Assembly: GCA_028824295.1 (NCBI GenBank)
Contig: JAPPED010000001.1
Span: 1 to 64,000 of the forward strand
Direction of reading: 5' to 3'
Length of the DNA: 64,000 nucleotides
DNA from: Rhodospirillales bacterium
GTDB lineage: Bacteria; Pseudomonadota; Alphaproteobacteria; TMED109
In this document: positions 1 through 64,000 of the stretch, in pieces
Numbering within the stretch: position 1 is the stretch's first letter
Layout of the letters: each line of letters opens with the position of its first letter
Made by a program: the position numbers and the translations under genes
Notes under the pieces: model-generated
Database searches by the model: none
Told to the model about the DNA's origin: nothing
The model's input: only the letters and a program-made list of their open reading frames with translations

Positions 1-975
1 CTCATCGGGACGCTGGAAGTAGTTGGGTGGCCCGTAGTTGAAGGTAGTGCCGTCCCGGGGCACGAACTGGTCGCGCTCTACCTTGTAGTCGAAGCCGTCC
101 AGATCCTGCGCCTTCAGCAGGCCAAAGTCCGAAAAGGTGCCCTGGGGCTGGGTGGCGGAGCCAGAACACATGGTCAGATCGCTGCTCAAGGCACACGAAC
201 TGTAGTCCCGGTCCCCTTGGAGGACCGCCTCGATATCGCGGTACGTTGCATAGACCGTGACGTTGCCCCGGCCGCCACCGAAGCCAGTTCCGGCCACCAG
301 CGATGCATTCGAGATGTCGCCATCCCGGATCGAACCGTCGGCAGTTTGGTAGCCGGCCTCCCGCACGATTCGCTGCCAGCGCCCGTCATCGTTGCCGTGC
401 TGGTACTGGCTGAATTGATACTGAAGCTTGACGCCCTCGAAGTCGTTCAGGAGCCGGAAATTCACGACACCGGCCACAGCGTCCGATCCGTAGGTGGCCG
501 AGGCGCCGCCCGTCAGCACGTCGACGGTCTCGATCAGCGCGCCCGGGATCTGGTTGACGTCGGCGCCGATGCCCCCTTGGAGCGGCGACCCGACCGGGAC
601 GCGGCGGCCGTTGACCAAAACGAGCGTACGGGCGGCCCCCAGCCGGCGGAGATTGAGCGTTGCCGTACCGGTGGCGCTGTTGGACTGGCCTGCCCCCTGT
701 TGGACGAATACCTGCGGGAGGTCGCGGAGCATGTCCTCCACCCGGACGGTGCCCCGGGATGATAGGTCCTCCGCATCCGTCCGCACCAAGGGACTGGAGC
801 TGGTCAGATCAGGCCTTCGGATGCGCGTTCCAGTTACGATCAGCCGCTCAAGCTGCTGCAGTTCCGGGTCGGTGGCAGGATTCTCGTGATCCGATGCCAG
901 GGAGGCTTTCGGGTCGGCCAGCAGGAGCAACGTCACGACGGCCCAACAGCTAATTCGCAAGAAGGTACGTGCCAT
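1..975 (-). CDS. TonB-dependent outer-membrane receptor, N-terminal part (cut by window edge)
   Basis: Outer-membrane active-transport receptor energised by TonB; the substrate cannot be told. The 325 visible residues begin with a signal peptide (about residues 1-28, Leu-rich core) and then the stretch LERLIVTGTRIRRP, the usual entry to the plug domain. The plug runs to about residue 160 and includes the signature GGASATYGSDAVAGVVNFRL. After it comes the start of the beta barrel. The ATG at 975 is preceded by a strong GGAGGAAA ribosome site at about 980-987. The reading frame is open to base 1, so the remaining barrel lies outside the window. The GTRI and NGRRVPVGS pattern is common in proteobacterial receptors of the FepA/BtuB superfamily. 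It is transcribed away from the plus-strand gene group that follows. Confidence 0.93.
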   Translation of the reverse strand, partial: MARTFLRISCWAVVTLLLLADPKASLASDHENPATDPELQQLERLIVTGTRIRRPDLTSSSPLVRTDAEDLSSRGTVRVEDMLRDLPQVFVQQGAGQSNSATGTATLNLRRLGAARTLVLVNGRRVPVGSPLQGGIGADVNQIPGALIETVDVLTGGASATYGSDAVAGVVNFRLLNDFEGVKLQYQFSQYQHGNDDGRWQRIVREAGYQTADGSIRDGDISNASLVAGTGFGGGRGNVTVYATYRDIEAVLQGDRDYSSCALSSDLTMCSGSATQPQGTFSDFGLLKAQDLDGFDYKVERDQFVPRDGTTFNYGPPNYFQRPDE

Positions 976-1542
976 CGTGTTTCCTCCCCGACGGTCTGCC
1001 TTCCCAGGCCGTTTGCCACGGAAGGCATCCGCTGCGCTCGGCGCCGCCAGCGGACAGCTCGTGACTGCCGCTGGACCAGAAATCGCCAATTGGGCGAGCG
1101 GTTGCCTGAGGACACCCGTCGATCATGTCGGCCGCGTGTCCGGACCCGCCGACATCGCCGCGATCGGCGGCGCGGGGGGTGGGCGCTTCACGATCCCTGA
1201 CGCGGGAGATCGTACACCAGGCCCAGTCCTCGCACGTCCGCGTAGGGCCCAAGCGCGATGTGTAGCTGCCATACTCGCTGGCCCGATGCGCTCGGCTCTC
1301 CATGACTCCGGTAGCGTGCCGGTGACGGACCCTGCTTCTGCTTCCACCCTTTGGGCTACGGGACCCATGATCAATGGGTACATCGCCACCGCGGTTGACG
1401 GGCCCCGGGGCGTCGACGAGAACAAGGTGCCGCGCCGTCGGGCGTGGCGGCATCCGCATCTGCCGGGCGTCCGTGACCTTCATGCCCGGGAACCGTTAGG
1501 CCGGAAGCACGCGGGCGCAGGCCGTCTTGCGAGGGTGCCAGC
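976..1542. other. Intergenic region without a supported gene
   Basis: The stretch separates the divergently transcribed TonB receptor and DUF1489 gene. Open frames exist on both strands, but none has a recognisable domain, a convincing ribosome site or alphaproteobacterial codon pattern. It probably carries the promoters of both flanking genes; no operator stands out by eye. Confidence 0.5.
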
Positions 1543-1980
1543 ATGAGTGCTCGCCCAACTCTGCATCTGCTCAAGATCGCTCAGGGGATCGAGTCGCCGG
1601 TCGCGCTACGCCGGGCGCAGCAGCGTCGCCTCCGCTCGGCTGCCAAGGGGCAAGGGCGGCTCGCCCATTTCACCCGTAATCGTCCGGTGCGCGCTGCCGA
1701 ACTCTTGGCGGGCGGGTCGATCTACTGGGTGATCCGGGGGCATATCTCGGTTCGACAGCGTTTGCTGGACATCGTGGACGCGACCAATGCCAGAGGTACC
1801 CAAGGGGTGGAACTGGTGTTTCACCCGGACTTGGTCACGACCGAACCGCGCCGCCATCGGGCGTTCCAGGGCTGGCGGTATCTCGATGCAAGCCTGGCGC
1901 CGCCGGACCGGGCCACCGTCATTGATCCAGGTCTGCCCGACTCGTTGGCCCGAGACCTGTATCGTCTTGGATTGCTGTAA
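1543..1980 (+). CDS. DUF1489 family protein
   Basis: A 145-residue cytosolic protein of unknown function from a family largely confined to Alphaproteobacteria. The hallmarks seen are HFTRNRPVRAAELLAGGSIY followed by WVIRG and RQRLLD in the middle, then ELVFHPDLV and HRAFQGWRYL near residues 95-115. Length matches the family (about 140 residues). The ATG at 1543 follows a GAGGGTG ribosome site. It is the first of a run of plus-strand genes and probably has its own promoter in the preceding intergenic region. Confidence 0.85.
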   Translation: MSARPTLHLLKIAQGIESPVALRRAQQRRLRSAAKGQGRLAHFTRNRPVRAAELLAGGSIYWVIRGHISVRQRLLDIVDATNARGTQGVELVFHPDLVTTEPRRHRAFQGWRYLDASLAPPDRATVIDPGLPDSLARDLYRLGLL

Positions 1981-2074
1981 CGGCCTCAGCTGCAGCATGC
2001 ACCACGCGGCGTGAATCCATATCTTCACTTTTGCGCGCTACGATTTCACGGTGCATCCCAATTGGAGTTTCCCC

Positions 2075-2590
2075 ATGAAGAAATTTGCAGGTCTGTTGAT
2101 CGCCGGAGTATTTACTGCCGGTCTCGCCCCCGCCGCGTCGGACGCGCATGTCGAGATGCGCCCGATGCTGACCCTCGGGATGGCCAAGGCCATGGCCGAT
2201 GCCTGCGAGGCGTTTCGCGAGACCCAAGAGAACTTCCGGGCCGTCAACATTGCGATTGTTGATCGTGGGGCGGACCTGGTGCTGTTCCGACGCCAGAACG
2301 ACGCTTTCCTCGGCAGCTTCGAGATCGCATTGCGGAAGGCGCAGTCGGCTGCCCGCCTGCCCATTCCAACGCGCACGCTCGGCGAAATCGTGCACGGGAA
2401 GGACGGACAACCCGGCCGGGCGCCCGCGCTTGGCGAGTTTCACCATGTGACCGCCTTGACCGGAGGACTGCCGATTCGCATGGCTGACGGTGCGTTGGTC
2501 GGCGCGATTGGCATCAGCGGCGCGACGGGAGACCAGGACGAGCAGTGCGCGCAGGCGGCGATCGACGCGGTCGCCGACATGCTGCAGTAG
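2075..2590 (+). CDS. Exported GlcG/HbpS-like (DUF336) protein
   Basis: Member of the GlcG/HbpS family (DUF336), small proteins of which some bind haem or cobalamin and others sit beside catabolic genes. The chosen ATG (MKKFAGLLIAG) follows TTGGAG at 2062-2067 and gives a normal signal peptide ending near DAHA-type residues (about 1-25); a GTG at 2051 would add eight residues and spoil it. The family core is visible: ANIAIVDRGADLVLFRRQND around residues 60-80, then SALRKAQSA-like and ending with GAIGISGATGDQDEQCAQAA. Length is 171 residues. The stop is 9 bases before the next ATG, so it is likely co-transcribed with the downstream amidohydrolase. The exact ligand cannot be inferred. Confidence 0.82.
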   Translation: MKKFAGLLIAGVFTAGLAPAASDAHVEMRPMLTLGMAKAMADACEAFRETQENFRAVNIAIVDRGADLVLFRRQNDAFLGSFEIALRKAQSAARLPIPTRTLGEIVHGKDGQPGRAPALGEFHHVTALTGGLPIRMADGALVGAIGISGATGDQDEQCAQAAIDAVADMLQ

Positions 2591-2599
2591 GAGCGTCCG

Positions 2600-4282
2600 A
2601 TGCACGACCTCGCCGTCCGCAATGCGTTGATCGTCGACGGTACCGGCAAGCCGTCGTTTCACGGTGACTTGGCGGTGGAAAACGGGCAGGTGGTTGCCCG
2701 GGGCGGCGAGGTCGGCAGCGCCCGGGAGACGATCGATGCGGACGGGCTGGCGCTGGCACCCGGGATTGTCGACACGCATACGCATTTCGATGCACAGCTG
2801 ACCTGGGATCCGAGCGCCTCGCCATCGCCGTCGCTGGGTGTCACCACCGTCGTGATCGGCAATTGCGGCTTCACGATCGCGCCGTGCCGCGAACAGGACC
2901 GCGACGCGACGTTGCGGAATCTCACGCATGTGGAAGGCATGTCGCTGTCGGCACTTCGGGAAGGCGTGCGCTGGGAGTTCGAGAGTTTTCCGGAATACCT
3001 GGACCTGCTGGCACGATGCGGACTGGTTCCGAACGTGGCGTCGTACATTGGACACTCGTCGGTCCGGACGTACGTGATGGGTCAGGCGGCGACGGAACGA
3101 GAGGCCACCGACGATGAGATCAGCCGGATGGCGGAGATCGTGCGCGATTCCGTCACCGCCGGCGCGATCGGATTCTCGACAACCACGTTCGAGGGACACA
3201 ACGGCGAGAACGGCGTCCCCATGCCATCGCGCTTCGCCTCGGAAGCTGAGGTGGGGGCCCTGGTGCGGGCGATGGGCGAGACCGGACGCGGGATTTTCAT
3301 GCTGACTGCCGGTAGCGGGACCAAGCTCGGCACTCTCGAGAAGATGGGCGCGGAAGCCCGTCGACCGGTGCTCGTGGCTGCTTTCCTCCACAATCCGACC
3401 CGCCCGGACGGGGTCCGGCTGGGATTGGCGCGGCTCGATGCGGCTGCCAAGCGCGGCAACGAGATGTGGGGCCAGGTCTCGTGCCGGCCCCTCAGCTTGG
3501 AGTTCACGATGGCAAGCCCCTACCTGTTCGAGGGGTTGAGCGCCTGGAAGCCGGCAATGACGGCCGACGGCACGGAAGGCCTGCAATCGGTCTACGCGTC
3601 AGGGGAGTTCCGTGCTGCGGTACGGGCAGAACTTGCGGTCCCGGCCAAGGTTCGGATCTTCAACGGGGACTGGGAAAAGATCATCGTCCGGGAGGTGTCC
3701 CCGGGCGGCAATTCGGCGCTCGAGGAACGGTCGCTGCGCGATCTCGCGACCGCAGCGGGACAAGACCCCCTTGACTGGCTGCTGGATCATGCGATCGAAG
3801 GAGGCCTTGAGACGTTGTTCGTGGCCCAGCTGCTGAACACCGATGAAAATGCGGTGAGCGAGGCCCTGGTCCACGACCGAAGCCTGGTTAGCCTGTCGGA
3901 CGCAGGAGCTCATCTCACGTTCTTCTGCGACGCGGGGTTTGGCCTGCACCTGCTTGGTCACTGGGTGCGTGACCGGGAATTGTTCTCGCTGGAAGAGGGT
4001 GTACACCGCCTGAGCGGCCGCCCTGCCGACATCATGCGGATTCCGGGACGGGGCCGGCTCGTGCCCGGGCAGGCGGCCGACATGATGCTGTTTGATCCGG
4101 ATCGGGTTGGCGTGGGCTTGTCGAAGCGGGTCCACGATCTGCCGTCGGGGGCACCGCGGCTGGTGGCAACGGCGGAAGGGCTGCATGGCGTGTGGGTCAA
4201 CGGTATCCGGGTAACCAGTCCTGAGGGAACATCTGTTTCCGGGGCGACGCCGGGACAGCTGGTCCGGTCGTTTCACGCCTGA
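2600..4282 (+). CDS. N-acyl-D-amino-acid deacylase-like amidohydrolase
   Basis: A 560-residue member of the amidohydrolase superfamily, D-aminoacylase/N-acyl-D-glutamate deacylase branch, which hydrolyses N-acyl amino acids or related amides at a metal centre. Seen: N-terminal beta domain (LIVDGTGKPSFHGDLAVENG), the metal-binding HTHFDAQLTWDP motif at about residues 59-70, GNCGFTIAP, the PEYLD segment, and SDAGAHLTFFCDAGFGLHLLG near residue 435. The C-terminal RPADIMRIPGRGRLVPGQAADMMLFD strip is typical of the family. An AGGAG site precedes the ATG. It follows the HbpS-like gene by 9 bases. A divergent paralogue of similar length lies at 51486-53210. True substrate unknown. Confidence 0.85.
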   Translation: MHDLAVRNALIVDGTGKPSFHGDLAVENGQVVARGGEVGSARETIDADGLALAPGIVDTHTHFDAQLTWDPSASPSPSLGVTTVVIGNCGFTIAPCREQDRDATLRNLTHVEGMSLSALREGVRWEFESFPEYLDLLARCGLVPNVASYIGHSSVRTYVMGQAATEREATDDEISRMAEIVRDSVTAGAIGFSTTTFEGHNGENGVPMPSRFASEAEVGALVRAMGETGRGIFMLTAGSGTKLGTLEKMGAEARRPVLVAAFLHNPTRPDGVRLGLARLDAAAKRGNEMWGQVSCRPLSLEFTMASPYLFEGLSAWKPAMTADGTEGLQSVYASGEFRAAVRAELAVPAKVRIFNGDWEKIIVREVSPGGNSALEERSLRDLATAAGQDPLDWLLDHAIEGGLETLFVAQLLNTDENAVSEALVHDRSLVSLSDAGAHLTFFCDAGFGLHLLGHWVRDRELFSLEEGVHRLSGRPADIMRIPGRGRLVPGQAADMMLFDPDRVGVGLSKRVHDLPSGAPRLVATAEGLHGVWVNGIRVTSPEGTSVSGATPGQLVRSFHA

Positions 4283-4415
4283 ACGCGGACCTGCGCCCGG
4301 CGAGGGGAGATGACATCCCTCTCCGACGCAGCGAACCTGGCACGACACCTCGCCTCCACCGGGCTTGCCCGTATACGATCCGGTGGCCGTGGACGGAATG
4401 AAGAGGGAGCAGCCG

Positions 4416-5327
4416 ATGCGAAGTGATCTCGGCGAATGGCGGGAGCCCACTGCGCTTGTCGAAACCGACACACTCGAATCCGAACTTGCAAGTCCGGATC
4501 TTCGAATCGTGGACTGCACCACGTGGCTGCTGCCAGCCGAGCCAGGTGATGACGCTCCCTATCGTGTCGTCCCCGGAATCGCCGAATACGAGGCCGGCCA
4601 CATTCCTGGCGCAGTGTTTCTGGATATCCAGGAAACCATCTCGGATCCGGACACCCGTCTTCGCTTCATGGCGCCATCCGCGGAACGGTTTGCGTCGGCA
4701 ATCGGACGGCTCGGGATCGGCAACGGTTCCCGCGTGGTGCTCTATTCGAACGGCAGCATCATGTGGGCGACCCGGGTCTGGTGGATGCTGCGGTCGTTCG
4801 GTTTCGACGGAGCGTCCGTGCTGGACGGAGGATTCGGAAAATGGCAGGCCGAGGGACGCCCGGTCTCGACCGACCGGGAAAGCTATCCCCCGGCCTGCTT
4901 CGATGCCTGCCCGCGGGCCGGGTTCTTCGTCGACCGGCATCATGTCCTAGCCAGGCTAGGCGACCCCGCCGCCACCATGGTGAACGCGCTCGCGCCCGAG
5001 TTTTTCCTGGGGTCGGGGCCCAGCCGATACGGGCGCCCCGGCCGCATTCCCGGAAGCGTCAGCGTTCCTGCGGCAAGCCTGCTCGACCCGTCGGACGGAA
5101 CCTTCGTCTCTCTGGACGAGGCCCGACGCGCGCATGAAGCCGTCGGCGTGAGCCCGGACCGGCACGTGGTCGCCTACTGCGGGGGCGGCATCTCCGCGAC
5201 CGTTGGGCTGTTCCTGCTGCACCAGCTCGGATATCCGGACCTGACTCTCTACGACGCATCGATGGGGGAGTGGGCTCGGGATCCCGAACTTCCGATCGAG
5301 AAGGGCCCTCCGGGAAGTACCGACTGA
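4416..5327 (+). CDS. Two-domain thiosulfate/3-mercaptopyruvate sulfurtransferase (rhodanese)
   Basis: Transfers sulfane sulfur from thiosulfate or 3-mercaptopyruvate to a thiophile. Two rhodanese domains are visible: an inactive N-terminal one (LRIVDCTTW, GHIPGAVFLDI, GIGNGSRVVLYSNG, WWMLRSFG) at about residues 20-150 and a C-terminal one ending with AYCGGGISAT, whose Cys255 is the expected persulfide-forming residue. Length 303 residues is normal. The ATG at 4416 was chosen because AGGGAG at 4404-4409 sits six bases upstream; TTG 4365 and ATG 4398 are alternatives. The CGGGIS loop does not decide between thiosulfate and mercaptopyruvate use. It lies between the deacylase-like gene and the dioxygenase. 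Confidence 0.87.
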   Translation: MRSDLGEWREPTALVETDTLESELASPDLRIVDCTTWLLPAEPGDDAPYRVVPGIAEYEAGHIPGAVFLDIQETISDPDTRLRFMAPSAERFASAIGRLGIGNGSRVVLYSNGSIMWATRVWWMLRSFGFDGASVLDGGFGKWQAEGRPVSTDRESYPPACFDACPRAGFFVDRHHVLARLGDPAATMVNALAPEFFLGSGPSRYGRPGRIPGSVSVPAASLLDPSDGTFVSLDEARRAHEAVGVSPDRHVVAYCGGGISATVGLFLLHQLGYPDLTLYDASMGEWARDPELPIEKGPPGSTD

Positions 5328-5416
5328 ACGGTGATCGCCGGCCAGCCTCTCCAGGTTGGCGGTGCGCTACGGCGCGTTATGGTGGCTACCATCCTCTCGT
5401 TTCTTTGGATAGGCAG

Positions 5417-6304
5417 ATGGGTCTCACATTCAAGAAACTGCACCCGTCCTTTGTGGCTGAAGCAAGCCGGGTGGATCTTCGTGATGTCCATGACGACGCG
5501 GAGCTCGAGGCGATTCGGCAAGCAATGGATCGCTACGCGATACTCGTCTTCCGCGGGCAGCAGTTGTCGAGTGACGAGCATCTTGCCTTCGCGACCCGGT
5601 TCGATGGCACACTGCACCGCAAGACCGGCATCAGCGTGCTCCAGCCCAGCCGTTTCGGCGACGAGGCGCTCACGGACGTCTCCAACATCGGCGCGGACGG
5701 CGAGGTTCTTGGCGTCGATGCGCGGCAACGCTCCTACGTCCTTGCCAACCGACTCTGGCACACCGACGCGTCGTTTCAGGACCCGAGGGGCCGTTATTCG
5801 ATGCTGGCCGCTCTGGCGGTGCCGCCGGTTGCGGCGGACACCGAGTTTGCCGATATGCGGACCGCCTACGACACGCTGCCCGAAACAAGAAGGGTGGGCC
5901 TCGAGGGGCTCCGCGTGCACCACTCGATCGCGTATTCGCGCCAGACCCTGGGCTTCGAGTTTTCCGCAGAAGAGAGCGACCGTCTCAAGGGAGCCACGCA
6001 TCCGCTGTTGCTGATGAACCCACGGAATGGGCGGCACTCGCTCTACCTCGCATCCCACGCATCCCGGATCGTCGATCGGCCCGTCGCGGACGGACGCCTG
6101 CTGCTCCGGGACCTGATGGAGCATGCCACGCGACCGGAGTTCGTGTATCGCCATTCCTGGCGTGAAGGCGATGTCGTGATCTGGGACAATCGCGCAACCA
6201 TGCACCGTGCCTGCCCGTTCGAGGACACCGTCCACCGGCGCGAGATGCGCCGGGTGACGACGCTCGACATCGGCGATCCGTCCAGAGTCGCACAGCCAGC
6301 CTAA
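5417..6304 (+). CDS. TauD/TfdA family Fe(II)/2-oxoglutarate dioxygenase
   Basis: Cytosolic non-haem iron dioxygenase that uses 2-oxoglutarate and oxygen to hydroxylate a substrate; in the family these are taurine, 2,4-D and related acids. The iron ligands are readable: LWHTDASFQ gives His115 and Asp117, and TMHRACPF gives His263. An Arg-rich tail (HRREMRRVTT) supplies the 2-oxoglutarate-binding arginine. Also seen: DRYAILVFRGQQLS near residue 40 and KTGISVLQPS. Length 295 residues fits. The ATG at 5417 opens the conserved MGLTFKKLHPSF start, although the ribosome site is weak. With the neighbouring sulfurtransferase it hints at organosulfur use, but substrate is not inferable. Confidence 0.88.
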   Translation: MGLTFKKLHPSFVAEASRVDLRDVHDDAELEAIRQAMDRYAILVFRGQQLSSDEHLAFATRFDGTLHRKTGISVLQPSRFGDEALTDVSNIGADGEVLGVDARQRSYVLANRLWHTDASFQDPRGRYSMLAALAVPPVAADTEFADMRTAYDTLPETRRVGLEGLRVHHSIAYSRQTLGFEFSAEESDRLKGATHPLLLMNPRNGRHSLYLASHASRIVDRPVADGRLLLRDLMEHATRPEFVYRHSWREGDVVIWDNRATMHRACPFEDTVHRREMRRVTTLDIGDPSRVAQPA

Positions 6305-6531
6305 ACAACCGCAGCCACCGCATTTGACGCGGGCGGACGCTGACTGTCGCCGTTCAGGGGCAACCGAAGTCCGCGGCGGGGCAAGCGTGGGTAACTGCCT
6401 GGTCTACGGTGCGGCCGGGTTCGGTTCAGCCCTGTTCCTGCGATGACGGAAACCGATGGTGGTGCGGCTCCCAGCGGACGGTGCGCAGGACACCGCCGCG
6501 TCCGTCAATCCGACGGTTCAGGCAGACTAGG

Positions 6532-6560
6532 CCGGCGGGGTACTGGCGGTACCCCGCCGG
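6532..6560. terminator. Strong hairpin between convergent genes
   Basis: Perfect 11-base stem, CCGGCGGGGTA at 6532-6542 and its complement TACCCCGCCGG at 6550-6560, with a 7-base loop. It lies between the convergent ends of the dioxygenase and PuuD-like genes. No clear T-run follows on either strand, so it is a likely but not textbook bidirectional terminator. Confidence 0.55.
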
Positions 6561-6584
6561 GAGCAATACCAGGATTGGCGGGTG

Positions 6585-7178
6585 CTAGAGGTTCTGGGCG
6601 CTCACCATTGCGAACAGCATCGGTACCGACAGCATCGTGTTTGTTCGCGAGAAGAGCATCGCGGTACGGGCGGAAGCAGCCTTCGTGTCGGCGTCTGCCT
6701 CGACGAGACCCAAGGCCTTCTGCTGGTTGGGCCAAATCACGAACCAGACGTTGAACCACATGATGATTCCCAGCCACATGCCGATGCCCAGCAATGTCTG
6801 CGAAGAGGTTCCGCCGACGATACCGAGTGTCAGGGTTTCGATGATGTAGCCGTTCATCCACGCGAGAATCAGGCCGGTCACGATCGTGGCCATGGCTCCC
6901 CATCGGAACCAGCACAGGGCAAGTGGGGCGATGACCTTGGAAATCGCGGGTTTCTGGTCGTCCGGAATTTCCGGCATGCTGGGAATCTGGACAAAGTTGA
7001 AGTACCAGAGCAGGCCGATCCACATCACTCCTGAAATGACGTGCAACCATCTCAGAAAGAAAGCGGGGAACGCGTCGGCCGAATACCCCATGACCATGTA
7101 GTAGAAGATGAAGAGCACGAGGGCCAGCACGAAACCGGCGATGACGGTATTCCGAAGGGAAGTGAGAATGGCGGCCAT
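6585..7178 (-). CDS. PuuD-like urate hydroxylase membrane domain protein
   Basis: A 197-residue integral membrane protein resembling the N-terminal membrane part (Urate_ox_N) of the cytochrome-linked urate hydroxylase PuuD. Seen: a first membrane segment (IAGFVLALVLFIFYYMV), then FLRWLHVISGVMWIGLLWYFNFVQ with conserved His and Trp, a central GAMATIVTGLILAW helix, MWLGIIMWFNVWFVIWPNQQ, and a final SRTNTMLSVPMLFAM segment. Characterised PuuD proteins are about twice as long and end with a c-type cytochrome domain; no CxxCH is present here, so this is a membrane-only version and urate oxidation is not assured. The ATG at 7178 follows GGGAG. The neighbouring isomerase-like gene is upstream on the same strand, 439 bases away. 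Confidence 0.7.
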   Translation of the reverse strand: MAAILTSLRNTVIAGFVLALVLFIFYYMVMGYSADAFPAFFLRWLHVISGVMWIGLLWYFNFVQIPSMPEIPDDQKPAISKVIAPLALCWFRWGAMATIVTGLILAWMNGYIIETLTLGIVGGTSSQTLLGIGMWLGIIMWFNVWFVIWPNQQKALGLVEADADTKAASARTAMLFSRTNTMLSVPMLFAMVSAQNL

Positions 7179-7617
7179 TAGGGACTCCCGCAGACTGTTG
7201 CGATAGGCACGAACTCCCGGCGCTCCGCGCTGCCGTTCGCGGTACGACTATACCAAAGCGCAGGTAGCGGCTTGGGGCGCCAATGTGGGTTGCGATCCGC
7301 CGCGCAGGTGATGCAGCGTTGAACACGAACACCGGGATCCTTGCACAACACATTGTTTGTACATCAACTACGAATAACCAGTCGCTAGCGGCGCAGTTCC
7401 GGAATCGCCTGCCGCCATGCTTGTCAACCTCGATGCATGCCGACGCACAATGCATTGTCCGGAGTCTCGGTAAGACGCCGCGAACCCGGAGCTGGGAGCG
7501 CAGTACAGGGCGCCTCCCAGGAGGCTGCGGCGGCAGAGCGGCGCGCAAACTGCGCCGGGGGCTTCGATCCGCCGGGAGGAACCTTGGAGAGTGGTTACGG
7601 GGCAGGGCCCCAGGGAG
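7179..7617. other. Intergenic region without a supported gene
   Basis: Lies between two minus-strand genes. It contains short open frames only, none with a domain or ribosome site. It presumably contains the promoter of the PuuD-like gene, near the AT-richer patch around 7320-7385. Confidence 0.45.
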
Positions 7618-8418
7618 CTACGACGCAGGACTTTCCGCAGGGGCCGTGATGCCGAAGTCCGTTGCCCAGCCTAGGCCGGCTTCAAAGGTCGTGCGGGGGC
7701 GATACTCGCAGCCGACCCAGCCCGCATAACCGTTCGCATCGAGCATCCGGAGCAGCTTCCCTCCGTCGATCTCGCTGCCGTCCGGCTCGTGCCGTCCGGG
7801 AAGTCCGGCGATCTGCACGTGTCGGACCAGCGACCTAAAGCGGGCGTAGGCTGCTTTCACGTCTCCTTCCATGATGCGGGTGTGATAGAGGTCGAACTGC
7901 AGACGGACGTTGTCGCGGGCGACGGCGGTAATGAGTTGTCGCGCGTGGTGCAGTCTGGAGAGGTGGTACCCGGGTACGTCGCGGTCATTCAACGGTTCGA
8001 TCAGAACGTCGATGTCGAATCGACGGGCCTCTTCAGCCGCATGACGTAAATTGTCGACAAAGCAGGCGTCGCAGGCTTCCCGTTCCTCGGACCGCAGCCC
8101 TGCCATGACATGGATACGTGGGCAGGTCAGCTGCGTCGCGTAGTCCAGCGCCTGCCCGAACGCCGAGCGGAAATCTGCTTGGCGGCCGGGTTGGGCGGCG
8201 AGCCCGCGCTCGCCGCTGCTCCAGTCGCCTGGCGGCGTGTTGATGAGCACCAACTGGACGTCGGCCGCTCGGATCCACGTCTTTAGTTCCGCTGCCGTCC
8301 AATCGTAAGGGAACAGGATTTCGATCCCGCGAAATCCTGCGGCACGCACGCGTTCCGCCCGCTCCGGCAGCGGTTCATCCGCGAAGAGCATGGTCAGATT
8401 AGCGGCTAGGCGCAGCAC
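7618..8418 (-). CDS. hyi: Hydroxypyruvate isomerase-like TIM-barrel protein
   Basis: Xylose-isomerase-like TIM barrel of the Hyi/OtnI group, which interconverts hydroxypyruvate and tartronate semialdehyde or isomerises 2-oxo-tetronates. The family signature is strong: ANLTMLF and FRGIEILFPYDW at the N-terminus, LINTPPGDW, then VLIEPLND with the metal/catalytic Glu, LQFDLYHTRIMEGD, HVQIAGLPGRHEPDGSEID, and the terminal GWVGCEYRPR. Length 266 residues fits. The start is GTG at 8418, preceded by GGAACC. It lies just downstream of tRNA-Pro on the same strand. Hyi versus OtnI cannot be separated by eye, and the usual glyoxylate carboligase and tartronate semialdehyde reductase genes are absent. 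Confidence 0.85.
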   Translation of the reverse strand: MLRLAANLTMLFADEPLPERAERVRAAGFRGIEILFPYDWTAAELKTWIRAADVQLVLINTPPGDWSSGERGLAAQPGRQADFRSAFGQALDYATQLTCPRIHVMAGLRSEEREACDACFVDNLRHAAEEARRFDIDVLIEPLNDRDVPGYHLSRLHHARQLITAVARDNVRLQFDLYHTRIMEGDVKAAYARFRSLVRHVQIAGLPGRHEPDGSEIDGGKLLRMLDANGYAGWVGCEYRPRTTFEAGLGWATDFGITAPAESPAS

Positions 8419-8450
8419 CGGGGTTCCTCACTGAAGGGTATGGCCAAGTG

Positions 8451-8527
8451 TGGTCGGAGTGGCTGGATTCGAACCAGCGGCCCCTGCCTCCCGAAGACAG
8501 TGCTCTACCAGGCTGAGCTACACTCCG
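8451..8527 (-). tRNA. tRNA-Pro (anticodon CGG)
   Basis: On the minus strand the acceptor CGGAGTG (8521-8527) pairs with CACTCCG, the D-arm is GCTCAGCCTGGTAGAGC, and the anticodon stem CTGTC/GGCAG closes the loop TTCGGGA, which places CGG at positions 34-36. The T-arm CTGGTTCGAATCCAG is canonical. Discriminator A and an encoded CCA complete a 77-base gene. It reads proline codon CCG, a frequent codon in this GC-rich genome. Confidence 0.96.
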
Positions 8528-8616
8528 CGCCTACCGGCCAGCATATAGCCCGTCCGACGGCGTGGGCGCAATCCTGCAACCGCACGATGATCAAATCAGC
8601 GGTCGGATGAAATCGG

Positions 8617-9630
8617 TTACTGCTTGCGGCTGCAGGCCAGACAAGCCAAATCGGCGAGCGCTTCGCGGCACGGGCTGGGGGGCAGGACTTCGAGCGCAGC
8701 AATTGCATTGTCGCTGCAGGCGACTGCGCGCTCCTGCGTCAGGGCAACGGTACCTCGACAGCGGATGATCCGGCACGCTTCAGCGAAGTCGTCAGGCGTC
8801 TGCTGTCCCTTTCCCAGTGTCCGATCCCAGAAATCGCGCTCGCGCCGGTCGGCCTGCGCATAGGCAATGATGACGGGCAGCGTCAGGCGGCCTTCGCGGA
8901 AATCGCCACCGGTGGGTTTGCCGGTCTCGTGAGATTCGCCCAGGTAGTCCAGGGCGTCATCCGTCAGTTGAAATGCGGTTCCGACCTGTTCGCCATAGCG
9001 GTCAAGCCCAGCAAGCACGTCAGGGCCGCATTCAACCAGGTGACCGCCGACGGCGGCGGCGGCGGCAAACAGTTGTGCCGTCTTGGCCCTGACCACTTCC
9101 AAATATTCGTTCTCCGTCGTTGTCGTTTTGCCGGTGGTGACGAGCTGCAGAACTTCGCCCTGAACGATGACCGCAGCGGCATTGGACAACAGGCGCAGAA
9201 CCGGCAGTGACCCGTCGGCGACCATCAGCCGGAACGCCTGGCTGAACAGGAAATCGCCCACCAGCACGCTGGCGGCGTTACCCCAAATGGCGTTCGCCGA
9301 CTTGAGCCCCCGGCGTTCCAGGCTGTTGTCGACGACATCGTCGTGCAGGAGGGTCGCGGTATGAATGAATTCGATCACTGCGGCCAACCCGATATGGCGG
9401 TGGCCTTGGTAACCCGCGGCGCGGGCGCCGAGCAGCGTGACGAGGGGGCGGATGCGCTTCCCACCGGCATCGGTCACGTGCCTGGCCAGTTCCGGGATCA
9501 GGGCGACGGAACTGGCGAGGTTCGCATTGATCGTGTGGTCGACGCGAGCAAGATCGTCCGCGACCAACGCCTTCACCGCGGCAAGACTTGATCGGTCGGC
9601 CCGGCGTTCGCCTCCGCTCGCTGCATTCAC
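8617..9630 (-). CDS. ispB: Polyprenyl diphosphate synthase (octaprenyl/decaprenyl, ubiquinone side chain)
   Basis: Trans-isoprenyl diphosphate synthase that elongates farnesyl diphosphate with isopentenyl units to make the ubiquinone tail. Both aspartate-rich Mg-binding motifs are present: DDVVD at residues 97-101 (LLHDDVVDNSLERRG) and DDALD at 224-228 (FQLTDDALDYLG). GGKRIRP at about 56-62 is the substrate-binding start. The residue before the first motif region (FIHTATLLHDD) is that of long-chain synthases. Length 337 residues is normal. GTG start at 9630 with GGAGG just upstream. In many Alphaproteobacteria this gene adjoins DUF2007 and the S49 peptidase/glyQ block; here more than 5 kb of quinoprotein-related genes intervene. 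Confidence 0.94.
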   Translation of the reverse strand: MNAASGGERRADRSSLAAVKALVADDLARVDHTINANLASSVALIPELARHVTDAGGKRIRPLVTLLGARAAGYQGHRHIGLAAVIEFIHTATLLHDDVVDNSLERRGLKSANAIWGNAASVLVGDFLFSQAFRLMVADGSLPVLRLLSNAAAVIVQGEVLQLVTTGKTTTTENEYLEVVRAKTAQLFAAAAAVGGHLVECGPDVLAGLDRYGEQVGTAFQLTDDALDYLGESHETGKPTGGDFREGRLTLPVIIAYAQADRRERDFWDRTLGKGQQTPDDFAEACRIIRCRGTVALTQERAVACSDNAIAALEVLPPSPCREALADLACLACSRKQ

Positions 9631-10463
9631 GACGTGACCTCCACGCCTCCGTGCTAGCGCGCGGAACCGTCCGGTTCCAGCATAGGGAGGGGCTCAAGAA
9701 AGGGCCAATATCCCGTCGACTACAGCCTGCGCGTCGCGTGTTTGTGCAGGTAGGTGATTCGGCCGGGATAGGCGCTGAGGCGTGTTCGCGTGCAGCATCG
9801 CTCGGCTCGCCTGCGTGGGCGCGGAATGCTCCCGCAACGGAAAGTCCCGCAACGATGCACGAGCCTTCCTGTCGGACTGGTCGCCAGCCCTGGTTATGAG
9901 CGAACCAGGTTCTCCCGGAACAACCTTACGCCGTCTGCGCGGGCGGCAGTCGGGCGTGTGTCGTCTGAGATCAGTGGCGACGGGTGCCGGTGCCGGGCAA
10001 ACCGGTGCCGGCCGCGGTCAGGAGATCGGCATGGAGCACAAGCCGCGAACGGTGTTGCGCCTGCGCGTCCAGCGTTGCCGGTGAGCGGTCGCGCGAACCG
10101 GATGCTCGCCCGGTGACCTTGCCCCCGTATCGGCGGGCGGGAACTCGCAATCCTGCGGCTTCGCACGACCAGACGGACAGCCAGAATCTGCTCCCGTAGC
10201 GACGGTGTTCGTAACGTTCAACCACCGGTTGCAGCGCAGAATGCGGCGGGATTCGCCGGTACACGGCTTCAATGCTAGCATCCTCGCCGATGCCAGCGTC
10301 TGCTAGCGGCTGTTGGCGTCGGTCCGGGATGTCCCGGATCAAGTGGATGTGGCGGTCCAAAGCGGAACGCCGGGCTGGAACGTAGACGCGTGCTCGTTCA
10401 CGCGTCTAAATGTTTCAGACCCCGGTGTAAGCGGCGGCCGGCACCGAACTGGGAGGAGCCTGT
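9631..10463. other. Long intergenic region upstream of the quinoprotein dehydrogenase
   Basis: No credible gene in 833 bases: frames on both strands lack domains and ribosome sites. Two inverted repeats stand out towards the right end. TCCGGGA-TG-TCCCGGA lies at 10323-10338 and a perfect ten-base repeat at 10383-10408. The length and these palindromes suggest a regulatory region for the downstream alcohol dehydrogenase, possibly with decayed sequence on the left. Confidence 0.5.
10383..10408. promoter_or_regulatory. Perfect 10-base inverted repeat in the dehydrogenase leader
   Basis: Arms TAGACGCGTG (10383-10392) and CACGCGTCTA (10399-10408) are exact reverse complements separated by CTCGTT. 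The site ends 55 bases before the ATG of the PQQ dehydrogenase. It could be an operator for a dimeric regulator or a hairpin in the 5' untranslated mRNA. It is followed by AAATGTTT, a weak T-run, so attenuation cannot be excluded. Confidence 0.5.
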
Positions 10464-12290
10464 ATGAGGTTCGAGAGATTGGGCAGCCTGCGCCCACTTG
10501 CCGTCGGAGCAATTGGCGCGGCATTGCTCGCCGGTACCGCGCTTGCCGGCAACGTTACCCATGACCGTCTGGTCAATAGTGAGACCGAGCCGGAAAATTG
10601 GATCAACCATCACGGCAACTATGAGGCCCACCGATTCTCGGGTCTCCGCGAAATCAACAAGGACACCGTCGGCGATCTGAAGGTCGCGTTTACCTACGCC
10701 ATGGGCAGCATCCAGGGCGGCGGCACGGACCCGGTGGTGTTTCCGTTCGCGGGCCTGGAAGGCACAACGATTGCCGAGGATGGATTCCTCTACCTGACCA
10801 CTGGTTGGGGAGTGGTGACCAAGCTCGACGTGCGTGGTGGCAAGCCGATCACGGTGTGGAGGTCGGACCCCGAGCCCGACAAGGACTGGGCACCGAGCGT
10901 GCTGTGCTGCGGCATCAACAACCGTGGCGTGGCGCTGCACGGCAACACGGTGCTGTCGCCGGTCATCGACGGTCGCATACGCGCCCTGAACAAGACCGAC
11001 GGAAGCTTGATCTGGGAGGCCCAGGTGGCTGACCCGGGCATCGCCGAGACCATAACCGGCGCGCCACTGATCGTCAGAGACACGGTGGTGACCGGCATGG
11101 CCGGCGCTGAGTTCGGTGTCCGCGGCTGGATTGCTGCGCTTGACATCAACACCGGCGAGGAAATCTGGCGCACCCACACCATTCCTGGGCCGGGCGAGCC
11201 TGGCCACGAGACGTGGAAGGACGACTACGGTGCATGGAAGACCGGTGGTGGTTCGACTTGGGTAACCGGTTCCTACGACCCCGAGTTGAACATCATCGTC
11301 TGGGGCACGGCCAACCCGGGTCCGGACTGGGACAACGCCTACCGTCCCGGCGACAACCTCTGGACCGACAGCACCATCGCGGTGGACGCGACCACGGGTG
11401 AATTCCTGTGGGGCTTCCAGCACACGCCGAACGACCCGTACGACTACGACTCGATTGCGGAGAACACGTTCGTTGACACCGTGATCAACGGCCAGTTCGT
11501 GCGCGCGACCCTGCACGCCAACCGCAACGGTTACGCCTACGCGCTCGACCGTGCAACCGGCGAGTACGTCTGGGGCACGCAGTTCGTCAAGAAGCTGAAC
11601 TGGACGGACGGTCTCGACGAGAACGGCCGACCCAACGCGTACGATCCGAACGTGGACGTTCAGCACTACATTCCGGGTACGGCGGCGTACCGTGGCGACT
11701 TGACCGAAGTCGGCGCGCGGAGCGAGATCGAAGGCATTTCCTGCCCGGCGCACACCGGCGGGAAGAACTGGCCTCCGACCTCCTACAGCCCGCACACCGG
11801 CCTGTACTACATTCCGGTGATCGAGAGCTGCAACAAGGCGTTTGCTGCGGTTTCTCCGAAGAACTTCGACCCGTCAACGCGGCAGTGGTTCCTCGGCGGA
11901 GCGCCGTACTTCACCTTCGACGACCCGCGCTCGGGCCGGATCACCGGCAGCGTGACGGCGATCGACGTATCGACCGGCGTGGTCGTGCGCAAGTGGGAGA
12001 CCGAGTTCCCGATGCTGGGCGGCATTCTGTCGACAGCCGGCGGCTTGGTGTTCACCGGCACGGCTGATGGTGCCGTGGTCGCGCTCGACGACACCACGCT
12101 CGAGGAGCTGTGGCGCTTCGAGACCGGCTCGTCGATCAACGCACCGCCAATGACGTACGAGGCTGACGGCAAGCAGTACATTGCCATTCAGGTCGGCCTG
12201 GGCGGCGCCTGGCCGCAGTGGTTCACCGACTCGACACCCGAGTTGAAAGCCGCTGTGCCGAGCAACGTCCTGTACGTGTTCGCGCTCTAA
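10464..12290 (+). CDS. PQQ-dependent alcohol/methanol dehydrogenase with lanthanide-type DYD motif (XoxF/PedH-like)
   Basis: Periplasmic quinoprotein that oxidises a primary alcohol using pyrroloquinoline quinone and passes electrons to a c-type cytochrome. The 608-residue protein has a signal peptide (1-28, ending ALA) and the eight-bladed propeller Trp-docking repeats (for example DKTDGSLIWEAQV-like, DINTGEEIWR, DATTGEFLWGF). The adjacent cysteines Cys148-Cys149 (VLCCGINNRG) form the ring disulfide over PQQ. GAEFGVRG supplies the metal-binding Glu and GTANPGP the Asn. NDPYDYDS gives catalytic Asp327 and, two residues on, Asp329. An Asp at this +2 position is the known signature of lanthanide-dependent enzymes; calcium MxaF has Ala there. 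GGGAGGAG precedes the ATG. A cytochrome gene follows. Methanol versus longer alcohols cannot be decided by eye. Confidence 0.92.
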   Translation: MRFERLGSLRPLAVGAIGAALLAGTALAGNVTHDRLVNSETEPENWINHHGNYEAHRFSGLREINKDTVGDLKVAFTYAMGSIQGGGTDPVVFPFAGLEGTTIAEDGFLYLTTGWGVVTKLDVRGGKPITVWRSDPEPDKDWAPSVLCCGINNRGVALHGNTVLSPVIDGRIRALNKTDGSLIWEAQVADPGIAETITGAPLIVRDTVVTGMAGAEFGVRGWIAALDINTGEEIWRTHTIPGPGEPGHETWKDDYGAWKTGGGSTWVTGSYDPELNIIVWGTANPGPDWDNAYRPGDNLWTDSTIAVDATTGEFLWGFQHTPNDPYDYDSIAENTFVDTVINGQFVRATLHANRNGYAYALDRATGEYVWGTQFVKKLNWTDGLDENGRPNAYDPNVDVQHYIPGTAAYRGDLTEVGARSEIEGISCPAHTGGKNWPPTSYSPHTGLYYIPVIESCNKAFAAVSPKNFDPSTRQWFLGGAPYFTFDDPRSGRITGSVTAIDVSTGVVVRKWETEFPMLGGILSTAGGLVFTGTADGAVVALDDTTLEELWRFETGSSINAPPMTYEADGKQYIAIQVGLGGAWPQWFTDSTPELKAAVPSNVLYVFAL

Positions 12291-12305
12291 ACGGCGTATT
12301 TCGAT

Positions 12306-12333
12306 GCGGGCCGGCCGCTTGCGGCCGGCCCGC
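12306..12333 (+). terminator. Rho-independent terminator after the dehydrogenase
   Basis: Thirteen-base GC-only arms, GCGGGCCGGCCGC at 12306-12318 and its exact complement at 12321-12333, are followed by ACTTTGTTTCT. It begins 16 bases after the dehydrogenase stop, so the following cytochrome gene probably has its own promoter or depends on read-through. Confidence 0.8.
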
Positions 12334-12469
12334 ACTTTGTTTCTCCGGGCGCGACTGGTCGCTCCAGCCCCCGGCGGTGACGCGTCTCAGAAATTGATCT
12401 GAAAAGCTAAGCGTCCCACAGAAGCGTCTTACACAGGCCGGGCTCCGCCAGTGGGCCGGATTTCACGAC

Positions 12470-12931
12470 ATGCACGATTTCAACAAGCAAGGACGAGTCC
12501 TCGTCGGTCTGACGGCGGCAACAGTTGTTGGCCTGGCGGCATTCGCAATGCCGGTTGGCCCGGCCATAGCGGCCGATGAGAAACCACGACGTTCAGGCCC
12601 ACCGCCAATCGTGTTCACGGAATTTCCGAACGAGTGCGCCCGCTGCCACAAGGCGGATGGTCGTGGCGGACCAGCGTACGGCGGTTTCGCGGCCGACCTA
12701 CGCGTCACGCTGCTCGATCACGATGGCCTGGTTTACGTGATCACCGTCGGGATTCGTGACCGCGGCATGCCAGAGTTCAAGAGCACGATGTCGAAGCGCG
12801 AAATAGCCGGCATCGCGACCTACATCGAAGATCACATCAAGGGCGTCTATTTCGACGATGCCGGCAACCGGATTACGGCTGAAGAGGCGGCGCAACTGGA
12901 AGGTCCGCGCCGCGCTGTTTCGCAGCAATAG
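12470..12931 (+). CDS. Periplasmic c-type cytochrome, probable electron acceptor of the quinoprotein
   Basis: A 153-residue secreted single-haem class I cytochrome c. Signal peptide spans about residues 1-35 (VVGLAAFAMPVGPAIA). The haem site is CARCH (Cys56, Cys59, His60) and the probable distal ligand is Met100 in DRGMPEFKS. SKREIAGIATYIEDHI is the usual C-terminal helix that packs on the N-terminal one. Position directly after the PQQ dehydrogenase suggests the role played by XoxG or PedF, which is inference. The ATG at 12470 has no strong ribosome site, so the start is only fairly sure. The terminator hairpin at 12306-12333 lies between the two genes. Confidence 0.88.
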   Translation: MHDFNKQGRVLVGLTAATVVGLAAFAMPVGPAIAADEKPRRSGPPPIVFTEFPNECARCHKADGRGGPAYGGFAADLRVTLLDHDGLVYVITVGIRDRGMPEFKSTMSKREIAGIATYIEDHIKGVYFDDAGNRITAEEAAQLEGPRRAVSQQ

Positions 12932-13020
12932 TGTCTGAGACGGCAGACCGGAGCTTCGTTACGAACCGAAACCGGCCCCGCTGATCGCGTGGCGCCGCCA
13001 ACGGAAGTTCCCGGAGCGGG

Positions 13021-13443
13021 TTACTCCGCCTCTGCGCGCAACGCTGCCTTGAGCTGCTCAGGCGTCAACATGCGTTCCAGTCGGCGCTTCCACGGGATCA
13101 GATAATCCTCGCCCTCGGCGATGGCCTTTGTGATCCATTGGTGCGCTTCAACGTTGTCATGGTGCTGGCCTTTGCCCGCCTGCAAATGAACCATCTTGAA
13201 CAGCATGCGCCCGCCGAGGAAACCGGCCGCGCGTGCACGGGACGCCCATCGATAGGCATCGCTGTAGTCCCCACTTTCGCGCGCCGCGTCATACGCTTCG
13301 CGACCGATCATGTACATGGCGTGCACGTCGCCGTTCTCGGCCTTGCACAAGTTGCCTTCCGGCCCCAGCGGACAATCTTCGGCTGCCGCCTGCACCACAC
13401 TGGCGCTTACGATGAGTGCGAAAAAGGGAGCCGCCCACTTCAT
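13021..13443 (-). CDS. Exported Sel1/TPR-like repeat protein
   Basis: A 140-residue protein with a clean signal peptide (MKWAAPFFALIVSASVVQAAA) followed by helical repeats rich in Ala and aromatic residues: MYMIGREAYDAARESGDYSDAYRWASRARAAG resembles one Sel1/TPR repeat pair and NVEAHQWITKAIAEGE another. Two cysteines near the mature N-terminus could form a disulfide. Such proteins usually act as periplasmic scaffolds; function here is unknown. It belongs to a minus-strand group with the Rap1a-like and SoxYZ-like genes, converging on the cytochrome gene. The ATG at 13443 follows GGAACC. Confidence 0.68.
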   Translation of the reverse strand: MKWAAPFFALIVSASVVQAAAEDCPLGPEGNLCKAENGDVHAMYMIGREAYDAARESGDYSDAYRWASRARAAGFLGGRMLFKMVHLQAGKGQHHDNVEAHQWITKAIAEGEDYLIPWKRRLERMLTPEQLKAALRAEAE

Positions 13444-13575
13444 TTCAGGTTCCTTCTGAATGTCATTCCGATCCGGTGAGGGACCATTATTGGCGGACCG
13501 TGCGAACGGTCAATTCGCCGGCTCGGCGCATTTCCCGGCACAGCCGCCCTGAAAGAGAGCGGAGCGGTCCGTGGC

Positions 13576-14019
13576 TCAGGACGACCGACACGGCGCACTG
13601 AGTTCAATGGCTTCCACAAAGGCCACTGCCGCGGGTTCGCGCATCAACGGGGGCCGTCGCCCGACCCAGGTCACGAACGTTGCCGACAGGTCACGCAGAT
13701 CCTCGGGAACCGTGACGCACTGCCAGCGCGGCGAGCCGTCAAGGGCGAACTGCCCGGCTTCAATCATCGTGACGATCGCGCCGACGACAGCCCGGCACTG
13801 AACCATCAGCATCCAGCGGTAAAACTGTTCGCCGACCACGTCCTTCGAGCCCTCGATTTCCTGGCTGCAGGCAAATTTGAGGTCGGATCCGGTTACGACT
13901 GCATCGATCGGACCGTTAGGCGGCGATCCACCCGCCGCGAGTGCGGACCCCGCACCCATGGTTGCGGAGAGCCCGAGAACCACTCCGATCATCGCCCAAT
14001 TGCGAAGCCGTTTACCCAT
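13576..14019 (-). CDS. Exported small protein of Rap1a/Tai type
   Basis: About 147 residues with a signal peptide ending near GSALAAGG. The mature part shows the cysteine spacing of Rap1a/Tai-like domains: a first Cys in LKFACSQE, QCRAVVGAI with the small Gly-containing helix, WQCVTVPED, then FVTWVGRRPPL, an Ala-rich helix and a terminal PC. Rap1a/Tai proteins include type VI immunity proteins, but the domain is widespread in exported proteins without that role and no type VI genes lie nearby. ATG 14019 is preferred because GGGAGA lies about 12 bases upstream; a GTG at 14040 would add seven residues. It is probably in one operon with the flanking minus-strand genes. Confidence 0.6.
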   Translation of the reverse strand: MGKRLRNWAMIGVVLGLSATMGAGSALAAGGSPPNGPIDAVVTGSDLKFACSQEIEGSKDVVGEQFYRWMLMVQCRAVVGAIVTMIEAGQFALDGSPRWQCVTVPEDLRDLSATFVTWVGRRPPLMREPAAVAFVEAIELSAPCRSS

Positions 14020-14125
14020 GACGGCGAATCTCCCATCCACGCGCTGTCGCCCATCGGCGAGCGCATGTGCCTAGTGCTTGCGTTTCATTGCCGGCCTGAC
14101 CTGCCGCCAGGCCTTGGCCGGTCCC

Positions 14126-14932
14126 CTAGGTTCTGCCGTCTCGGTCGCGGCGCGATGCTTCCAGAAGATCGAAGGTTAGGCCCTTCGAATCGGAGGCGGT
14201 TACGCGGACTGTCTGAAGGCGGTCGGGAAGGTCGAAATAGAAGTCCGGATTGGTGGCGAGCGCAGCCGAGGTCACCAGGTCGGCGATCGGGCCTGCGCTG
14301 TCGGCGAGGGTGACGGTGTCCACGTAGTAGGCGGGGACGACTGCGCCGTCCTCGTCAGTCACAAGGCCGGTATCCATAGGATGAGTGATGCGCAACTTGA
14401 GCCGCGTCGCGCTATTTGGTCGCCGGAATCGCTTCATCGCGATCGTGCCGACCGGATTCTCCGCGCTGCCCGATCCGCCAGCGGCGGTGCAACCGCCAGG
14501 ATTCATGACCTCAACCCTGACGCTTGCTACGTGCCAAACGCCATCAGCGTCGCGGGCCGCAGCGCGGACTGGCGTCGTCTGCTCCAGGCGGATGTTCATC
14601 CCCACCGAGCGGATCTCCCGCCGCGGGAACATTCTGGCAGCGGTCTGGATGGGATTGTTTTCCGCGATCACCACCACTTCCTCGACCGGTTGCACGCGGT
14701 CGGACAGCTCGATCACCACCGGCACGCTGAACGCGTCCTCGACCTGACGCGGGATGATCAGCCGGACCTGGAAGTCATACTTGACCGGTCCATCGCCGAG
14801 AAACTCGGTGTGCATGTCTTCCCACAAGGCCGAGCGCATCGGATCGTAGTCTCCTGCCTGCGGCGCGCCGGCGGCCGTCAGGAGGGCGGCGCAGGCTGCC
14901 ACGAGGGCGATGCCGGGTCGGTTCATTTGCAC
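14126..14932 (-). CDS. SoxYZ-like fused carrier protein, quinoprotein-dehydrogenase-associated type
   Basis: A 268-residue exported fusion of a SoxY-like domain (about residues 35-145) and a SoxZ-like domain (about 165-265). In SoxYZ a cysteine of a GGC motif carries the sulfur substrate; here MNPGGCTAAG places Cys148 between the two domains rather than at a chain end. The SoxZ half has KLRITHPMDTGL, NPDFYFDLP and VRVTASDSKG, matching the thiosulfate-oxidation carrier fold. A signal peptide covers residues 1-26. The family is known to sit beside PQQ-dependent dehydrogenases, as here, where it may carry a C1 or other substrate; its biochemistry is unknown. Start ATG 14932. No other Sox genes are seen. 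Confidence 0.82.
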   Translation of the reverse strand: MQMNRPGIALVAACAALLTAAGAPQAGDYDPMRSALWEDMHTEFLGDGPVKYDFQVRLIIPRQVEDAFSVPVVIELSDRVQPVEEVVVIAENNPIQTAARMFPRREIRSVGMNIRLEQTTPVRAAARDADGVWHVASVRVEVMNPGGCTAAGGSGSAENPVGTIAMKRFRRPNSATRLKLRITHPMDTGLVTDEDGAVVPAYYVDTVTLADSAGPIADLVTSAALATNPDFYFDLPDRLQTVRVTASDSKGLTFDLLEASRRDRDGRT

Positions 14933-15160
14933 GAACTCCGCGTGTTGCCAGGTCGCTGCACCCTATCAGAAGCTGCGATCAGCGAACAATCCGCCCAATG
15001 GCCTTCTGCTGCGGGTGCCGGTGTGTCACGGATCGCATGTGCTATCCAACTTGTCGATAATTCCGACCGACGGCAAGTACACCGAGGTGGTCGTTGCCGG
15101 GGGAGCCCGCCTTCGGGTGACCACCCAACATGGCCGCCGGGAGCGCACTGGAGATACGTG

Positions 15161-15394
15161 ATGCAGGAATTGCTGCGAACGAATGACGTGGTCCGGCTCG
15201 AATATGTCCGCGCGGTCCTGGGCGAGGAAGGCATCGAGACCTTCGTGTTTGACGGACACATGAGCATCACGGAGGGAAGCATCGGGATTCTGCCGAGGCG
15301 GCTGATGGTGGCTCAAGAGGATGCTGACCGCGCGCGGACAATTCTGCGAGAGGTCGGCGAGGAAATTGGCCCTGATGAGCGGGCGGTCTGGTAG
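15161..15394 (+). CDS. DUF2007 (putative signal-transducing) protein
   Basis: A 77-residue protein. It starts with MQELLRTNDVVRLEYVRAVL and continues with EEGIETFVFDGHMS, the pattern of the DUF2007 ferredoxin-like fold, ending with LPRRLMVAQEDADRARTILRE. The chosen ATG at 15161 follows GGAG; the larger open frame around it is not coding. In many Alphaproteobacteria the gene is placed between polyprenyl synthetase and the S49 peptidase, which supports the call. Function unknown. Confidence 0.8.
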   Translation: MQELLRTNDVVRLEYVRAVLGEEGIETFVFDGHMSITEGSIGILPRRLMVAQEDADRARTILREVGEEIGPDERAVW

Positions 15395-15438
15395 GGCGTC
15401 TGATAGACGTGTCCGATCCACTGCGATAGGTTGCGCGC

Positions 15439-16269
15439 ATGCCCATTTCGCTGTCGTTCTGGCGTCGGCGCACGCCAACGATTCCACTAGTGCGCTTGGC
15501 TGGCGTGGTCGGGATGCGAACCCGACCCGTGGGCCCGGAGGCCGTGACGGCAACCGGGATATTCCCTGTCCTCCGCCGCGCGTTCTCGGCCCGGGGAGCG
15601 AAGGCGGTTGCCTTGGCCATCAACTCGCCGGGAGGATCGCCGGTGCAGTGTGGCCTGATTTCACGCGAAGTGCGGCACCTTGCCAACAAGCATGACTTGC
15701 CGGTTCTGGCATTCGTTGAGGACATCGCCGCATCGGGCGGGTATTGGCTGGCCTGTGCGGCTGACGAGATCTTTGCCTTGTCGTCCTCTGTGGTCGGCAG
15801 CATCGGCGTCATCAACGCGGGTTTCGGGTTTCCGCAGCTCCTCGAGCGCTTCGGCGTCGAGCGTCGCGTGTACGCCGAAGGCAAGCACAAGGGCATGATG
15901 GACCCGTTCTCGCCGGTGCGGGAGGAAGACGTTGCAGTCCTGCAGGCGGTGCTCAAGGACATTCGGGCAGACTTTCTCGAGCATGTTCAGGAGCGCCGGG
16001 GCGGCCGGCTGAAGGACGATCCCGAGCAGGTGTTCAGCGCTGCTGTCTGGAGCGGTCGCGGCGCCTTGGAACTCGGACTGATCGATGAATTGGGGGACAT
16101 GGGAACCGTGTTGCGGGAACGGTTCGGCGACAACGTCAGGATCCGGGACTTCACTCCGAAACGCCGCTGGTTCCGGTCGCCTCTAGGGGCCCGCGCCGGC
16201 GCTGAGGTGGCCGGAGGCCTGCTGGACGCCCTCGAAGAACGAGCCATGTATGCGCGCTATGGTCTGTAA
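15439..16269 (+). CDS. S49 family serine peptidase (SppA/SohB-like)
   Basis: Half-length signal-peptide-peptidase-like enzyme, 276 residues. Family marks: LAINSPGGSPVQCGLI, then EDIAASGGYWLACAADEIFA with the nucleophile Ser99, VGSIGVI, and VYAEGKHKGMMDPFSP, where Lys149 or Lys151 is the likely general base. The C-terminus ends with LELGLIDELGDM. It lacks a long N-terminal membrane segment, so it is probably cytosolic or peripheral. It sits directly upstream of glyQ-glyS-ppdK, a recurring alphaproteobacterial arrangement. It degrades peptides in the general family sense; its natural substrate is unknown. Confidence 0.88.
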   Translation: MPISLSFWRRRTPTIPLVRLAGVVGMRTRPVGPEAVTATGIFPVLRRAFSARGAKAVALAINSPGGSPVQCGLISREVRHLANKHDLPVLAFVEDIAASGGYWLACAADEIFALSSSVVGSIGVINAGFGFPQLLERFGVERRVYAEGKHKGMMDPFSPVREEDVAVLQAVLKDIRADFLEHVQERRGGRLKDDPEQVFSAAVWSGRGALELGLIDELGDMGTVLRERFGDNVRIRDFTPKRRWFRSPLGARAGAEVAGGLLDALEERAMYARYGL

Positions 16270-16324
16270 GATTAAGTGTCCCGCTGACTGCCGCTTGGTG
16301 GCGGCGCGTTCGGAGACCTGAGCC

Positions 16325-16597
16325 GTGTTTGGATTTAGCCTCCCCAAGCTACTGCTCCTGATCGTGCTTCTGCTGGTCGTGTGGTACGGGTTCAAGCTGA
16401 TCGAGCACCGCACCAGTCGGCGCGACGAGATAGAGAAGGCGGCGGAAGCGGCGGTTCGCCGGAACGTAGCACAGCGACAATCGAAGGAACGTTCCTCCAG
16501 CGTGGAGACCGCGGAATGCGCCACGTGTGGCAGTTTCGTACCGCGGGAATCCCCCACGGCATGTGAGCGCAGCGACTGCCCGCATCCGGCGGCTTGA
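16325..16597 (+). CDS. Small single-pass membrane protein with Cys-rich tail
   Basis: Ninety residues: an N-terminal membrane helix (LPKLLLLIVLLLVVWYGFKLI), an Arg/Glu-rich helix, and a C-terminal motif CATCGSFVP...CERSDCP that resembles a zinc ribbon. It recalls the PP0621-like group of small proteins seen in proteobacteria, but the match is weak. GTG start at 16325. It lies between the S49 peptidase and glyQ, in the same direction and probably co-transcribed. Function unknown. Confidence 0.65.
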   Translation: MFGFSLPKLLLLIVLLLVVWYGFKLIEHRTSRRDEIEKAAEAAVRRNVAQRQSKERSSSVETAECATCGSFVPRESPTACERSDCPHPAA

Positions 16598-16657
16598 CCG
16601 CATCCCTGTCACCTTCGTAGGTTGCGCGTCCTTTGGCGCCCGTTCGGGGATGGCTCC

Positions 16658-17545
16658 GTGCACACGCGTGACACCTCGTTCCAGGGCCTGATCGCCATGC
16701 TGCAGGACTACTGGGCGGCCCAGGGCTGCGTGGTCCTCCAGCCGCTCGACATGGAGGTTGGCGCCGGTACCTTTCACCCGGCGACCACGCTCCGTGCGCT
16801 GGGGCCGGAACCCTGGAAGGCGGTCTACGTGCAGCCGTGTCGACGACCGTCGGACGGCCGATACGGCGACAACCCGAACCGCCTCCAGCATTACTACCAG
16901 CTGCAAGTGGTGCTGAAGCCGTCCCCCGCAGATATGCAGGAGCGTTACCTCGGAAGTCTCGCCGCGCTGGGAATTGACCCGCTGGTCCATGACATCCGGT
17001 TCGTCGAGGACGACTGGGAGAGCCCTACGCTGGGTGCTTGGGGGCTTGGTTGGGAAGTGTGGTGCGATGGCATGGAAGTCACCCAATACACGTACTTCCA
17101 GCAGGTTGGTGGTCTGGACTGCCGCCCTGTCACCGGCGAGATCACGTACGGAATGGAACGATTGGCCATGTACGTGCAGGGTGTTGACGACGTCTACAGG
17201 CTCCGCTGGAACCAGGAGGGAGTGACGTACGGGGACGTGTTTCAGGAGAACGAACGCCAGCAGTCCGCCTACAACTTCGACACGGTCGATCCCGACAAGC
17301 TGATCCGTCGCTTCAACGATTCAGAGGAAGAGTGCAGGGCCCTGCTGGCCGGCGGTCTGGTCCTGCCGGCGTACGAGCAGTGCATTCGCGCTTCACACAC
17401 CTTCAATCAACTGGATGCGCGGGGCGCCATCGGCGTGGCAGTTCGGGCCGACTACATCCTCCGCGTCCGCGCCATGGCAGCGTCGTGCTGCGAACAATGG
17501 ATGGAAATGGTCGCCGGCGTGCAGGCCGATTCGACAGATGCCTGA
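16658..17545 (+). CDS. glyQ: Glycyl-tRNA synthetase alpha subunit
   Basis: Catalytic subunit of the tetrameric alpha2beta2 glycyl-tRNA synthetase, which charges tRNA-Gly in the cytosol. The family start [25 protein letters not shown] is clear, followed by [55 protein letters not shown] and the [12 protein letters not shown] motif. Length 295 residues is normal. GTG 16658 was chosen because GGGGATGG lies upstream and the preceding residues are not family-like. It overlaps glyS by 8 bases, implying translational coupling that helps equal subunit synthesis. Confidence 0.97.
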
Positions 17546-19641
17546 ACTCCTGCTGGAAGTGCGCTCGGAGGAAATCCCGGCCGGGGCCCAGCGCCCGGCA
17601 GCGGAGGCGTTGGCACGGTCGCTGACAAAGGCGGTTGCTGACGCGGGTCTTCGTCCCGGCGACATTGCCTGCTGGTCGACGCCTCGCCGCATTGCGGTGC
17701 GGGTGTCGGATCTCCCGGCCGTCCGGCCAGCGTCACGGGTCGAGCGCCGGGGCCCGCGCGTGGGCGCTCCAGACACCGCCGTCGACGGATTCTGCCGGGC
17801 CAACGAGACCGAGCGGGAACGGCTTGAGATTCGGGAGCTGTCGAAGGGGCAGTTCTATTTCGCCGTGCTCGAAGCGCCGCCCGTCCCGGCAAAGCAGCTG
17901 CTTCGGGACCTGCTGCCCGGTGCGGTGAGCCAGGTCCCGTGGCAAAAATCGATGCGTTGGGGCGACGGTGATTTCCGTTGGATACGTCCTTTGCGCGGAA
18001 TCTTGTGCTTGTTTGACGGGGAGGCGGTGACCTTCGAACTGGGCGGGGTCGGGAGTGGTGCGCAGACGGCCGGGCATCCGTTCCACGCACCGGAAACGTT
18101 CACGGTGAGCTCGTTCGCGGAATACTCCGATCAGCTTTGTTCGAGACATGTACTTCTCGACCCTGATGCGCGCCGCGAACGCATTCTCAAGGACGGACAT
18201 GCGGCCGCCGCCCGCGCAGGCTTCACCATCGCTGCAGATGACGGCTTGGCAGAGGAACTTGCCGGGCTCACGGAGTGGCCGGTCATTCTGCTGGGGCATT
18301 TCGACGAGTCGTTTCTGCAGCTCCCTGCAGAGGTCCTGACGACGACGATGCGCCGGCATCAGCGGTACCTGCCGCTCGCTCATGAGGACGGGACTCCGGC
18401 ACCTGCCTTTCTCATGGCTGCGGACGTAGAAGCGAAGGACGGAGGTGCGGCCGTTGTCGCCGGCAACGAACGGGTCCTGCGGGCGCGCTTGCAGGATGCG
18501 GCGTTCTTCTGGCAGGGGGATCGGAAGATCCCGCTCGCGGACCGGGTGCAGCAACTTGAGGACGTGGTGTTCCACGCCAAGCTGGGGTCCATGGCTGACA
18601 AGGCCCGGCGTCTGGAGACGCTGGCCCGCAGACTGTGCCGGGATCTCCAATGGGAGTGTGAGGAAGCCGCCGCTCAGACAGCGCGCCTCGCGAAGGCGGA
18701 CCTCACAACGGATCTGGTTGGGGAATTTCCGGAACTCCAGGGGATTGTCGGCGGGCACCTCGCGCGCGCCGAGGGGTTGGGCCCCGAGGTGAGTGACGCG
18801 ATCTCCGAGCACTATCGTCCGCTCGGACCGCACGATTGCTGCCCGACCGCGCCGGTGGCTGCCCTCGTCGCGCTGGTGGACAAGCTCGATACGCTGGTCG
18901 GCTTTTTCTGGAAGGGAGAACGGCCCAGTGGATCGGGCGATCCGCTCGCTCTTCGCCGGGCGGCGCTCGGTCTGATCCGTATTGCCCTGGAAAATGACCT
19001 GCGCCTGTCTGTCGATGATCTTCTGCAGCATGCCCTGACGGTGCACACGACCGGGGGCGACCGGGACCTTCCGTCATCGGAGTTCGCCGACGTTCGAGAG
19101 GATTTGCGAGACTTCCTGAATGAGCGGCTCCGTGTCCATTTGCGGACGGCCGGGGCGCGTCATGACCATGTAGCGGCGACCCTGGAAGCCGGTTCCGGCG
19201 TGTTTCGGGATTTGCCGGGCCTGGCGGACCGGGTGTCGCTCCTGGCCGAATTTCTTGCGACGTCGGAAGGTGCAGCCCTCCAAGCCTTGTACCGACGTGC
19301 CGCCAATATCGTGAAGATCGAATCTCGGAAGGACGACTCGGCGATGGATGGTCCGATTGACACCCGGCTCTTTTCCCAACCGGAGGAACGCGACCTGCAT
19401 GGTGCCGTGCAGATGCACGGCCGGGCGGCTCTCCAGTGCATCCGCGACGATGATTTCCTGGGCGCGCTTGAAAGGCTTTCGCAGTTGCGGGAGCCAATCG
19501 ATCGTTTTTTCGATGCCGTCAGGGTGAATGCGGAAGATGCTGATCTGCGCGCCAATCGTCTCCGGCTGCTGGCGTCGCTAGAGGACACCATCGTGCGGGC
19601 CGCCGACTTTTCGAAACTGGAAGGCGGAGAGTCCGGTCGTC

Positions 19642-19649
<8 letters not shown>
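17538..19649 (+). CDS. glyS: Glycyl-tRNA synthetase beta subunit
   Basis: Beta subunit that recognises tRNA-Gly, 703 residues. It begins with [18 protein letters not shown], the standard start. [33 protein letters not shown], and [11 protein letters not shown] followed by PL are typical of the HD-like and body domains. The C-terminal DALRD-like anticodon-binding region ends with [22 protein letters not shown]. The ATG at 17538 overlaps the end of glyQ by 8 bases, and the gene overlaps ppdK by 8 bases. Confidence 0.97.
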
Positions 19650-22293
<2,644 letters not shown>

Positions 22294-22462
22294 CACTCTG
22301 AGGTCGCTGAGTGAATTGGACTCGGCGAATGGATGCTCGGATCCGACCTACCGTGCGGGGCTAGGCACCGGACCGCGTCTCCCATCTTCGGACGATCACG
22401 TTGGTCCCGTGTTTGCTGGGCCGACCGGGCCATGCCGGCCAGCCGAGGTGTCTGAACCTGCG

Positions 22463-23020
22463 TTACCCGCACCGCACAAAGAACAGTGCCCACGGCCACA
22501 TGTTCTCTTCCTCCTCCGTGGCCGGGCGGTTGCCCGGCGGATCGAACACCAGCCAGAGCGGCCCTCGCCCCCCGATGCCGTGGGGTCGACCATTTGCCCG
22601 GGTTGCCAGCACCCAATTCCGCGCTCCGACATCTTCTGCCGATATTTCGGTTGCGAACCCGTCGAGGGCTAGGGTGCGAAGTGGTCCGCTGCTGCAGCCC
22701 GCTGCCTTCAGGACGTCTACCAGCAATGGCCCGGAGAAGGTGATGGGATGCTGCCAGTCCTGGTACGCGATCCGAATCTCCGTCACGCCTAGCTCTTCCA
22801 GCATGGCCCGATCGAACACGACTGCCTTGTCGAAGGTCTGGTCGTGATACCTGAAGAAAGCGTCGTTTTGTTCGTCGAACGCTGACCGGTTAGCAGCGGA
22901 TACACTGCCCGCCACCGTGAGTATCACCGGACCCGCCGGCGACTTCATATCTGCTGCCGACGTCATCTGGGTAAACCCGAGTATCAGTATGGCTGATACG
23001 AAGACAGGAAGTGCTCTCAC
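22463..23020 (-). CDS. Exported protein with oxidoreductase molybdopterin-binding-like fold
   Basis: A 185-residue secreted protein. After a signal peptide (MRALPVFVSAILILGFTQMTSA) comes VILTVAGSVSAANR, then AFFRYHDQTFDKAVVFDRAMLEELG, ITFSGPLLVDVLKAAGC, LDGFATEISAEDV and a final GIGGRGPLWLVFDPP. These elements match small periplasmic relatives of the sulfite-oxidase molybdopterin-binding fold, which usually lack the domains needed for catalysis. GTG 23020 follows a strong AAAGGAGAG ribosome site. No obvious molybdenum enzyme is adjacent. Function unknown; a cofactor may not be bound. Confidence 0.68.
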   Translation of the reverse strand: MRALPVFVSAILILGFTQMTSAADMKSPAGPVILTVAGSVSAANRSAFDEQNDAFFRYHDQTFDKAVVFDRAMLEELGVTEIRIAYQDWQHPITFSGPLLVDVLKAAGCSSGPLRTLALDGFATEISAEDVGARNWVLATRANGRPHGIGGRGPLWLVFDPPGNRPATEEEENMWPWALFFVRCG

Positions 23021-23644
23021 GGAACTCTCCTTTCCGGAACACGCACCGCGGACTTGCGGATGACTCGAGCCTATAGGGGGCGGAGGATTGTGTGAGTACA
23101 GTTCCTGCGCGGGACGCGGGTATCCGGGCCGGCCAAATGAGTGTCCCCGAAGCTGCGGCCCGGCCGGGTCTGAGAGCGATGCTGCCGTTCATTGAGCTCT
23201 GTCAGTTGGGAAATGAACCGAGCCCGCGGGCCCATCCGACTGATCCGTTCCGAGACTGGCTTGGTCAGGCTGGCTACGGGGACACCGTCACGATCATGAA
23301 GAATAACGAAAAGATTATTATAAACAGATAGATGACCTTTATTTTGAAATATATTATGAAGACTTGTCCGAACGAGAAGTCGTGGTGATATCAGCATGGT
23401 GAAGCAAGGCGGGCGTGGAATTGGAAACGTCGTCGTAGCAAGCGTGCCTCGGAATCAGGGACCGGCATGCTACGGATGGGCGAGATCGTTCCTATCATCG
23501 GCAGGCTGCCGCACCGGGATGGGGGCCGGGCATCTTCTGCATATCGGGATCCGATGGTAAAATCTGTAATGGTCGATCGCGCATCGTTTTCAGGCGATTG
23601 CCGGTTGACGGTGCTATGGCCATTGCCTAGGTTCGACCGGGCCT
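23021..23644. other. Intergenic region with AT-rich island before the tRNA-Leu pair
   Basis: No supported gene. A short plus-strand frame (about 23092-23331) lacks domains. Bases 23285-23365 are strikingly AT-rich compared with both sides and contain ATTATTATAAACAG and AAATATATTATG. The island may hold a promoter for the tRNA genes or be a remnant of foreign DNA. Confidence 0.45.
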
Positions 23645-23731
23645 GCGGCCGTGGCGGAACTGGTAGACGCGCAGCGTTGAGGGCGCTGTGGAGGAAACTC
23701 CGTGGAGGTTCGAGTCCTCTCGGCCGCACCA
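23645..23731 (+). tRNA. tRNA-Leu (anticodon GAG)
   Basis: Acceptor GCGGCCG pairs with CGGCCGC before A-CCA. The anticodon stem CAGCG/CGCTG closes the loop TTGAGGG, so GAG is at 34-36. A long variable arm (TGGAGGAAACTCCG) marks a class II tRNA. The T-arm GAGGTTCGAGTCCTC is canonical; length 87 bases with encoded CCA. Confidence 0.96.
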
Positions 23732-23752
23732 TTTGTCGGGTGCGGCGTGCAG

Positions 23753-23839
23753 GCGGCTGTGGCGGAATTGGCAGACGCGCTGGCTTCAGGTGCCAGTGGG
23801 GGCAACCCCGTGGAGGTTCGAGTCCTCTCAGCCGCACCA
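23753..23839 (+). tRNA. tRNA-Leu (anticodon CAG)
   Basis: Acceptor GCGGCTG pairs with CAGCCGC before A-CCA. The anticodon stem CTGGC/GCCAG closes TTCAGGT, giving anticodon CAG for the codon CTG. The long variable arm GTGGGGGCAACCCCG confirms class II. It begins 21 bases after the GAG isoacceptor, so both are probably one transcript. Confidence 0.96.
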
Positions 23840-23868
23840 CGCTGTTGCACGCCTCAGGCCGGTCAGCA

Positions 23869-24924
23869 ATGATTAGCCGGAGTTTCGCTTTGTGTATGGC
23901 GGCCCTTGTCCTTGCCGCATGCGCCCGTACTGCGCCGCCGGCGCCCGTCGTATCCGACCAGCCCGGTGCGGGCGGCCAGGAATCCCCCCGGACCAGCCCA
24001 GCCGGTGAGGCAGTCGCGGCCGGAACCGTGATCGTCAAGCGAGGCGACACCTATTCCGAGATTGCCGAGACGCACGGGGTGTCGACGCGGGCGCTCATCG
24101 AAATCAACGGCGCGAACCCCCCTTACACGATCTATCCCGGCGACGTCCTGCGCCTGCCGCAGCCCAGGATGTACACCGTCGCAGAAGGTGATAACGCGAC
24201 CAAGATCGCCCGCTGTCACGGCGTGGACATCTGGTCGCTGGTGCAACTGAACAAGCTGCAGCACCCCTACCGATTGTCGGTCGGAAGCAAGCTGCGCATT
24301 CCCCGGCGGATACGGACTCCGCACTGCCCGGAGGAACGCACGCAGATCGTGGGAACCGTGCCGGCGGCACCTGCAGCGCCGGCAGAGTCCGCCGCCGGCG
24401 CCGCACCGGTTCCGGCCGTAGCCCCTGGAGCTGTAGCCGCCATTCCTGACCCGACCGCGCCGGCGGTACCGGCAGCACCGGCTCCCGAAGGCGCGGCACC
24501 GACTGTGCCGCCGGCCCCGATTCCTGCCAGGCAGAGTGCTGGTAGCGCCAAGTTCTTATGGCCCGCCGAGGGGCAAATTGCTTCGCGCTTCGGCACGAAA
24601 TCGGGAGGGCTCAAGAACGACGGCATCAACATCACCGCTCCCGCCGGGAGCCCGGTGCGCGCTACGGCGGACGGGACGGTGGCATACGCCGGGAATGAGC
24701 TTCAGGCCTACGGCAACCTGGTCCTCATCAAGCACGAGGGAGGTTGGATGTCGGCGTATGCACACAATCAGGAACTGAAGGTCGCGCGTGGTGACCGGGT
24801 GCTGCAAGGTCAGACGATCGCGCAGGTGGGTCAGACCGGTAACGTACCCAACCCGCAAGTGCACTTTGAGCTACGAACCGGGCAGGGAAGGCCGGTCGAC
24901 CCGCTCGAGCACCTTGGCAAGTGA
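23869..24924 (+). CDS. LysM/M23 lipoprotein, NlpD-like (probably non-catalytic)
   Basis: A 351-residue cell-envelope lipoprotein: signal with lipobox LVLAAC (Cys17 or so), two LysM modules (GTVIVKRGDTYSEIAETHGVS and MYTVAEGDNATKIARCHGVD), a long Pro/Ala linker, and a C-terminal LytM/M23 domain. The domain reads FLWPAEGQIASRFG, then NDGINITAPAGSPVRA, AYAHN and VHFELR. Active M23 enzymes carry His and Asp in the first motif and HxH in the last; here these are Asn, Asn and a single His. That is the pattern of NlpD, which activates the amidase AmiC instead of cutting peptidoglycan. Start ATG 23869 was chosen for the lipobox. It lies 29 bases after tRNA-Leu(CAG). Confidence 0.88.
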   Translation: MISRSFALCMAALVLAACARTAPPAPVVSDQPGAGGQESPRTSPAGEAVAAGTVIVKRGDTYSEIAETHGVSTRALIEINGANPPYTIYPGDVLRLPQPRMYTVAEGDNATKIARCHGVDIWSLVQLNKLQHPYRLSVGSKLRIPRRIRTPHCPEERTQIVGTVPAAPAAPAESAAGAAPVPAVAPGAVAAIPDPTAPAVPAAPAPEGAAPTVPPAPIPARQSAGSAKFLWPAEGQIASRFGTKSGGLKNDGINITAPAGSPVRATADGTVAYAGNELQAYGNLVLIKHEGGWMSAYAHNQELKVARGDRVLQGQTIAQVGQTGNVPNPQVHFELRTGQGRPVDPLEHLGK

Positions 24925-24929
24925 CGGCG

Positions 24930-25790
24930 TCAGGGCAGCGCGATTTTCAGTTGTCCCGCCCGGTCCTGAATGAACTGCCAGGCCACCCGACCGGAACGGG
25001 CACCGCGGGTGACGGACCACTCAAGCGCCGCCCGGCGTAGTGAATCGTCCGTGGGCAGTCCGTAGTAGGCGGCGTAGCCTACGACGATTTCGAGGTAATC
25101 GTCCTGGGAACAGGAATGAAACCCGAGCCACAAGCCGAAGCGGTCACTCATGGAGACCTTTTCCTCGACCGCTTCCGAGGGGCTGATTGATGTTGAGCGC
25201 TCGTTTTCGATCATCGAGCGGGCCATCAGGTGGCGCCGGTTGGATGTAGCGTAGAACAAGGTATTCGCGGGGCGGCCTTCCACGCCTCCCTCCAGCATGG
25301 CCTTCAGCGACCGGTACGAGGCATCACCCGCTTCAAAGGACAGGTCGTCACAGAACAGCACGTAGCGTTCGGGCCTGGGGCGCAAGGCTTGAAGAAGCGC
25401 GGGAAGCGTTTCGATGTCCTCGCGCGCGATCTCGACCAGCCGCAGCGGATCCTCGGCCCGGTCGGCGTTCACCGCAGCGTGCACGGCCTTGACCAGTGAA
25501 CTCTTCCCGGTTCCACGGGCGCCCCACAGCAGGGCATTGTTTGCCGGGAAGCCATCCGCGAAGCGACGGGTATTCTCGAGGAGGATGCAGCGGGCGCGGT
25601 CGATCCCGCGAAGTAGTTCCAGGGGAATCCGGTTCACATCCGGAACCGGTCGCAGGCACTGCACCTTCCCGTCCCAAAGGAACGCGTCATGGTCGGTATC
25701 GGGTACCGCTGCTTCAGGGGGCGGTGCCAGGCGCTCCAGCGCATCGGCCACCCTTTGCAGGAGGCCGTCCTGAGATTCTGCTTTGTTCAA
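24930..25790 (-). CDS. DUF815 family AAA+ ATPase
   Basis: A P-loop ATPase of about 286 residues with an unknown target. Seen: a leader helix LQRVADALERLAP, FLWDGKVQCLRPVPDVNRIPLELLRGID, the Walker A GARGTGKSS, Walker B-like YVLFCDDLSFEAG, and a sensor region ATSNRRHL. The C-terminus ends with AWQFIQDRAGQ. The start is uncertain: TTG at 25790 gives family length, whereas an upstream start would add about 65 residues rich in Arg and Cys that do not look coding. It converges with the NlpD-like gene (5-base gap) and diverges from yajC. Confidence 0.86.
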   Translation of the reverse strand: MNKAESQDGLLQRVADALERLAPPPEAAVPDTDHDAFLWDGKVQCLRPVPDVNRIPLELLRGIDRARCILLENTRRFADGFPANNALLWGARGTGKSSLVKAVHAAVNADRAEDPLRLVEIAREDIETLPALLQALRPRPERYVLFCDDLSFEAGDASYRSLKAMLEGGVEGRPANTLFYATSNRRHLMARSMIENERSTSISPSEAVEEKVSMSDRFGLWLGFHSCSQDDYLEIVVGYAAYYGLPTDDSLRRAALEWSVTRGARSGRVAWQFIQDRAGQLKIALP

Positions 25791-26001
25791 TGTGCGTGTC
25801 CCGGGATATCGGCCTGCCACGAACACCGCGGCCCCGACCGAGCGCGGGGGCAGGGCAGCGAAGCGTCGTTTGCAAGGACCCAGGGCCGAGGCGGGGCACG
25901 AGCATAACCCAATGCGGGGACGCGGGCTCACCCTGGGACCGGTTGCGGCGGTGCAGGCCGCGCCTGTATAGTCTGCGCCTTCCATTCAGGAGTGGTCGCA
26001 A

Positions 26002-26358
26002 ATGCTCATCGCGCCGGCGTTTGCCCAAGGCGCGTCCGCTGACGGCGGAAGCTCCTTCTTGATCCAGCTGTTGCCGCTGGTCCTGATCTTCGCCGTCTTC
26101 TATTTCTTGCTGATCCGGCCGCAGCAGAAGCGCCTGAAGGAGCACAAGGCCATGGTTGCCGCCGTCAAGCGCGGAGACCAGGTCGTGACGGCGGGTGGAG
26201 TCAAGGGACGCGTGACCTACATCGACGACGACCAGACCATTTCCGTCGAGATCGCACCAGACATCACCGTGAAGGTGGTGCGGGATACGCTGTCCCAGGT
26301 AGTACCGAAGGGCGGCTCTTCGGGGTCCGGCCAAAACCAGTCAACAGCCAAGTCTTGA
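26002..26358 (+). CDS. yajC: Preprotein translocase subunit YajC
   Basis: Accessory membrane subunit of the SecDF-YajC complex, 118 residues. It has one membrane helix (FLIQLLPLVLIFAVFYFLL), then the marker RPQQKRLKEHKAMVAAVKRGDQVVTAGG and a beta-rich C-terminus (GRVTYIDDDQTISVEIAPDI). AGGAG precedes the ATG. It is the first gene of the yajC-secD-secF-Mth938 group. Confidence 0.96.
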   Translation: MLIAPAFAQGASADGGSSFLIQLLPLVLIFAVFYFLLIRPQQKRLKEHKAMVAAVKRGDQVVTAGGVKGRVTYIDDDQTISVEIAPDITVKVVRDTLSQVVPKGGSSGSGQNQSTAKS

Positions 26359-26392
26359 GCGGTATGCGCCGCCTGTCACAAGGAATCCCGGC

Positions 26393-27949
<1,557 letters not shown>

Positions 27950-27962
27950 GAGGAACGCGGTG

Positions 27963-28907
27963 ATGCGGCTCAGGCTGATTCCCGACGACACCACGCTGCA
28001 GATCATCCCGCTGCGCCGGCACGCGATGATCGGGTCGGTCGTGGCCATTGTGGCGTCCGCCGTGCTGTACGTGGCCATCGGGCTCAATTTCGGGATCGAC
28101 TTCCGCGGCGGGATCCTGATCGAAGTCCGGATTCCGGAAGTACCACAGGTCACAGAGGTGCGGGGCGCATTCGAAGGGGCCGGTCTCGGCGAGGTCGCCA
28201 TTCAGGAGTTTGGCGAGGAAACCGACTTTCTGGTGCGGATCGAGCGGCAGCCCGGCGGGGACGAGGCACAGCAGGCCGCGGTCGAGACAGCACGGTCGCA
28301 TCTGGCAGCCGCATTCGGCGATGCCGTCGAATATCGACGGGTGGAATTTGTCGGCCCGACCGTCAGCCAGGACCTTCTCCGTGGCGGCGCTATCGCGGTG
28401 CTGCTCGCCGTCGTGGCAATGCTCCTTTACATCATGTTCCGGTTTGAGATGGCGTTTGCGTGGGGAGCGGTCGTGGCGCTGGTCCACGACGTGATTCTCA
28501 CGATCGGCGTGTTTTCGATCACCGGGCTAGAATTCAATGTGGCCACGGTGGCGGCGCTGCTCCTCATTGTCGGCTACTCGATGAACGACACGGTCGTCGT
28601 CTATGACCGTGTTCGGGAAAACCTGAGGAAATACAAGAAGACGAGCCTTGATTTGGTGCTTAACCGGAGCATCAACGAGACGCTCTCCCGTACGGTCAAC
28701 ACCACGGTGACGACAATATTGGCCCTGGGGGCCCTGATTCTGCTGGGCGGACCGGTGGTTCAGGATTTCAGTTTCGCCATGATCTGGGGGATCACAGTCG
28801 GCACCTATTCGTCCATTTTCCTCGCGGCACCGCTCCTGTTGACGTTCGGTGTGCGCCGCGGTGCGGAGACCCCGGGGCCGAAGGCTGAAGGTGAGAGGGC
28901 CGCCTGA
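27963..28907 (+). CDS. secF: Protein translocase subunit SecF
   Basis: Partner of SecD, 314 residues, six membrane segments. Signature FGIDFRGGILIEV near residue 45, then the periplasmic loop, MSFVAWG-like FEMAFAWGAVVALVHDVILTIGVFSI, and GYSMNDTVVVYDRVRENLRKY. The ATG at 27963 is preferred over the overlapping GTG at 27960. Its last bases overlap the following gene. Confidence 0.97.
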   Translation: MRLRLIPDDTTLQIIPLRRHAMIGSVVAIVASAVLYVAIGLNFGIDFRGGILIEVRIPEVPQVTEVRGAFEGAGLGEVAIQEFGEETDFLVRIERQPGGDEAQQAAVETARSHLAAAFGDAVEYRRVEFVGPTVSQDLLRGGAIAVLLAVVAMLLYIMFRFEMAFAWGAVVALVHDVILTIGVFSITGLEFNVATVAALLLIVGYSMNDTVVVYDRVRENLRKYKKTSLDLVLNRSINETLSRTVNTTVTTILALGALILLGGPVVQDFSFAMIWGITVGTYSSIFLAAPLLLTFGVRRGAETPGPKAEGERAA

Positions 28908-29295
28908 GGAAGACGGGGCGCTCGTCCGGGTAGACGGCTACGGACCCACCGGGTTCACGATATCGGGACGTCGCCTTCAGGGACCCGTCATTCTGCGCGC
29001 AAACGAGGCGGTTGTCTGGGCAGGCTTCAGCGATTCCGGACTGGAAGAGGCCGCGGCCCGCGACCTGCTCGCCGATTTCAGGCCACCGGGAATAGTTCTG
29101 GTCGGAACGGGCCAAAGCAGGGTCGTCCCCGGTACTTCGTTCCTTGCGTGGTTTCGGACACGCGGCTTCGAGCCCGACCTGATGGCCACCGGCGCCGCGT
29201 GTCGAACATGGAATGTGCTGGCCATGGAAGGCCGGGAGGTGATCGCGGGACTCATCCCGTCGGGGTGGGTCCCCGGGCAGGAAACGGAATCGTGA
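28891..29295 (+). CDS. Mth938-like (DUF498) domain protein
   Basis: A 134-residue protein of the Mth938/NDUFAF3-like fold, known in Alphaproteobacteria as a small gene after secF; mitochondrial relatives assist complex I assembly. Seen: VDGYGPTGFTISGRRLQGPVIL, GIVLVGTGQSRVVPG and GFEPDLMATGAACRTWNVLAMEGREVIAGLIP, the conserved core. GTG 28891 overlaps the secF end by 17 bases. Just after its end begins the duplicated uvrA fragment. The exact role is unknown. Confidence 0.86.
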   Translation: MRGPPEEDGALVRVDGYGPTGFTISGRRLQGPVILRANEAVVWAGFSDSGLEEAAARDLLADFRPPGIVLVGTGQSRVVPGTSFLAWFRTRGFEPDLMATGAACRTWNVLAMEGREVIAGLIPSGWVPGQETES

Positions 29296-29452
29296 GCCCG
29301 GCGAGCATCCGGCCTCGCTGCCGAACGGACCGCGTCGTCACTGGCCGGTGCGCGGCCGGGTTATCGAACTCAGACGGGCGTGAGCTTGGTCCGGAGAAAC
29401 TGGCCGGTGTAGCTCCCCGGGGCCTACATGACGGTTTCCGGCGATCGCTGCG
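29292..29452. repeat. Degenerate copy of the uvrA 3' end (left direct repeat)
   Basis: About 161 bases closely match 30467-30628 in the same orientation, starting GTGAGCCCGGCG. Read on the minus strand it encodes the last residues of UvrA ([17 protein letters not shown] and stop) but with a stop codon replacing the Gln before that stretch, so it is a non-functional fragment. The rest is sequence downstream of uvrA. Identity by eye is roughly 80 percent. With the right copy it brackets the toxin-antitoxin pair. Confidence 0.85.
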
Positions 29453-29537
29453 GTATCGACCGGGGTAGGAGCGAGAATCACCGGGGCTGGGCGTGCCCGA
29501 ATTGACAGGGGTCGCGGGCGATTCCGTCAAGGGATTC

Positions 29538-29837
29538 CTAAAGTTCGAGTTCGCTGTGCGAACCCAAACGGACAAGCTCCAACATATCTGGACCGTGCAT
29601 GCGGTAGATCAGCACGAGGTCAGGGCGAAGATGACAATCTCGACAGTCGCCCCAAGGCCCGGACAGTGCATGGTCACGGTATCGCGCTTCGAGTGGGCGG
29701 TCTGTGGCAAGGTTCCGAATGACAGCTGCGAGCTCAATCTGAATCGTATTCCGATGTCGGCCTTTCCGCTCCCGCTGGTAATCGCGCTTGAATTGACGAG
29801 TCCATCGAACAGATCGAGCGCTATCCTGTTTCGTCAT
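29538..29837 (-). CDS. yafQ: YafQ family mRNA-interferase toxin
   Basis: A 99-residue RelE-superfamily ribosome-dependent mRNA endonuclease toxin. Alignment by eye with E. coli YafQ keeps the catalytic set: YRDH (His56), RDCH (His69), RPD (Asp73) and GSH (His94); the Trp after the catalytic Asp is Leu here. RWTRQFKRDYQ is the usual first helix region. ATG 29837 overlaps the antitoxin end by 17 bases; a TTG at 29846 is an alternative. Order antitoxin then toxin is standard. It lies between two copies of the uvrA 3' end, suggesting acquisition with or by that duplication. Confidence 0.9.
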   Translation of the reverse strand: MTKQDSARSVRWTRQFKRDYQRERKGRHRNTIQIELAAVIRNLATDRPLEARYRDHALSGPWGDCRDCHLRPDLVLIYRMHGPDMLELVRLGSHSELEL

Positions 29838-30087
29838 CGCGCTCAAGCTGAACGAAGAGGTCTTCGACAGAGTCAGCGGCTTCCAGTTCTCCGCGGCGGG
29901 CAGCCTTGATTGCGGCTATGGTCGTGGCATTGGGCACGAGCGGATCGAACGGCAGACGACGCTCAGCAACAATCCGCCGCATCATCATCCGAAATGCGTC
30001 GGAAACGGTCAGGCCAACGGCGTCCAGGATGGCGGATGCCTCATCCTTGGTGGCCTGGTCGATGCGAGCGCGGACGACCGTGTGCAT
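29821..30087 (-). CDS. dinJ: RelB/DinJ family antitoxin
   Basis: An 88-residue antitoxin with an N-terminal ribbon-helix-helix domain (VVRARIDQATKDEASAILDAVGLTVSDAFRMMMRRIV) that binds DNA as a dimer, and an acidic tail (ADSVEDLFVQLERDDETG) expected to wrap the toxin. GGGGAG lies 4 bases before the ATG. A palindrome just upstream is the probable operator for autoregulation by the DinJ-YafQ complex. Confidence 0.92.
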   Translation of the reverse strand: MHTVVRARIDQATKDEASAILDAVGLTVSDAFRMMMRRIVAERRLPFDPLVPNATTIAAIKAARRGELEAADSVEDLFVQLERDDETG

Positions 30088-30110
30088 GTAGCTCCCCTTC
30101 GAGCAAACTA

Positions 30111-30131
30111 TTGGGCCATATTATGGCCCAA
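30111..30131. promoter_or_regulatory. Palindromic operator of the dinJ-yafQ operon
   Basis: Perfect arms TTGGGCCATA (30111-30120) and TATGGCCCAA (30122-30131) around one central base. On the minus strand it overlaps a -10-like CATAAT, with TTGCCG 18 bases upstream as -35. It lies 24 bases before the dinJ start. This is the layout expected for ribbon-helix-helix autorepression. Confidence 0.72.
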
Positions 30132-30466
30132 ATAATGCGCGTCCGGCAAGACGTTCAACGCGTGCATCGCTCGATCAGTAACAGGTGGGAGCAGGCCGGT
30201 AGGGACACGTTGTAGTTCGGTCGTCTTGCCAACTCCGGACCCTCCCATCAGCCACCCTTCGAACGTAACGACACCCATCCTTTGTGGACTCCCGACAGGC
30301 GTTTGCAGATGGGCAATGCTGGCCCCGGCCGCGGTCTGTTTTTCCCGCCCAGCTGGGTCATTTTGACCGGAAGGCGGACGAAAACGACTATGTTTCAACG
30401 TTATGCATCACAGGCACGGTAGCAGATCGAGAAGCGGCTGCTTTCCGTAGCAACGCGGACTCGTTG
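30132..30466. other. Spacer between the toxin-antitoxin operator and the right uvrA repeat
   Basis: No supported gene. A minus-strand frame across 30108-30398 contains GGSGVGKTTE, which looks like a P-loop, but nothing else in it resembles an ATPase and the frame overlaps the antitoxin promoter. It may be a remnant or chance. Confidence 0.4.
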
Positions 30467-30628
30467 GTGAGCCCGGCGCCGATTCTGGCTGCGATGCCGG
30501 ACGGGCCGCGTCATCATGGGCCGGTGTGCGGCCGGGCCATGGTCCTCAGACGGGCGTGAGCTTGGTCCTGAGAAATTGGCCGGTGTAGCTCCCCGGCGCC
30601 TGCATGACGGTTTCCGGCGATCCCTGCG
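30467..30628. repeat. Right direct repeat: intact uvrA 3' end and downstream sequence
   Basis: Matches 29292-29452. It covers the last 27 or so codons of the intact uvrA (30546-30628) plus about 79 bases downstream. Because this copy is continuous with a full-length uvrA, it is likely the original and the left copy the displaced one. Confidence 0.85.
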
Positions 30629-33458
30629 CGACCACTTGGCCACCGCCGGCGCCGCCATCCGGTCCCAGGTCGATGATCCAGTCTGCCTGCTTGATCACGT
30701 CGAGGTGGTGCTCAATCACGAGGACCGTGTTGCCCTGATCGACCAAGGCGTGAAGGACCTGGAGCAACGTCCGGACGTCTTCGAAATGAAGGCCTGTGGT
30801 CGGCTCGTCCAGCAGATAGAGGGTTCGGCCGGTCGCTCGCCTCGAGAGTTCCTTCGACAACTTGACCCGCTGGGCTTCGCCGCCCGAAAGCGTGGTCGCG
30901 CGCTGCCCGAGACGGACGTAGCCGAGCCCGACCCGCCGCAGGGTTTCAAGTTTGTCCCGGATGGTCGGAATGGCGGCAAAGAACTGGGCGGCCGACGTGA
31001 CGTCCATGTCGAGAACGTCGGCGATGGAGTGGTCCCGGTATCGGATCTCGAGGGTCTCCCGATTGTATCGCCGGCCCTTGCATGCATCGCAGGTGACGTA
31101 GACCGGGGCCAGGAAGTGCATCTCGATCTTGATCACCCCGTCACCTTGACAGGCCTCGCAACGCCCTCCCTTGACGTTGAATGAGAAGCGACCCGGTCGA
31201 TACCCGCGTGCGCGCGCTTCTGGCAACTGCGTGAACCAGTCACGAATCGGCCCGAACGCGCCCGTGTACGTGGCCGGATTCGAGCGCGGGGTTCGCCCAA
31301 TCGGCGACTGGTCGATGTCGATGACCTTGTCAAACAGCCACGAACCGTGGATGCGTTCGTCCTGGCGATCCGGATGGGCGAGGGAAGAGCGGAGGAGCGG
31401 ATGCAACGTGTCGAGGACCAGGCTCGACTTGCCGCTGCCTGAGACGCCGGTCACACAGATGAGGAGCCCTGCGGGGACATCGACTTCAACGTTCCGGAGA
31501 TTGTTGGTGTTGATGTCGCGCAGGCTGAGCGTTCGTTCCGGCACCGGCTGACGGCGGTTCTCGGGTACGGGAATCGTGCGTTCGCCACTGAGGTACTGGC
31601 CGGTGAGGCTGTCCGCATGCGCCTTCAAGTCCTGGGGGGTTCCGGTGGCGACGACATGCCCGCCCGTTTCTCCGGCGCCGGGCCCCATGTCCACCACGAA
31701 GTCGGCAGCCAATATGGAATCCTCATCGTGTTCCACGACCAGCACGGTATTGCCGAGGTCCCGAAGGTTCTTGAGGGTCTCAAGCAAGCGAGCGTTGTCT
31801 TTCTGATGAAGCCCGATCGAGGGTTCATCCAGGACGTAGAGGACGCCGGTCAGACCTGATCCAATCTGGGATGCAAGCCGGATTCGCTGGCTTTCGCCGC
31901 CGGAAAGCGTGGCCGAGCCCCGCGCCAGGGTCAGGTATTCGAGGCCGACGTCCATGAGGAACCCGAGCCGAAGGGACAATTCCCGGAGAGTGCGTTCGGC
32001 GATGGTCCGGCTTTGCGCATCGAGCGTGGCCGGAAGCTCGTCGTCTACCCAGGCCTTGGCATCGGCGATTGTCATTTCGGACACAGTGCCGATATGCCGC
32101 TCGCCGATGCGAACGGCCAGCGCCTCGGTCCGGAGGCGATGGCCTTGGCAGGCGTGGCATCGGACCTTGGCGCGGTAGCTGCCTAGTTGTTCGCGTACCG
32201 ACGGCTCGGAAGCTTCCTGCCAGCGCTTTTCGAGCGACGGAACTACCCCTGGAAATGGTCGGGTCAGCGTGCGGGCCGTGGCCGTGTCTCCGTACTCGAT
32301 GGCCACATCGGTTGTCCCGGACCCGTGAAGAATGGTCTCCCGCACGGACTTGGGCAGGCGGCCCCATGGCCTGTCCAGGGAAAATCCGAAATGACGCGCC
32401 ATCCCCTCAAGGGCTTGCAGGTAGTACCCTGACGGCGGCACTTCCCAAGGCTCGATGGCACCGGCACGGAGCGTCAGCTTCGGGTTGGGGATGATGAGGT
32501 CAGGATCGAAGAATTCGACGACGCCAATCCCGCCGCATCGATTGCACCACCCGGATGGACTGTTGAATGAGAACAGCCGTGGCTCAATCTCATCGATGGT
32601 GAAGCCGGAGACGGGGCAGGCAAAGCGGGCCGAGAAGGTCACTCGTTCGGATGAATCAGCATCTTCGGCAATCAGCAGACCGTCGGACAGCCGAAGCGCG
32701 GTCTCAGTGCTGTCCGCAAGACGCGATTCAAGACCTTCCCGGGTCACGATGCGGTCGACCACCACTTCGATGTCGTGGTTGCGGTGGCGATCGAGCGTCG
32801 GTGGGTCGTCGGTCTCGTACAGCGCCCCGTCAATCTTCACTCGTTGGAAACCCTGCCGCAGGAGGTCTTCCAAGTCCTTTCTGAACTCACCCTTGCGGTT
32901 TCGCACCACCGGACTGAGAAGGAGGAGACGCGTCCCCGGCGGACGCGCCATCATCGCGTCGACCATTTGCGTAACCGTCTGGCTGGTGATGGGTAGACCG
33001 GTCGCCGGGGAATAGGGGACCCCGACCCGGGCGAACAGGAGTCGCAGGTAGTCCTGAATCTCGGTGACGGTTCCGACGGTTGAGCGCGGATTGTGCGAAA
33101 CGTTCTTTTGGTCAACCGCAATGGCGGGGGAGAGACCCTCGATCTGGTCGACGTCGGGCTTCTCGACCATTTCGAGAAACTGTCTGGCGTAGGCGGACAG
33201 GCTTTCGACGTAGCGGCGTTGCCCTTCAGCGTAGACCGTGTCGAACGCCAACGACGACTTCCCCGAACCAGATAGTCCGGTAATGACGACGAGGCGTCCC
33301 CGTGGGATCGTCACGTCGATGGACTTCAGGTTGTGCGTGCGTGCACCACGGATGGAGAGCATGCCGCTCGAACGGTCAGCGGCTTCCGCGGGATCCTGAG
33401 GCGCGGATGCTGACTTGAATCTGCCCGAGAAAGGCGGATGGATCTTGTGTACGGCCAT
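30546..33458 (-). CDS. uvrA: Excinuclease ABC subunit A
   Basis: Damage-recognition ATPase of nucleotide excision repair; 970 residues. Two ABC modules: [37 protein letters not shown] in the first and [18 protein letters not shown] in the second. Zinc fingers CPVSG...CNRCGG and CEACQGDG...CDACKGRRY, signature motifs [15 protein letters not shown] and [16 protein letters not shown], and Walker [11 protein letters not shown] and [10 protein letters not shown] are all present. The ATG at 33458 adds about 32 residues before the usual start ([14 protein letters not shown] 33362); neither has a strong ribosome site. Its 3' end is duplicated at 29292-29452. It is divergent from ssb, with which it shares a regulatory region. 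Confidence 0.97.
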
Positions 33459-33588
33459 CGGAAAATCCGCTCCGGATGCGATGCTATTCTAGTCGCCGGA
33501 ACGGCAGGCCACTTCCAATGCCAATACCGCCGTACAGCCGCAAATGCAGTACGGGGCGGCCGAATCGTGTATATTTTCCGAATACATG

Positions 33589-33602
33589 GTACTGCAGAGT
33601 AC
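33589..33602. promoter_or_regulatory. Palindrome between uvrA and ssb
   Basis: GTACT-GCAG-AGTAC is a perfect inverted repeat in the 197-base divergent region of two DNA-repair genes. It lies 54 bases before ssb. It is not the usual alphaproteobacterial LexA direct repeat (GTTC-N7-GTTC), no copy of which was seen here. It may bind a regulator, or be chance around a PstI-like core. Confidence 0.3.
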
Positions 33603-33655
33603 GCAGGCTTCCTTATCAAGATAGAGAGTGCTGAATTGAGTCAAGGAAACGATTT

Positions 33656-34123
33656 ATGGTGATGAGTGTTAACAAGGTAATCCTATTGGGGAATGTTGGA
33701 CGTGATCCTGAAATCCGCGAGCTTCCGAACGGCGGACGCGTGGCCAATTTTTCGATCGCCACAGAAGAGCGCTGGCGTGACAAGCAGACCGGCGAGCAGC
33801 GCGAGCGGACCGAATGGCACCGGATAGTGGTGTTCAATCCGATGCTGATCGACATTGTCGATGACCGGGTCTTCAAGGGAACCCGCGTATACATCGAAGG
33901 CCAGCTCCAAACCCGCCGCTGGCAAGATCCTTCGGGTTACGACCGGTTTACCACGGAGATTGCGCTGCAGCGATTTGGCAGCCGCATCATCGTGCTGAAC
34001 GACCGTCGCTACGACGATAGTCACGACGATTCGACGGCGGCACGGGGTCGGGGGACGTATCCATCCCGGACGCAGGCCGAACATTCACACGACGCTGATT
34101 ACGACGAAGAAGTGCCGTTCTAG
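33656..34123 (+). CDS. ssb: Single-stranded DNA-binding protein
   Basis: A 155-residue SSB that coats single-stranded DNA in replication and repair. It starts MVMSVNKVILLGNVGRDPEIR, has the OB-fold (VANFSIATEERWRD, TEWHRIVVFN, GTRVYIEGQLQTRRW), a Gly/Ser/Asp-rich linker and the interaction tail ending DEEVPF, variant of the common DDDIPF. AAGGA lies eight bases before the ATG. It is divergent from uvrA and followed by gyrA, a standard order. Confidence 0.97.
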   Translation: MVMSVNKVILLGNVGRDPEIRELPNGGRVANFSIATEERWRDKQTGEQRERTEWHRIVVFNPMLIDIVDDRVFKGTRVYIEGQLQTRRWQDPSGYDRFTTEIALQRFGSRIIVLNDRRYDDSHDDSTAARGRGTYPSRTQAEHSHDADYDEEVPF

Positions 34124-34190
34124 GTGCTGTGCTGGCGGACCACGATCCGAGTCGCCCCCGCCTGTTCCCATCACTCGCAGCTGCTGAAAT

Positions 34191-36938
34191 ATGACTTCTG
34201 AAGCCGGTCCAGGACAAGGCATGCCGCCTGCCGGAGACGCAGTCTCGACCGTAACGATTGTGGATGAGATGCGCCGGTCGTATCTCGACTATGCCATGAG
34301 CGTGATCGTGAGCAGAGCGCTCCCGGACGCCCGCGATGGCCTCAAGCCGGTCCACCGCCGGATTCTCTACGCGATGTTTGAGAACGGATACGGCTGGAAC
34401 CGACCGTACCGCAAATCGGCGCGCGTGGTCGGCGACGTGATGGGGAAATACCACCCGCACGGGGATAGCGCCATCTACGACGCGATGGTCCGAATGGCGC
34501 AAGACTTCTCGATGCGGCTCGAGCTGATCGACGGACAGGGCAATTTTGGCTCCATCGATGGCGACCCGCCCGCGGCCATGCGGTACACCGAAGTGCGGAT
34601 GGCGCGGGCGGCCGCCACGATGCTGGAAGACATCGAGTTCGAGACCGTCGATTTCCAGGACAACTACGATGCTTCGGCCTCGGAGCCGTCAGTGTTGCCC
34701 GCGCGATTTCCCAACTTGCTGGTGAATGGCACAGGCGGAATCGCGGTCGGGATGGCGACCAATGTGCCGCCGCATAATCTGGTCGAAGTGATCTCGGCCT
34801 GCCTGGCGCTGATCGACGATCCAACCCTCTCCGTCCAGGCGCTGACCCGGTACATCCCGGGACCTGATTTCCCAACCGGTGGACTGATCATCGGCAGGAG
34901 CGGGTGCCTCGAGGGCTACTGTACGGGCCGTGGTCGGGTGGTCATGCGCGGCCGGGCGACGGTGGAGGATCGAGGGAAGAATCGCTCGTCCATCATCATC
35001 AGCGAGATACCCTTCCAGGTCATCAAGGCCCGCATGATCGAGCAGATCGCCGATCGCGTGCGGAGCAAGGACATCGAAGGAGTGAGTGCACTCCGTGACG
35101 AGTCCGATCGTGACGGCCTGCGCATCGTGGTCGAGTTGAAGGGGGGCATGACACCGGCCGTCGTGCTCAACCAGCTGTACAAGTTCACCAGCCTCCAGAC
35201 ATCGTTTGGGATCAACGCGCTCGCACTTCACGATGGAAAGCCTGAATGCCTCGACCTGAAGCAGCTGCTTGAGGCCTTTCTCTCGTTCCGCGAGAGCGTC
35301 ATCACCAAGCGAACACTGTTTCTGCTGAAGAAGGCCCGGGCGCAGGCGCACGTGCTGCTGGGGCTCGTCATTGCCGTAGCGAATCTTGACGCCGTAATGG
35401 CCCTGATCCGTGCCGCAGCGGACGCTGCCGCGGCTCGCGAACAGCTCGTCAACCGTGCCTGGCCTGCCGCGGAGGTCGGAGCTTACCTTGAGTTAATTGC
35501 GGAGCCGGGCCGGGAGATGGCGGCGGACGGCACGTGCCGGCTTACCGAGCGTCAGGCAAAGGCCATCTTGGATCTGCAGCTCCACCGATTGACCGGCCTG
35601 GAGCGGGAAAAGATCGGCAGTGAACTGCGGGACAAAGCGAAGGAAATCGACAGGTATCTGGAAACCCTTCGTTCCCGACCCCGCTTGCTGGAAATTCTTC
35701 GAGCCGAACTGGAGCAGATTCGGGATCAGTTTGGGACACCGCGCCGAACTGAAATCGTTGATGGTGACGAAGATGCCGATCGGGACGACCTGATCGAGCG
35801 CGAAGACATGGTGGTGACGCTTACACGGGATGGTTACGTCAAGCGTACTGAGCTTGCCGCCTACCGATCGCAACGCCGGGGCGGCAAGGGACGCTCCGCG
35901 ATGGCGGTCAAGGACGACGACTTTGTCACCCATGTATTCACGGCCAGTACCCATGACCCAGTGCTGTTTTTCACGTCGCACGGCATCGTTCATCGCCGGA
36001 AGGTGTACGACTTGCCACTCGGTACGCCGCAAGCGCGCGGCCGTCCGATCGTGAACGTGTTGCGTATCGATGGCGAAGAGCAAATCACGACCATGCTGCC
36101 GCAGCCTTCGGAAGCGACAGACGAGGAGGCCGCTTCCGAGCTGGTGTTCGCCACTCGTGCAGGTTACGTGCGCCGCAATCGGATGTCGGATTTCGCCTCG
36201 ATCAACGTGAATGGCAAGATCGCCATGAAGCTCGATCCCGGGGACACGCTCGTCGGGGTAGCAGAGGTGGCGCCGGACATGGATCTCATGCTGGCGACTC
36301 GACGGGGCAGGGCCATCCGGTTTCCCTTGAATGAAGTGCGGGTCTTCGTCGGTCGTGCATCGCGTGGGGTGAGGGGCGTCCGCTTCCAAAAGAAACAACA
36401 CGATGAAGTGATCGGAATGTCAGTGCTTCCACACACGGACGCCTCGCCGGAGCTACGAAAACAGTATCTGCGCTATACCGCGAGCCTTCGGCGGAACGAA
36501 ACACCCGTTGATCCGCCGGAGACTGCAGTGCTCAAGCAGCTGGCAGTTGAAGAGGTGTTCATGCTGTCCGTTACAGAACAAGGATTTGGAAAGCAGACCT
36601 CATCGCACGAGTATCGGACGACAGCAAGAGGGGGGCAGGGAGTGATCAATATCCAGACGGTGGGTCGTAACGGTCCTGCGGTCTGCTGTTTCCCGGTTGC
36701 CCAGACGGATGAGGTGATGGTCGTGACGGATCTGGGACGCATCATTCGTTGCCCGGTGAGCGACATCCGGGTGGCCGGAAGGGGTGCTCAGGGCGTTCGG
36801 GTCCTCCGTCTCGACAGCAGCGAGAAAGTGGTGTCGGTGACACGCTTCGATGCATCAGAGGATGATGAGGCCCCGGGCGGGCCTCCTCCGACCCGAATTC
36901 CGGAAGAAATGAGCAGCAATGATGGTGAGGTTGCCTGA
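34191..36938 (+). CDS. gyrA: DNA gyrase subunit A
   Basis: Breakage-rejoining subunit of the type II topoisomerase that introduces negative supercoils. 915 residues. The catalytic Tyr132 is in AAMRYTEVR. The quinolone region reads [12 protein letters not shown] with Ser93 and Asp97 (equivalents of E. coli Ser83 and Asp87), the susceptible-type residues. The C-terminal beta-pinwheel contains the GyrA box QRRGGKG. The C-terminus overlaps coaD by one base (TGATG), implying translational coupling. Confidence 0.98.
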
Positions 36939-37444
36939 TGCCTGAGCGCATTGCCGTGTACCCAGGAACCTTCGACCCGGTGACGACAGGGCATCTGGAC
37001 ATCATCCAGCGGGCGACGCGCATTTGCGATCGGCTGGTGGTCGGTGTTGCCGACAACGTTGACAAGCGGCCCTTGTTCACGCCGGATGAGCGAGCCGACA
37101 TGGTGCAGGGCGAGATCGACGCACTTGCGGGAAAGCTGGACGCAGCGGTCGAGGTACAGACGTTCGCAATCCTGCTGACCAAGTTTGTCAACGACGTGGG
37201 CGGATCGATTATTGTGCGCGGACTACGGGCCGTGACGGACTTTGACTACGAGTTTCAAATGGCCGGAATGAACGCCCGGCTTCGGCCCGACATTGAGACG
37301 GTGTTTCTGATGGCCAGTGAGCGCCATCAGTTCATTGCGTCTCGCCTGGTCAAGGAAATCTGCCTCCTTGGAGGTGACATTTCGGGATTTGTATCGCCGC
37401 GGATCCTTGCCCGAATCAACGACCGCATTCAGCAATCTTCATAA
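36938..37444 (+). CDS. coaD: Phosphopantetheine adenylyltransferase
   Basis: Fourth step of coenzyme A synthesis: adenylyl transfer to 4'-phosphopantetheine. 168 residues. The nucleotidyltransferase motif is YPGTFDPVTTGHLDII; VRGLRAVTDFDYEFQM and the IASRLVKEICLLGGDISGFVSP end are family marks. Start ATG 36938 shares a base with the gyrA stop. The cyclophilin gene follows. Confidence 0.97.
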   Translation: MPERIAVYPGTFDPVTTGHLDIIQRATRICDRLVVGVADNVDKRPLFTPDERADMVQGEIDALAGKLDAAVEVQTFAILLTKFVNDVGGSIIVRGLRAVTDFDYEFQMAGMNARLRPDIETVFLMASERHQFIASRLVKEICLLGGDISGFVSPRILARINDRIQQSS

Positions 37445-37456
37445 GGGACCTTCGGA

Positions 37457-38002
37457 ATGCCCTGGACAATTTCCACTTCACTCGTTGCGGGCGGCTTCGC
37501 CCTGTTGGGCCTTGGCATCGCGGCCACGGCGCAAGCTGAAGAACAAAATCGCATTCACATGGAACTAAAGGACGGGACGGTCGTGATCAAACTCCGGCCT
37601 GATCTGGCTCCGAACCATGTCGCCCGCATCAGCGAACTGATAAGGGACGGCTTCTACGATGGGCTGAAGTTCCATCGGGTGATTGATGGGTTCATGGCGC
37701 AGACCGGGGATCCTCTGGGCAACGGTACAGGTGGATCTGGCCAGAATATTGCCGCGGAGTTCTCCGATTTTCCGCACATTCGGGGCACGGTTTCAATGGC
37801 CCGGGCCCAGGATCCGAACAGCGCTGATAGCCAATTCTTCATCGTCTTCGACGATGCTCGTTTTCTTGACCGGCAGTACACGGTCTGGGGAGAGGTCGAA
37901 GAGGGGATGGAACACGTCGACGCGATTAAGCGTGGCGGTGGACCAAACGGAATGGTGACGGACCCTGACATCATTGTCCGGATGTACTTTCCGGAAAGCT
38001 AG
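37457..38002 (+). CDS. Exported peptidyl-prolyl cis-trans isomerase (cyclophilin)
   Basis: A 181-residue periplasmic cyclophilin that speeds proline isomerisation in exported proteins. Signal peptide ends near AQAEE (residue 27). Core: DGTVVIKLRPDLAPNHVARI, FHRVIDGFMAQTGDP, GTVSMARAQDPNSADSQFFIVF, and YTVWGEVEEGMEHVD. It follows coaD by 12 bases. In related genomes queA and tgt often follow; here tRNA-Lys and a recombinase remnant come next. Confidence 0.93.
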   Translation: MPWTISTSLVAGGFALLGLGIAATAQAEEQNRIHMELKDGTVVIKLRPDLAPNHVARISELIRDGFYDGLKFHRVIDGFMAQTGDPLGNGTGGSGQNIAAEFSDFPHIRGTVSMARAQDPNSADSQFFIVFDDARFLDRQYTVWGEVEEGMEHVDAIKRGGGPNGMVTDPDIIVRMYFPES

Positions 38003-38051
38003 GCATTCAAGGAACGGTCCGGAGCCCGCCAGATATACTGACCCCGGTAGG

Positions 38052-38127
38052 GAGCCTGTAGCTCAGTCGGTAGAGCAACTGACTTTTAATCAGTAGGTCC
38101 AGGGTTCGAATCCCTGCGGGCTCACCA
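38052..38127 (+). tRNA. tRNA-Lys (anticodon TTT)
   Basis: Acceptor GAGCCTG pairs with CGGGCTC (one G-T pair). The D-arm is GCTCAGTCGGTAGAGC, the anticodon arm ACTGA-CTTTTAA-TCAGT gives TTT, and the T-arm AGGGTTCGAATCCCT is canonical. Discriminator A and encoded CCA complete 76 bases. A recombinase remnant ends inside the last bases on the other strand, the usual position of an integrated element. Confidence 0.97.
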
Positions 38128-38523
38128 ATCTAAACAACGGGCTCGGCTGGATCCGGTCATCAGAAAGTTTGAACGAGTCCCCGTTTTAGCCGAGACCGAC
38201 AAACCCGAACCGGGCGTGCCAGACCCGCCTTTTCCGCGGCCGTTTCCGGTCCATTCGACGATGGTGGCGAGGTTGCCGCGCAATGTGGTGTGGATCTCGC
38301 CCCACTTCTCGCCGGGGGTGAGCACGATACGCTCGATCAGCCCCTGGATGCCGGGGCGCAGGATCACGCTGTCGCCCGAGATCGCGGAGTCCTTGTAGGT
38401 CGCGGCGACGGTCCAGCCCTCGCGCTCGGCGTGTTCTCGGCAGACCCGGAACTGGTCTTCGATGGAAGCGGCCCGCTGCTGGTCGGAGGAATAGCGGGCA
38501 TAGAGCGCGGCGCGGATGGTCAT
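38122..38523 (-). pseudogene. Serine recombinase remnant with internal deletion
   Basis: The 133-residue frame begins with the catalytic domain of a large serine recombinase: MTIRAALYARYSSDQQRAAS has the nucleophilic serine region, then IEDQFRVCREHAEREGW and YKDSAISGDSVILRPGIQ. It then jumps to sequence typical of the far C-terminal part (IERIVLTPGEKWGEIHTTLRGNLATIVEW). Normal proteins are several times longer, so an in-frame internal deletion has removed the middle, including the zinc-ribbon and DNA-binding domains. The stop lies within the tRNA-Lys 3' end on the opposite strand. It marks a decayed integrative element. Confidence 0.78.
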
Positions 38524-38632
38524 CGGATAGGGTCTCCCATCGGTCGTGCGCCTCCTTCTCCGGCGGCGCATTGTCGTGGGCGGCGCGGGTCGCCTCGACC
38601 CGCTCGCGCGCGATCTGGCGTCCGAGCGGGAA

Positions 38633-39043
38633 TCATCCGGTTCGCGGTGCCTCAAGGTCGAACAGCGGGATGTCCATCGCGCGGGCAACGTCGTTCATCC
38701 GCCGGTCATAGCTCGCCAACGCCACCCCCTGCCCGTGTTCGGCCAGATACGCGCACGACGCCAGATGCAGGGCGTCGAGGGTGCGCAGCGCGTCGGGGCC
38801 GGGAAAGGCGTCCAGCGCCCGCGCCTGCACCGAAGGCGATAGCTCCAGCATCGCGACCCGGCCGATCAGCCAGCGCGCCGCCTCGCCGTAGGACTCCGCG
38901 AGCCCGCGCGCATGCAGCGGGGTCCATATCTCGTATTCCAGCAGCCGGCTGGAAAACAGCGTCTCGTCCCAGAGCGAAGCGGGCGGCTGCCGGTTCTCGG
39001 CCAGAAGATGCGCGAGCGCGACGGACGAATCGAGGTAGATCAC
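38633..39043 (-). CDS. VapC-like PIN-domain toxin
   Basis: A 136-residue PIN-fold ribonuclease toxin. Acidic metal ligands fit the family: MIYLDSS (Asp5), a Glu in LLEYEIW, RTLDALHL and ASYDRRM. It overlaps the upstream antitoxin by four bases (ATGA), so both are translated together. Adjacent to the recombinase remnant and tRNA-Lys, it may be cargo of the decayed element. GTG/ATG start at 39043. Confidence 0.88.
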   Translation of the reverse strand: MIYLDSSVALAHLLAENRQPPASLWDETLFSSRLLEYEIWTPLHARGLAESYGEAARWLIGRVAMLELSPSVQARALDAFPGPDALRTLDALHLASCAYLAEHGQGVALASYDRRMNDVARAMDIPLFDLEAPRTG

Positions 39044-39333
39044 CGGTCGCGCCGGCTCTCGTCCAGATCGGCCAGGATTTCTTCCAGCGTGGCGACGGGC
39101 TTGGGCTTGGGCGGCGGTCCCGAGGCGGTCAGCCTCGGCGGCGTCAGCACGCCGGATCGCACCGCCTCGGCCAGGAAGGCGTCGGCGAGGATCGGGCTAC
39201 GGGTCTCCCGGAGTGGGCCAAGCTCCGCCACCACTTGGTCCCGGTCGGTCACCAGGATCGTCTCGCCGGAGGACGCAAGCCGGACGTATTCGCTCAACTT
39301 GCTGTTTAGAACCTTGATGCCGACCGATCTCAT
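39040..39333 (-). CDS. Phd/YefM-type antitoxin
   Basis: A 97-residue partner of the PIN toxin. The N-terminal half (IKVLNSKLSEYVRLASSGETILVTDRDQVVAELGP) is a Phd/YefM-like DNA-binding fold; the C-terminal half is Pro-rich then acidic (ATLEEILADLDESRRDR), the usual toxin-binding tail. A pairing of Phd-type antitoxin with PIN toxin is common. Its promoter should lie in 39334-39553; no palindrome was noted there. Confidence 0.86.
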   Translation of the reverse strand: MRSVGIKVLNSKLSEYVRLASSGETILVTDRDQVVAELGPLRETRSPILADAFLAEAVRSGVLTPPRLTASGPPPKPKPVATLEEILADLDESRRDR

Positions 39334-39553
39334 GCTGTAAAGGTAGCGACCGGACGCTACCTGGTCAACTCGGTTCGCATCATGGTCTCCGGTTTCTCGG
39401 GAATCGGCGGCCGTGACGGGCGCGCCTCGCGACGGAGTCCGGGTCCGTCGCCGGCGTTGTGTCTGGTCAGGAGGAGGGGAGACTAGTACCTGAGTTGCTC
39501 GAAGGTCGCCGTTCCGTGCAATGTGACCCGGTCACGAAGGACGAGAGCGGAAA

Positions 39554-41299
39554 TCAGTCAGGCCCTCGAGGCTGCAGCCGAATCGTCAGGATGTCGGTGT
39601 CGTGATACTGCTGGTGCCGTACCGACGTGGCGTAGTGACGGAGCAGCCGCAAAGGTGTCTCTGACTCGTTGGGAAGATCCGTGACACCTTCACTCAGCAT
39701 CGCAAGCTGATCTTCCAGGTTCATGCTGGTACCGCCGGCGATGAACTCCAGGTCCGCTGACAGTTCATCGGGTCTGGCCACCACGAGCAGCTGGCGGTCC
39801 GGGTCTTGGCTGCCATCCCCGAGCAAGAGATGCACTGCTTCTTCGCCGACGGCGCGCAGCCGGATCGTCATCTGCTCGTCGAACTGCGTTCGCCGGGCGA
39901 AGTCGGCCAGGAATTCGTCAATCTCGGTCAGCGCATCACTGGAGAGAGCAGTGCGGATCCGTCTGGGTCTCTTGCTGGTCAGATCGAGAAAGCCTGACAG
40001 GACAATGACGCAGATCCCTCCGGCCGTCATGCCATGGCCCAGCAATGCTCCCCAGGCACCCTCCAGGAACTCCGGGTAGACAAGGTCGAACTGGAAGGCG
40101 AGACCGATCCAAAAGGCGAAACCGACGATCAAGCTCTTTCGGTAGTCAAGCCCGTCGTTGATCAGGATCTTCACGCCAAACACGAACAGGAGGGCGATGA
40201 GCACCGCAATGTAGGCACCCACCACTGGACCCGGCATCGCAACAATGGCGGCCACGGGTTTCGGCAGGAACGCCAGCACAATGAACAGCAGGCCGACGCA
40301 TACGCCAACGGAGCGAGCGCCGACACCTGTCAGTTCGGCGATCGAGATGCTGTTCCCGTACGTCGTGTTGGGAACTGTCCCGCTGATGCCAGACATGAGG
40401 TTGCCGAGGCCGTCAGCATTGATGGCTCCCTGGACAGACCGGAAGTCAATGGCGCGCTGCCGGCGCCAGGAAGCCCGCTGGATGGCGATGGCATCACCCA
40501 GCGTGTCCATCGCGCCTACAAGCGTGATGATCAGAAATCCAGGAAGTAGAGCCCAGAATGTGGCGTCAAAGCTCAAGTCGAGGCCCGGGTAAGCGCTGAA
40601 TGAGGGGAGACCGATCCACGGGGCGTCCGCGACACGATCGACGTCATAAATTCCGAATGCCAATCCGGCTAGACCTCCGGCAACAAGCCCGACAGCAGGC
40701 GCCCAGACACGCCAGGTTCCGGTGCATCTCAGCGCAATCAGGATGATGGTGGCCAGGGTGATGACCGCGGTGACAGGTCCGGCAGCTGGCGCCACGCCTT
40801 CCGGAATATCCATGAACTTCCGGAAGACAATGGGCGTGATGCTCACCGGAATGAGCATGAGCACAGTGCCGGCAACGGTAGGCGTAAACACGCGCCGCAG
40901 GGCGGCCATCTTGGCGCCAAGGATGAACTGGACGAAGGAGGAGGCGACGATGAGGGTGGCCAGCAGTCCCGGCCCTCCTTGTTCGAGTGCCGTTACGCTG
41001 ACCGCCAGGAATGCCGAGGTGCTGCCCATCACCAGGATGTACCCAGCTCCCAGCCTTCCGATGCGGACCGCCTGCACGATCGTGGCTAGTCCGCTCACCA
41101 CCAGCGCCGCAAACACTGCCCAGGTCAGGTAGGCCTCGCTCTCGCCGGCCGTCGTGATGAGCACCGCCGGTATGAAGACCACGCCGGCAGCGGATAGAAC
41201 GGTGTACTGGAGCCCCAAGCCAACAGTTAAGGGGATGGAGGGGCGTTCATCGGCCTCGTAACGGACCCCGTGATTGATGGCGGGAGGAGCTGTAGTCAT
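39554..41299 (-). CDS. NCS2 (xanthine/uracil permease) family transporter with C-terminal cytosolic domain
   Basis: Inner-membrane nucleobase-type symporter of 581 residues. The NCS2 core has about 14 membrane segments, with GLQYTVLSAAGVVFIPAV, TSAFLAVSV, the substrate-site helix FLIITLVGAMDTLGDAIAIQ, and the motif GISGTVPNTTYGNSISIAELTGVGAR. The last 141 residues (39557-39979) are soluble and not part of a normal NCS2 protein. They contain LTEIDEFLADFARR, RLRAVGEEAVHLLL, and RLLRHYATSV, a pattern recalling RsbW-like ATPase domains. Start ATG 41299 (MTTAPPAIN) is preferred to the longer frame. The substrate could be a purine, but is unproven. Confidence 0.85.
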   Translation of the reverse strand: MTTAPPAINHGVRYEADERPSIPLTVGLGLQYTVLSAAGVVFIPAVLITTAGESEAYLTWAVFAALVVSGLATIVQAVRIGRLGAGYILVMGSTSAFLAVSVTALEQGGPGLLATLIVASSFVQFILGAKMAALRRVFTPTVAGTVLMLIPVSITPIVFRKFMDIPEGVAPAAGPVTAVITLATIILIALRCTGTWRVWAPAVGLVAGGLAGLAFGIYDVDRVADAPWIGLPSFSAYPGLDLSFDATFWALLPGFLIITLVGAMDTLGDAIAIQRASWRRQRAIDFRSVQGAINADGLGNLMSGISGTVPNTTYGNSISIAELTGVGARSVGVCVGLLFIVLAFLPKPVAAIVAMPGPVVGAYIAVLIALLFVFGVKILINDGLDYRKSLIVGFAFWIGLAFQFDLVYPEFLEGAWGALLGHGMTAGGICVIVLSGFLDLTSKRPRRIRTALSSDALTEIDEFLADFARRTQFDEQMTIRLRAVGEEAVHLLLGDGSQDPDRQLLVVARPDELSADLEFIAGGTSMNLEDQLAMLSEGVTDLPNESETPLRLLRHYATSVRHQQYHDTDILTIRLQPRGPD

Positions 41300-41762
41300 C
41301 GTCGGACTCGAAACAAAATGGTCGGGACTGATACACCGGGAAGTCGAGCTGCCAGGCGGAAACCCGGAGGATAATGCAACAGACCGGAACTGACCGTGCA
41401 GTGCAGCTCGCGGCATGCTGCGCAATGCGTGGTTAGCCCCCGTTTGTCATCCGCCGCGGTTCGTGACGGAGGTGATCCAATCTGTCCGGGAACATAACGA
41501 CCTTTGGGTGCGAAGGCGCAAGGCCCGCCGGAGACCCTGCCGACGATGGATCTGGCGGCGTTGGTGAGACGATCCGACAAATTCTGGGGTCGAGGCCGCA
41601 ATCGGTGCGGTCGTGCGTCGAAGGACCGCGTTCGTTGCTCGCCATTCCATCGAGTCTTTCGAAGGTACCCGGGCTTCCGGTCCCGTTGGCACTTGGCTTA
41701 AGTTAGGTGGATTTAACGGCGCTTTTTTGTTTTTCTTTCGTAAAGAGGAAGGAATCACGTCA
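41300..41762. other. Divergent intergenic region between the NCS2 permease and tupB
   Basis: No supported gene. Near its right end, 41696-41760, is TTAAGTTAGGTGGATTTAA followed by a T-tract (TTTTTTGTTTTTC, about 41726-41738) and AGGAAGGAA before tupB. The AT-rich stretch is the probable promoter of tupBCA and may carry the operator of its regulator. Confidence 0.5.
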
Positions 41763-42470
41763 ATGGGTAGCTTTTTGGCGAGTCTGGGCGAGGCAGTTGG
41801 CTTGATCGTGACCGGTGACCCGGACCTCCTGGAAATCATCGGGCTGTCGCTCCGAGTCACGCTGACCGCCGTTGCTGCTGCCTGCGTCATTGGCTTGCCG
41901 ATCGGCGCGGTGGTCGGCGCACTTCGATTCCCTGGCCGGTCACTGGCAGGGGTCATCCTCAATTCCCTGATGGGGCTGCCCCCCGTGGTCGTGGGACTGA
42001 TGGTTTACATGGCGCTGTCGGCCGGCGGACCGCTGGGGCCGCTCGGGCTGCTCTACACGCCGACGGCCATGATCATTGCGCAGACGATCCTGGTCACGCC
42101 GATCGTCGCGGCGTTGACCAAACAGATCGTGGAAGACCTCCATGCTGACTACGCCGAGCAGTTTGCCTCGCTTGAGGTCGGCCCCTTCGATCGGGTGGTC
42201 GCACTGTTGTGGGATGCGCGTTTCAGCCTCATGACGGTGGCGCTGGCAGGGTTCGGACGTGCGGTCGCCGAGGTGGGTGCCGTGATCATGGTTGGCGGCA
42301 ACATCAACCATGTGACTCGTGTCATGACCACCACCATTGCCCTGGAGACCTCGAAGGGCAACCTAGAAGTCGCCCTGGCCCTGGGTGTCGTCCTTCTCAC
42401 CATCGCCCTGATCGTGAACGGAGCCGTGATGACATTCAGGGCTACGGCAGCACGGGTGACGTATGCTTGA
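41763..42470 (+). CDS. tupB: Tungstate ABC transporter, permease
   Basis: Inner-membrane subunit, 235 residues, about five membrane segments. The EAA-like loop region ADYAEQFASLEVGPFDRVVALLWDARFSL and the end GFGRAVAEVGAVIMVGGNINHVTRVMTTTIALETSKG match TupB. The GLPPVVVGL motif is also typical. ATG 41763 follows AAGGAA. Its end overlaps tupC by 8 bases. Confidence 0.92.
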   Translation: MGSFLASLGEAVGLIVTGDPDLLEIIGLSLRVTLTAVAAACVIGLPIGAVVGALRFPGRSLAGVILNSLMGLPPVVVGLMVYMALSAGGPLGPLGLLYTPTAMIIAQTILVTPIVAALTKQIVEDLHADYAEQFASLEVGPFDRVVALLWDARFSLMTVALAGFGRAVAEVGAVIMVGGNINHVTRVMTTTIALETSKGNLEVALALGVVLLTIALIVNGAVMTFRATAARVTYA

Positions 42471-43260
42471 AACGGAATTCAATGTGCGATCGCCAGCACC
42501 CGCCTGGCGCGAAGAGACGCAGCGCGCGGCATCACCCGAGGTGCTCCTTGAGACGCGCGCACTCTGCTTCGACGCAGGTGGAAGACGGCTCATCGATCGC
42601 ATCGACATCGATATCCGCGCGGGCAGGCGGACAATGATCATGGGCGCCAACGGGACCGGCAAGAGCCTACTGCTCCGGCTCCTACACGGTCTCATCCCGC
42701 CAACGAGAGGAGAGGTGCTCTGGCGAGGCCGGCCACTTGACCGGAGGGGTCGACACGCGCAGGCGATGGTGTTTCAGCGCCCGGTCATGCTGCGCCGATC
42801 GGTTATCGCCAATCTTCGTTTCGCCCTCGCAGTGCGGGGCTTTACGGGTTCAGAACGCGCCATGAGAGAGACCGAGGCCTTGCAGCGGGCACAACTCGAA
42901 GGACTGGCCGCCCGACAGGCCTGCGTGCTGTCCGCGGGTGAACAACAGCGCCTCGCCGTTGCCCGGGCGCTTTCCTGCGCACCCCGGATACTGTTTCTTG
43001 ACGAGCCGACGGCAAGCCTTGATCCGGTCTCTACCCACGCAGTAGAGCAGCTCATTCGAGAGGCCCATGCTGACGGAGTCACCATCGTCCTCGCGACGCA
43101 CGATGTGGGACAGGCGCGACGGCTAGGTGACGATCTGGTGTTCATGCATGCCGGTCGCGTTGTCGAAACCGGTCGCGTGTCCAATGTTCTCACTGCGCCG
43201 CGTTCGGAAGCGGCCCGGGCCTGGCTCGAAGGGCGCCTATACCTGGATTCATCGTCGTAA
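42463..43260 (+). CDS. tupC: Tungstate ABC transporter, ATP-binding protein
   Basis: A 265-residue ABC ATPase. Walker A GANGTGKS, Q-loop MVFQRPVML, signature LSAGEQQRLAVARAL, Walker B ILFLDEPTASLD and switch His in ATHDVGQ are all present. A 25-residue extension precedes the ATPase core. Together with TupB and TupA it imports tungstate for tungsten enzymes. Confidence 0.93.
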   Translation: MLETEFNVRSPAPAWREETQRAASPEVLLETRALCFDAGGRRLIDRIDIDIRAGRRTMIMGANGTGKSLLLRLLHGLIPPTRGEVLWRGRPLDRRGRHAQAMVFQRPVMLRRSVIANLRFALAVRGFTGSERAMRETEALQRAQLEGLAARQACVLSAGEQQRLAVARALSCAPRILFLDEPTASLDPVSTHAVEQLIREAHADGVTIVLATHDVGQARRLGDDLVFMHAGRVVETGRVSNVLTAPRSEAARAWLEGRLYLDSSS

Positions 43261-43281
43261 CGGAAGATTCTCGGAGCAAGC

Positions 43282-44124
43282 GTGTACGTCATGACCCGAA
43301 GGACGCTGCTCGGCCTAACTGTCGCCGCAGTGGCGATCCTTGGGCAAAGCGACAGGTCGTCCGCGACCGAGAAGTTCATTGTCGTCCAGTCGACCACATC
43401 GACCGATCATTCAGGCCTGTTCGATCGCATCCTTCCGGTGTTTCGGGAGAAGACCGGCATCGAGGTACGCGTTGTTGCGGTGGGAACCGGCCAAGCGATC
43501 AAGAATGCGGCGAATGGCGACGGCGACGTGCTGTTTGTCCATGACAGGGTCGCAGAGAACGAGTTTGTTGCAGATGGCCATGGCGTCAGTCGGGCGGACG
43601 TCATGTACAACGATTTCATCATTGTCGGCCCGCCCGCTGATCCCGCTGGTGTGGCCGGCGCAACCGATGCCGTGGTCGCCTTGTCGAGGATTGCCGATTC
43701 GGATGCACTGTTTGCCTCGCGCGGAGACGACAGCGGAACGCACAAGACAGAATTGCGGCTCTGGCATCAAGCAGGAGTGGATGCGGTCGCCGCTTCGGGT
43801 TCCTGGTACCGCGAAACCGGCTCAGGCATGGGAGGAACCCTTAATACCGCAATCGGACTGGGTGCCTACACCATGGTTGATCGGGCAACCTGGATCAGCT
43901 TCGGCAACAAGCATGGCTACCGGGTTATGGTCGAAGGCGATCCGCGGCTCTTCAACCAGTACGGCATCATCTTGGTGAACCCGGACAGACATCCGCGGGT
44001 AAAGGCCAAGTGGGGCCAGCAGTTTGTCGACTGGGTTCTTTCCAGCGACGGCCAGACCGCAATTGCGTCCTACAAGGTCGACGGTCGGCAAGTCTTTTTC
44101 CCGAATGCCCGGCGGGTGCCATAG
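43282..44124 (+). CDS. tupA: Tungstate-binding periplasmic protein
   Basis: Solute-binding subunit, 280 residues, with a Tat-like signal (MTRRTLLGLTVAAVAIL). The oxyanion-binding motif is VQSTTSTDHSGLF; VMYNDFIIVGPPADPAG and ASRGDDSGTHKTEL with RETGSGMG are the TupA marks. TupA proteins prefer tungstate over molybdate; the preference here is inferred from family. GTG 43282 is chosen since GGAG lies five bases upstream; ATG 43291 is possible. Confidence 0.93.
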   Translation: MYVMTRRTLLGLTVAAVAILGQSDRSSATEKFIVVQSTTSTDHSGLFDRILPVFREKTGIEVRVVAVGTGQAIKNAANGDGDVLFVHDRVAENEFVADGHGVSRADVMYNDFIIVGPPADPAGVAGATDAVVALSRIADSDALFASRGDDSGTHKTELRLWHQAGVDAVAASGSWYRETGSGMGGTLNTAIGLGAYTMVDRATWISFGNKHGYRVMVEGDPRLFNQYGIILVNPDRHPRVKAKWGQQFVDWVLSSDGQTAIASYKVDGRQVFFPNARRVP

Positions 44125-44216
44125 AGGCTGCGCTCTGATCAGAACCCATTGATCGCGACACTTTGCGGCAACGTCTGGCCGGCACATGTGCCGATCGGTG
44201 CTGGCCCGAGAGGGTC

Positions 44217-45110
44217 CTACGGCGATAGCCAGCGCACGGTCCCGAGGTCGGTCAGACGGTAGCCGCCCATGGATGCAGCCTTGCGCCGCAGAGGTTCGTT
44301 GCGGGCAAACGCCAACAGTGTCTGTACGGGTTCCGTGAAATACGCACGGCGATTGATCAACAAGTCGAACCGCTCCTCGACGAGCGGCAGGAACGGCAGG
44401 TGGAACTGGCGTGCCATAGCTTCGATTCCCATCGCGGCATCGGCTTCACCGGCTGCCACTGCTGCGGCTGCATCGCTTTCGGTCCGGGCAAGGCCGCTGG
44501 ACGGGACCAAGTCGTTCAGCGTTAACCCCGCCTTGGCCAGCAGATCCTCGAAGATTGCCGCGGCGCCTGCTCCCGGTTGGCGGAGGGCGACTCGTTTCCC
44601 TTTCAAGTCAGCCATTTGCGTCACTTCGCCCTGCACCCGATCCGACAGGATCAGTCCCCGCGCCCGCACCGCCCACGCAATGAGAACGCTGGCGCGGATT
44701 CCCATCTCTTCAGCCGTCTGCACGTTCCAGCCCCGGTGTTCCGGGATATGGATGCCGGCTAGGGCCGCCCGCCCTTCGGAGAATCGCTTGAGGCCGTCGA
44801 CGCTGCCGTTGAAGAGGGTTGCCAGAGTTGAACCGGATTCTCTTACCGCCCAGTCAAGCAGTGGGTCATGCGAGCCGGTAAGCACAGCGGGCCGTTCCCG
44901 GGGCATCGATGTGCCCGCACCCTCGATCCACGCCAGGATCTCGGCACTGGGGAAGAGCAGCTTTCCGGTGACCCTGCGGTGCGGAATCCCGCCGCTAGCA
45001 GCCAGATCATAGACCTTGCGTTCCTTCACACGGAGCAGCGCTGCCACCTCTTTCGTCGTCAGGTACAGCGGGTGGTCCCTCTGCGCGTCCGCCTGCATCG
45101 CCTGTCTCAT
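44217..45110 (-). CDS. HTH regulator with solute-binding-like domain, probably oxyanion-responsive
   Basis: About 297 residues: an excisionase/MerR-like HTH_17 region (LYLTTKEVAALLRVKERKVYDLAASGGIPHRRVTGKLLF) followed by a domain like a periplasmic binding protein (LTGSHDPLLDWAVR, GSVDGLKRFSEGRAALAGIHI, LKGKRVALRQPGAGAAAIFEDLLAKAG, FDLLINRRAYF). This architecture is found next to molybdate/tungstate transporters and probably senses the oxyanion to control tupBCA. It converges on tupA. The start is uncertain between ATG 45110 and 45098; upstream residues look non-coding. Confidence 0.8.
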   Translation of the reverse strand: MRQAMQADAQRDHPLYLTTKEVAALLRVKERKVYDLAASGGIPHRRVTGKLLFPSAEILAWIEGAGTSMPRERPAVLTGSHDPLLDWAVRESGSTLATLFNGSVDGLKRFSEGRAALAGIHIPEHRGWNVQTAEEMGIRASVLIAWAVRARGLILSDRVQGEVTQMADLKGKRVALRQPGAGAAAIFEDLLAKAGLTLNDLVPSSGLARTESDAAAAVAAGEADAAMGIEAMARQFHLPFLPLVEERFDLLINRRAYFTEPVQTLLAFARNEPLRRKAASMGGYRLTDLGTVRWLSP

Positions 45111-45298
45111 GCCTCCAGGAACCGCACCATCCGCAGCGCAATGCATACAGGATATGCGGGCGACTTGGTGGTTCCACTCTTGGGCACGGGTTACCCGCAT
45201 CGCTGATGGCGCACGGCATGGTGCGCCGGCCTCGATGACGAAACCGTCGGAGCCCCCTCGCGGCCGAAGCGGCCCACAGGGCCGTTACAATCCGCTGG

Positions 45299-46123
45299 AT
45301 GGGATTCGCTACGACCATCCTGAGCGCCGGTGGTATTGAGAGGTCGTGGGCCAAGGGTGCGCTGGTCCTGGCAGCGTCAGGCTGCCTGCTGGCCGGCGGG
45401 CCCGCATTGGCCCAATGCCAAGACGACGCACCAATGGTCTTGCACGGCTCATTGCCTCTGTCGCCCGAACCGGAGAGCCTAGTGCTGCTTCGGCACGCCT
45501 TGACCCGCTCCCATGACCCCGATGCACGCACCGGGCCTGAACGGGCTGCTCTCATCGCGAGTCTCGACAGGATTCTGACCCGCATAAGAACGACTTGGCC
45601 CGACATGGCAGCGGTCACGGCTCGCCCTCTCTGGCAACCTGGGCGGCTGATCCTGCATTCGGACCCGTCACTGGGTGGGAAGGTCCTGCGGGGGCTTGGA
45701 GAACGCGGAGCACTCGCTCCGTTCTGTACCGGCCACGCAGGGTTTGATGCGCTCAATCGAGCCGTTGGCCTTAGGGCAATTGCAACGTTTCACCACCTGC
45801 CGGACATGTTCGTGATGGATTTCGATTCGGACTTGGACGTTCCGGGCGTTGCCGCGCGGTACGAATCCCTTGATGGGATGATCACTGCGTCACCGGACGC
45901 CCCGATGGGAGACGGCCCCGGGATCCAGGTGTCGCGCTCGAATGGCGAATGGTTCCTGGTGTTCCGCCAGGCGTGGGAGGATTGTCCGTCCGGTTGCATG
46001 TATTCCGAGATCCACTTTTTCGTTGCCGATGAGCGCAGGGTTGCCCGAATCCATTACGAGAAAGCGGCTCGGATGGAAGAGTTCTCGGACATCCTCGCCG
46101 CACGTGGTTGGCGGCTCCAGTGA
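45299..46123 (+). CDS. Exported protein of unknown function
   Basis: A 274-residue protein with a signal-like segment at about residues 19-39 (AKGALVLAASGCLLAGGPALAQC). The mature part shows two halves. The first includes LSPEPESLVLLRHALTRSHD and LIASLDRILTRIR. The second includes IATFHHLPDMFVMDFDSDLDVPGVAARYESLDGMI, SRSNGEWFLVFRQAWEDCPSGC and ARIHYEKAARMEEF. Conserved-looking cysteines (CP..GC) may form a disulfide. I do not recognise the family. Neighbours are the tungstate regulator (divergent) and fhs, neither pointing to a role. Confidence 0.7.
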   Translation: MGFATTILSAGGIERSWAKGALVLAASGCLLAGGPALAQCQDDAPMVLHGSLPLSPEPESLVLLRHALTRSHDPDARTGPERAALIASLDRILTRIRTTWPDMAAVTARPLWQPGRLILHSDPSLGGKVLRGLGERGALAPFCTGHAGFDALNRAVGLRAIATFHHLPDMFVMDFDSDLDVPGVAARYESLDGMITASPDAPMGDGPGIQVSRSNGEWFLVFRQAWEDCPSGCMYSEIHFFVADERRVARIHYEKAARMEEFSDILAARGWRLQ

Positions 46124-46440
46124 CGCATCTGCGTCTGTTCCCGCGATCGACCCAAGTGTCGTCTTGGACTGAAGACTACCGGCAAGAGGACCCGGAGCTG
46201 CCACGGCGGCGATCCGCACGCGTGGATTCACCAGAAGGGGATGAAGTGCGGATGTGGCAATCGCGGCACGTTGGGGCAGGCCCGAGCGGCCCTAATCCCT
46301 CGCGAAACGCAGGCGCTTCGGGAGGCTCCGGCGGGCTTTCCTGTCAGCTGGAGCCGAATTCCCATCCCTGCGTCGGCATGCTAGGAATGCTGGCTTTCCG
46401 GTCGGGCGACTTGCAGCGCTGACCGCGACAGGCCAAGCCC
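46124..46440. other. Intergenic region before fhs without a supported gene
   Basis: Short frames exist on both strands but none has a domain or ribosome site. It may hold the fhs promoter; nothing striking was seen. Confidence 0.45.
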
Positions 46441-48117
46441 ATGCACCAGACCAGCGATATCGAGATTGCGCGTGCCGCCAACCTTCTTCCCATCCAGGAA
46501 GTTGGCGAAGGACTGCAGATTCCGGCGAGGCACCTGGTTCCATGGGGTCGAAGCGTCGCCAAACTCGACCTGGATTTCATCGACTCGATGTCGGGACGCC
46601 CCGACGGCAAGCTCGTGCTGGTGACGGCCATCACGCCCACCCCTGCCGGAGAAGGCAAGACCACCACAACGGTCGGGCTGGGCGACGCCTTCAATCGCGT
46701 CGGCAAGCGAGCGGCGATTTGCCTTCGGGAGCCCAGCCTTGGGCCGTGCTTTGGGCTCAAGGGGGGCGCTGCCGGTGGCGGTTACGCGCAGGTGGTCCCG
46801 ATGGAGGACATTAACCTCCACTTTACCGGCGACTTCCATGCCATCGGTGCCGCCCACAATCTCCTGGCCGCGATGGTTGACAATCACGTGTACTGGGGAA
46901 ACGCGCTGCAGCTTGACGCGCGACGGGAAGGATGGCGCCGGGTCGTGGACATGAACGACCGGGCCCTGCGCGACGTGGTGCTGTCCCTCGGGGGCGTCAG
47001 CAACGGCTTTCCGCGGCAGTCCGGGTTCGACATCACCGTGGCATCGGAGGTCATGGCCATCTTCTGCCTGGCCGAGGGCATCGCCGACCTCGAGCGGCGG
47101 TTGGGCAACATTGTCGTCGGGCGGACCCGGGAGCGCGAGCCTCGCCGGGCGCGGGACCTGCAGGCGGACGGTGCAATGGCGGTGCTGCTCAAGAACGCAC
47201 TGATGCCGAACCTGGTCCAGACTCTTGAGAACAACCCGGCGTTCGTGCACGGGGGACCGTTCGCCAATATCGCCCATGGCTGCAATTCGGCGATCGCGAC
47301 TCGCGCCGCGTTGAAGCTTGCGGATTACGTGGTGACCGAGGCGGGGTTCGGAGCCGACCTCGGGGCTGAGAAGTTCTTTGACATCAAGTGTCGAAAGGCC
47401 GGACTCACGCCGGCCGCGGCCGTTGTGGTCGCGACGGTGCGGGCGCTGAAAATGCATGGCGGCGTGGCGGTGAAGGATCTGGGAAGCGAGGACCTCGAGG
47501 CCGTCCAGAGGGGCCTTGAGAATCTCGGCCGGCATCTGGACAACGTCGCGAAGTTCGGTGTACCGGCAGTGGTTGCAGTGAATTGCTTTACCAGCGACAC
47601 CCAGTCGGAAATTGCGGCGATCCAGGATTACTGCGCTGCACGTGGAACGGTGGCAGTTCCCTGCACCCATTGGGCGGACGGCAGTGCCGGCACGGAGTTG
47701 CTCGCCCGCAGCGTGCTGGACCAGATCGAGGGTAATCCGACGTCATTTCAGCCCCTCTATCCCGATGATCTTGGCCTCTGGGAAAAGATCGAGTTAATCG
47801 CACGGGAGATCTACGGGGCTGCATCCGCATCCGCGCCCGCGAGCGTTCGGTCGCAGATTGAAAGATTCGAGGACGAGGGCTACGGGCACTATCCGGTGTG
47901 CATGGCCAAGACGCAGTACAGTTTTTCCACGGATCCTGCCCGCAAGGGAGCGCCGACCGGCCACACCCTTTCCGTGCGCGAAGTCCGAATCGCTGCAGGC
48001 GCCGAGTTCCTCGTGGCGATCTGCGGAAACATGATGACGATGCCTGGTCTGCCGCGAGAGCCCGCGGCCAATCGTATCCGTCTGGACGCCCAAGGTCAGG
48101 TAGAAGGGCTGTTCTGA
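46441..48117 (+). CDS. fhs: Formate-tetrahydrofolate ligase
   Basis: Joins formate to tetrahydrofolate at the cost of ATP, feeding C1 units into folate metabolism; cytosolic. 558 residues. Marks: [17 protein letters not shown], the P-loop-like [56 protein letters not shown], and [19 protein letters not shown]. The ribosome site is weak. A role with the XoxF-like dehydrogenase in one-carbon use is inference. Genes for folD or fchA are not adjacent. Confidence 0.97.
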
Positions 48118-48615
48118 CAGGCGGCGATCGCTCGCCCTCGTTGTCATGCACCTGGTACTCTGACACACGCAGAGAGACTCCAGGAACGCGCGGACATCGC
48201 TGCAGCACGGCGTCCGGCATCCTTCTAGCCCTCTGTGACGTTCAGGAGGGTACGAGTGACTCGAACTCAGTCGAGATTGATAGAAAGGATAGGAAGAAAG
48301 AGGCAATTAAAATAGTGTGTTGAATGATTATTTTCACGACTATCTGAAGAACATTGCGATGTTGTTCCCGCACGCTGCCGACGATGGCGTGTGGGGAGCT
48401 GTTGGGCGGTACACGTGTCAGTTCGGTTGCTGGCGGCGGTCCGTCGGACAGTGTGGAACGACTAGTGCAGTGCTGCACGGATGAAAGGACACAGCCAGGG
48501 AAACCCCGTAACGATGCGCTGTACAGCTCTCCGGAGCCGCACGTAGGCGCACTGGTTGACTTCTGATCCGACTGTGGGCATGACACGTCGGAACGTGCGA
48601 CGAGCGGGTGTCGGC
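48118..48615. other. Intergenic region with AT-rich island
   Basis: No supported gene. Bases about 48270-48350 (GATTGATAGAAAGG, AGGCAATTAAAATAG, GATTATTTTC) are much richer in A and T than the surroundings. It may be a promoter region for the DUF1538-PII operon or remnant DNA. Confidence 0.45.
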
Positions 48616-49404
48616 ATGCGGATTCCGTCTTCACCTGCTTTGCAGCTAGCGCGTCGCGGCGCATCTGCCCCAGGGCGGGCTCTCCGACGGTTCCTGCGTC
48701 TCTTCGCGGGGGCCGGTCGTGACCTGGCACCGCTGATCGGCGTCGTCGCTTTCTTCCAGTTCGTCATCTTTCGCCAACCGCTGCCCGACTTCGAATCCAT
48801 CCTGCTGGGATTGGTCTTCGTTGTCCTAGGGCTAGCCATGTTCATTCACGGGCTGGAGACCAGCCTGTTCCCCATCGGGGAGGACATGGCGAATGCCCTC
48901 ACGGCGAAGGCGAGTGTGCCGTGGCTCCTGGTCTTTGCTTTCGGCTTGGGTTTCGGGACCACGGTTGCCGAACCGGCATTGATCGCGGTGGCAGGGGAGG
49001 CCGGCAAGATTGCCGCCGAGGCTGGCATGATCGAAGCGACGCCGGCAGCAATCGAGCACTGGTCAAATCGGCTTCGGCAGGTTGTTGCTGTCTCCGTGGG
49101 CTCGTCGATCGTGCTCGGGGTCATGCGCATCATCCGCGGATGGCCGATCCACTTCATCGTGATCGGTGGCTACATGGTGGTGCTGGTCATGACGGCATTC
49201 ACGCCGCCTGAATTCGTGGGAATCGCGTATGACGCGGGTGGCGTGACCACGTCGACCATCACGGTGCCTCTCGTGGCCGCGCTCGGGGTTGGATTGTCGA
49301 CGGGGATCCGCGGCCGAAGCCCGGTTACGGACGGTTTCGGAATGATTGCGCTCGCGAGTCTCTTTCCGATCATCTTTGTGCTCGGTTACGGAATGGCGTC
49401 GTGA
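48616..49404 (+). CDS. DUF1538 membrane protein, first copy
   Basis: About 262 residues with roughly seven membrane segments. DUF1538 proteins are poorly characterised membrane proteins. Two motifs stand out: [15 protein letters not shown] and the later [20 protein letters not shown], followed by [21 protein letters not shown]. Polar Thr/Glu/Asp/Ser clusters in helices suggest a transport path. The start is uncertain: ATG 48616 is used; ATG 48580 and TTG 48556 would add Arg-rich residues. It overlaps the second DUF1538 gene by four bases. The pair probably forms a heterodimeric membrane complex (inference). Confidence 0.85.
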
Positions 49405-50201
49405 CCGGTATCGGTCAGGCAGCCGTCGACCTCGTGCCGGCACTGCTGCAGACCCTCTCCGACGTGCTCCCGATCATCCTTCTCCTGTTTGTTTTTCAGG
49501 TCGTGGTCCTGCGTCGCCCGTTGCGTCATCCTGGCAGGAAACTGATCGGCCTAGGCTACGTCGTTGCCGGCTTGGCCCTTTTTGGTGCCGGACTGGAAAG
49601 CGCCTTGTTTCCCCTGGGCCGAAGCATGGCTGCGCAGTTGACAGCGCCTGACTTCCTGGGGCTGACCGAAGGCGAAATCGGGCCACCCGGCGCGTACCTG
49701 TGGGTGTACGTCTTTGCAGCTGCGATCGGGTTTGCCACTACAGTGGCGGAACCGGCTTTAATCACGGTCTCCATCAAGGCCGAACAGGTGTCCGCCGGCA
49801 CGATCCGGGCGTTTCCGCTCCGGCTGGCCGTCGCCCTGGGAGTCGCGGTCGGGGTGGCGCTTGGAACCTATCGGATCGTTTCGGGTACGCCACTCCACTG
49901 GTACATCATGGCGGGCTACCTGTTGGTTGCCGCACAGACAATCTGGGCGCAGCGGGTCATGATCCCGATTGCCTACGATTCCGGCGGCGTCACCACTTCG
50001 ACCGTGACTGTTCCCGTGGTTTCTGCACTGGGAATCAGTTTGGCCGCGGCGATTCCGGGCCGCAGCCCGCTTGTCGATGGTTTTGGACTGATTGCCTTCG
50101 CCAGCCTCTTTCCGATCATTTCGGTACTGGCCTACGCGTGGACGGCGGCTTGGCTGCTGCGTTACCGTCGCTGGACCAGACGACGCGAGAGGACCTCATG
50201 A
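49401..50201 (+). CDS. DUF1538 membrane protein, second copy
   Basis: A 266-residue homologue of the preceding gene with the same two motifs, [15 protein letters not shown] and [20 protein letters not shown], and the same [21 protein letters not shown] end. It has about seven membrane segments and a basic C-terminal tail ([15 protein letters not shown]). GTG 49401 starts inside the previous stop (GTGA) and the gene overlaps the PII-like gene by four bases (ATGA), so all three are tightly coupled. Divergence between copies suggests specialised halves of one complex. Confidence 0.88.
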
Positions 50202-50521
50202 AGCTGAAGCTCATCATTGCCATCGTTCCCGATACCCGCACGGAGGACTTGCAGGAAGCGGCACGGGCGGCCGGGGCTACGGGCATCACCGTCATCCACC
50301 AGGCGCGTGGCGAGGGCCGCGCGCCCGCGAAGACGTTCCTTGGCATGGACACGCAACTGATGTGCGATGCCCTGATGCTCGTGGTGGCGGCCAGTCGGGC
50401 TGAACGTGTCTTGGCAGCCATCACGGAGGCCGGTGGCCTCGAAGAAGAGGAGGGGGCGGGCGTGGCGTTCCAGCTTGACGTTGAAGCGGCCAGGGGATTC
50501 CTCACGCAGTTGCCTGACTGA
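50198..50521 (+). CDS. PII-like signalling protein coupled to the DUF1538 pair
   Basis: A 107-residue ferredoxin-like protein of the GlnB/GlnK superfamily. The N-terminal strand and helix (KLIIAIVPDTRTEDLQEAARAAGATGITVIHQARGEGR) fit PII, but the T-loop APAKTFLGMDTQLM lacks the uridylylated Tyr of GlnB and the C-terminal end lacks the usual RIRTGE segment. It thus likely binds a ligand differently from nitrogen PII. Such paralogues usually sit beside the transporter they regulate, as GlnK-AmtB and SbtB-SbtA do, which suggests that it gates the DUF1538 proteins. Overlap by ATGA with the preceding gene. Confidence 0.85.
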   Translation: MKLKLIIAIVPDTRTEDLQEAARAAGATGITVIHQARGEGRAPAKTFLGMDTQLMCDALMLVVAASRAERVLAAITEAGGLEEEEGAGVAFQLDVEAARGFLTQLPD

Positions 50522-50587
50522 CGATCCGAAACCGGGGTCGCCTTGTTGTCGGACGGCGGGGTCTGCCGCCGGAAGACGAATCGTCCG

Positions 50588-50833
50588 CTATCGCCCCTTA
50601 CGCCCCGTACGAAGCCGGATCTCGAACACCCCCTCACGCTCGACAATTCCCAGGAGCTCGTGGCCGGCGATCTCGCAAAAGGCCGTGAAGTCTGCCGGTG
50701 CGGACGAATCGTCAGCGCTGATCAGGGCTTCGCTGCCGGACGACACGCGCCGCAATGCCTTCCGGGCCCGAATGACGGGCAGCGGGCACCGAAGCCCCCG
50801 ATAATCAAGCATGATCAGCGATTCGTCGGTCAT
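50588..50833 (-). CDS. TusA/SirA-like sulfur carrier protein
   Basis: An 81-residue protein with the hallmark RGLRCPLPVIRARKAL; Cys16 of the CPxP motif would carry persulfide sulfur in TusA. The rest (ADDSSAPADFTAFCEIAGHELLG) fits the small alpha/beta fold. It overlaps the upstream gene by four bases (ATGA). Whether it serves tRNA thiolation, cofactor synthesis or redox regulation is not clear. Confidence 0.88.
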   Translation of the reverse strand: MTDESLIMLDYRGLRCPLPVIRARKALRRVSSGSEALISADDSSAPADFTAFCEIAGHELLGIVEREGVFEIRLRTGRKGR

Positions 50834-51222
50834 GAAGGCGTCTTGCCTGCCTTCTCGTCATTCCTGACCCGTTTCGCGATCCGGAAGGCCGCAACTCCCG
50901 CCGGCATCCCACTGTAGACTGCGACCTGGATGAGGGTCTCTCGTATCTCTTCCCACGTGCATCCATTGCGACGCGCACCTCGAACGTGCAACTCGAATTC
51001 TTCGTCTCGGCCAAGGGTGGCCAGAATGCAGAGGTTGTTGAGACTGCGGCGCGCCATGCTCAGCCCATCACGGCCCCAGACACCGCCCCAGCAGTACTCA
51101 GTGAGCAGATTCTGAAAATCGTCCGTCAGCGGATCACTGTGCCCGGTCGCCCGATCAACATACCGATCACCCAGGACTTTTCTCCGAATTTCAAGGCCCT
51201 GCTGGTAGCGTTCCTCAGACAT
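50830..51222 (-). CDS. Carboxymuconolactone decarboxylase-like (PcaC/AhpD superfamily) protein
   Basis: A 130-residue all-helical protein. LGDRYVDRATGHSDPLTDDFQNLLTEYCWGGVWGRDGLSMARRSLNNLCILATLGR and ELHVRGARRNGCTWEEIRETLIQVAVYSGMPAGVAAFRIA match the 4-carboxymuconolactone decarboxylase family well. No other protocatechuate genes are nearby, so its substrate is open. ATG 51222 follows GGAG; a GTG at 51243 is alternative. It is coupled to the TusA-like gene by a four-base overlap. Confidence 0.87.
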   Translation of the reverse strand: MSEERYQQGLEIRRKVLGDRYVDRATGHSDPLTDDFQNLLTEYCWGGVWGRDGLSMARRSLNNLCILATLGRDEEFELHVRGARRNGCTWEEIRETLIQVAVYSGMPAGVAAFRIAKRVRNDEKAGKTPS

Positions 51223-51485
51223 GGTGGTACTCCGTTCCGTCACATCCCAAACAAAATGTAGCTGTACTGCATGACGACAGCGCGGAGCATGGGGAACCCC
51301 CGATCAGCCGCGACCGCGGACACTGGCCGGTAAAGCGAGCCGATCGGCTGCGAAGTGCTGCCAAGTTTCGGCCCATCGTGCTCGGAAATTGAGGTTGGCT
51401 CGAGCGCACCGGCGGCTGCGCGATTGTCCCGCTCCATTTCACCGGGTTACTATGAAGGTCGTCAGCAGCCGGTAAGATTCTCCTG

Positions 51486-53210
51486 ATGCACGATCTCTTG
51501 ATTAGGGGCGGCACCGTTGTCGATGGCACCGGTGCCAGGGCTCGGACTGCTGACGTGGCGGTGCAGGGAGATATCGTGACGGCGGTGGGGACCGTGGACG
51601 GTCCCGCAAGACGGACCATCGATGCGGACGGGGCACTGGTGCTGCCCGGTTGGGTGGACATTCATACGCACTACGACGGCCAGGCGACCTGGGATGCCGA
51701 GCTGACACCCTCCTCGCTGCACGGCGTTACCACGACGGTGTTCGGAAATTGTGGGGTCGGCTTCGCTCCTGTGCGTCCGGGCAGCGAGCCCTATCTCATT
51801 AACCTGATGGAAGGGGTGGAGGACATCCCGGGTACGGTCTTGTCGGAAGGCGTTGATTTTCGGTGGGAATCGTTTCCCGAATACATGGACGTCCTGGCCG
51901 AAACCCCTCGGACAATGGATGTGGCGGCGCAAATCCCGCACGGCGTGCTCCGGTTCTACGTGATGGGGGAGCGTGGCGCCGACCATGAAGCGGCGCCCAC
52001 AGAAGATGAAATCAGTCAGATGCGGGATCTGGCCGAAGCAGCGCTGCGCGCGGGCGCAGTCGGGATCTCGACATCAAGGACGACCAAGCACAGGGCCGCC
52101 GATGGCCGCATGACGCCCGGTTTGTCGGCCGACCGCGCGGAACTGTCCGGGTTGGCTGAGGCCATGCGGAGGGCAGGGGCAGGAGTGTTCCAGTGCAACA
52201 CGGACTTCGGTCCCGGCGAGTACGAGATCCTGGAGGGGATCGCCCGGCGTTCGGGGCGTCCGCTCTCGGTGCTCTTGCTGCAGATCGACCGTGAACCCCA
52301 GTTGTGGCGGCAAACGCTGGGGGCCATCGAGCGCTCGAATCAGGCTGGGCTGCAGGTCAGAGGTCAGGTCGGATGCCGTCCCATCGGCGTGATGATGGGC
52401 CTGGAAACCAGCATGAATCCGTTCAAGACGCACCCGGCTTGGGAGTCGATTGCAGGTCTGTCGCCGAGAGACCGTATCGCGGCCCTTCAAATCCCGGACC
52501 TGCAAAGACGGCTGGTCGAAGAGCGGCCAACGGACCCGTACACCAAGTTCATGGACTATGGGCTGACCCGGGCATCCGAGTTCACACCGGGGTTCGACTA
52601 TGAACCGGTACCGAACGAAACCGTTCACGCGAGGGCGGCTGCAGCAAATCGAACGGCGTGGGATCTTGCCCTCGAACTTATGCTCGAATCCGATGGCAAG
52701 GGGTTGCTGTTCTTCCCATTTGAGAATTATGCTGATGGAGATTTGACCGTTATCCGCACGTTACTGGAATCACCGCACACGGTGTGCGGCCTTGGCGACG
52801 GGGGTGCACACGTTGCGACGCTGTGTGATGCGGGGTACCCGACTTTCCTGCTTTCGTACTGGGCTCGTGACCGCGTCAAGGGGCCGGGCCTGCCCCTGGA
52901 GCACTTGGTGCACAAGCAGACATTGGCAACGGCCAGTTCGTACGGTTTGCACGATCGGGGGCAGCTGAGACCCGGATTCCGTGCAGACATCAACGTCATT
53001 GACTTCGATTCGCTGAAGGTGACGCGGCCCGAAATCGTCTATGATCTTCCCGCTGGCGGGAAACGTCTCCTGCAGGGTGCCGAGGGATACCTTCACACGA
53101 TAGCCTCTGGGGTGGAGGTGCGGTCGATGGGCGAATTTACGGGTGCGCGGCCCGGCCGCCTGTTGCGGGGGGCGACAGCGCTGCCGGCAGAGACGCAAGC
53201 GACGGCGTAA
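51486..53210 (+). CDS. N-acyl-D-amino-acid deacylase-like amidohydrolase, second paralogue
   Basis: A 574-residue relative of the gene at 2600-4282. Seen: LLIRGGTVVDGTGARARTADVAVQGD, HTHYDGQATWDAELTPSS, GNCGVGFAPVRPG, SFPEYMDVLAETP, and GLGDGGAHVATLCDAGYPTFLLSYWARDR, followed by PGFRADINVIDFD. The metal-binding HTHYD start and the late GDGGAH aspartate/histidine are those of the D-aminoacylase branch. The gene is directly upstream of ftsB with a 5-base gap, where eno often lies in relatives. Substrate unknown. Confidence 0.87.
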   Translation: MHDLLIRGGTVVDGTGARARTADVAVQGDIVTAVGTVDGPARRTIDADGALVLPGWVDIHTHYDGQATWDAELTPSSLHGVTTTVFGNCGVGFAPVRPGSEPYLINLMEGVEDIPGTVLSEGVDFRWESFPEYMDVLAETPRTMDVAAQIPHGVLRFYVMGERGADHEAAPTEDEISQMRDLAEAALRAGAVGISTSRTTKHRAADGRMTPGLSADRAELSGLAEAMRRAGAGVFQCNTDFGPGEYEILEGIARRSGRPLSVLLLQIDREPQLWRQTLGAIERSNQAGLQVRGQVGCRPIGVMMGLETSMNPFKTHPAWESIAGLSPRDRIAALQIPDLQRRLVEERPTDPYTKFMDYGLTRASEFTPGFDYEPVPNETVHARAAAANRTAWDLALELMLESDGKGLLFFPFENYADGDLTVIRTLLESPHTVCGLGDGGAHVATLCDAGYPTFLLSYWARDRVKGPGLPLEHLVHKQTLATASSYGLHDRGQLRPGFRADINVIDFDSLKVTRPEIVYDLPAGGKRLLQGAEGYLHTIASGVEVRSMGEFTGARPGRLLRGATALPAETQATA

Positions 53211-53215
53211 GCCAG

Positions 53216-53629
53216 ATGCGAAGGAAACCGCTTGAAGGCGCTGCGGCCCCGCCGCTCCGCACAGATCGGTACCCGAGGGTGCAATCACGGAGCGCGCGTC
53301 CGGGCAACCGCCTTGACCGCAGGAATCGGTTCGTCGGCCTGATTCGTCGGGCCGCGCTGGTGGCCGTGATCGGCTATGTCGCGTTCCACGTGCTCAGGGG
53401 TGATTTCACGCCTAATGCGCTGCTTGAACAGAAGCGCGAAATTCAAGCGGCCGAAGACACGGTGTCGGAGCTTCAGGTAGTTCACGATCGTCTGGAGGAT
53501 CGGGTTTCCCGGCTGTCACGAAACTCGCTGGACCTGGATCTTCTGGAGGAGAGGGTCCGCGTCATGCTGGGCTGGGCCAGGCCCGATGAATACGTGTTCG
53601 TAATTGATTCAGACGAAGCCGGACAGTGA
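53216..53629 (+). CDS. ftsB: Septum formation initiator protein FtsB (DivIC)
   Basis: A 137-residue bitopic division protein linking FtsL and FtsQ at the septum. It has an Arg-rich cytosolic head, a membrane helix (FVGLIRRAALVAVIGYVAFHVL, about 38-60), and a coiled coil (LLEQKREIQAAEDTVSELQVVHDRLEDRVSRL). The RNSLDLDLLEERVRVMLGWARPDEYV end is characteristic of alphaproteobacterial FtsB. The next gene is pdhA, a common order. Confidence 0.92.
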   Translation: MRRKPLEGAAAPPLRTDRYPRVQSRSARPGNRLDRRNRFVGLIRRAALVAVIGYVAFHVLRGDFTPNALLEQKREIQAAEDTVSELQVVHDRLEDRVSRLSRNSLDLDLLEERVRVMLGWARPDEYVFVIDSDEAGQ

Positions 53630-53657
53630 TCGGCTCAGGCCCGCGGGGTAGTTCCTG

Positions 53658-54746
53658 ATGGCCGCTTCGAAACGGGTGAAAGAAGGGGCGCGGGAACTCT
53701 CGCCGCTGGCGAGCCTCGCGGCCCGGGCGGCGGCATCGTATGAACCGATGCCCAATGGGCATGAGCAGGTGGATTTGGGTTTGCCACCAGGTGAGCTGCT
53801 CGACATCCACCGCCGCATGCTGCTTCTGCGACGACTGGAAGAGCGGATCGGACAGCTGTACGCGATGGGCGAGATCGGCGGATTTTGTCATCTCTACATC
53901 GGCCAGGAGGCAGTCGCCGTCGGGATGGAGCGCGCGACCCGATCGGATGATCCCGTCATCACGGCCTATCGATGTCACGCGCACATGGTTGTCCGGGGGG
54001 TTGCTCCGGAACTGGTGATCGGAGAGCTGCTGGGCAAGGCCGAAGGGGTTTCGGGAGGGAAGGGCGGCTCGATGCACATGTTCGATCCTGCCCGGAACTT
54101 CTATGGCGGCCATGGCATCGTCGGAGCCCAGGTTCCACTTGGAACAGGAATAGCTTTTGCCCTCAAGTATCGGAAAACCGACCGTGTATGCGTGACGTAC
54201 TTTGGGGATGGCGCGATCAGTCAGGGGCAGGTGGCTGAAGCCTTCAACATGGCAGCACTCTGGAAGCTTCCGATCGTGTACGTGGTCGAGAACAACCAGT
54301 ATGGAATGGGGACTGCCGTCGACCGAGCCAGCGCGGTATCCGCCCTGCACAAACGAGGTGAGTCTTTCGGAATTCCCGGACAGGAAGTCGATGGAATGGA
54401 TCCAGTCGCAGTGGAGCGGGCAGGAAAGACGGCGCTGGAACATGCCCGTTCCGGGCGGGGGCCGATGCTCCTGGAGATGAAGACCTATCGCTACCGTGGC
54501 CACTCCATGTCAGACCCGGCTCTATACCGGACCCGAGAAGAAGTGCAGAAAGTCCGCGACGAACGGGACCCGATTTCGCGCGTGGCCGATCTGCTCGTGA
54601 ACGCCGGGGTGGTCGACGCCGATCAGCTGAAAGCGGTGGATCGTGAAATCCGGGCAATGGTGATGGAGGCCGTTACAGCGGCGCAAGCCATGCCGGACGC
54701 CGACCCGGCTGAACTCATGACCGACATCTACTCCGGCGGCAGCTGA
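53658..54746 (+). CDS. pdhA: Pyruvate dehydrogenase E1 component, alpha subunit
   Basis: Thiamine-diphosphate-dependent decarboxylase of pyruvate. 362 residues. TPP/Mg motif GDGAISQGQVAEAFNMAALWKLPIVYVVENN, with YAMGEIGGFCHLYIGQEAVAVG and the loop KTYRYRGHSMSDPALYRTREE carrying regulated serines in the mitochondrial homologue. Start ATG 53658. It pairs with pdhB, six bases on. Confidence 0.97.
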   Translation: MAASKRVKEGARELSPLASLAARAAASYEPMPNGHEQVDLGLPPGELLDIHRRMLLLRRLEERIGQLYAMGEIGGFCHLYIGQEAVAVGMERATRSDDPVITAYRCHAHMVVRGVAPELVIGELLGKAEGVSGGKGGSMHMFDPARNFYGGHGIVGAQVPLGTGIAFALKYRKTDRVCVTYFGDGAISQGQVAEAFNMAALWKLPIVYVVENNQYGMGTAVDRASAVSALHKRGESFGIPGQEVDGMDPVAVERAGKTALEHARSGRGPMLLEMKTYRYRGHSMSDPALYRTREEVQKVRDERDPISRVADLLVNAGVVDADQLKAVDREIRAMVMEAVTAAQAMPDADPAELMTDIYSGGS

Positions 54747-54752
54747 CGTCCA

Positions 54753-55736
54753 ATGCGCGAGATATCCGTGCGCGAAGCCATTCGGGACGCGATGGCCGAA
54801 GAGATGCGACGAGACGAGTCCGTGTTCCTGATGGGCGAGGAGGTGGCCGAATACGAGGGTGCCTACAAAGTCAGTCAGGGGCTGCTGGAGGAATTCGGGC
54901 CGGAGCGTGTGGTCGACACCCCGATTACTGAAGCCGGATTCGCGGGCGTCGGTGTGGGGGCCGCGATGATGGGCCTGCGTCCCATCGTGGAGTTCATGAC
55001 GTGGAATTTCGCGATGCAGGCAATTGATCAGATCGTCAATTCTGCGGCGAAGACCAGATACATGTCTGGTGGTCGTTTGAGCTTGCCCATTGTCTTTCGC
55101 GGGCCGAATGGCGCCGCCTCGCAAGTGGCTGCCCAGCACAGCCAGGACTACGGGGCTTGGTACGCGCACGTGCCCGGGCTCAAGGTAGTGGCACCGTTCG
55201 ATGCTGCCGACGCGAAGGGATTGCTGACGGCTGCGATTCGGGATCCCGACCCTGTCGTGTTTCTCGAGCACGAGTTGCTCTATGGCGACACGGGGCAAGT
55301 GCCCGATGGGGAGCATGTGGCGGAACTGGGTCGAGCAAGGATCGTCCGACCGGGACGGGATGTGACGCTGGTAAGCTGGTCGCGCGGGGTGGCAGCAACG
55401 CTGGCCGCGGCCGAAACGCTCGCGGAACAGGATATCGAGGTGGAGGTCATTGACCTTCGGACGCTGCGACCGCTCGATCGTGCAACTGTGCTTGGCTCGG
55501 TGCAGCGGACACACAGAATCGTATGTGTGGAGGAAGGGTGGCCCAGCTGCGGAATCGGAGCCGAGATCATTGCGACTGTCACCGCCGAGGCGTTTGATGC
55601 ACTGGATGCCCCACCGAGGCGGGTAAGCGGAGCGGAAGTGCCCATGCCATACGCTGCACATCTCGAGGCTCTGGCCCTACCGAACGTCGAAACTGTTGTC
55701 CGCGTCGCGCGCGAAGTGAGCTACGTCGATGTCTGA
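54753..55736 (+). CDS. pdhB: Pyruvate dehydrogenase E1 component, beta subunit
   Basis: Forms the alpha2beta2 E1 with PdhA. 327 residues: [48 protein letters not shown], then [37 protein letters not shown], and [17 protein letters not shown]. Many alphaproteobacterial PdhB proteins carry an extra N-terminal lipoyl domain; this one starts directly with the E1-beta core, so lipoyl groups come from E2 only. Confidence 0.97.
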
Positions 55737-55766
55737 AGCCCGCTGGCAGCTAGGGGAATTTGAATC

Positions 55767-57041
55767 ATGCCGACACTGATCCGGATGCCGGCACTATCGC
55801 CGACCATGACGGAAGGCACGCTTGCCCGATGGCTCAAGAAGGAGGGTGACGGTGTCGAGCCGGGGGATGTGATTGCAGAAATCGAGACCGACAAGGCAAC
55901 GATGGAAGTCGAGGCGGTTGATGAGGGCACGCTCGGCAAGATTCTCGTCGCGGATGGAACGGAGGGCGTTGCCGTCAATTCCGTAATTGCGGTTCTGATG
56001 GGTGAGGGAGAGGATTCACAGGCTCTGGAGGATGCGACGGCCGGTCTCGACGAACAATCCGTGCCTCAGTCAGCTGCAAGGACGGAATCGACCGCTCCCG
56101 CACCCGCGTCTGCCACGGATATGTCAGCCAAAGCCGTTTCAGCGCCGGCACCAGTGCCAGAGACAGCGGCACCGAAGCAGCCGACGTCGAAACCAGACCG
56201 CGTTGCGGCTAGCCCGCTGGCGCGCCGCATGGCGGCACAATCGGGGCTTGATTTGGGATCCATCCGCGGGTCGGGACCGCATGGACGAATTGTCAAGGCA
56301 GACATTGACCGGATCCTCCAAGCTGGCACCGTGCCTGTAGCGAGCGAGGCCGAACAGCCGCCGGAACGAATTGAACTGAGCAACGTCAGGAGGGTCATTG
56401 CCGCCCGACTACTGGAAGCCAAGCAGACGATTCCGCACTTCTACTTGGAGACGGACGCTGATGCCGGCGCCCTTCTTGATCTGCGAAGACGCATCAACGC
56501 CGACCTGGAGCGGGAACGGCGGGTTAGCGTGAACGATCTCGTCGTCAAGGCCACGGCGATGGCCTTGCGACGTGTGCCTCAGGTGAATTCGGCCTGGGGA
56601 GGCGACCACATCGTGAGGCATCGACAGGTCCATGTCGCGGTTGCGGTTGCGGTCGATGACGGGCTCTTTACCCCGGTTGTACGAAACACTGATCGCAAGG
56701 GGATCCTTGAGATTGCCGGCGAGATTCGGGCGCTCGTGGACAAGACCCGGTCTGGCAAGCTGATGCCCGAGGAGTATCAGGGTGGCACGTTCAGCGTGTC
56801 CAATCTGGGCATGTATGGAATTGAGGCTTTTGCAGCCGTGATCAATCCGCCTCAGGGCGGGATTCTGGCGGTTGGCGCGGCCACCGAGAGACCGATCGTG
56901 CGCGATGGCACGGTGAAGTCCGCGCCGGTGATGACTCTGACTCTGTCGGGAGACCACCGGGTGATCGACGGGGCGGTCGGTGCCCGCTGGTTGGCGGAGC
57001 TCCGAGCATTCATTGAAGATCCCGCCTTGATGCTGGTTTAG
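55767..57041 (+). CDS. pdhC: Dihydrolipoyllysine-residue acetyltransferase, E2 of pyruvate dehydrogenase
   Basis: Core of the complex; 424 residues. One lipoyl domain with [17 protein letters not shown] (lipoylated Lys), a Pro/Ala linker, the peripheral-subunit-binding domain ([35 protein letters not shown]), and the acetyltransferase domain with catalytic [15 protein letters not shown]. One lipoyl domain is the usual number in this class. Start ATG 55767. Confidence 0.97.
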
Positions 57042-57045
57042 AGCC

Positions 57046-58446
57046 GTGCCGCAAACAGAGTACGACGTCGCCGTGATCGGCGGCGGCCCGGGCGGATACG
57101 TGGCCGCCATTCGCGCTGCCCAGCTGGGAATGCGAGCGGTGGTGGTGGAACGTGAGCACTTGGGGGGCATCTGCCTCAACTGGGGATGTATCCCGACCAA
57201 GGCGCTGCTGCGAAGCGCGGAGATCCGCCACATGCTGGCTGAAGCCGAAACGCATGGCTTCACATTTGGTCAAGTAAAGCTCGACGTTGGCAAGCTCGTT
57301 GCGCGAAGCCGGACGGTTGCTGACCAGCTCACCCGCGGCGTCGGGCACCTGCTGAAGAAGCACAAGGTGGACGTGGTGGAAGGGAGCGGGTCGCTTGCCG
57401 GGGCCGGCCGTGTCCGAGTGGCGCAGGACGGCGCAGACGAGCAACTCTTGTCGGCTTCCCATACGATCATTGCGACCGGCGCGCGGGCTCGGGCATTGCC
57501 GGGTATCGAGCCCGACGGCCAGCGAATTTGGACCTACCGGGAAGCCCTGTTGCCGGACGCCGTTCCCAAGCGCCTCCTGGTTGTTGGATCCGGTGCCATC
57601 GGCATGGAATTCGCGAGCTTTTTCGGGGACTTGGGGTCGGAAATTATCGTGGTGGAGGTGCAGGATCGGATCGTACCTAACGAGGATGCCGAAATTTCCG
57701 CGCTTGCCGAAAAGATCTTTCGTTCCCAGGGCATGCGGCTACTCACGAATTCCGCCGTCCAGTCAGTCCAATCGAAAGGTCAGGCACTCCACGTAACGGT
57801 CCAGCTTCCCGACAAGACAACGGACACGGTGGCTGTAGACAAGCTGATCCTTGCGGTGGGAATTACGGGAAACGTGGAAGAGATTGGTCTCGAAGCGGCG
57901 GGGGTCGAGGTTGAAGGGGGGCACATCAAGACGAATTCAGTCGGGGCGACCGGGGTTCCAGGCATTCATGCGATCGGGGACGTTACCGGGCCGCCCTGGC
58001 TGGCTCACAAGGCCAGTCACGAAGGAATCGCATGTGTTGAAGGCATCGCAGGCATGGAACCCCATCCACCGGATACGTCCCGCATTCCGGCGTGCACCTA
58101 TTGCCGCCCGCAGATTGCCAGTATCGGATTGACAGAGGCCGCAGCCGCGGCGGCTGGACACGACGTCAAGATCGGAAGGTTTCCGTTCCTCGCCAACGGC
58201 AAGGCCATTGCGCTGGGCGAGGCCGAGGGGCTCATGAAGACGGTCTTTGATGAAACGACAGGAGAACTTCTCGGAGCCCACATGATCGGCACGGAAGTGA
58301 CTGAACTGATTCAGGGATTTGCGATTGCCAGAACAATGGAAGCGACCGAGTTGGACTTGATGCATACCATATTCCCGCATCCTACTCTGTCAGAAATGAT
58401 GCATGAATCGACGCTGCAGGCATTCGACCGTGCCATTCATATCTGA
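57046..58446 (+). CDS. lpd: Dihydrolipoyl dehydrogenase (E3)
   Basis: FAD enzyme that reoxidises dihydrolipoamide, 466 residues. FAD-binding VIGGGPGGYVAAIRAAQLG, the redox disulfide GGICLNWGCIPTK (Cys43 and Cys48), NAD-binding VVGSGAIGMEFASFFGDLGSEIIVVE, and C-terminal FPHPTLSEMMHE with the active-site His. GTG 57046 starts four bases after the pdhC stop. No lipoyl domain is fused. Confidence 0.97.
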   Translation: MPQTEYDVAVIGGGPGGYVAAIRAAQLGMRAVVVEREHLGGICLNWGCIPTKALLRSAEIRHMLAEAETHGFTFGQVKLDVGKLVARSRTVADQLTRGVGHLLKKHKVDVVEGSGSLAGAGRVRVAQDGADEQLLSASHTIIATGARARALPGIEPDGQRIWTYREALLPDAVPKRLLVVGSGAIGMEFASFFGDLGSEIIVVEVQDRIVPNEDAEISALAEKIFRSQGMRLLTNSAVQSVQSKGQALHVTVQLPDKTTDTVAVDKLILAVGITGNVEEIGLEAAGVEVEGGHIKTNSVGATGVPGIHAIGDVTGPPWLAHKASHEGIACVEGIAGMEPHPPDTSRIPACTYCRPQIASIGLTEAAAAAAGHDVKIGRFPFLANGKAIALGEAEGLMKTVFDETTGELLGAHMIGTEVTELIQGFAIARTMEATELDLMHTIFPHPTLSEMMHESTLQAFDRAIHI

Positions 58447-58589
58447 AGCTCGAGGGTCCGCCATCGTCGGGCCTTCCCGGTCGGAATGGCCGAAGCTTGG
58501 AAGCGCGGTCGGTTGCTTGCAACGGCGGGATCGTAGTTGCCGCTTGAAGCGCGCCGAATGCAGACCTCATTAGGTCATTGAGGTCAACC

Positions 58590-59582
58590 ATGCACCCACG
58601 AACCGGATACATCAGCACTGCCCATCTGGCCCCCGCGTCCGGTGCCAAGCCGTCGCGGAAGCCGCCTTGGATTCGGGTCAAGGCGCCTACGTCCGAAGGC
58701 TATCAAAGGACGAAGGAGCTCGTTCACGGACTGAGCCTGCGGACTGTGTGCGAAGAAGCCGCCTGTCCGAATATCGGCGAATGCTGGAGCCAGGGTCACG
58801 CGACCATGATGGTGCTCGGGGAGATCTGCACGCGCAAGTGCGCGTTTTGCAATATCGCCACAGGACGGCCACAGCCCGTCGACCCCGGCGAGCCCCAGCG
58901 GCTTGCAGATGCAGTGGCGGCTCTGGGCCTCACCCACGTGGTAATCACGTCAGTCGACCGCGATGACCTGGTCGACGGCGGTGCGGGTCATTTCGCGGCC
59001 TGCATCGGCGCCATTCGCGCCACCAGTCCCGGGGTGACCGTAGAGGTCTTGACCCCGGACTTTCAGCGGAAAGCCGGTGCCCTGGAAGTTATCGCCGAGG
59101 CGGCGCCGGACGTGTTCAATCACAATCTGGAAACCGTTCCACGTCTCTACCGGACGGTTCGGCGCGCCGCCGACTATGCCCACAGCCTGGGCCTCTTCGT
59201 CCGGATGCGGGCACTGAACCCGAAGATCTTCACCAAGTCGGGGCTCATGGTCGGATTGGGGGAGACCGACGCGGAAGTTCTGGCGGTTATGGACGACATG
59301 CGCACGCACGATGTCGATTTCCTGACGGTTGGGCAGTACTTGCAGCCAACGCTCGGACATCATCCGATCGATCGTTTTGTCTCTCCCGAGGAATTCGGGG
59401 TGCTGGAGGCGGAAGCCCGCATGCGCGGATTCCTGCTGGTATCGGCTTCTCCGCTGACCCGTTCCTCCTATCACGCAGATCAGGACTTCCGAAAATTGCA
59501 AGCGGCACGCCGTTTTAGAACAGGCACGACCCCCGGGCACGGTACTGACCACGCCTGCCATGAGCGTGTGTCCCGCGCCTGA
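58590..59582 (+). CDS. lipA: Lipoyl synthase
   Basis: Radical-SAM enzyme inserting two sulfurs into octanoyl-lipoyl domains, making the cofactor for the PDH complex encoded just upstream. 330 residues. Auxiliary cluster cysteines [12 protein letters not shown] (Cys54, 59, 65) and SAM-cluster CTRKCAFC (Cys80, 84, 87), then [17 protein letters not shown] and the C-terminal [10 protein letters not shown] whose Ser ligates the auxiliary cluster. ATG 58590 is preferred with GAGG six bases upstream. Confidence 0.97.
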
Positions 59583-59596
59583 TTCAGGTAGTACGG

Positions 59597-60061
59597 ATGC
59601 CACGCCATGCTGAACGCAGGGTTTCTGCGTTTACGCCGGAGCAACTGTTCGACCTTGTTGTCGATGTCGAGAGATACCCGGAGTTCCTCCCCTGGTGCCT
59701 GGGCGCTGCCATCACCGCACAGCACGAGGACGGTTTCGAGGCCGATCTGGCCATTGGTTTTCGTCTGCTTCGCGCCAGCTACCGCAGCAGGATCACGCAT
59801 CACAGGCCAACACGCATCGACGTAAAGCTTGTCCGCGGGCCGTTTCGCCACCTCGTCAACCACTGGCGCTTCGAACAGGTGGACGGGCTGAAGACGGAGA
59901 TCGATTTCGAGGTCGATTTTGAATTTCGTTCAACCGTATTCTCGAAGGCCATGTCACCGCTATTTGGCGTTGCCGTTCAGCGCATGGTCCACGAGTTTGA
60001 ACGGAGGGCGCAGCGCCTGTACTCTGGTACACCCGAGGCCCGCGCAAAAGTCATCGGGTAG
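59597..60061 (+). CDS. START-domain COQ10/RatA-like protein
   Basis: A 154-residue polyketide-cyclase/START-fold protein. EQLFDLVVDVERYPEFLPWCLGAAI near the N-terminus, SYRSRITHHRPTRIDV, LVRGPFRHLVNHWRFE and SPLFGVAVQRMVHEFERRAQRLY are the family core. Members are called COQ10 (ubiquinone chaperone) or RatA; the alphaproteobacterial context after lipA favours the ubiquinone role, but this is inference. Start ATG 59597. Confidence 0.9.
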   Translation: MPRHAERRVSAFTPEQLFDLVVDVERYPEFLPWCLGAAITAQHEDGFEADLAIGFRLLRASYRSRITHHRPTRIDVKLVRGPFRHLVNHWRFEQVDGLKTEIDFEVDFEFRSTVFSKAMSPLFGVAVQRMVHEFERRAQRLYSGTPEARAKVIG

Positions 60062-60144
60062 CATCGGGCCAGATGGAACGGGCTGGCAGGGCCACAGGCC
60101 GTTAGGTATCGACACCAGATTGTCGCGACAGACATGGAAGTGGT

Positions 60145-60744
60145 TTAGGCCGGGTTGCGCGGTGCAAATCCTTCCAGGCAGCGCGCCAAGGTTTCGATCC
60201 GACTGAGTTCCTGGTCCAGCATCGCAAACACGGAATCCAGGCTCCGTTCTTCCTCATCGAGAAGCCACCGGCGACACGTTCGGATCCAAACGTATGCGAG
60301 CGCCGTCGCGCGAACAGTTCGCTCAAATTCGCTGCCTGCCAATCCCGCCGCGTCCAAGACGTTTCCCATCGATGTTTGGATGCGGCCAAACGTGCGGGCG
60401 GCGGAGTTTGGACAGCGTAGCGCGTGGGAGCCAAACTCGCGGAACGCGGCACGATGTGGGGCCAACACGTCCAAGCGGCACATCAATGCTTCCAGCAGCC
60501 TCTCCTTGGGGGAGGCAGCGGCGAAATCCTCTTCGTCCAGAGCCGCAATTACGCGTTCGTCGGTTTGGCGGGCAAGGGCGTCCAAAACATCATCCCGACC
60601 TGAGAAGCGGGCTTCGGCAGTTTCGGGGTCTACTTCGGCCATACGGGCTAGATCGGCCACCGTCGCTGACCGCCAGTCGCCTTCCTCAGCGGCACGGAGG
60701 GCGGCCTGCACCAAGCGTCCCGTCAACGAATTGTCAGTAGACAC
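60145..60744 (-). CDS. TetR family transcriptional regulator
   Basis: A 199-residue regulator with an N-terminal HTH (LVQAALRAAEEGDWRSATVADLARMAEVDPETAEARFSGRDDVLDAL) and a helical ligand/dimer domain. EKRLLEAL-type KERLLEALMCRLDVLAPHRAAFREFG and the ending VFAMLDQELSRIETLARCLEGF resemble COQ9-like or stress-type TetR members. It ends a minus-strand group with gdhA and the TRAP protein and converges with the COQ10-like gene. The ligand is unknown. Confidence 0.85.
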   Translation of the reverse strand: MSTDNSLTGRLVQAALRAAEEGDWRSATVADLARMAEVDPETAEARFSGRDDVLDALARQTDERVIAALDEEDFAAASPKERLLEALMCRLDVLAPHRAAFREFGSHALRCPNSAARTFGRIQTSMGNVLDAAGLAGSEFERTVRATALAYVWIRTCRRWLLDEEERSLDSVFAMLDQELSRIETLARCLEGFAPRNPA

Positions 60745-60768
60745 GGCACTCCCGGTCGCCGGAGGGGT

Positions 60769-62130
60769 TCACACCACCCCAAAGGCAAGCATGGCTTCCG
60801 CTACCTTGCGGAAGCCGGCGATGTTGGCGCCAGCAACGTAGTCGATGGAGTCGCTGTCTTCGCGTCCGAATTCGACGCACCGACCGTGGATATCGGACAT
60901 GATTTGTTCAAGCTGACGCTCCATGTCGGCAAGCGTCCACGACAAGCGTGCGGAGTTTTGGCTCATCTCCAGCCCGGAAACCGCCACTCCCCCGGCATTG
61001 GCTGCCTTGGCCGGACCGAACATTACGCCAGAATCGGTCAACACCGGGACAGCATCAAGCTCCGTCGGCATGTTGGCGCCTTCGCAGACAGCCGTGACGC
61101 CGCCCTCGATCAGGCGACGGGCATCCTCGGTGCCGATTTCATTTTGCGTGGCGCATGGAAGCGCGACGTCGCACGGGACCATCCAGGGCCGGGCATCGGC
61201 ATGGTAGGTGGCCGATGCGAATCGCTCTGCGTACTCGGCAATGCGACCGCGCCGAACTTCCTTCAATTCCCGCACCCAGCGAAGTTTATCGTCGTCGATT
61301 CCGTCTGGATCATGAATGCATCCACCTGAATCGGAAAGCGTCTGAACGATCGCGCCCGACTGCAGTGCCCGTTCGGCTGCGTGCAGCGAAACGTTGCCGG
61401 AACCGGAGATACTGATGCGGAGGCCGCTCAAATTTCGGCCGACCTCGTTCAGCATGTGTTCGAGAAACAGCACCACCCCATACCCCGTGGCCTCGGTCCG
61501 GATCAGACTGCCTCCAAACTCCATTCCTTTCCCTGTCAGGACACCCTCGAACGACCCGGTAATCCGCTTGTACTGTCCGAACATGTAGCCGATTTCCCTG
61601 ACGCCGACGCCGATGTCGCCGGCGGGCACATCAAGGTTGGGTCCGATGTGGCGATAGAGCTCATTGATGAATGATTGGCAAAATCGCATCACTTCAGCCG
61701 GCGACTTACCTTTCGGATTGAAGTTTGCACCGCCTTTGCCAGCGCCCATCGGTAATCCGGTGAGACTGTTCTTGAACGTCTGCTCGAAGGCCAGAAACTT
61801 GAGGATGCTCGGCGTGACCGTGTGGCTGAAGCGAAGGCCTCCCTTATAGGGGCCGATGGCGTTGTTCATCTGCACGCGAAACCCACGGTTGACGATGATC
61901 TCGCCAGCATCGTTCTGCCAGGACACACGAAACGAGACCATGCGGTCGGGCTCGGTCATGCGCTCCAGGATTCGAAGCTCTTGGTAAACAGGATGCCGGT
62001 TGATGTACGGCAAGAGGGTGTTCGCTACCTCGTAAACCGCTTGATGAAATTCGCGCTCGCCGGGATTACGGACGACGAGGCCGTCCATGAATTTCTGCAG
62101 TTGAGCCGGCTGGCATCTGCCAGGCATCAT
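60769..62130 (-). CDS. gdhA: Glutamate dehydrogenase (NADP-type hexameric)
   Basis: Interconverts 2-oxoglutarate plus ammonia with glutamate; 453 residues, the length of the 50-kDa hexameric class. Marks: ERMTEPDRMVSFRVSWQNDAGE, NNAIGPYKGGLRFSHTV, catalytic-site PMGAGKGGANFNPKGKS (usually GGGKGGSDFDPKGKS), DVPAGDIGVGVREIGYMFGQYKR, and EGANMPTELDA. RISISGSGNVSLHAAE is the nucleotide-binding turn. ATG 62130 follows GGAAAG. It lies between the TRAP protein and the TetR gene on the same strand. Confidence 0.96.
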   Translation of the reverse strand: MMPGRCQPAQLQKFMDGLVVRNPGEREFHQAVYEVANTLLPYINRHPVYQELRILERMTEPDRMVSFRVSWQNDAGEIIVNRGFRVQMNNAIGPYKGGLRFSHTVTPSILKFLAFEQTFKNSLTGLPMGAGKGGANFNPKGKSPAEVMRFCQSFINELYRHIGPNLDVPAGDIGVGVREIGYMFGQYKRITGSFEGVLTGKGMEFGGSLIRTEATGYGVVLFLEHMLNEVGRNLSGLRISISGSGNVSLHAAERALQSGAIVQTLSDSGGCIHDPDGIDDDKLRWVRELKEVRRGRIAEYAERFASATYHADARPWMVPCDVALPCATQNEIGTEDARRLIEGGVTAVCEGANMPTELDAVPVLTDSGVMFGPAKAANAGGVAVSGLEMSQNSARLSWTLADMERQLEQIMSDIHGRCVEFGREDSDSIDYVAGANIAGFRKVAEAMLAFGVV

Positions 62131-62151
62131 TGCTTTCCATACACGCTCGGT

Positions 62152-63234
62152 TCAGCCCGCTCGCGCATTCAGGAATCCAAGTTCAGCCATCCCGGCGATC
62201 CCGATCGAACGCCGCCGGAAATCCGACCAGTTGTCGTAGATGCGCTGATTGATCTCATCGTCGGCGGCAGTTTCCGCCACGACCTCGTCACTCACCTCGA
62301 ACCACCGAGCCAGGATGTCGGCAGGCAGATGCTCAATTGTGGCTCCGTAGTCCTGGATCAGGCGTTCGAGGGCAAGCGCGTTGTTGGAGGTGAATTCAGC
62401 GAGCATCTGGGTGGTTTCTGCCTCGGCAGCCACTTGCACGAGAGACTGAAGGCGCTTGGGAAGTTCTTCAAAGGCTTCCTTGTTGACCATCAGGGAGAGC
62501 GTGGTGCCGGGTTCGTGTACGCCAGGTCCGTAGCAGTAAGGCGCCACCTTGTAGAATCCGTGCGCAAGGTCCATCCAGGGGCCACCCCATTCCGCGGCAT
62601 CGATCACTCCGGATTGCAGGGACGGCATGACCTCGCCCCCGGGAAGATTGATCGTTGTAGCTCCGAGCCGTGCAAGCACCTCTGATTGCAGCCCTGCCAT
62701 CCGCACGCGAAGACCTTGCAGGTCCGCCAAGCTCTCCAGGCGCTTTCGAAACCAGCCGATCATCTGCATGCCGGCATTGCCCGCGACAAACGCCTTCAGG
62801 CCGTAGCGACTGTAGAGTTCGTCCCACAACTCCTGGCCGCCGCCATAACGGATCCACGCGATCTGCTCAAGCGGTGCCAAGCCGCCCGGAACGGAGCCGA
62901 AGAAAGCAGTGCTGCGGTTCTTGGAGATCCAGTAGTAGGGCGAGTCATGGCCCATCTCGGCCTTACCCTCACGGACAGCGTCAAACACTTCGAACGCCGG
63001 CACGAATTCTCCGGCCGCGAAGAGCTTGATCGTAAGCTCGCCATCCGAAAGCTCGGTAATGCGATCAGCGATGCGCTGGGCGCCGGTGCCGATGCCTGGG
63101 AAATTCTTTTGCCAACATGTGACCATCTTCCAACGGCGTTCACTGCGCGCGTAGGCAGGAGCGCCGATGGTGGTCGCCGCAGCGGTCGCGCCACCAGCAA
63201 GAAACGTCCGTCGGTCGAGAGGTAGATTTGACAT
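62152..63234 (-). CDS. TRAP transporter solute-binding protein (DctP/TakP-like)
   Basis: A 360-residue periplasmic binding protein with a Tat signal (RRTFLAGGATAAATTIGAPAYA). Family marks: LTIKLFAAGEFVPAFEVFDAVREGKAEMGH, GLRVRMAGLQSEVLARLGATTINLPGGEVMPSLQSGVIDAAEWGGPW, and PGTTLSLMVNKEAFEELP. EWGGPW and the preceding Arg suggest a carboxylate ligand such as a 2-oxo acid or lactate. The membrane subunits are not nearby, so the gene is an orphan in this window. ATG 63234 is preferred over the longer frame. Confidence 0.9.
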   Translation of the reverse strand: MSNLPLDRRTFLAGGATAAATTIGAPAYARSERRWKMVTCWQKNFPGIGTGAQRIADRITELSDGELTIKLFAAGEFVPAFEVFDAVREGKAEMGHDSPYYWISKNRSTAFFGSVPGGLAPLEQIAWIRYGGGQELWDELYSRYGLKAFVAGNAGMQMIGWFRKRLESLADLQGLRVRMAGLQSEVLARLGATTINLPGGEVMPSLQSGVIDAAEWGGPWMDLAHGFYKVAPYCYGPGVHEPGTTLSLMVNKEAFEELPKRLQSLVQVAAEAETTQMLAEFTSNNALALERLIQDYGATIEHLPADILARWFEVSDEVVAETAADDEINQRIYDNWSDFRRRSIGIAGMAELGFLNARAG

Positions 63235-63733
63235 AGATGGCCCCCAGCGAAGGCAAGCGCGAAAGCACCCGCTGCGAAGCATAGCCAGTGCAGAAAACTT
63301 CGTGCTGCGGGGATAGGGCCGGGGAGCACGTCACACGTCGGCTGCCCCGTGCAGGAGAAGCCGGGGGCGGCAGGCTCCGCCTGGGTACGCTCGTTCAAGG
63401 GCCTTGTTGGAATTGCGAACCGTGCAGCATCGCATTCCGAAGAAACGCGCGGTTCCACAAACTTAGAACAAGGCAGACAGGACCGAAGTGAGAGCAGACA
63501 CAGACACGGAGACGGGGATCAACGGCTTCCGGACGGTCGATGAACAGTGTCCGTAGGACATGCTCGAGGGAACCGCCTCAGGATGGCGGGCCGGCCCAAC
63601 CCCCCATGCTGCCGGATCTCTGCCCGTACCTCGGCATTCCGCGAGGTGAACACGGCGCCCGTGGTGGCTGCTTGGAAGGCCAGGAGCAGCGGCGTAGTGA
63701 GTGATCGAGGATCGGTCGCCTTCGGCGACACAG
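63235..63733. other. Intergenic region without a supported gene
   Basis: Several short frames overlap on both strands, without domains or ribosome sites. It separates the TRAP protein gene from the carboxyltransferase gene, both minus strand. Confidence 0.45.
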
Positions 63734-64000
63734 TCACCACGTGTCAATGCAAGGGCGTTTCTTGCCGGTACGGGGTGGGGGAGGAGGGCAGGCTCTAAGT
63801 CCCTCGACGATCCAACGGCGGGTATCCGCCGGATCGATCACGTCATCGATCTCAAACAGTGATGCCGTATTGATTGCCTTGCCTTGCTCGTACATCCCGG
63901 CAACACGTTCTTCGTAGCGTGCCTTGCGTTCCTCGGGGTCTTCGATCGCGGCGAGCTCATCTCGATATCCCAGCTTGACGGCGCCCTCGAGTCCCATCCC
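63734..64000 (-). CDS. Biotin-dependent acyl-CoA carboxylase, carboxyltransferase subunit, C-terminal end (cut by window edge)
   Basis: Only the last 88 or so residues are inside the window. GLEGAVKLGYRDELAAIEDPEERKARYEERVAGMYEQGKAINTASLFEIDDVIDPADTRRWI is the typical end of carboxyltransferase subunits of the MccB/PccB type that carboxylate acyl-CoA via biotin. After it a Pro-rich tail (ACPPPPPRTGKK) follows. The frame is open to base 64000 on the minus strand. Propionyl-, methylcrotonyl- and geranyl-CoA enzymes cannot be separated from this fragment. Confidence 0.9.
   Translation of the reverse strand, partial: GMGLEGAVKLGYRDELAAIEDPEERKARYEERVAGMYEQGKAINTASLFEIDDVIDPADTRRWIVEGLRACPPPPPRTGKKRPCIDTW

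Follow-up and report, generated by a model that had tools for sequence, protein, structure and literature searches.

PQQ-dependent alcohol dehydrogenases share a mechanism in which hydride passes from the alcohol to PQQ, with an aspartate acting as the base and the metal as a Lewis acid, and the electrons then go to cytochrome c. In the ocean, the majority of PQQ dehydrogenase genes encode lanthanide-type quinoproteins, which carry the D-x-D motif, but the solved lanthanide enzymes are only of the XoxF and PedH types. D-x-D is found in 61% of marine PQQ dehydrogenases, and a single marine genome can encode as many as 70 lanthanide-type enzymes (PMC11996626). At the motif, XoxF5 of M. extorquens reads HDEWDFDG, PedH reads HDGWDFDG, and MxaF reads DYAG. 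The D-x-D motif alone is no proof of lanthanide use, because a calcium-containing XoxF1 is known; this enzyme of Ca. Methylomirabilis oxyfera, which has the same Asp, was purified with calcium according to the accounts in PMC9291206 and PMC8561711, and PedH can also take calcium (reviewed in PMC11845868).

Six such PQQ dehydrogenase genes are reported for M. aquaticum 22A. Its ExaF (Maq22A_c07235) is described as having Asp301, being induced by La, and being 37% identical to ExaF of AM1 (PMC5784242), and it is filed as PQQ-ADH type 6b (PMC7356819). As the sole remaining gene, it is reported to support slow La-dependent growth on ethanol and to make no contribution on methanol (PMC5784242, PMC7356819). 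The other two non-methanol enzymes of this strain, adh4 and adh6, are described as type 6a and are encoded on plasmid 1p, with Ala301 in adh6. The type labels used here follow papers that cite the original classifications. Here we describe a dehydrogenase gene in a stretch of 64,000 nucleotides from a Rhodospirillales bacterium (positions 1 to 64,000 of contig JAPPED010000001.1; hereafter the window). The encoded protein is probably a type I PQQ alcohol dehydrogenase that works in the periplasm, belongs to the PQQ-ADH type 6b clade, and is of the lanthanide type with C2+ substrates.

The gene product and its predicted metal site

The gene is an intact, uninterrupted open reading frame (10464-12290, + strand) of 608 codons for amino acids, preceded by a plausible ribosome site, GGGAGGAG. 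The product scores 521.9 bits against TIGR03075 (PQQ-dependent dehydrogenase, methanol/ethanol family; NCBIfam), above the curated cut-off of 480.05 bits, and also matches the Pfam PQQ propeller PF01011. Judged by its sequence, the protein has an export signal, an eight-bladed propeller fold, the PQQ-dehydrogenase residues, a vicinal Cys pair, and a predicted four-ligand site formed by Glu216, Asn284, Asp327, and Asp329 (Table 1). The solved structures nearest in sequence are PedH, XoxF5, and quinohaemoprotein ADHs, with a maximum of ~37% identity. Assignment to the quinohaemoprotein (type II) ADHs was rejected: the window protein consists of the propeller only, has no C-terminal cytochrome c domain, and has its cytochrome encoded separately. 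A phage search gave glucose-dehydrogenase-like matches only.

Table 1. Features of the dehydrogenase locus in the window
Feature	Position	Strand	Evidence
PQQ-dependent alcohol dehydrogenase, 608 aa, lanthanide-type (D-x-D)	10464..12290	+	TIGR03075, PF01011, AlphaFold model
Sec-type signal peptide, residues 1 to ~29	10464..10550	+	sequence; pLDDT <50 for most of residues 1-23 (low-confidence model end)
Cys148-Cys149, adjacent-cysteine disulphide motif	10905..10910	+	aligns with CC of XoxF, MxaF, PedH, ExaA
Glu216, predicted metal ligand	11109..11111	+	aligns with Glu ligand (Glu172 of XoxF2)
Asn284, predicted metal ligand	11313..11315	+	aligns with Asn ligand (Asn256 of XoxF2)
Asp327, predicted metal ligand and catalytic base	11442..11444	+	invariant in 43 relatives
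Asp329, extra lanthanide-type aspartate	11448..11450	+	invariant in 43 relatives and 80/80 clade rows
GC-rich hairpin with T-rich tail, terminator- or attenuator-like, between dehydrogenase and cytochrome genes	12305..12334	+	-31.6 kcal/mol, z -3.3; pattern scan
Secreted cytochrome c with one haem (CARCH, 12635-12649), probable electron acceptor	12470..12931	+	PF13442 38.7 bits
Secreted 140-aa protein, no assigned function, convergent to cytochrome gene	13021..13443	-	conserved neighbour
Secreted 154-aa protein, neighbour of no assigned function	13576..14040	-	only in same genus among neighbourhoods examined
Fused SoxYZ-like carrier, quinoprotein dehydrogenase-associated family	14126..14932	-	TIGR04557 164.4 bits vs cut-off 140

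A preliminary description of this DNA had read Asp327 and Asp329 (YDYDS) as a lanthanide-type D-x-D motif, and alignment with solved XoxF, PedH, and MxaF bears this out. The residues Asp327-Tyr328-Asp329-Ser330 are located in TPNDPYDYDSIAE (codons 11442-11453). The adjacent cysteines and the metal-binding Glu and Asn that it had also named were recovered by alignment as Cys148-Cys149, Glu216, and Asn284, and the reference alignments agree with its comparison of the flanks, NDPYDYDS instead of the HDEWDFDG of XoxF, and with Ala in MxaF. The metal ligands of the lanthanide-type site are listed in PMC11845868. An alignment of 43 relatives, with identities down to 40%, shows no variation at Asp327 or Asp329, and each of the 80 tree members of the window clade retains Asp329; hence, the motif is not a chance occurrence. 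MxaF shares the fold, the catalytic Asp, and the CC motif, but has Ala at the position of Asp329, and membership in MxaF was rejected on this ground.

The window protein has D-x-D, Glu, Asn, and CC in common with XoxF1-XoxF5, but its wider metal site is not XoxF-like. The equivalents of Gly171 and Thr259 in XoxF2, two positions discussed in the literature, are Ala215 and Pro287, which are the MxaF states at these secondary positions. Pro at the position equivalent to Pro287 also exists in PedH, and Ala or Gly at the position equivalent to 215 varies even among XoxF5 proteins. Ala215 as a sign of calcium was rejected, since Ala is also located there in two XoxF5-like proteins (L120 and L028) and the position varies within the window clade.

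The AlphaFold model of the window protein has a mean pLDDT of 92.9, with values of 93-98 in the ligand-holding blocks. The best PDB match to the model is PedH (6zcw, solved with Pr; TM 0.84/0.91), followed by XoxF2 and XoxF5, and lanthanide enzymes account for five of the first six matches.

A separate clade and its probable studied member

Two trees were built, one of 144 proteins and a careful one of 53. The window protein falls into a clade with 100/100 support on a long branch, with zero reference enzymes inside and apart from XoxF, PedH, and MxaF. Forcing the clade together with XoxF/MxaF was rejected by the AU test (p 0.0108), as was forcing it together with PedH/ExaA (p 0.0103). Membership in XoxF was therefore rejected, and so was membership in PedH/ExaF type 2b; the closest solved relative of the window protein reaches only ~37% identity, compared with 63-67% between type 2b proteins and PedH. 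The D-x-D motif is widespread on the tree and is no surprise by itself. Asp329 has changed three times, in MxaF, ExaA, and the quinohaemoproteins, all of which are calcium enzymes, and never in the window clade. The clade contains no characterised calcium enzyme and no solved structure. A sister subclade of 25 rows (a subset of L079-L114, e.g. L082, L084, L101, and L145) retains Asp329, replaces the Glu ligand by Asp, and has no Cys pair (GDNP...DYDE); in one of its rows (L114), an Asn is aligned at the catalytic Asp position.

The gene is present in 7/7 genomes of the genus at 90-100% identity and as one copy in each of 6 other genomes of the family, at 52-55% identity to the window protein. 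Among the named genomes scanned, relatives occur in Bradyrhizobium, Methylobacterium, Methylocella, Beijerinckia, Rhodopila, Hyphomicrobium, Burkholderiales, and other MAGs, and the clade spans Alpha-, Beta-, and Gammaproteobacteria. The Methylocella silvestris 'group 9' ADHs (PMC9291206) were considered as a reference for the clade and dropped, because a search of 12 genomes of the Methylocella group found the gene in M. tundrae alone.

In the Methylobacterium group, 8 of the 59 genomes contain the window clade, and the identity between its Methylobacterium members and type 2b ExaF is 36-39%, in line with the published 37% for ExaF of 22A. Five such genes are present in M. frigidaeris: two are XoxF5-like, one encodes a quinohaemoprotein, one is of the type 6a kind, and one belongs to the window clade. 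In a search of plasmid pMaq22A_1p (NZ_AP014705.1), one gene shares 95.8% identity with the M. frigidaeris enzyme that has DWDE and no CC, a second has DWAA, in agreement with Ala301 as published for adh6, and none belongs to the window clade. Since both type 6a genes are thus on 1p, no clade gene exists there, and the identity to type 2b is as expected, ExaF of 22A most likely belongs to the window clade; this assignment is by elimination. ExaF of 22A, which would then share its clade with the window protein, has Asp301 and 37% identity to AM1 ExaF, is chromosomal, comes from clade C1 Methylobacterium, and is reported to give La-dependent growth on ethanol (PMC5784242, PMC7356819). The Methylobacterium members are ~55% identical to the window protein; at this distance, the substrate range of ExaF of 22A may not carry over.

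The suggestion in the preliminary description of a less studied clade thus holds in that no solved structure lies inside, yet the clade is not new and probably includes ExaF of M. aquaticum 22A. The original observation is sound and was correctly read, and it concerns a known, widespread, and under-studied clade rather than a new kind of system. It is of modest interest, since enzymes with D-x-D are plentiful and one member of the clade has probably been studied before.

Neighbouring genes of the dehydrogenase

The hairpin at 12305-12334 has 13 pairs, and almost every relative that was folded has a strong hairpin, of differing sequence, after the ADH stop; the recurrence of these hairpins in the same place suggests attenuation or transcript stabilisation between the ADH and cytochrome genes. 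Of 33 loci, 30 have a cytochrome c homologue next to the dehydrogenase; in two of the other three, the contig ends there. The cytochrome c encoded at 12470-12931 is very likely to be the electron acceptor of the dehydrogenase. The 140-aa protein at 13021-13443 is present in all nine loci with the same kind of cytochrome c, in Alpha- and Betaproteobacteria, and has no Pfam match, and the 154-aa protein at 13576-14040 has neither a Pfam nor an NCBIfam match. SoxYZ-like carriers accompany ADHs with adjacent cysteines, with proposed roles in disulphide formation or PQQ protection (PMC12997753).

Compared with the window locus, the clusters of the Methylobacterium members of the clade add a PCuAC-like gene and have a different unassigned gene. 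In Bradyrhizobium, Methylobacterium, and relatives (L047, L051, L055, L062, and others), a frequent cluster consists of a PCuAC-like chaperone, the dehydrogenase, cytochrome c, and a ~220-aa periplasmic protein without a Pfam match. PedH and ExaF of AM1 (type 2b) share the lanthanide ligands, the CC motif, a cytochrome c partner, and a nearby SoxYZ-like carrier with the window locus, but differ in their ~33-37% identity, in their separate clade, and, for PedH, in a Gly where the window protein has Ala before the Glu ligand.

No XoxJ (TIGR03871) match was found near the window dehydrogenase, and the XoxF5 of the same genome is another gene. A methanol dehydrogenase of the XoxF kind would share the fold, the motif, the family model, and the cytochrome c alongside; however, such an identity is very improbable for the window protein in view of the tree and the AU test, the missing XoxJ neighbour, the true XoxF5 with XoxG and XoxJ elsewhere in the genome, and the failure of ExaF of 22A to give methanol growth in the published account. 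A further, rather doubtful possibility is that the clade forms a self-contained lanthanide alcohol-oxidation module without XoxJ, in which the dehydrogenase and its own cytochrome c would be joined by a lineage-specific secreted accessory with a role in metal loading, enzyme maturation, or electron transfer. The candidates for such an accessory would be the 140-aa protein here, and the 220-aa protein and the PCuAC-like chaperone in Bradyrhizobium and Methylobacterium.

Paralogous dehydrogenases, metal, and substrate

The genome encodes seven PQQ dehydrogenases of the family, all seven with D-x-D, in addition to a BamB-like protein, and no calcium-type enzyme was found. Seven D-x-D enzymes in one genome are not exceptional, considering the marine genomes with up to 70. 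The nearest paralogues are 33-43% identical, and a cytochrome c gene is located within 0.24-1.2 kb of six of the seven. One of the seven is XoxF5, which shares 70% identity with the solved Methylomicrobium buryatense enzyme of this type and has genes for cytochrome c and XoxJ next to it; its region (C3:212939-220349) contains xoxJ, cytochrome c, XoxF5, a SoxH-like metallohydrolase (TIGR04559), and a SoxYZ-like carrier (TIGR04557). The genome also has pqqE, for PQQ synthesis. In another genome of the genus (G006), two dehydrogenases without D-x-D were observed, with DWAA and DYNS (C19:11314-12924 and C106:30891-32537; L172 and L182).

The preliminary reading of a lanthanide-type enzyme is supported by the four ligands, the clade-wide Asp329, the lack of a characterised calcium enzyme in the clade, and lanthanide-bound PedH as the top structural match, and we consider a lanthanide the metal of the window enzyme with high confidence. 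Alternatively, the enzyme could be facultative or calcium-using, its D-x-D site accepting calcium in the cell and lanthanide use being incidental, in accordance with the calcium-containing XoxF1 with the same Asp, the calcium uptake of PedH (PMC11845868), and the MxaF-like Ala215 and Pro287. This is unlikely, because Asp329 is kept across a deep clade and lost in the known calcium groups, ExaF of 22A, which likely belongs to the clade, is induced by La and takes part in La-dependent growth, and the same genome has a lanthanide-type XoxF5 system and, as far as found, no calcium-type enzyme.

The separate xoxFGJ system for methanol in the same genome makes C2+ substrates rather than methanol likely, and we lean towards C2+ alcohols as the substrate. 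The seven divergent PQQ dehydrogenases, six of them with an adjacent cytochrome c gene, suggest different substrates, so that the window enzyme might oxidise a specialised larger alcohol or a sugar, with lanthanide or calcium, instead of short-chain alcohols. We give this only a minor share of the probability, as no conserved catabolic neighbours in the relatives hint at a special substrate and the family model is of the methanol/ethanol type. The window enzyme is most likely a lanthanide-dependent oxidase of C2+ alcohols. Its site would hold a light lanthanide ion acting as a Lewis acid on PQQ, Asp327 would take the proton from the alcohol as the hydride moves to PQQ, and the electrons would leave singly to the adjacent-encoded cytochrome c and then to an oxidase; the putative substrates are alcohols or aldehydes of two or more carbons and not methanol.

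A clade without a structure and with at most one genetically studied member is a clean target for asking whether D-x-D predicts lanthanide use outside XoxF and PedH, and a genome with seven D-x-D enzymes and no calcium type found is a good case for the role of so many lanthanide-type enzymes. Elsewhere in this genome, a SoxYZ-like match (C34:88233-88829) contains one in-frame TAG and is possibly a decayed copy or an assembly error. The genome has twelve TonB plug domains, and a TonB-dependent receptor plug domain is located at 466-780 (- strand) of the window, within an open frame of 374 aa close to the start of the window.
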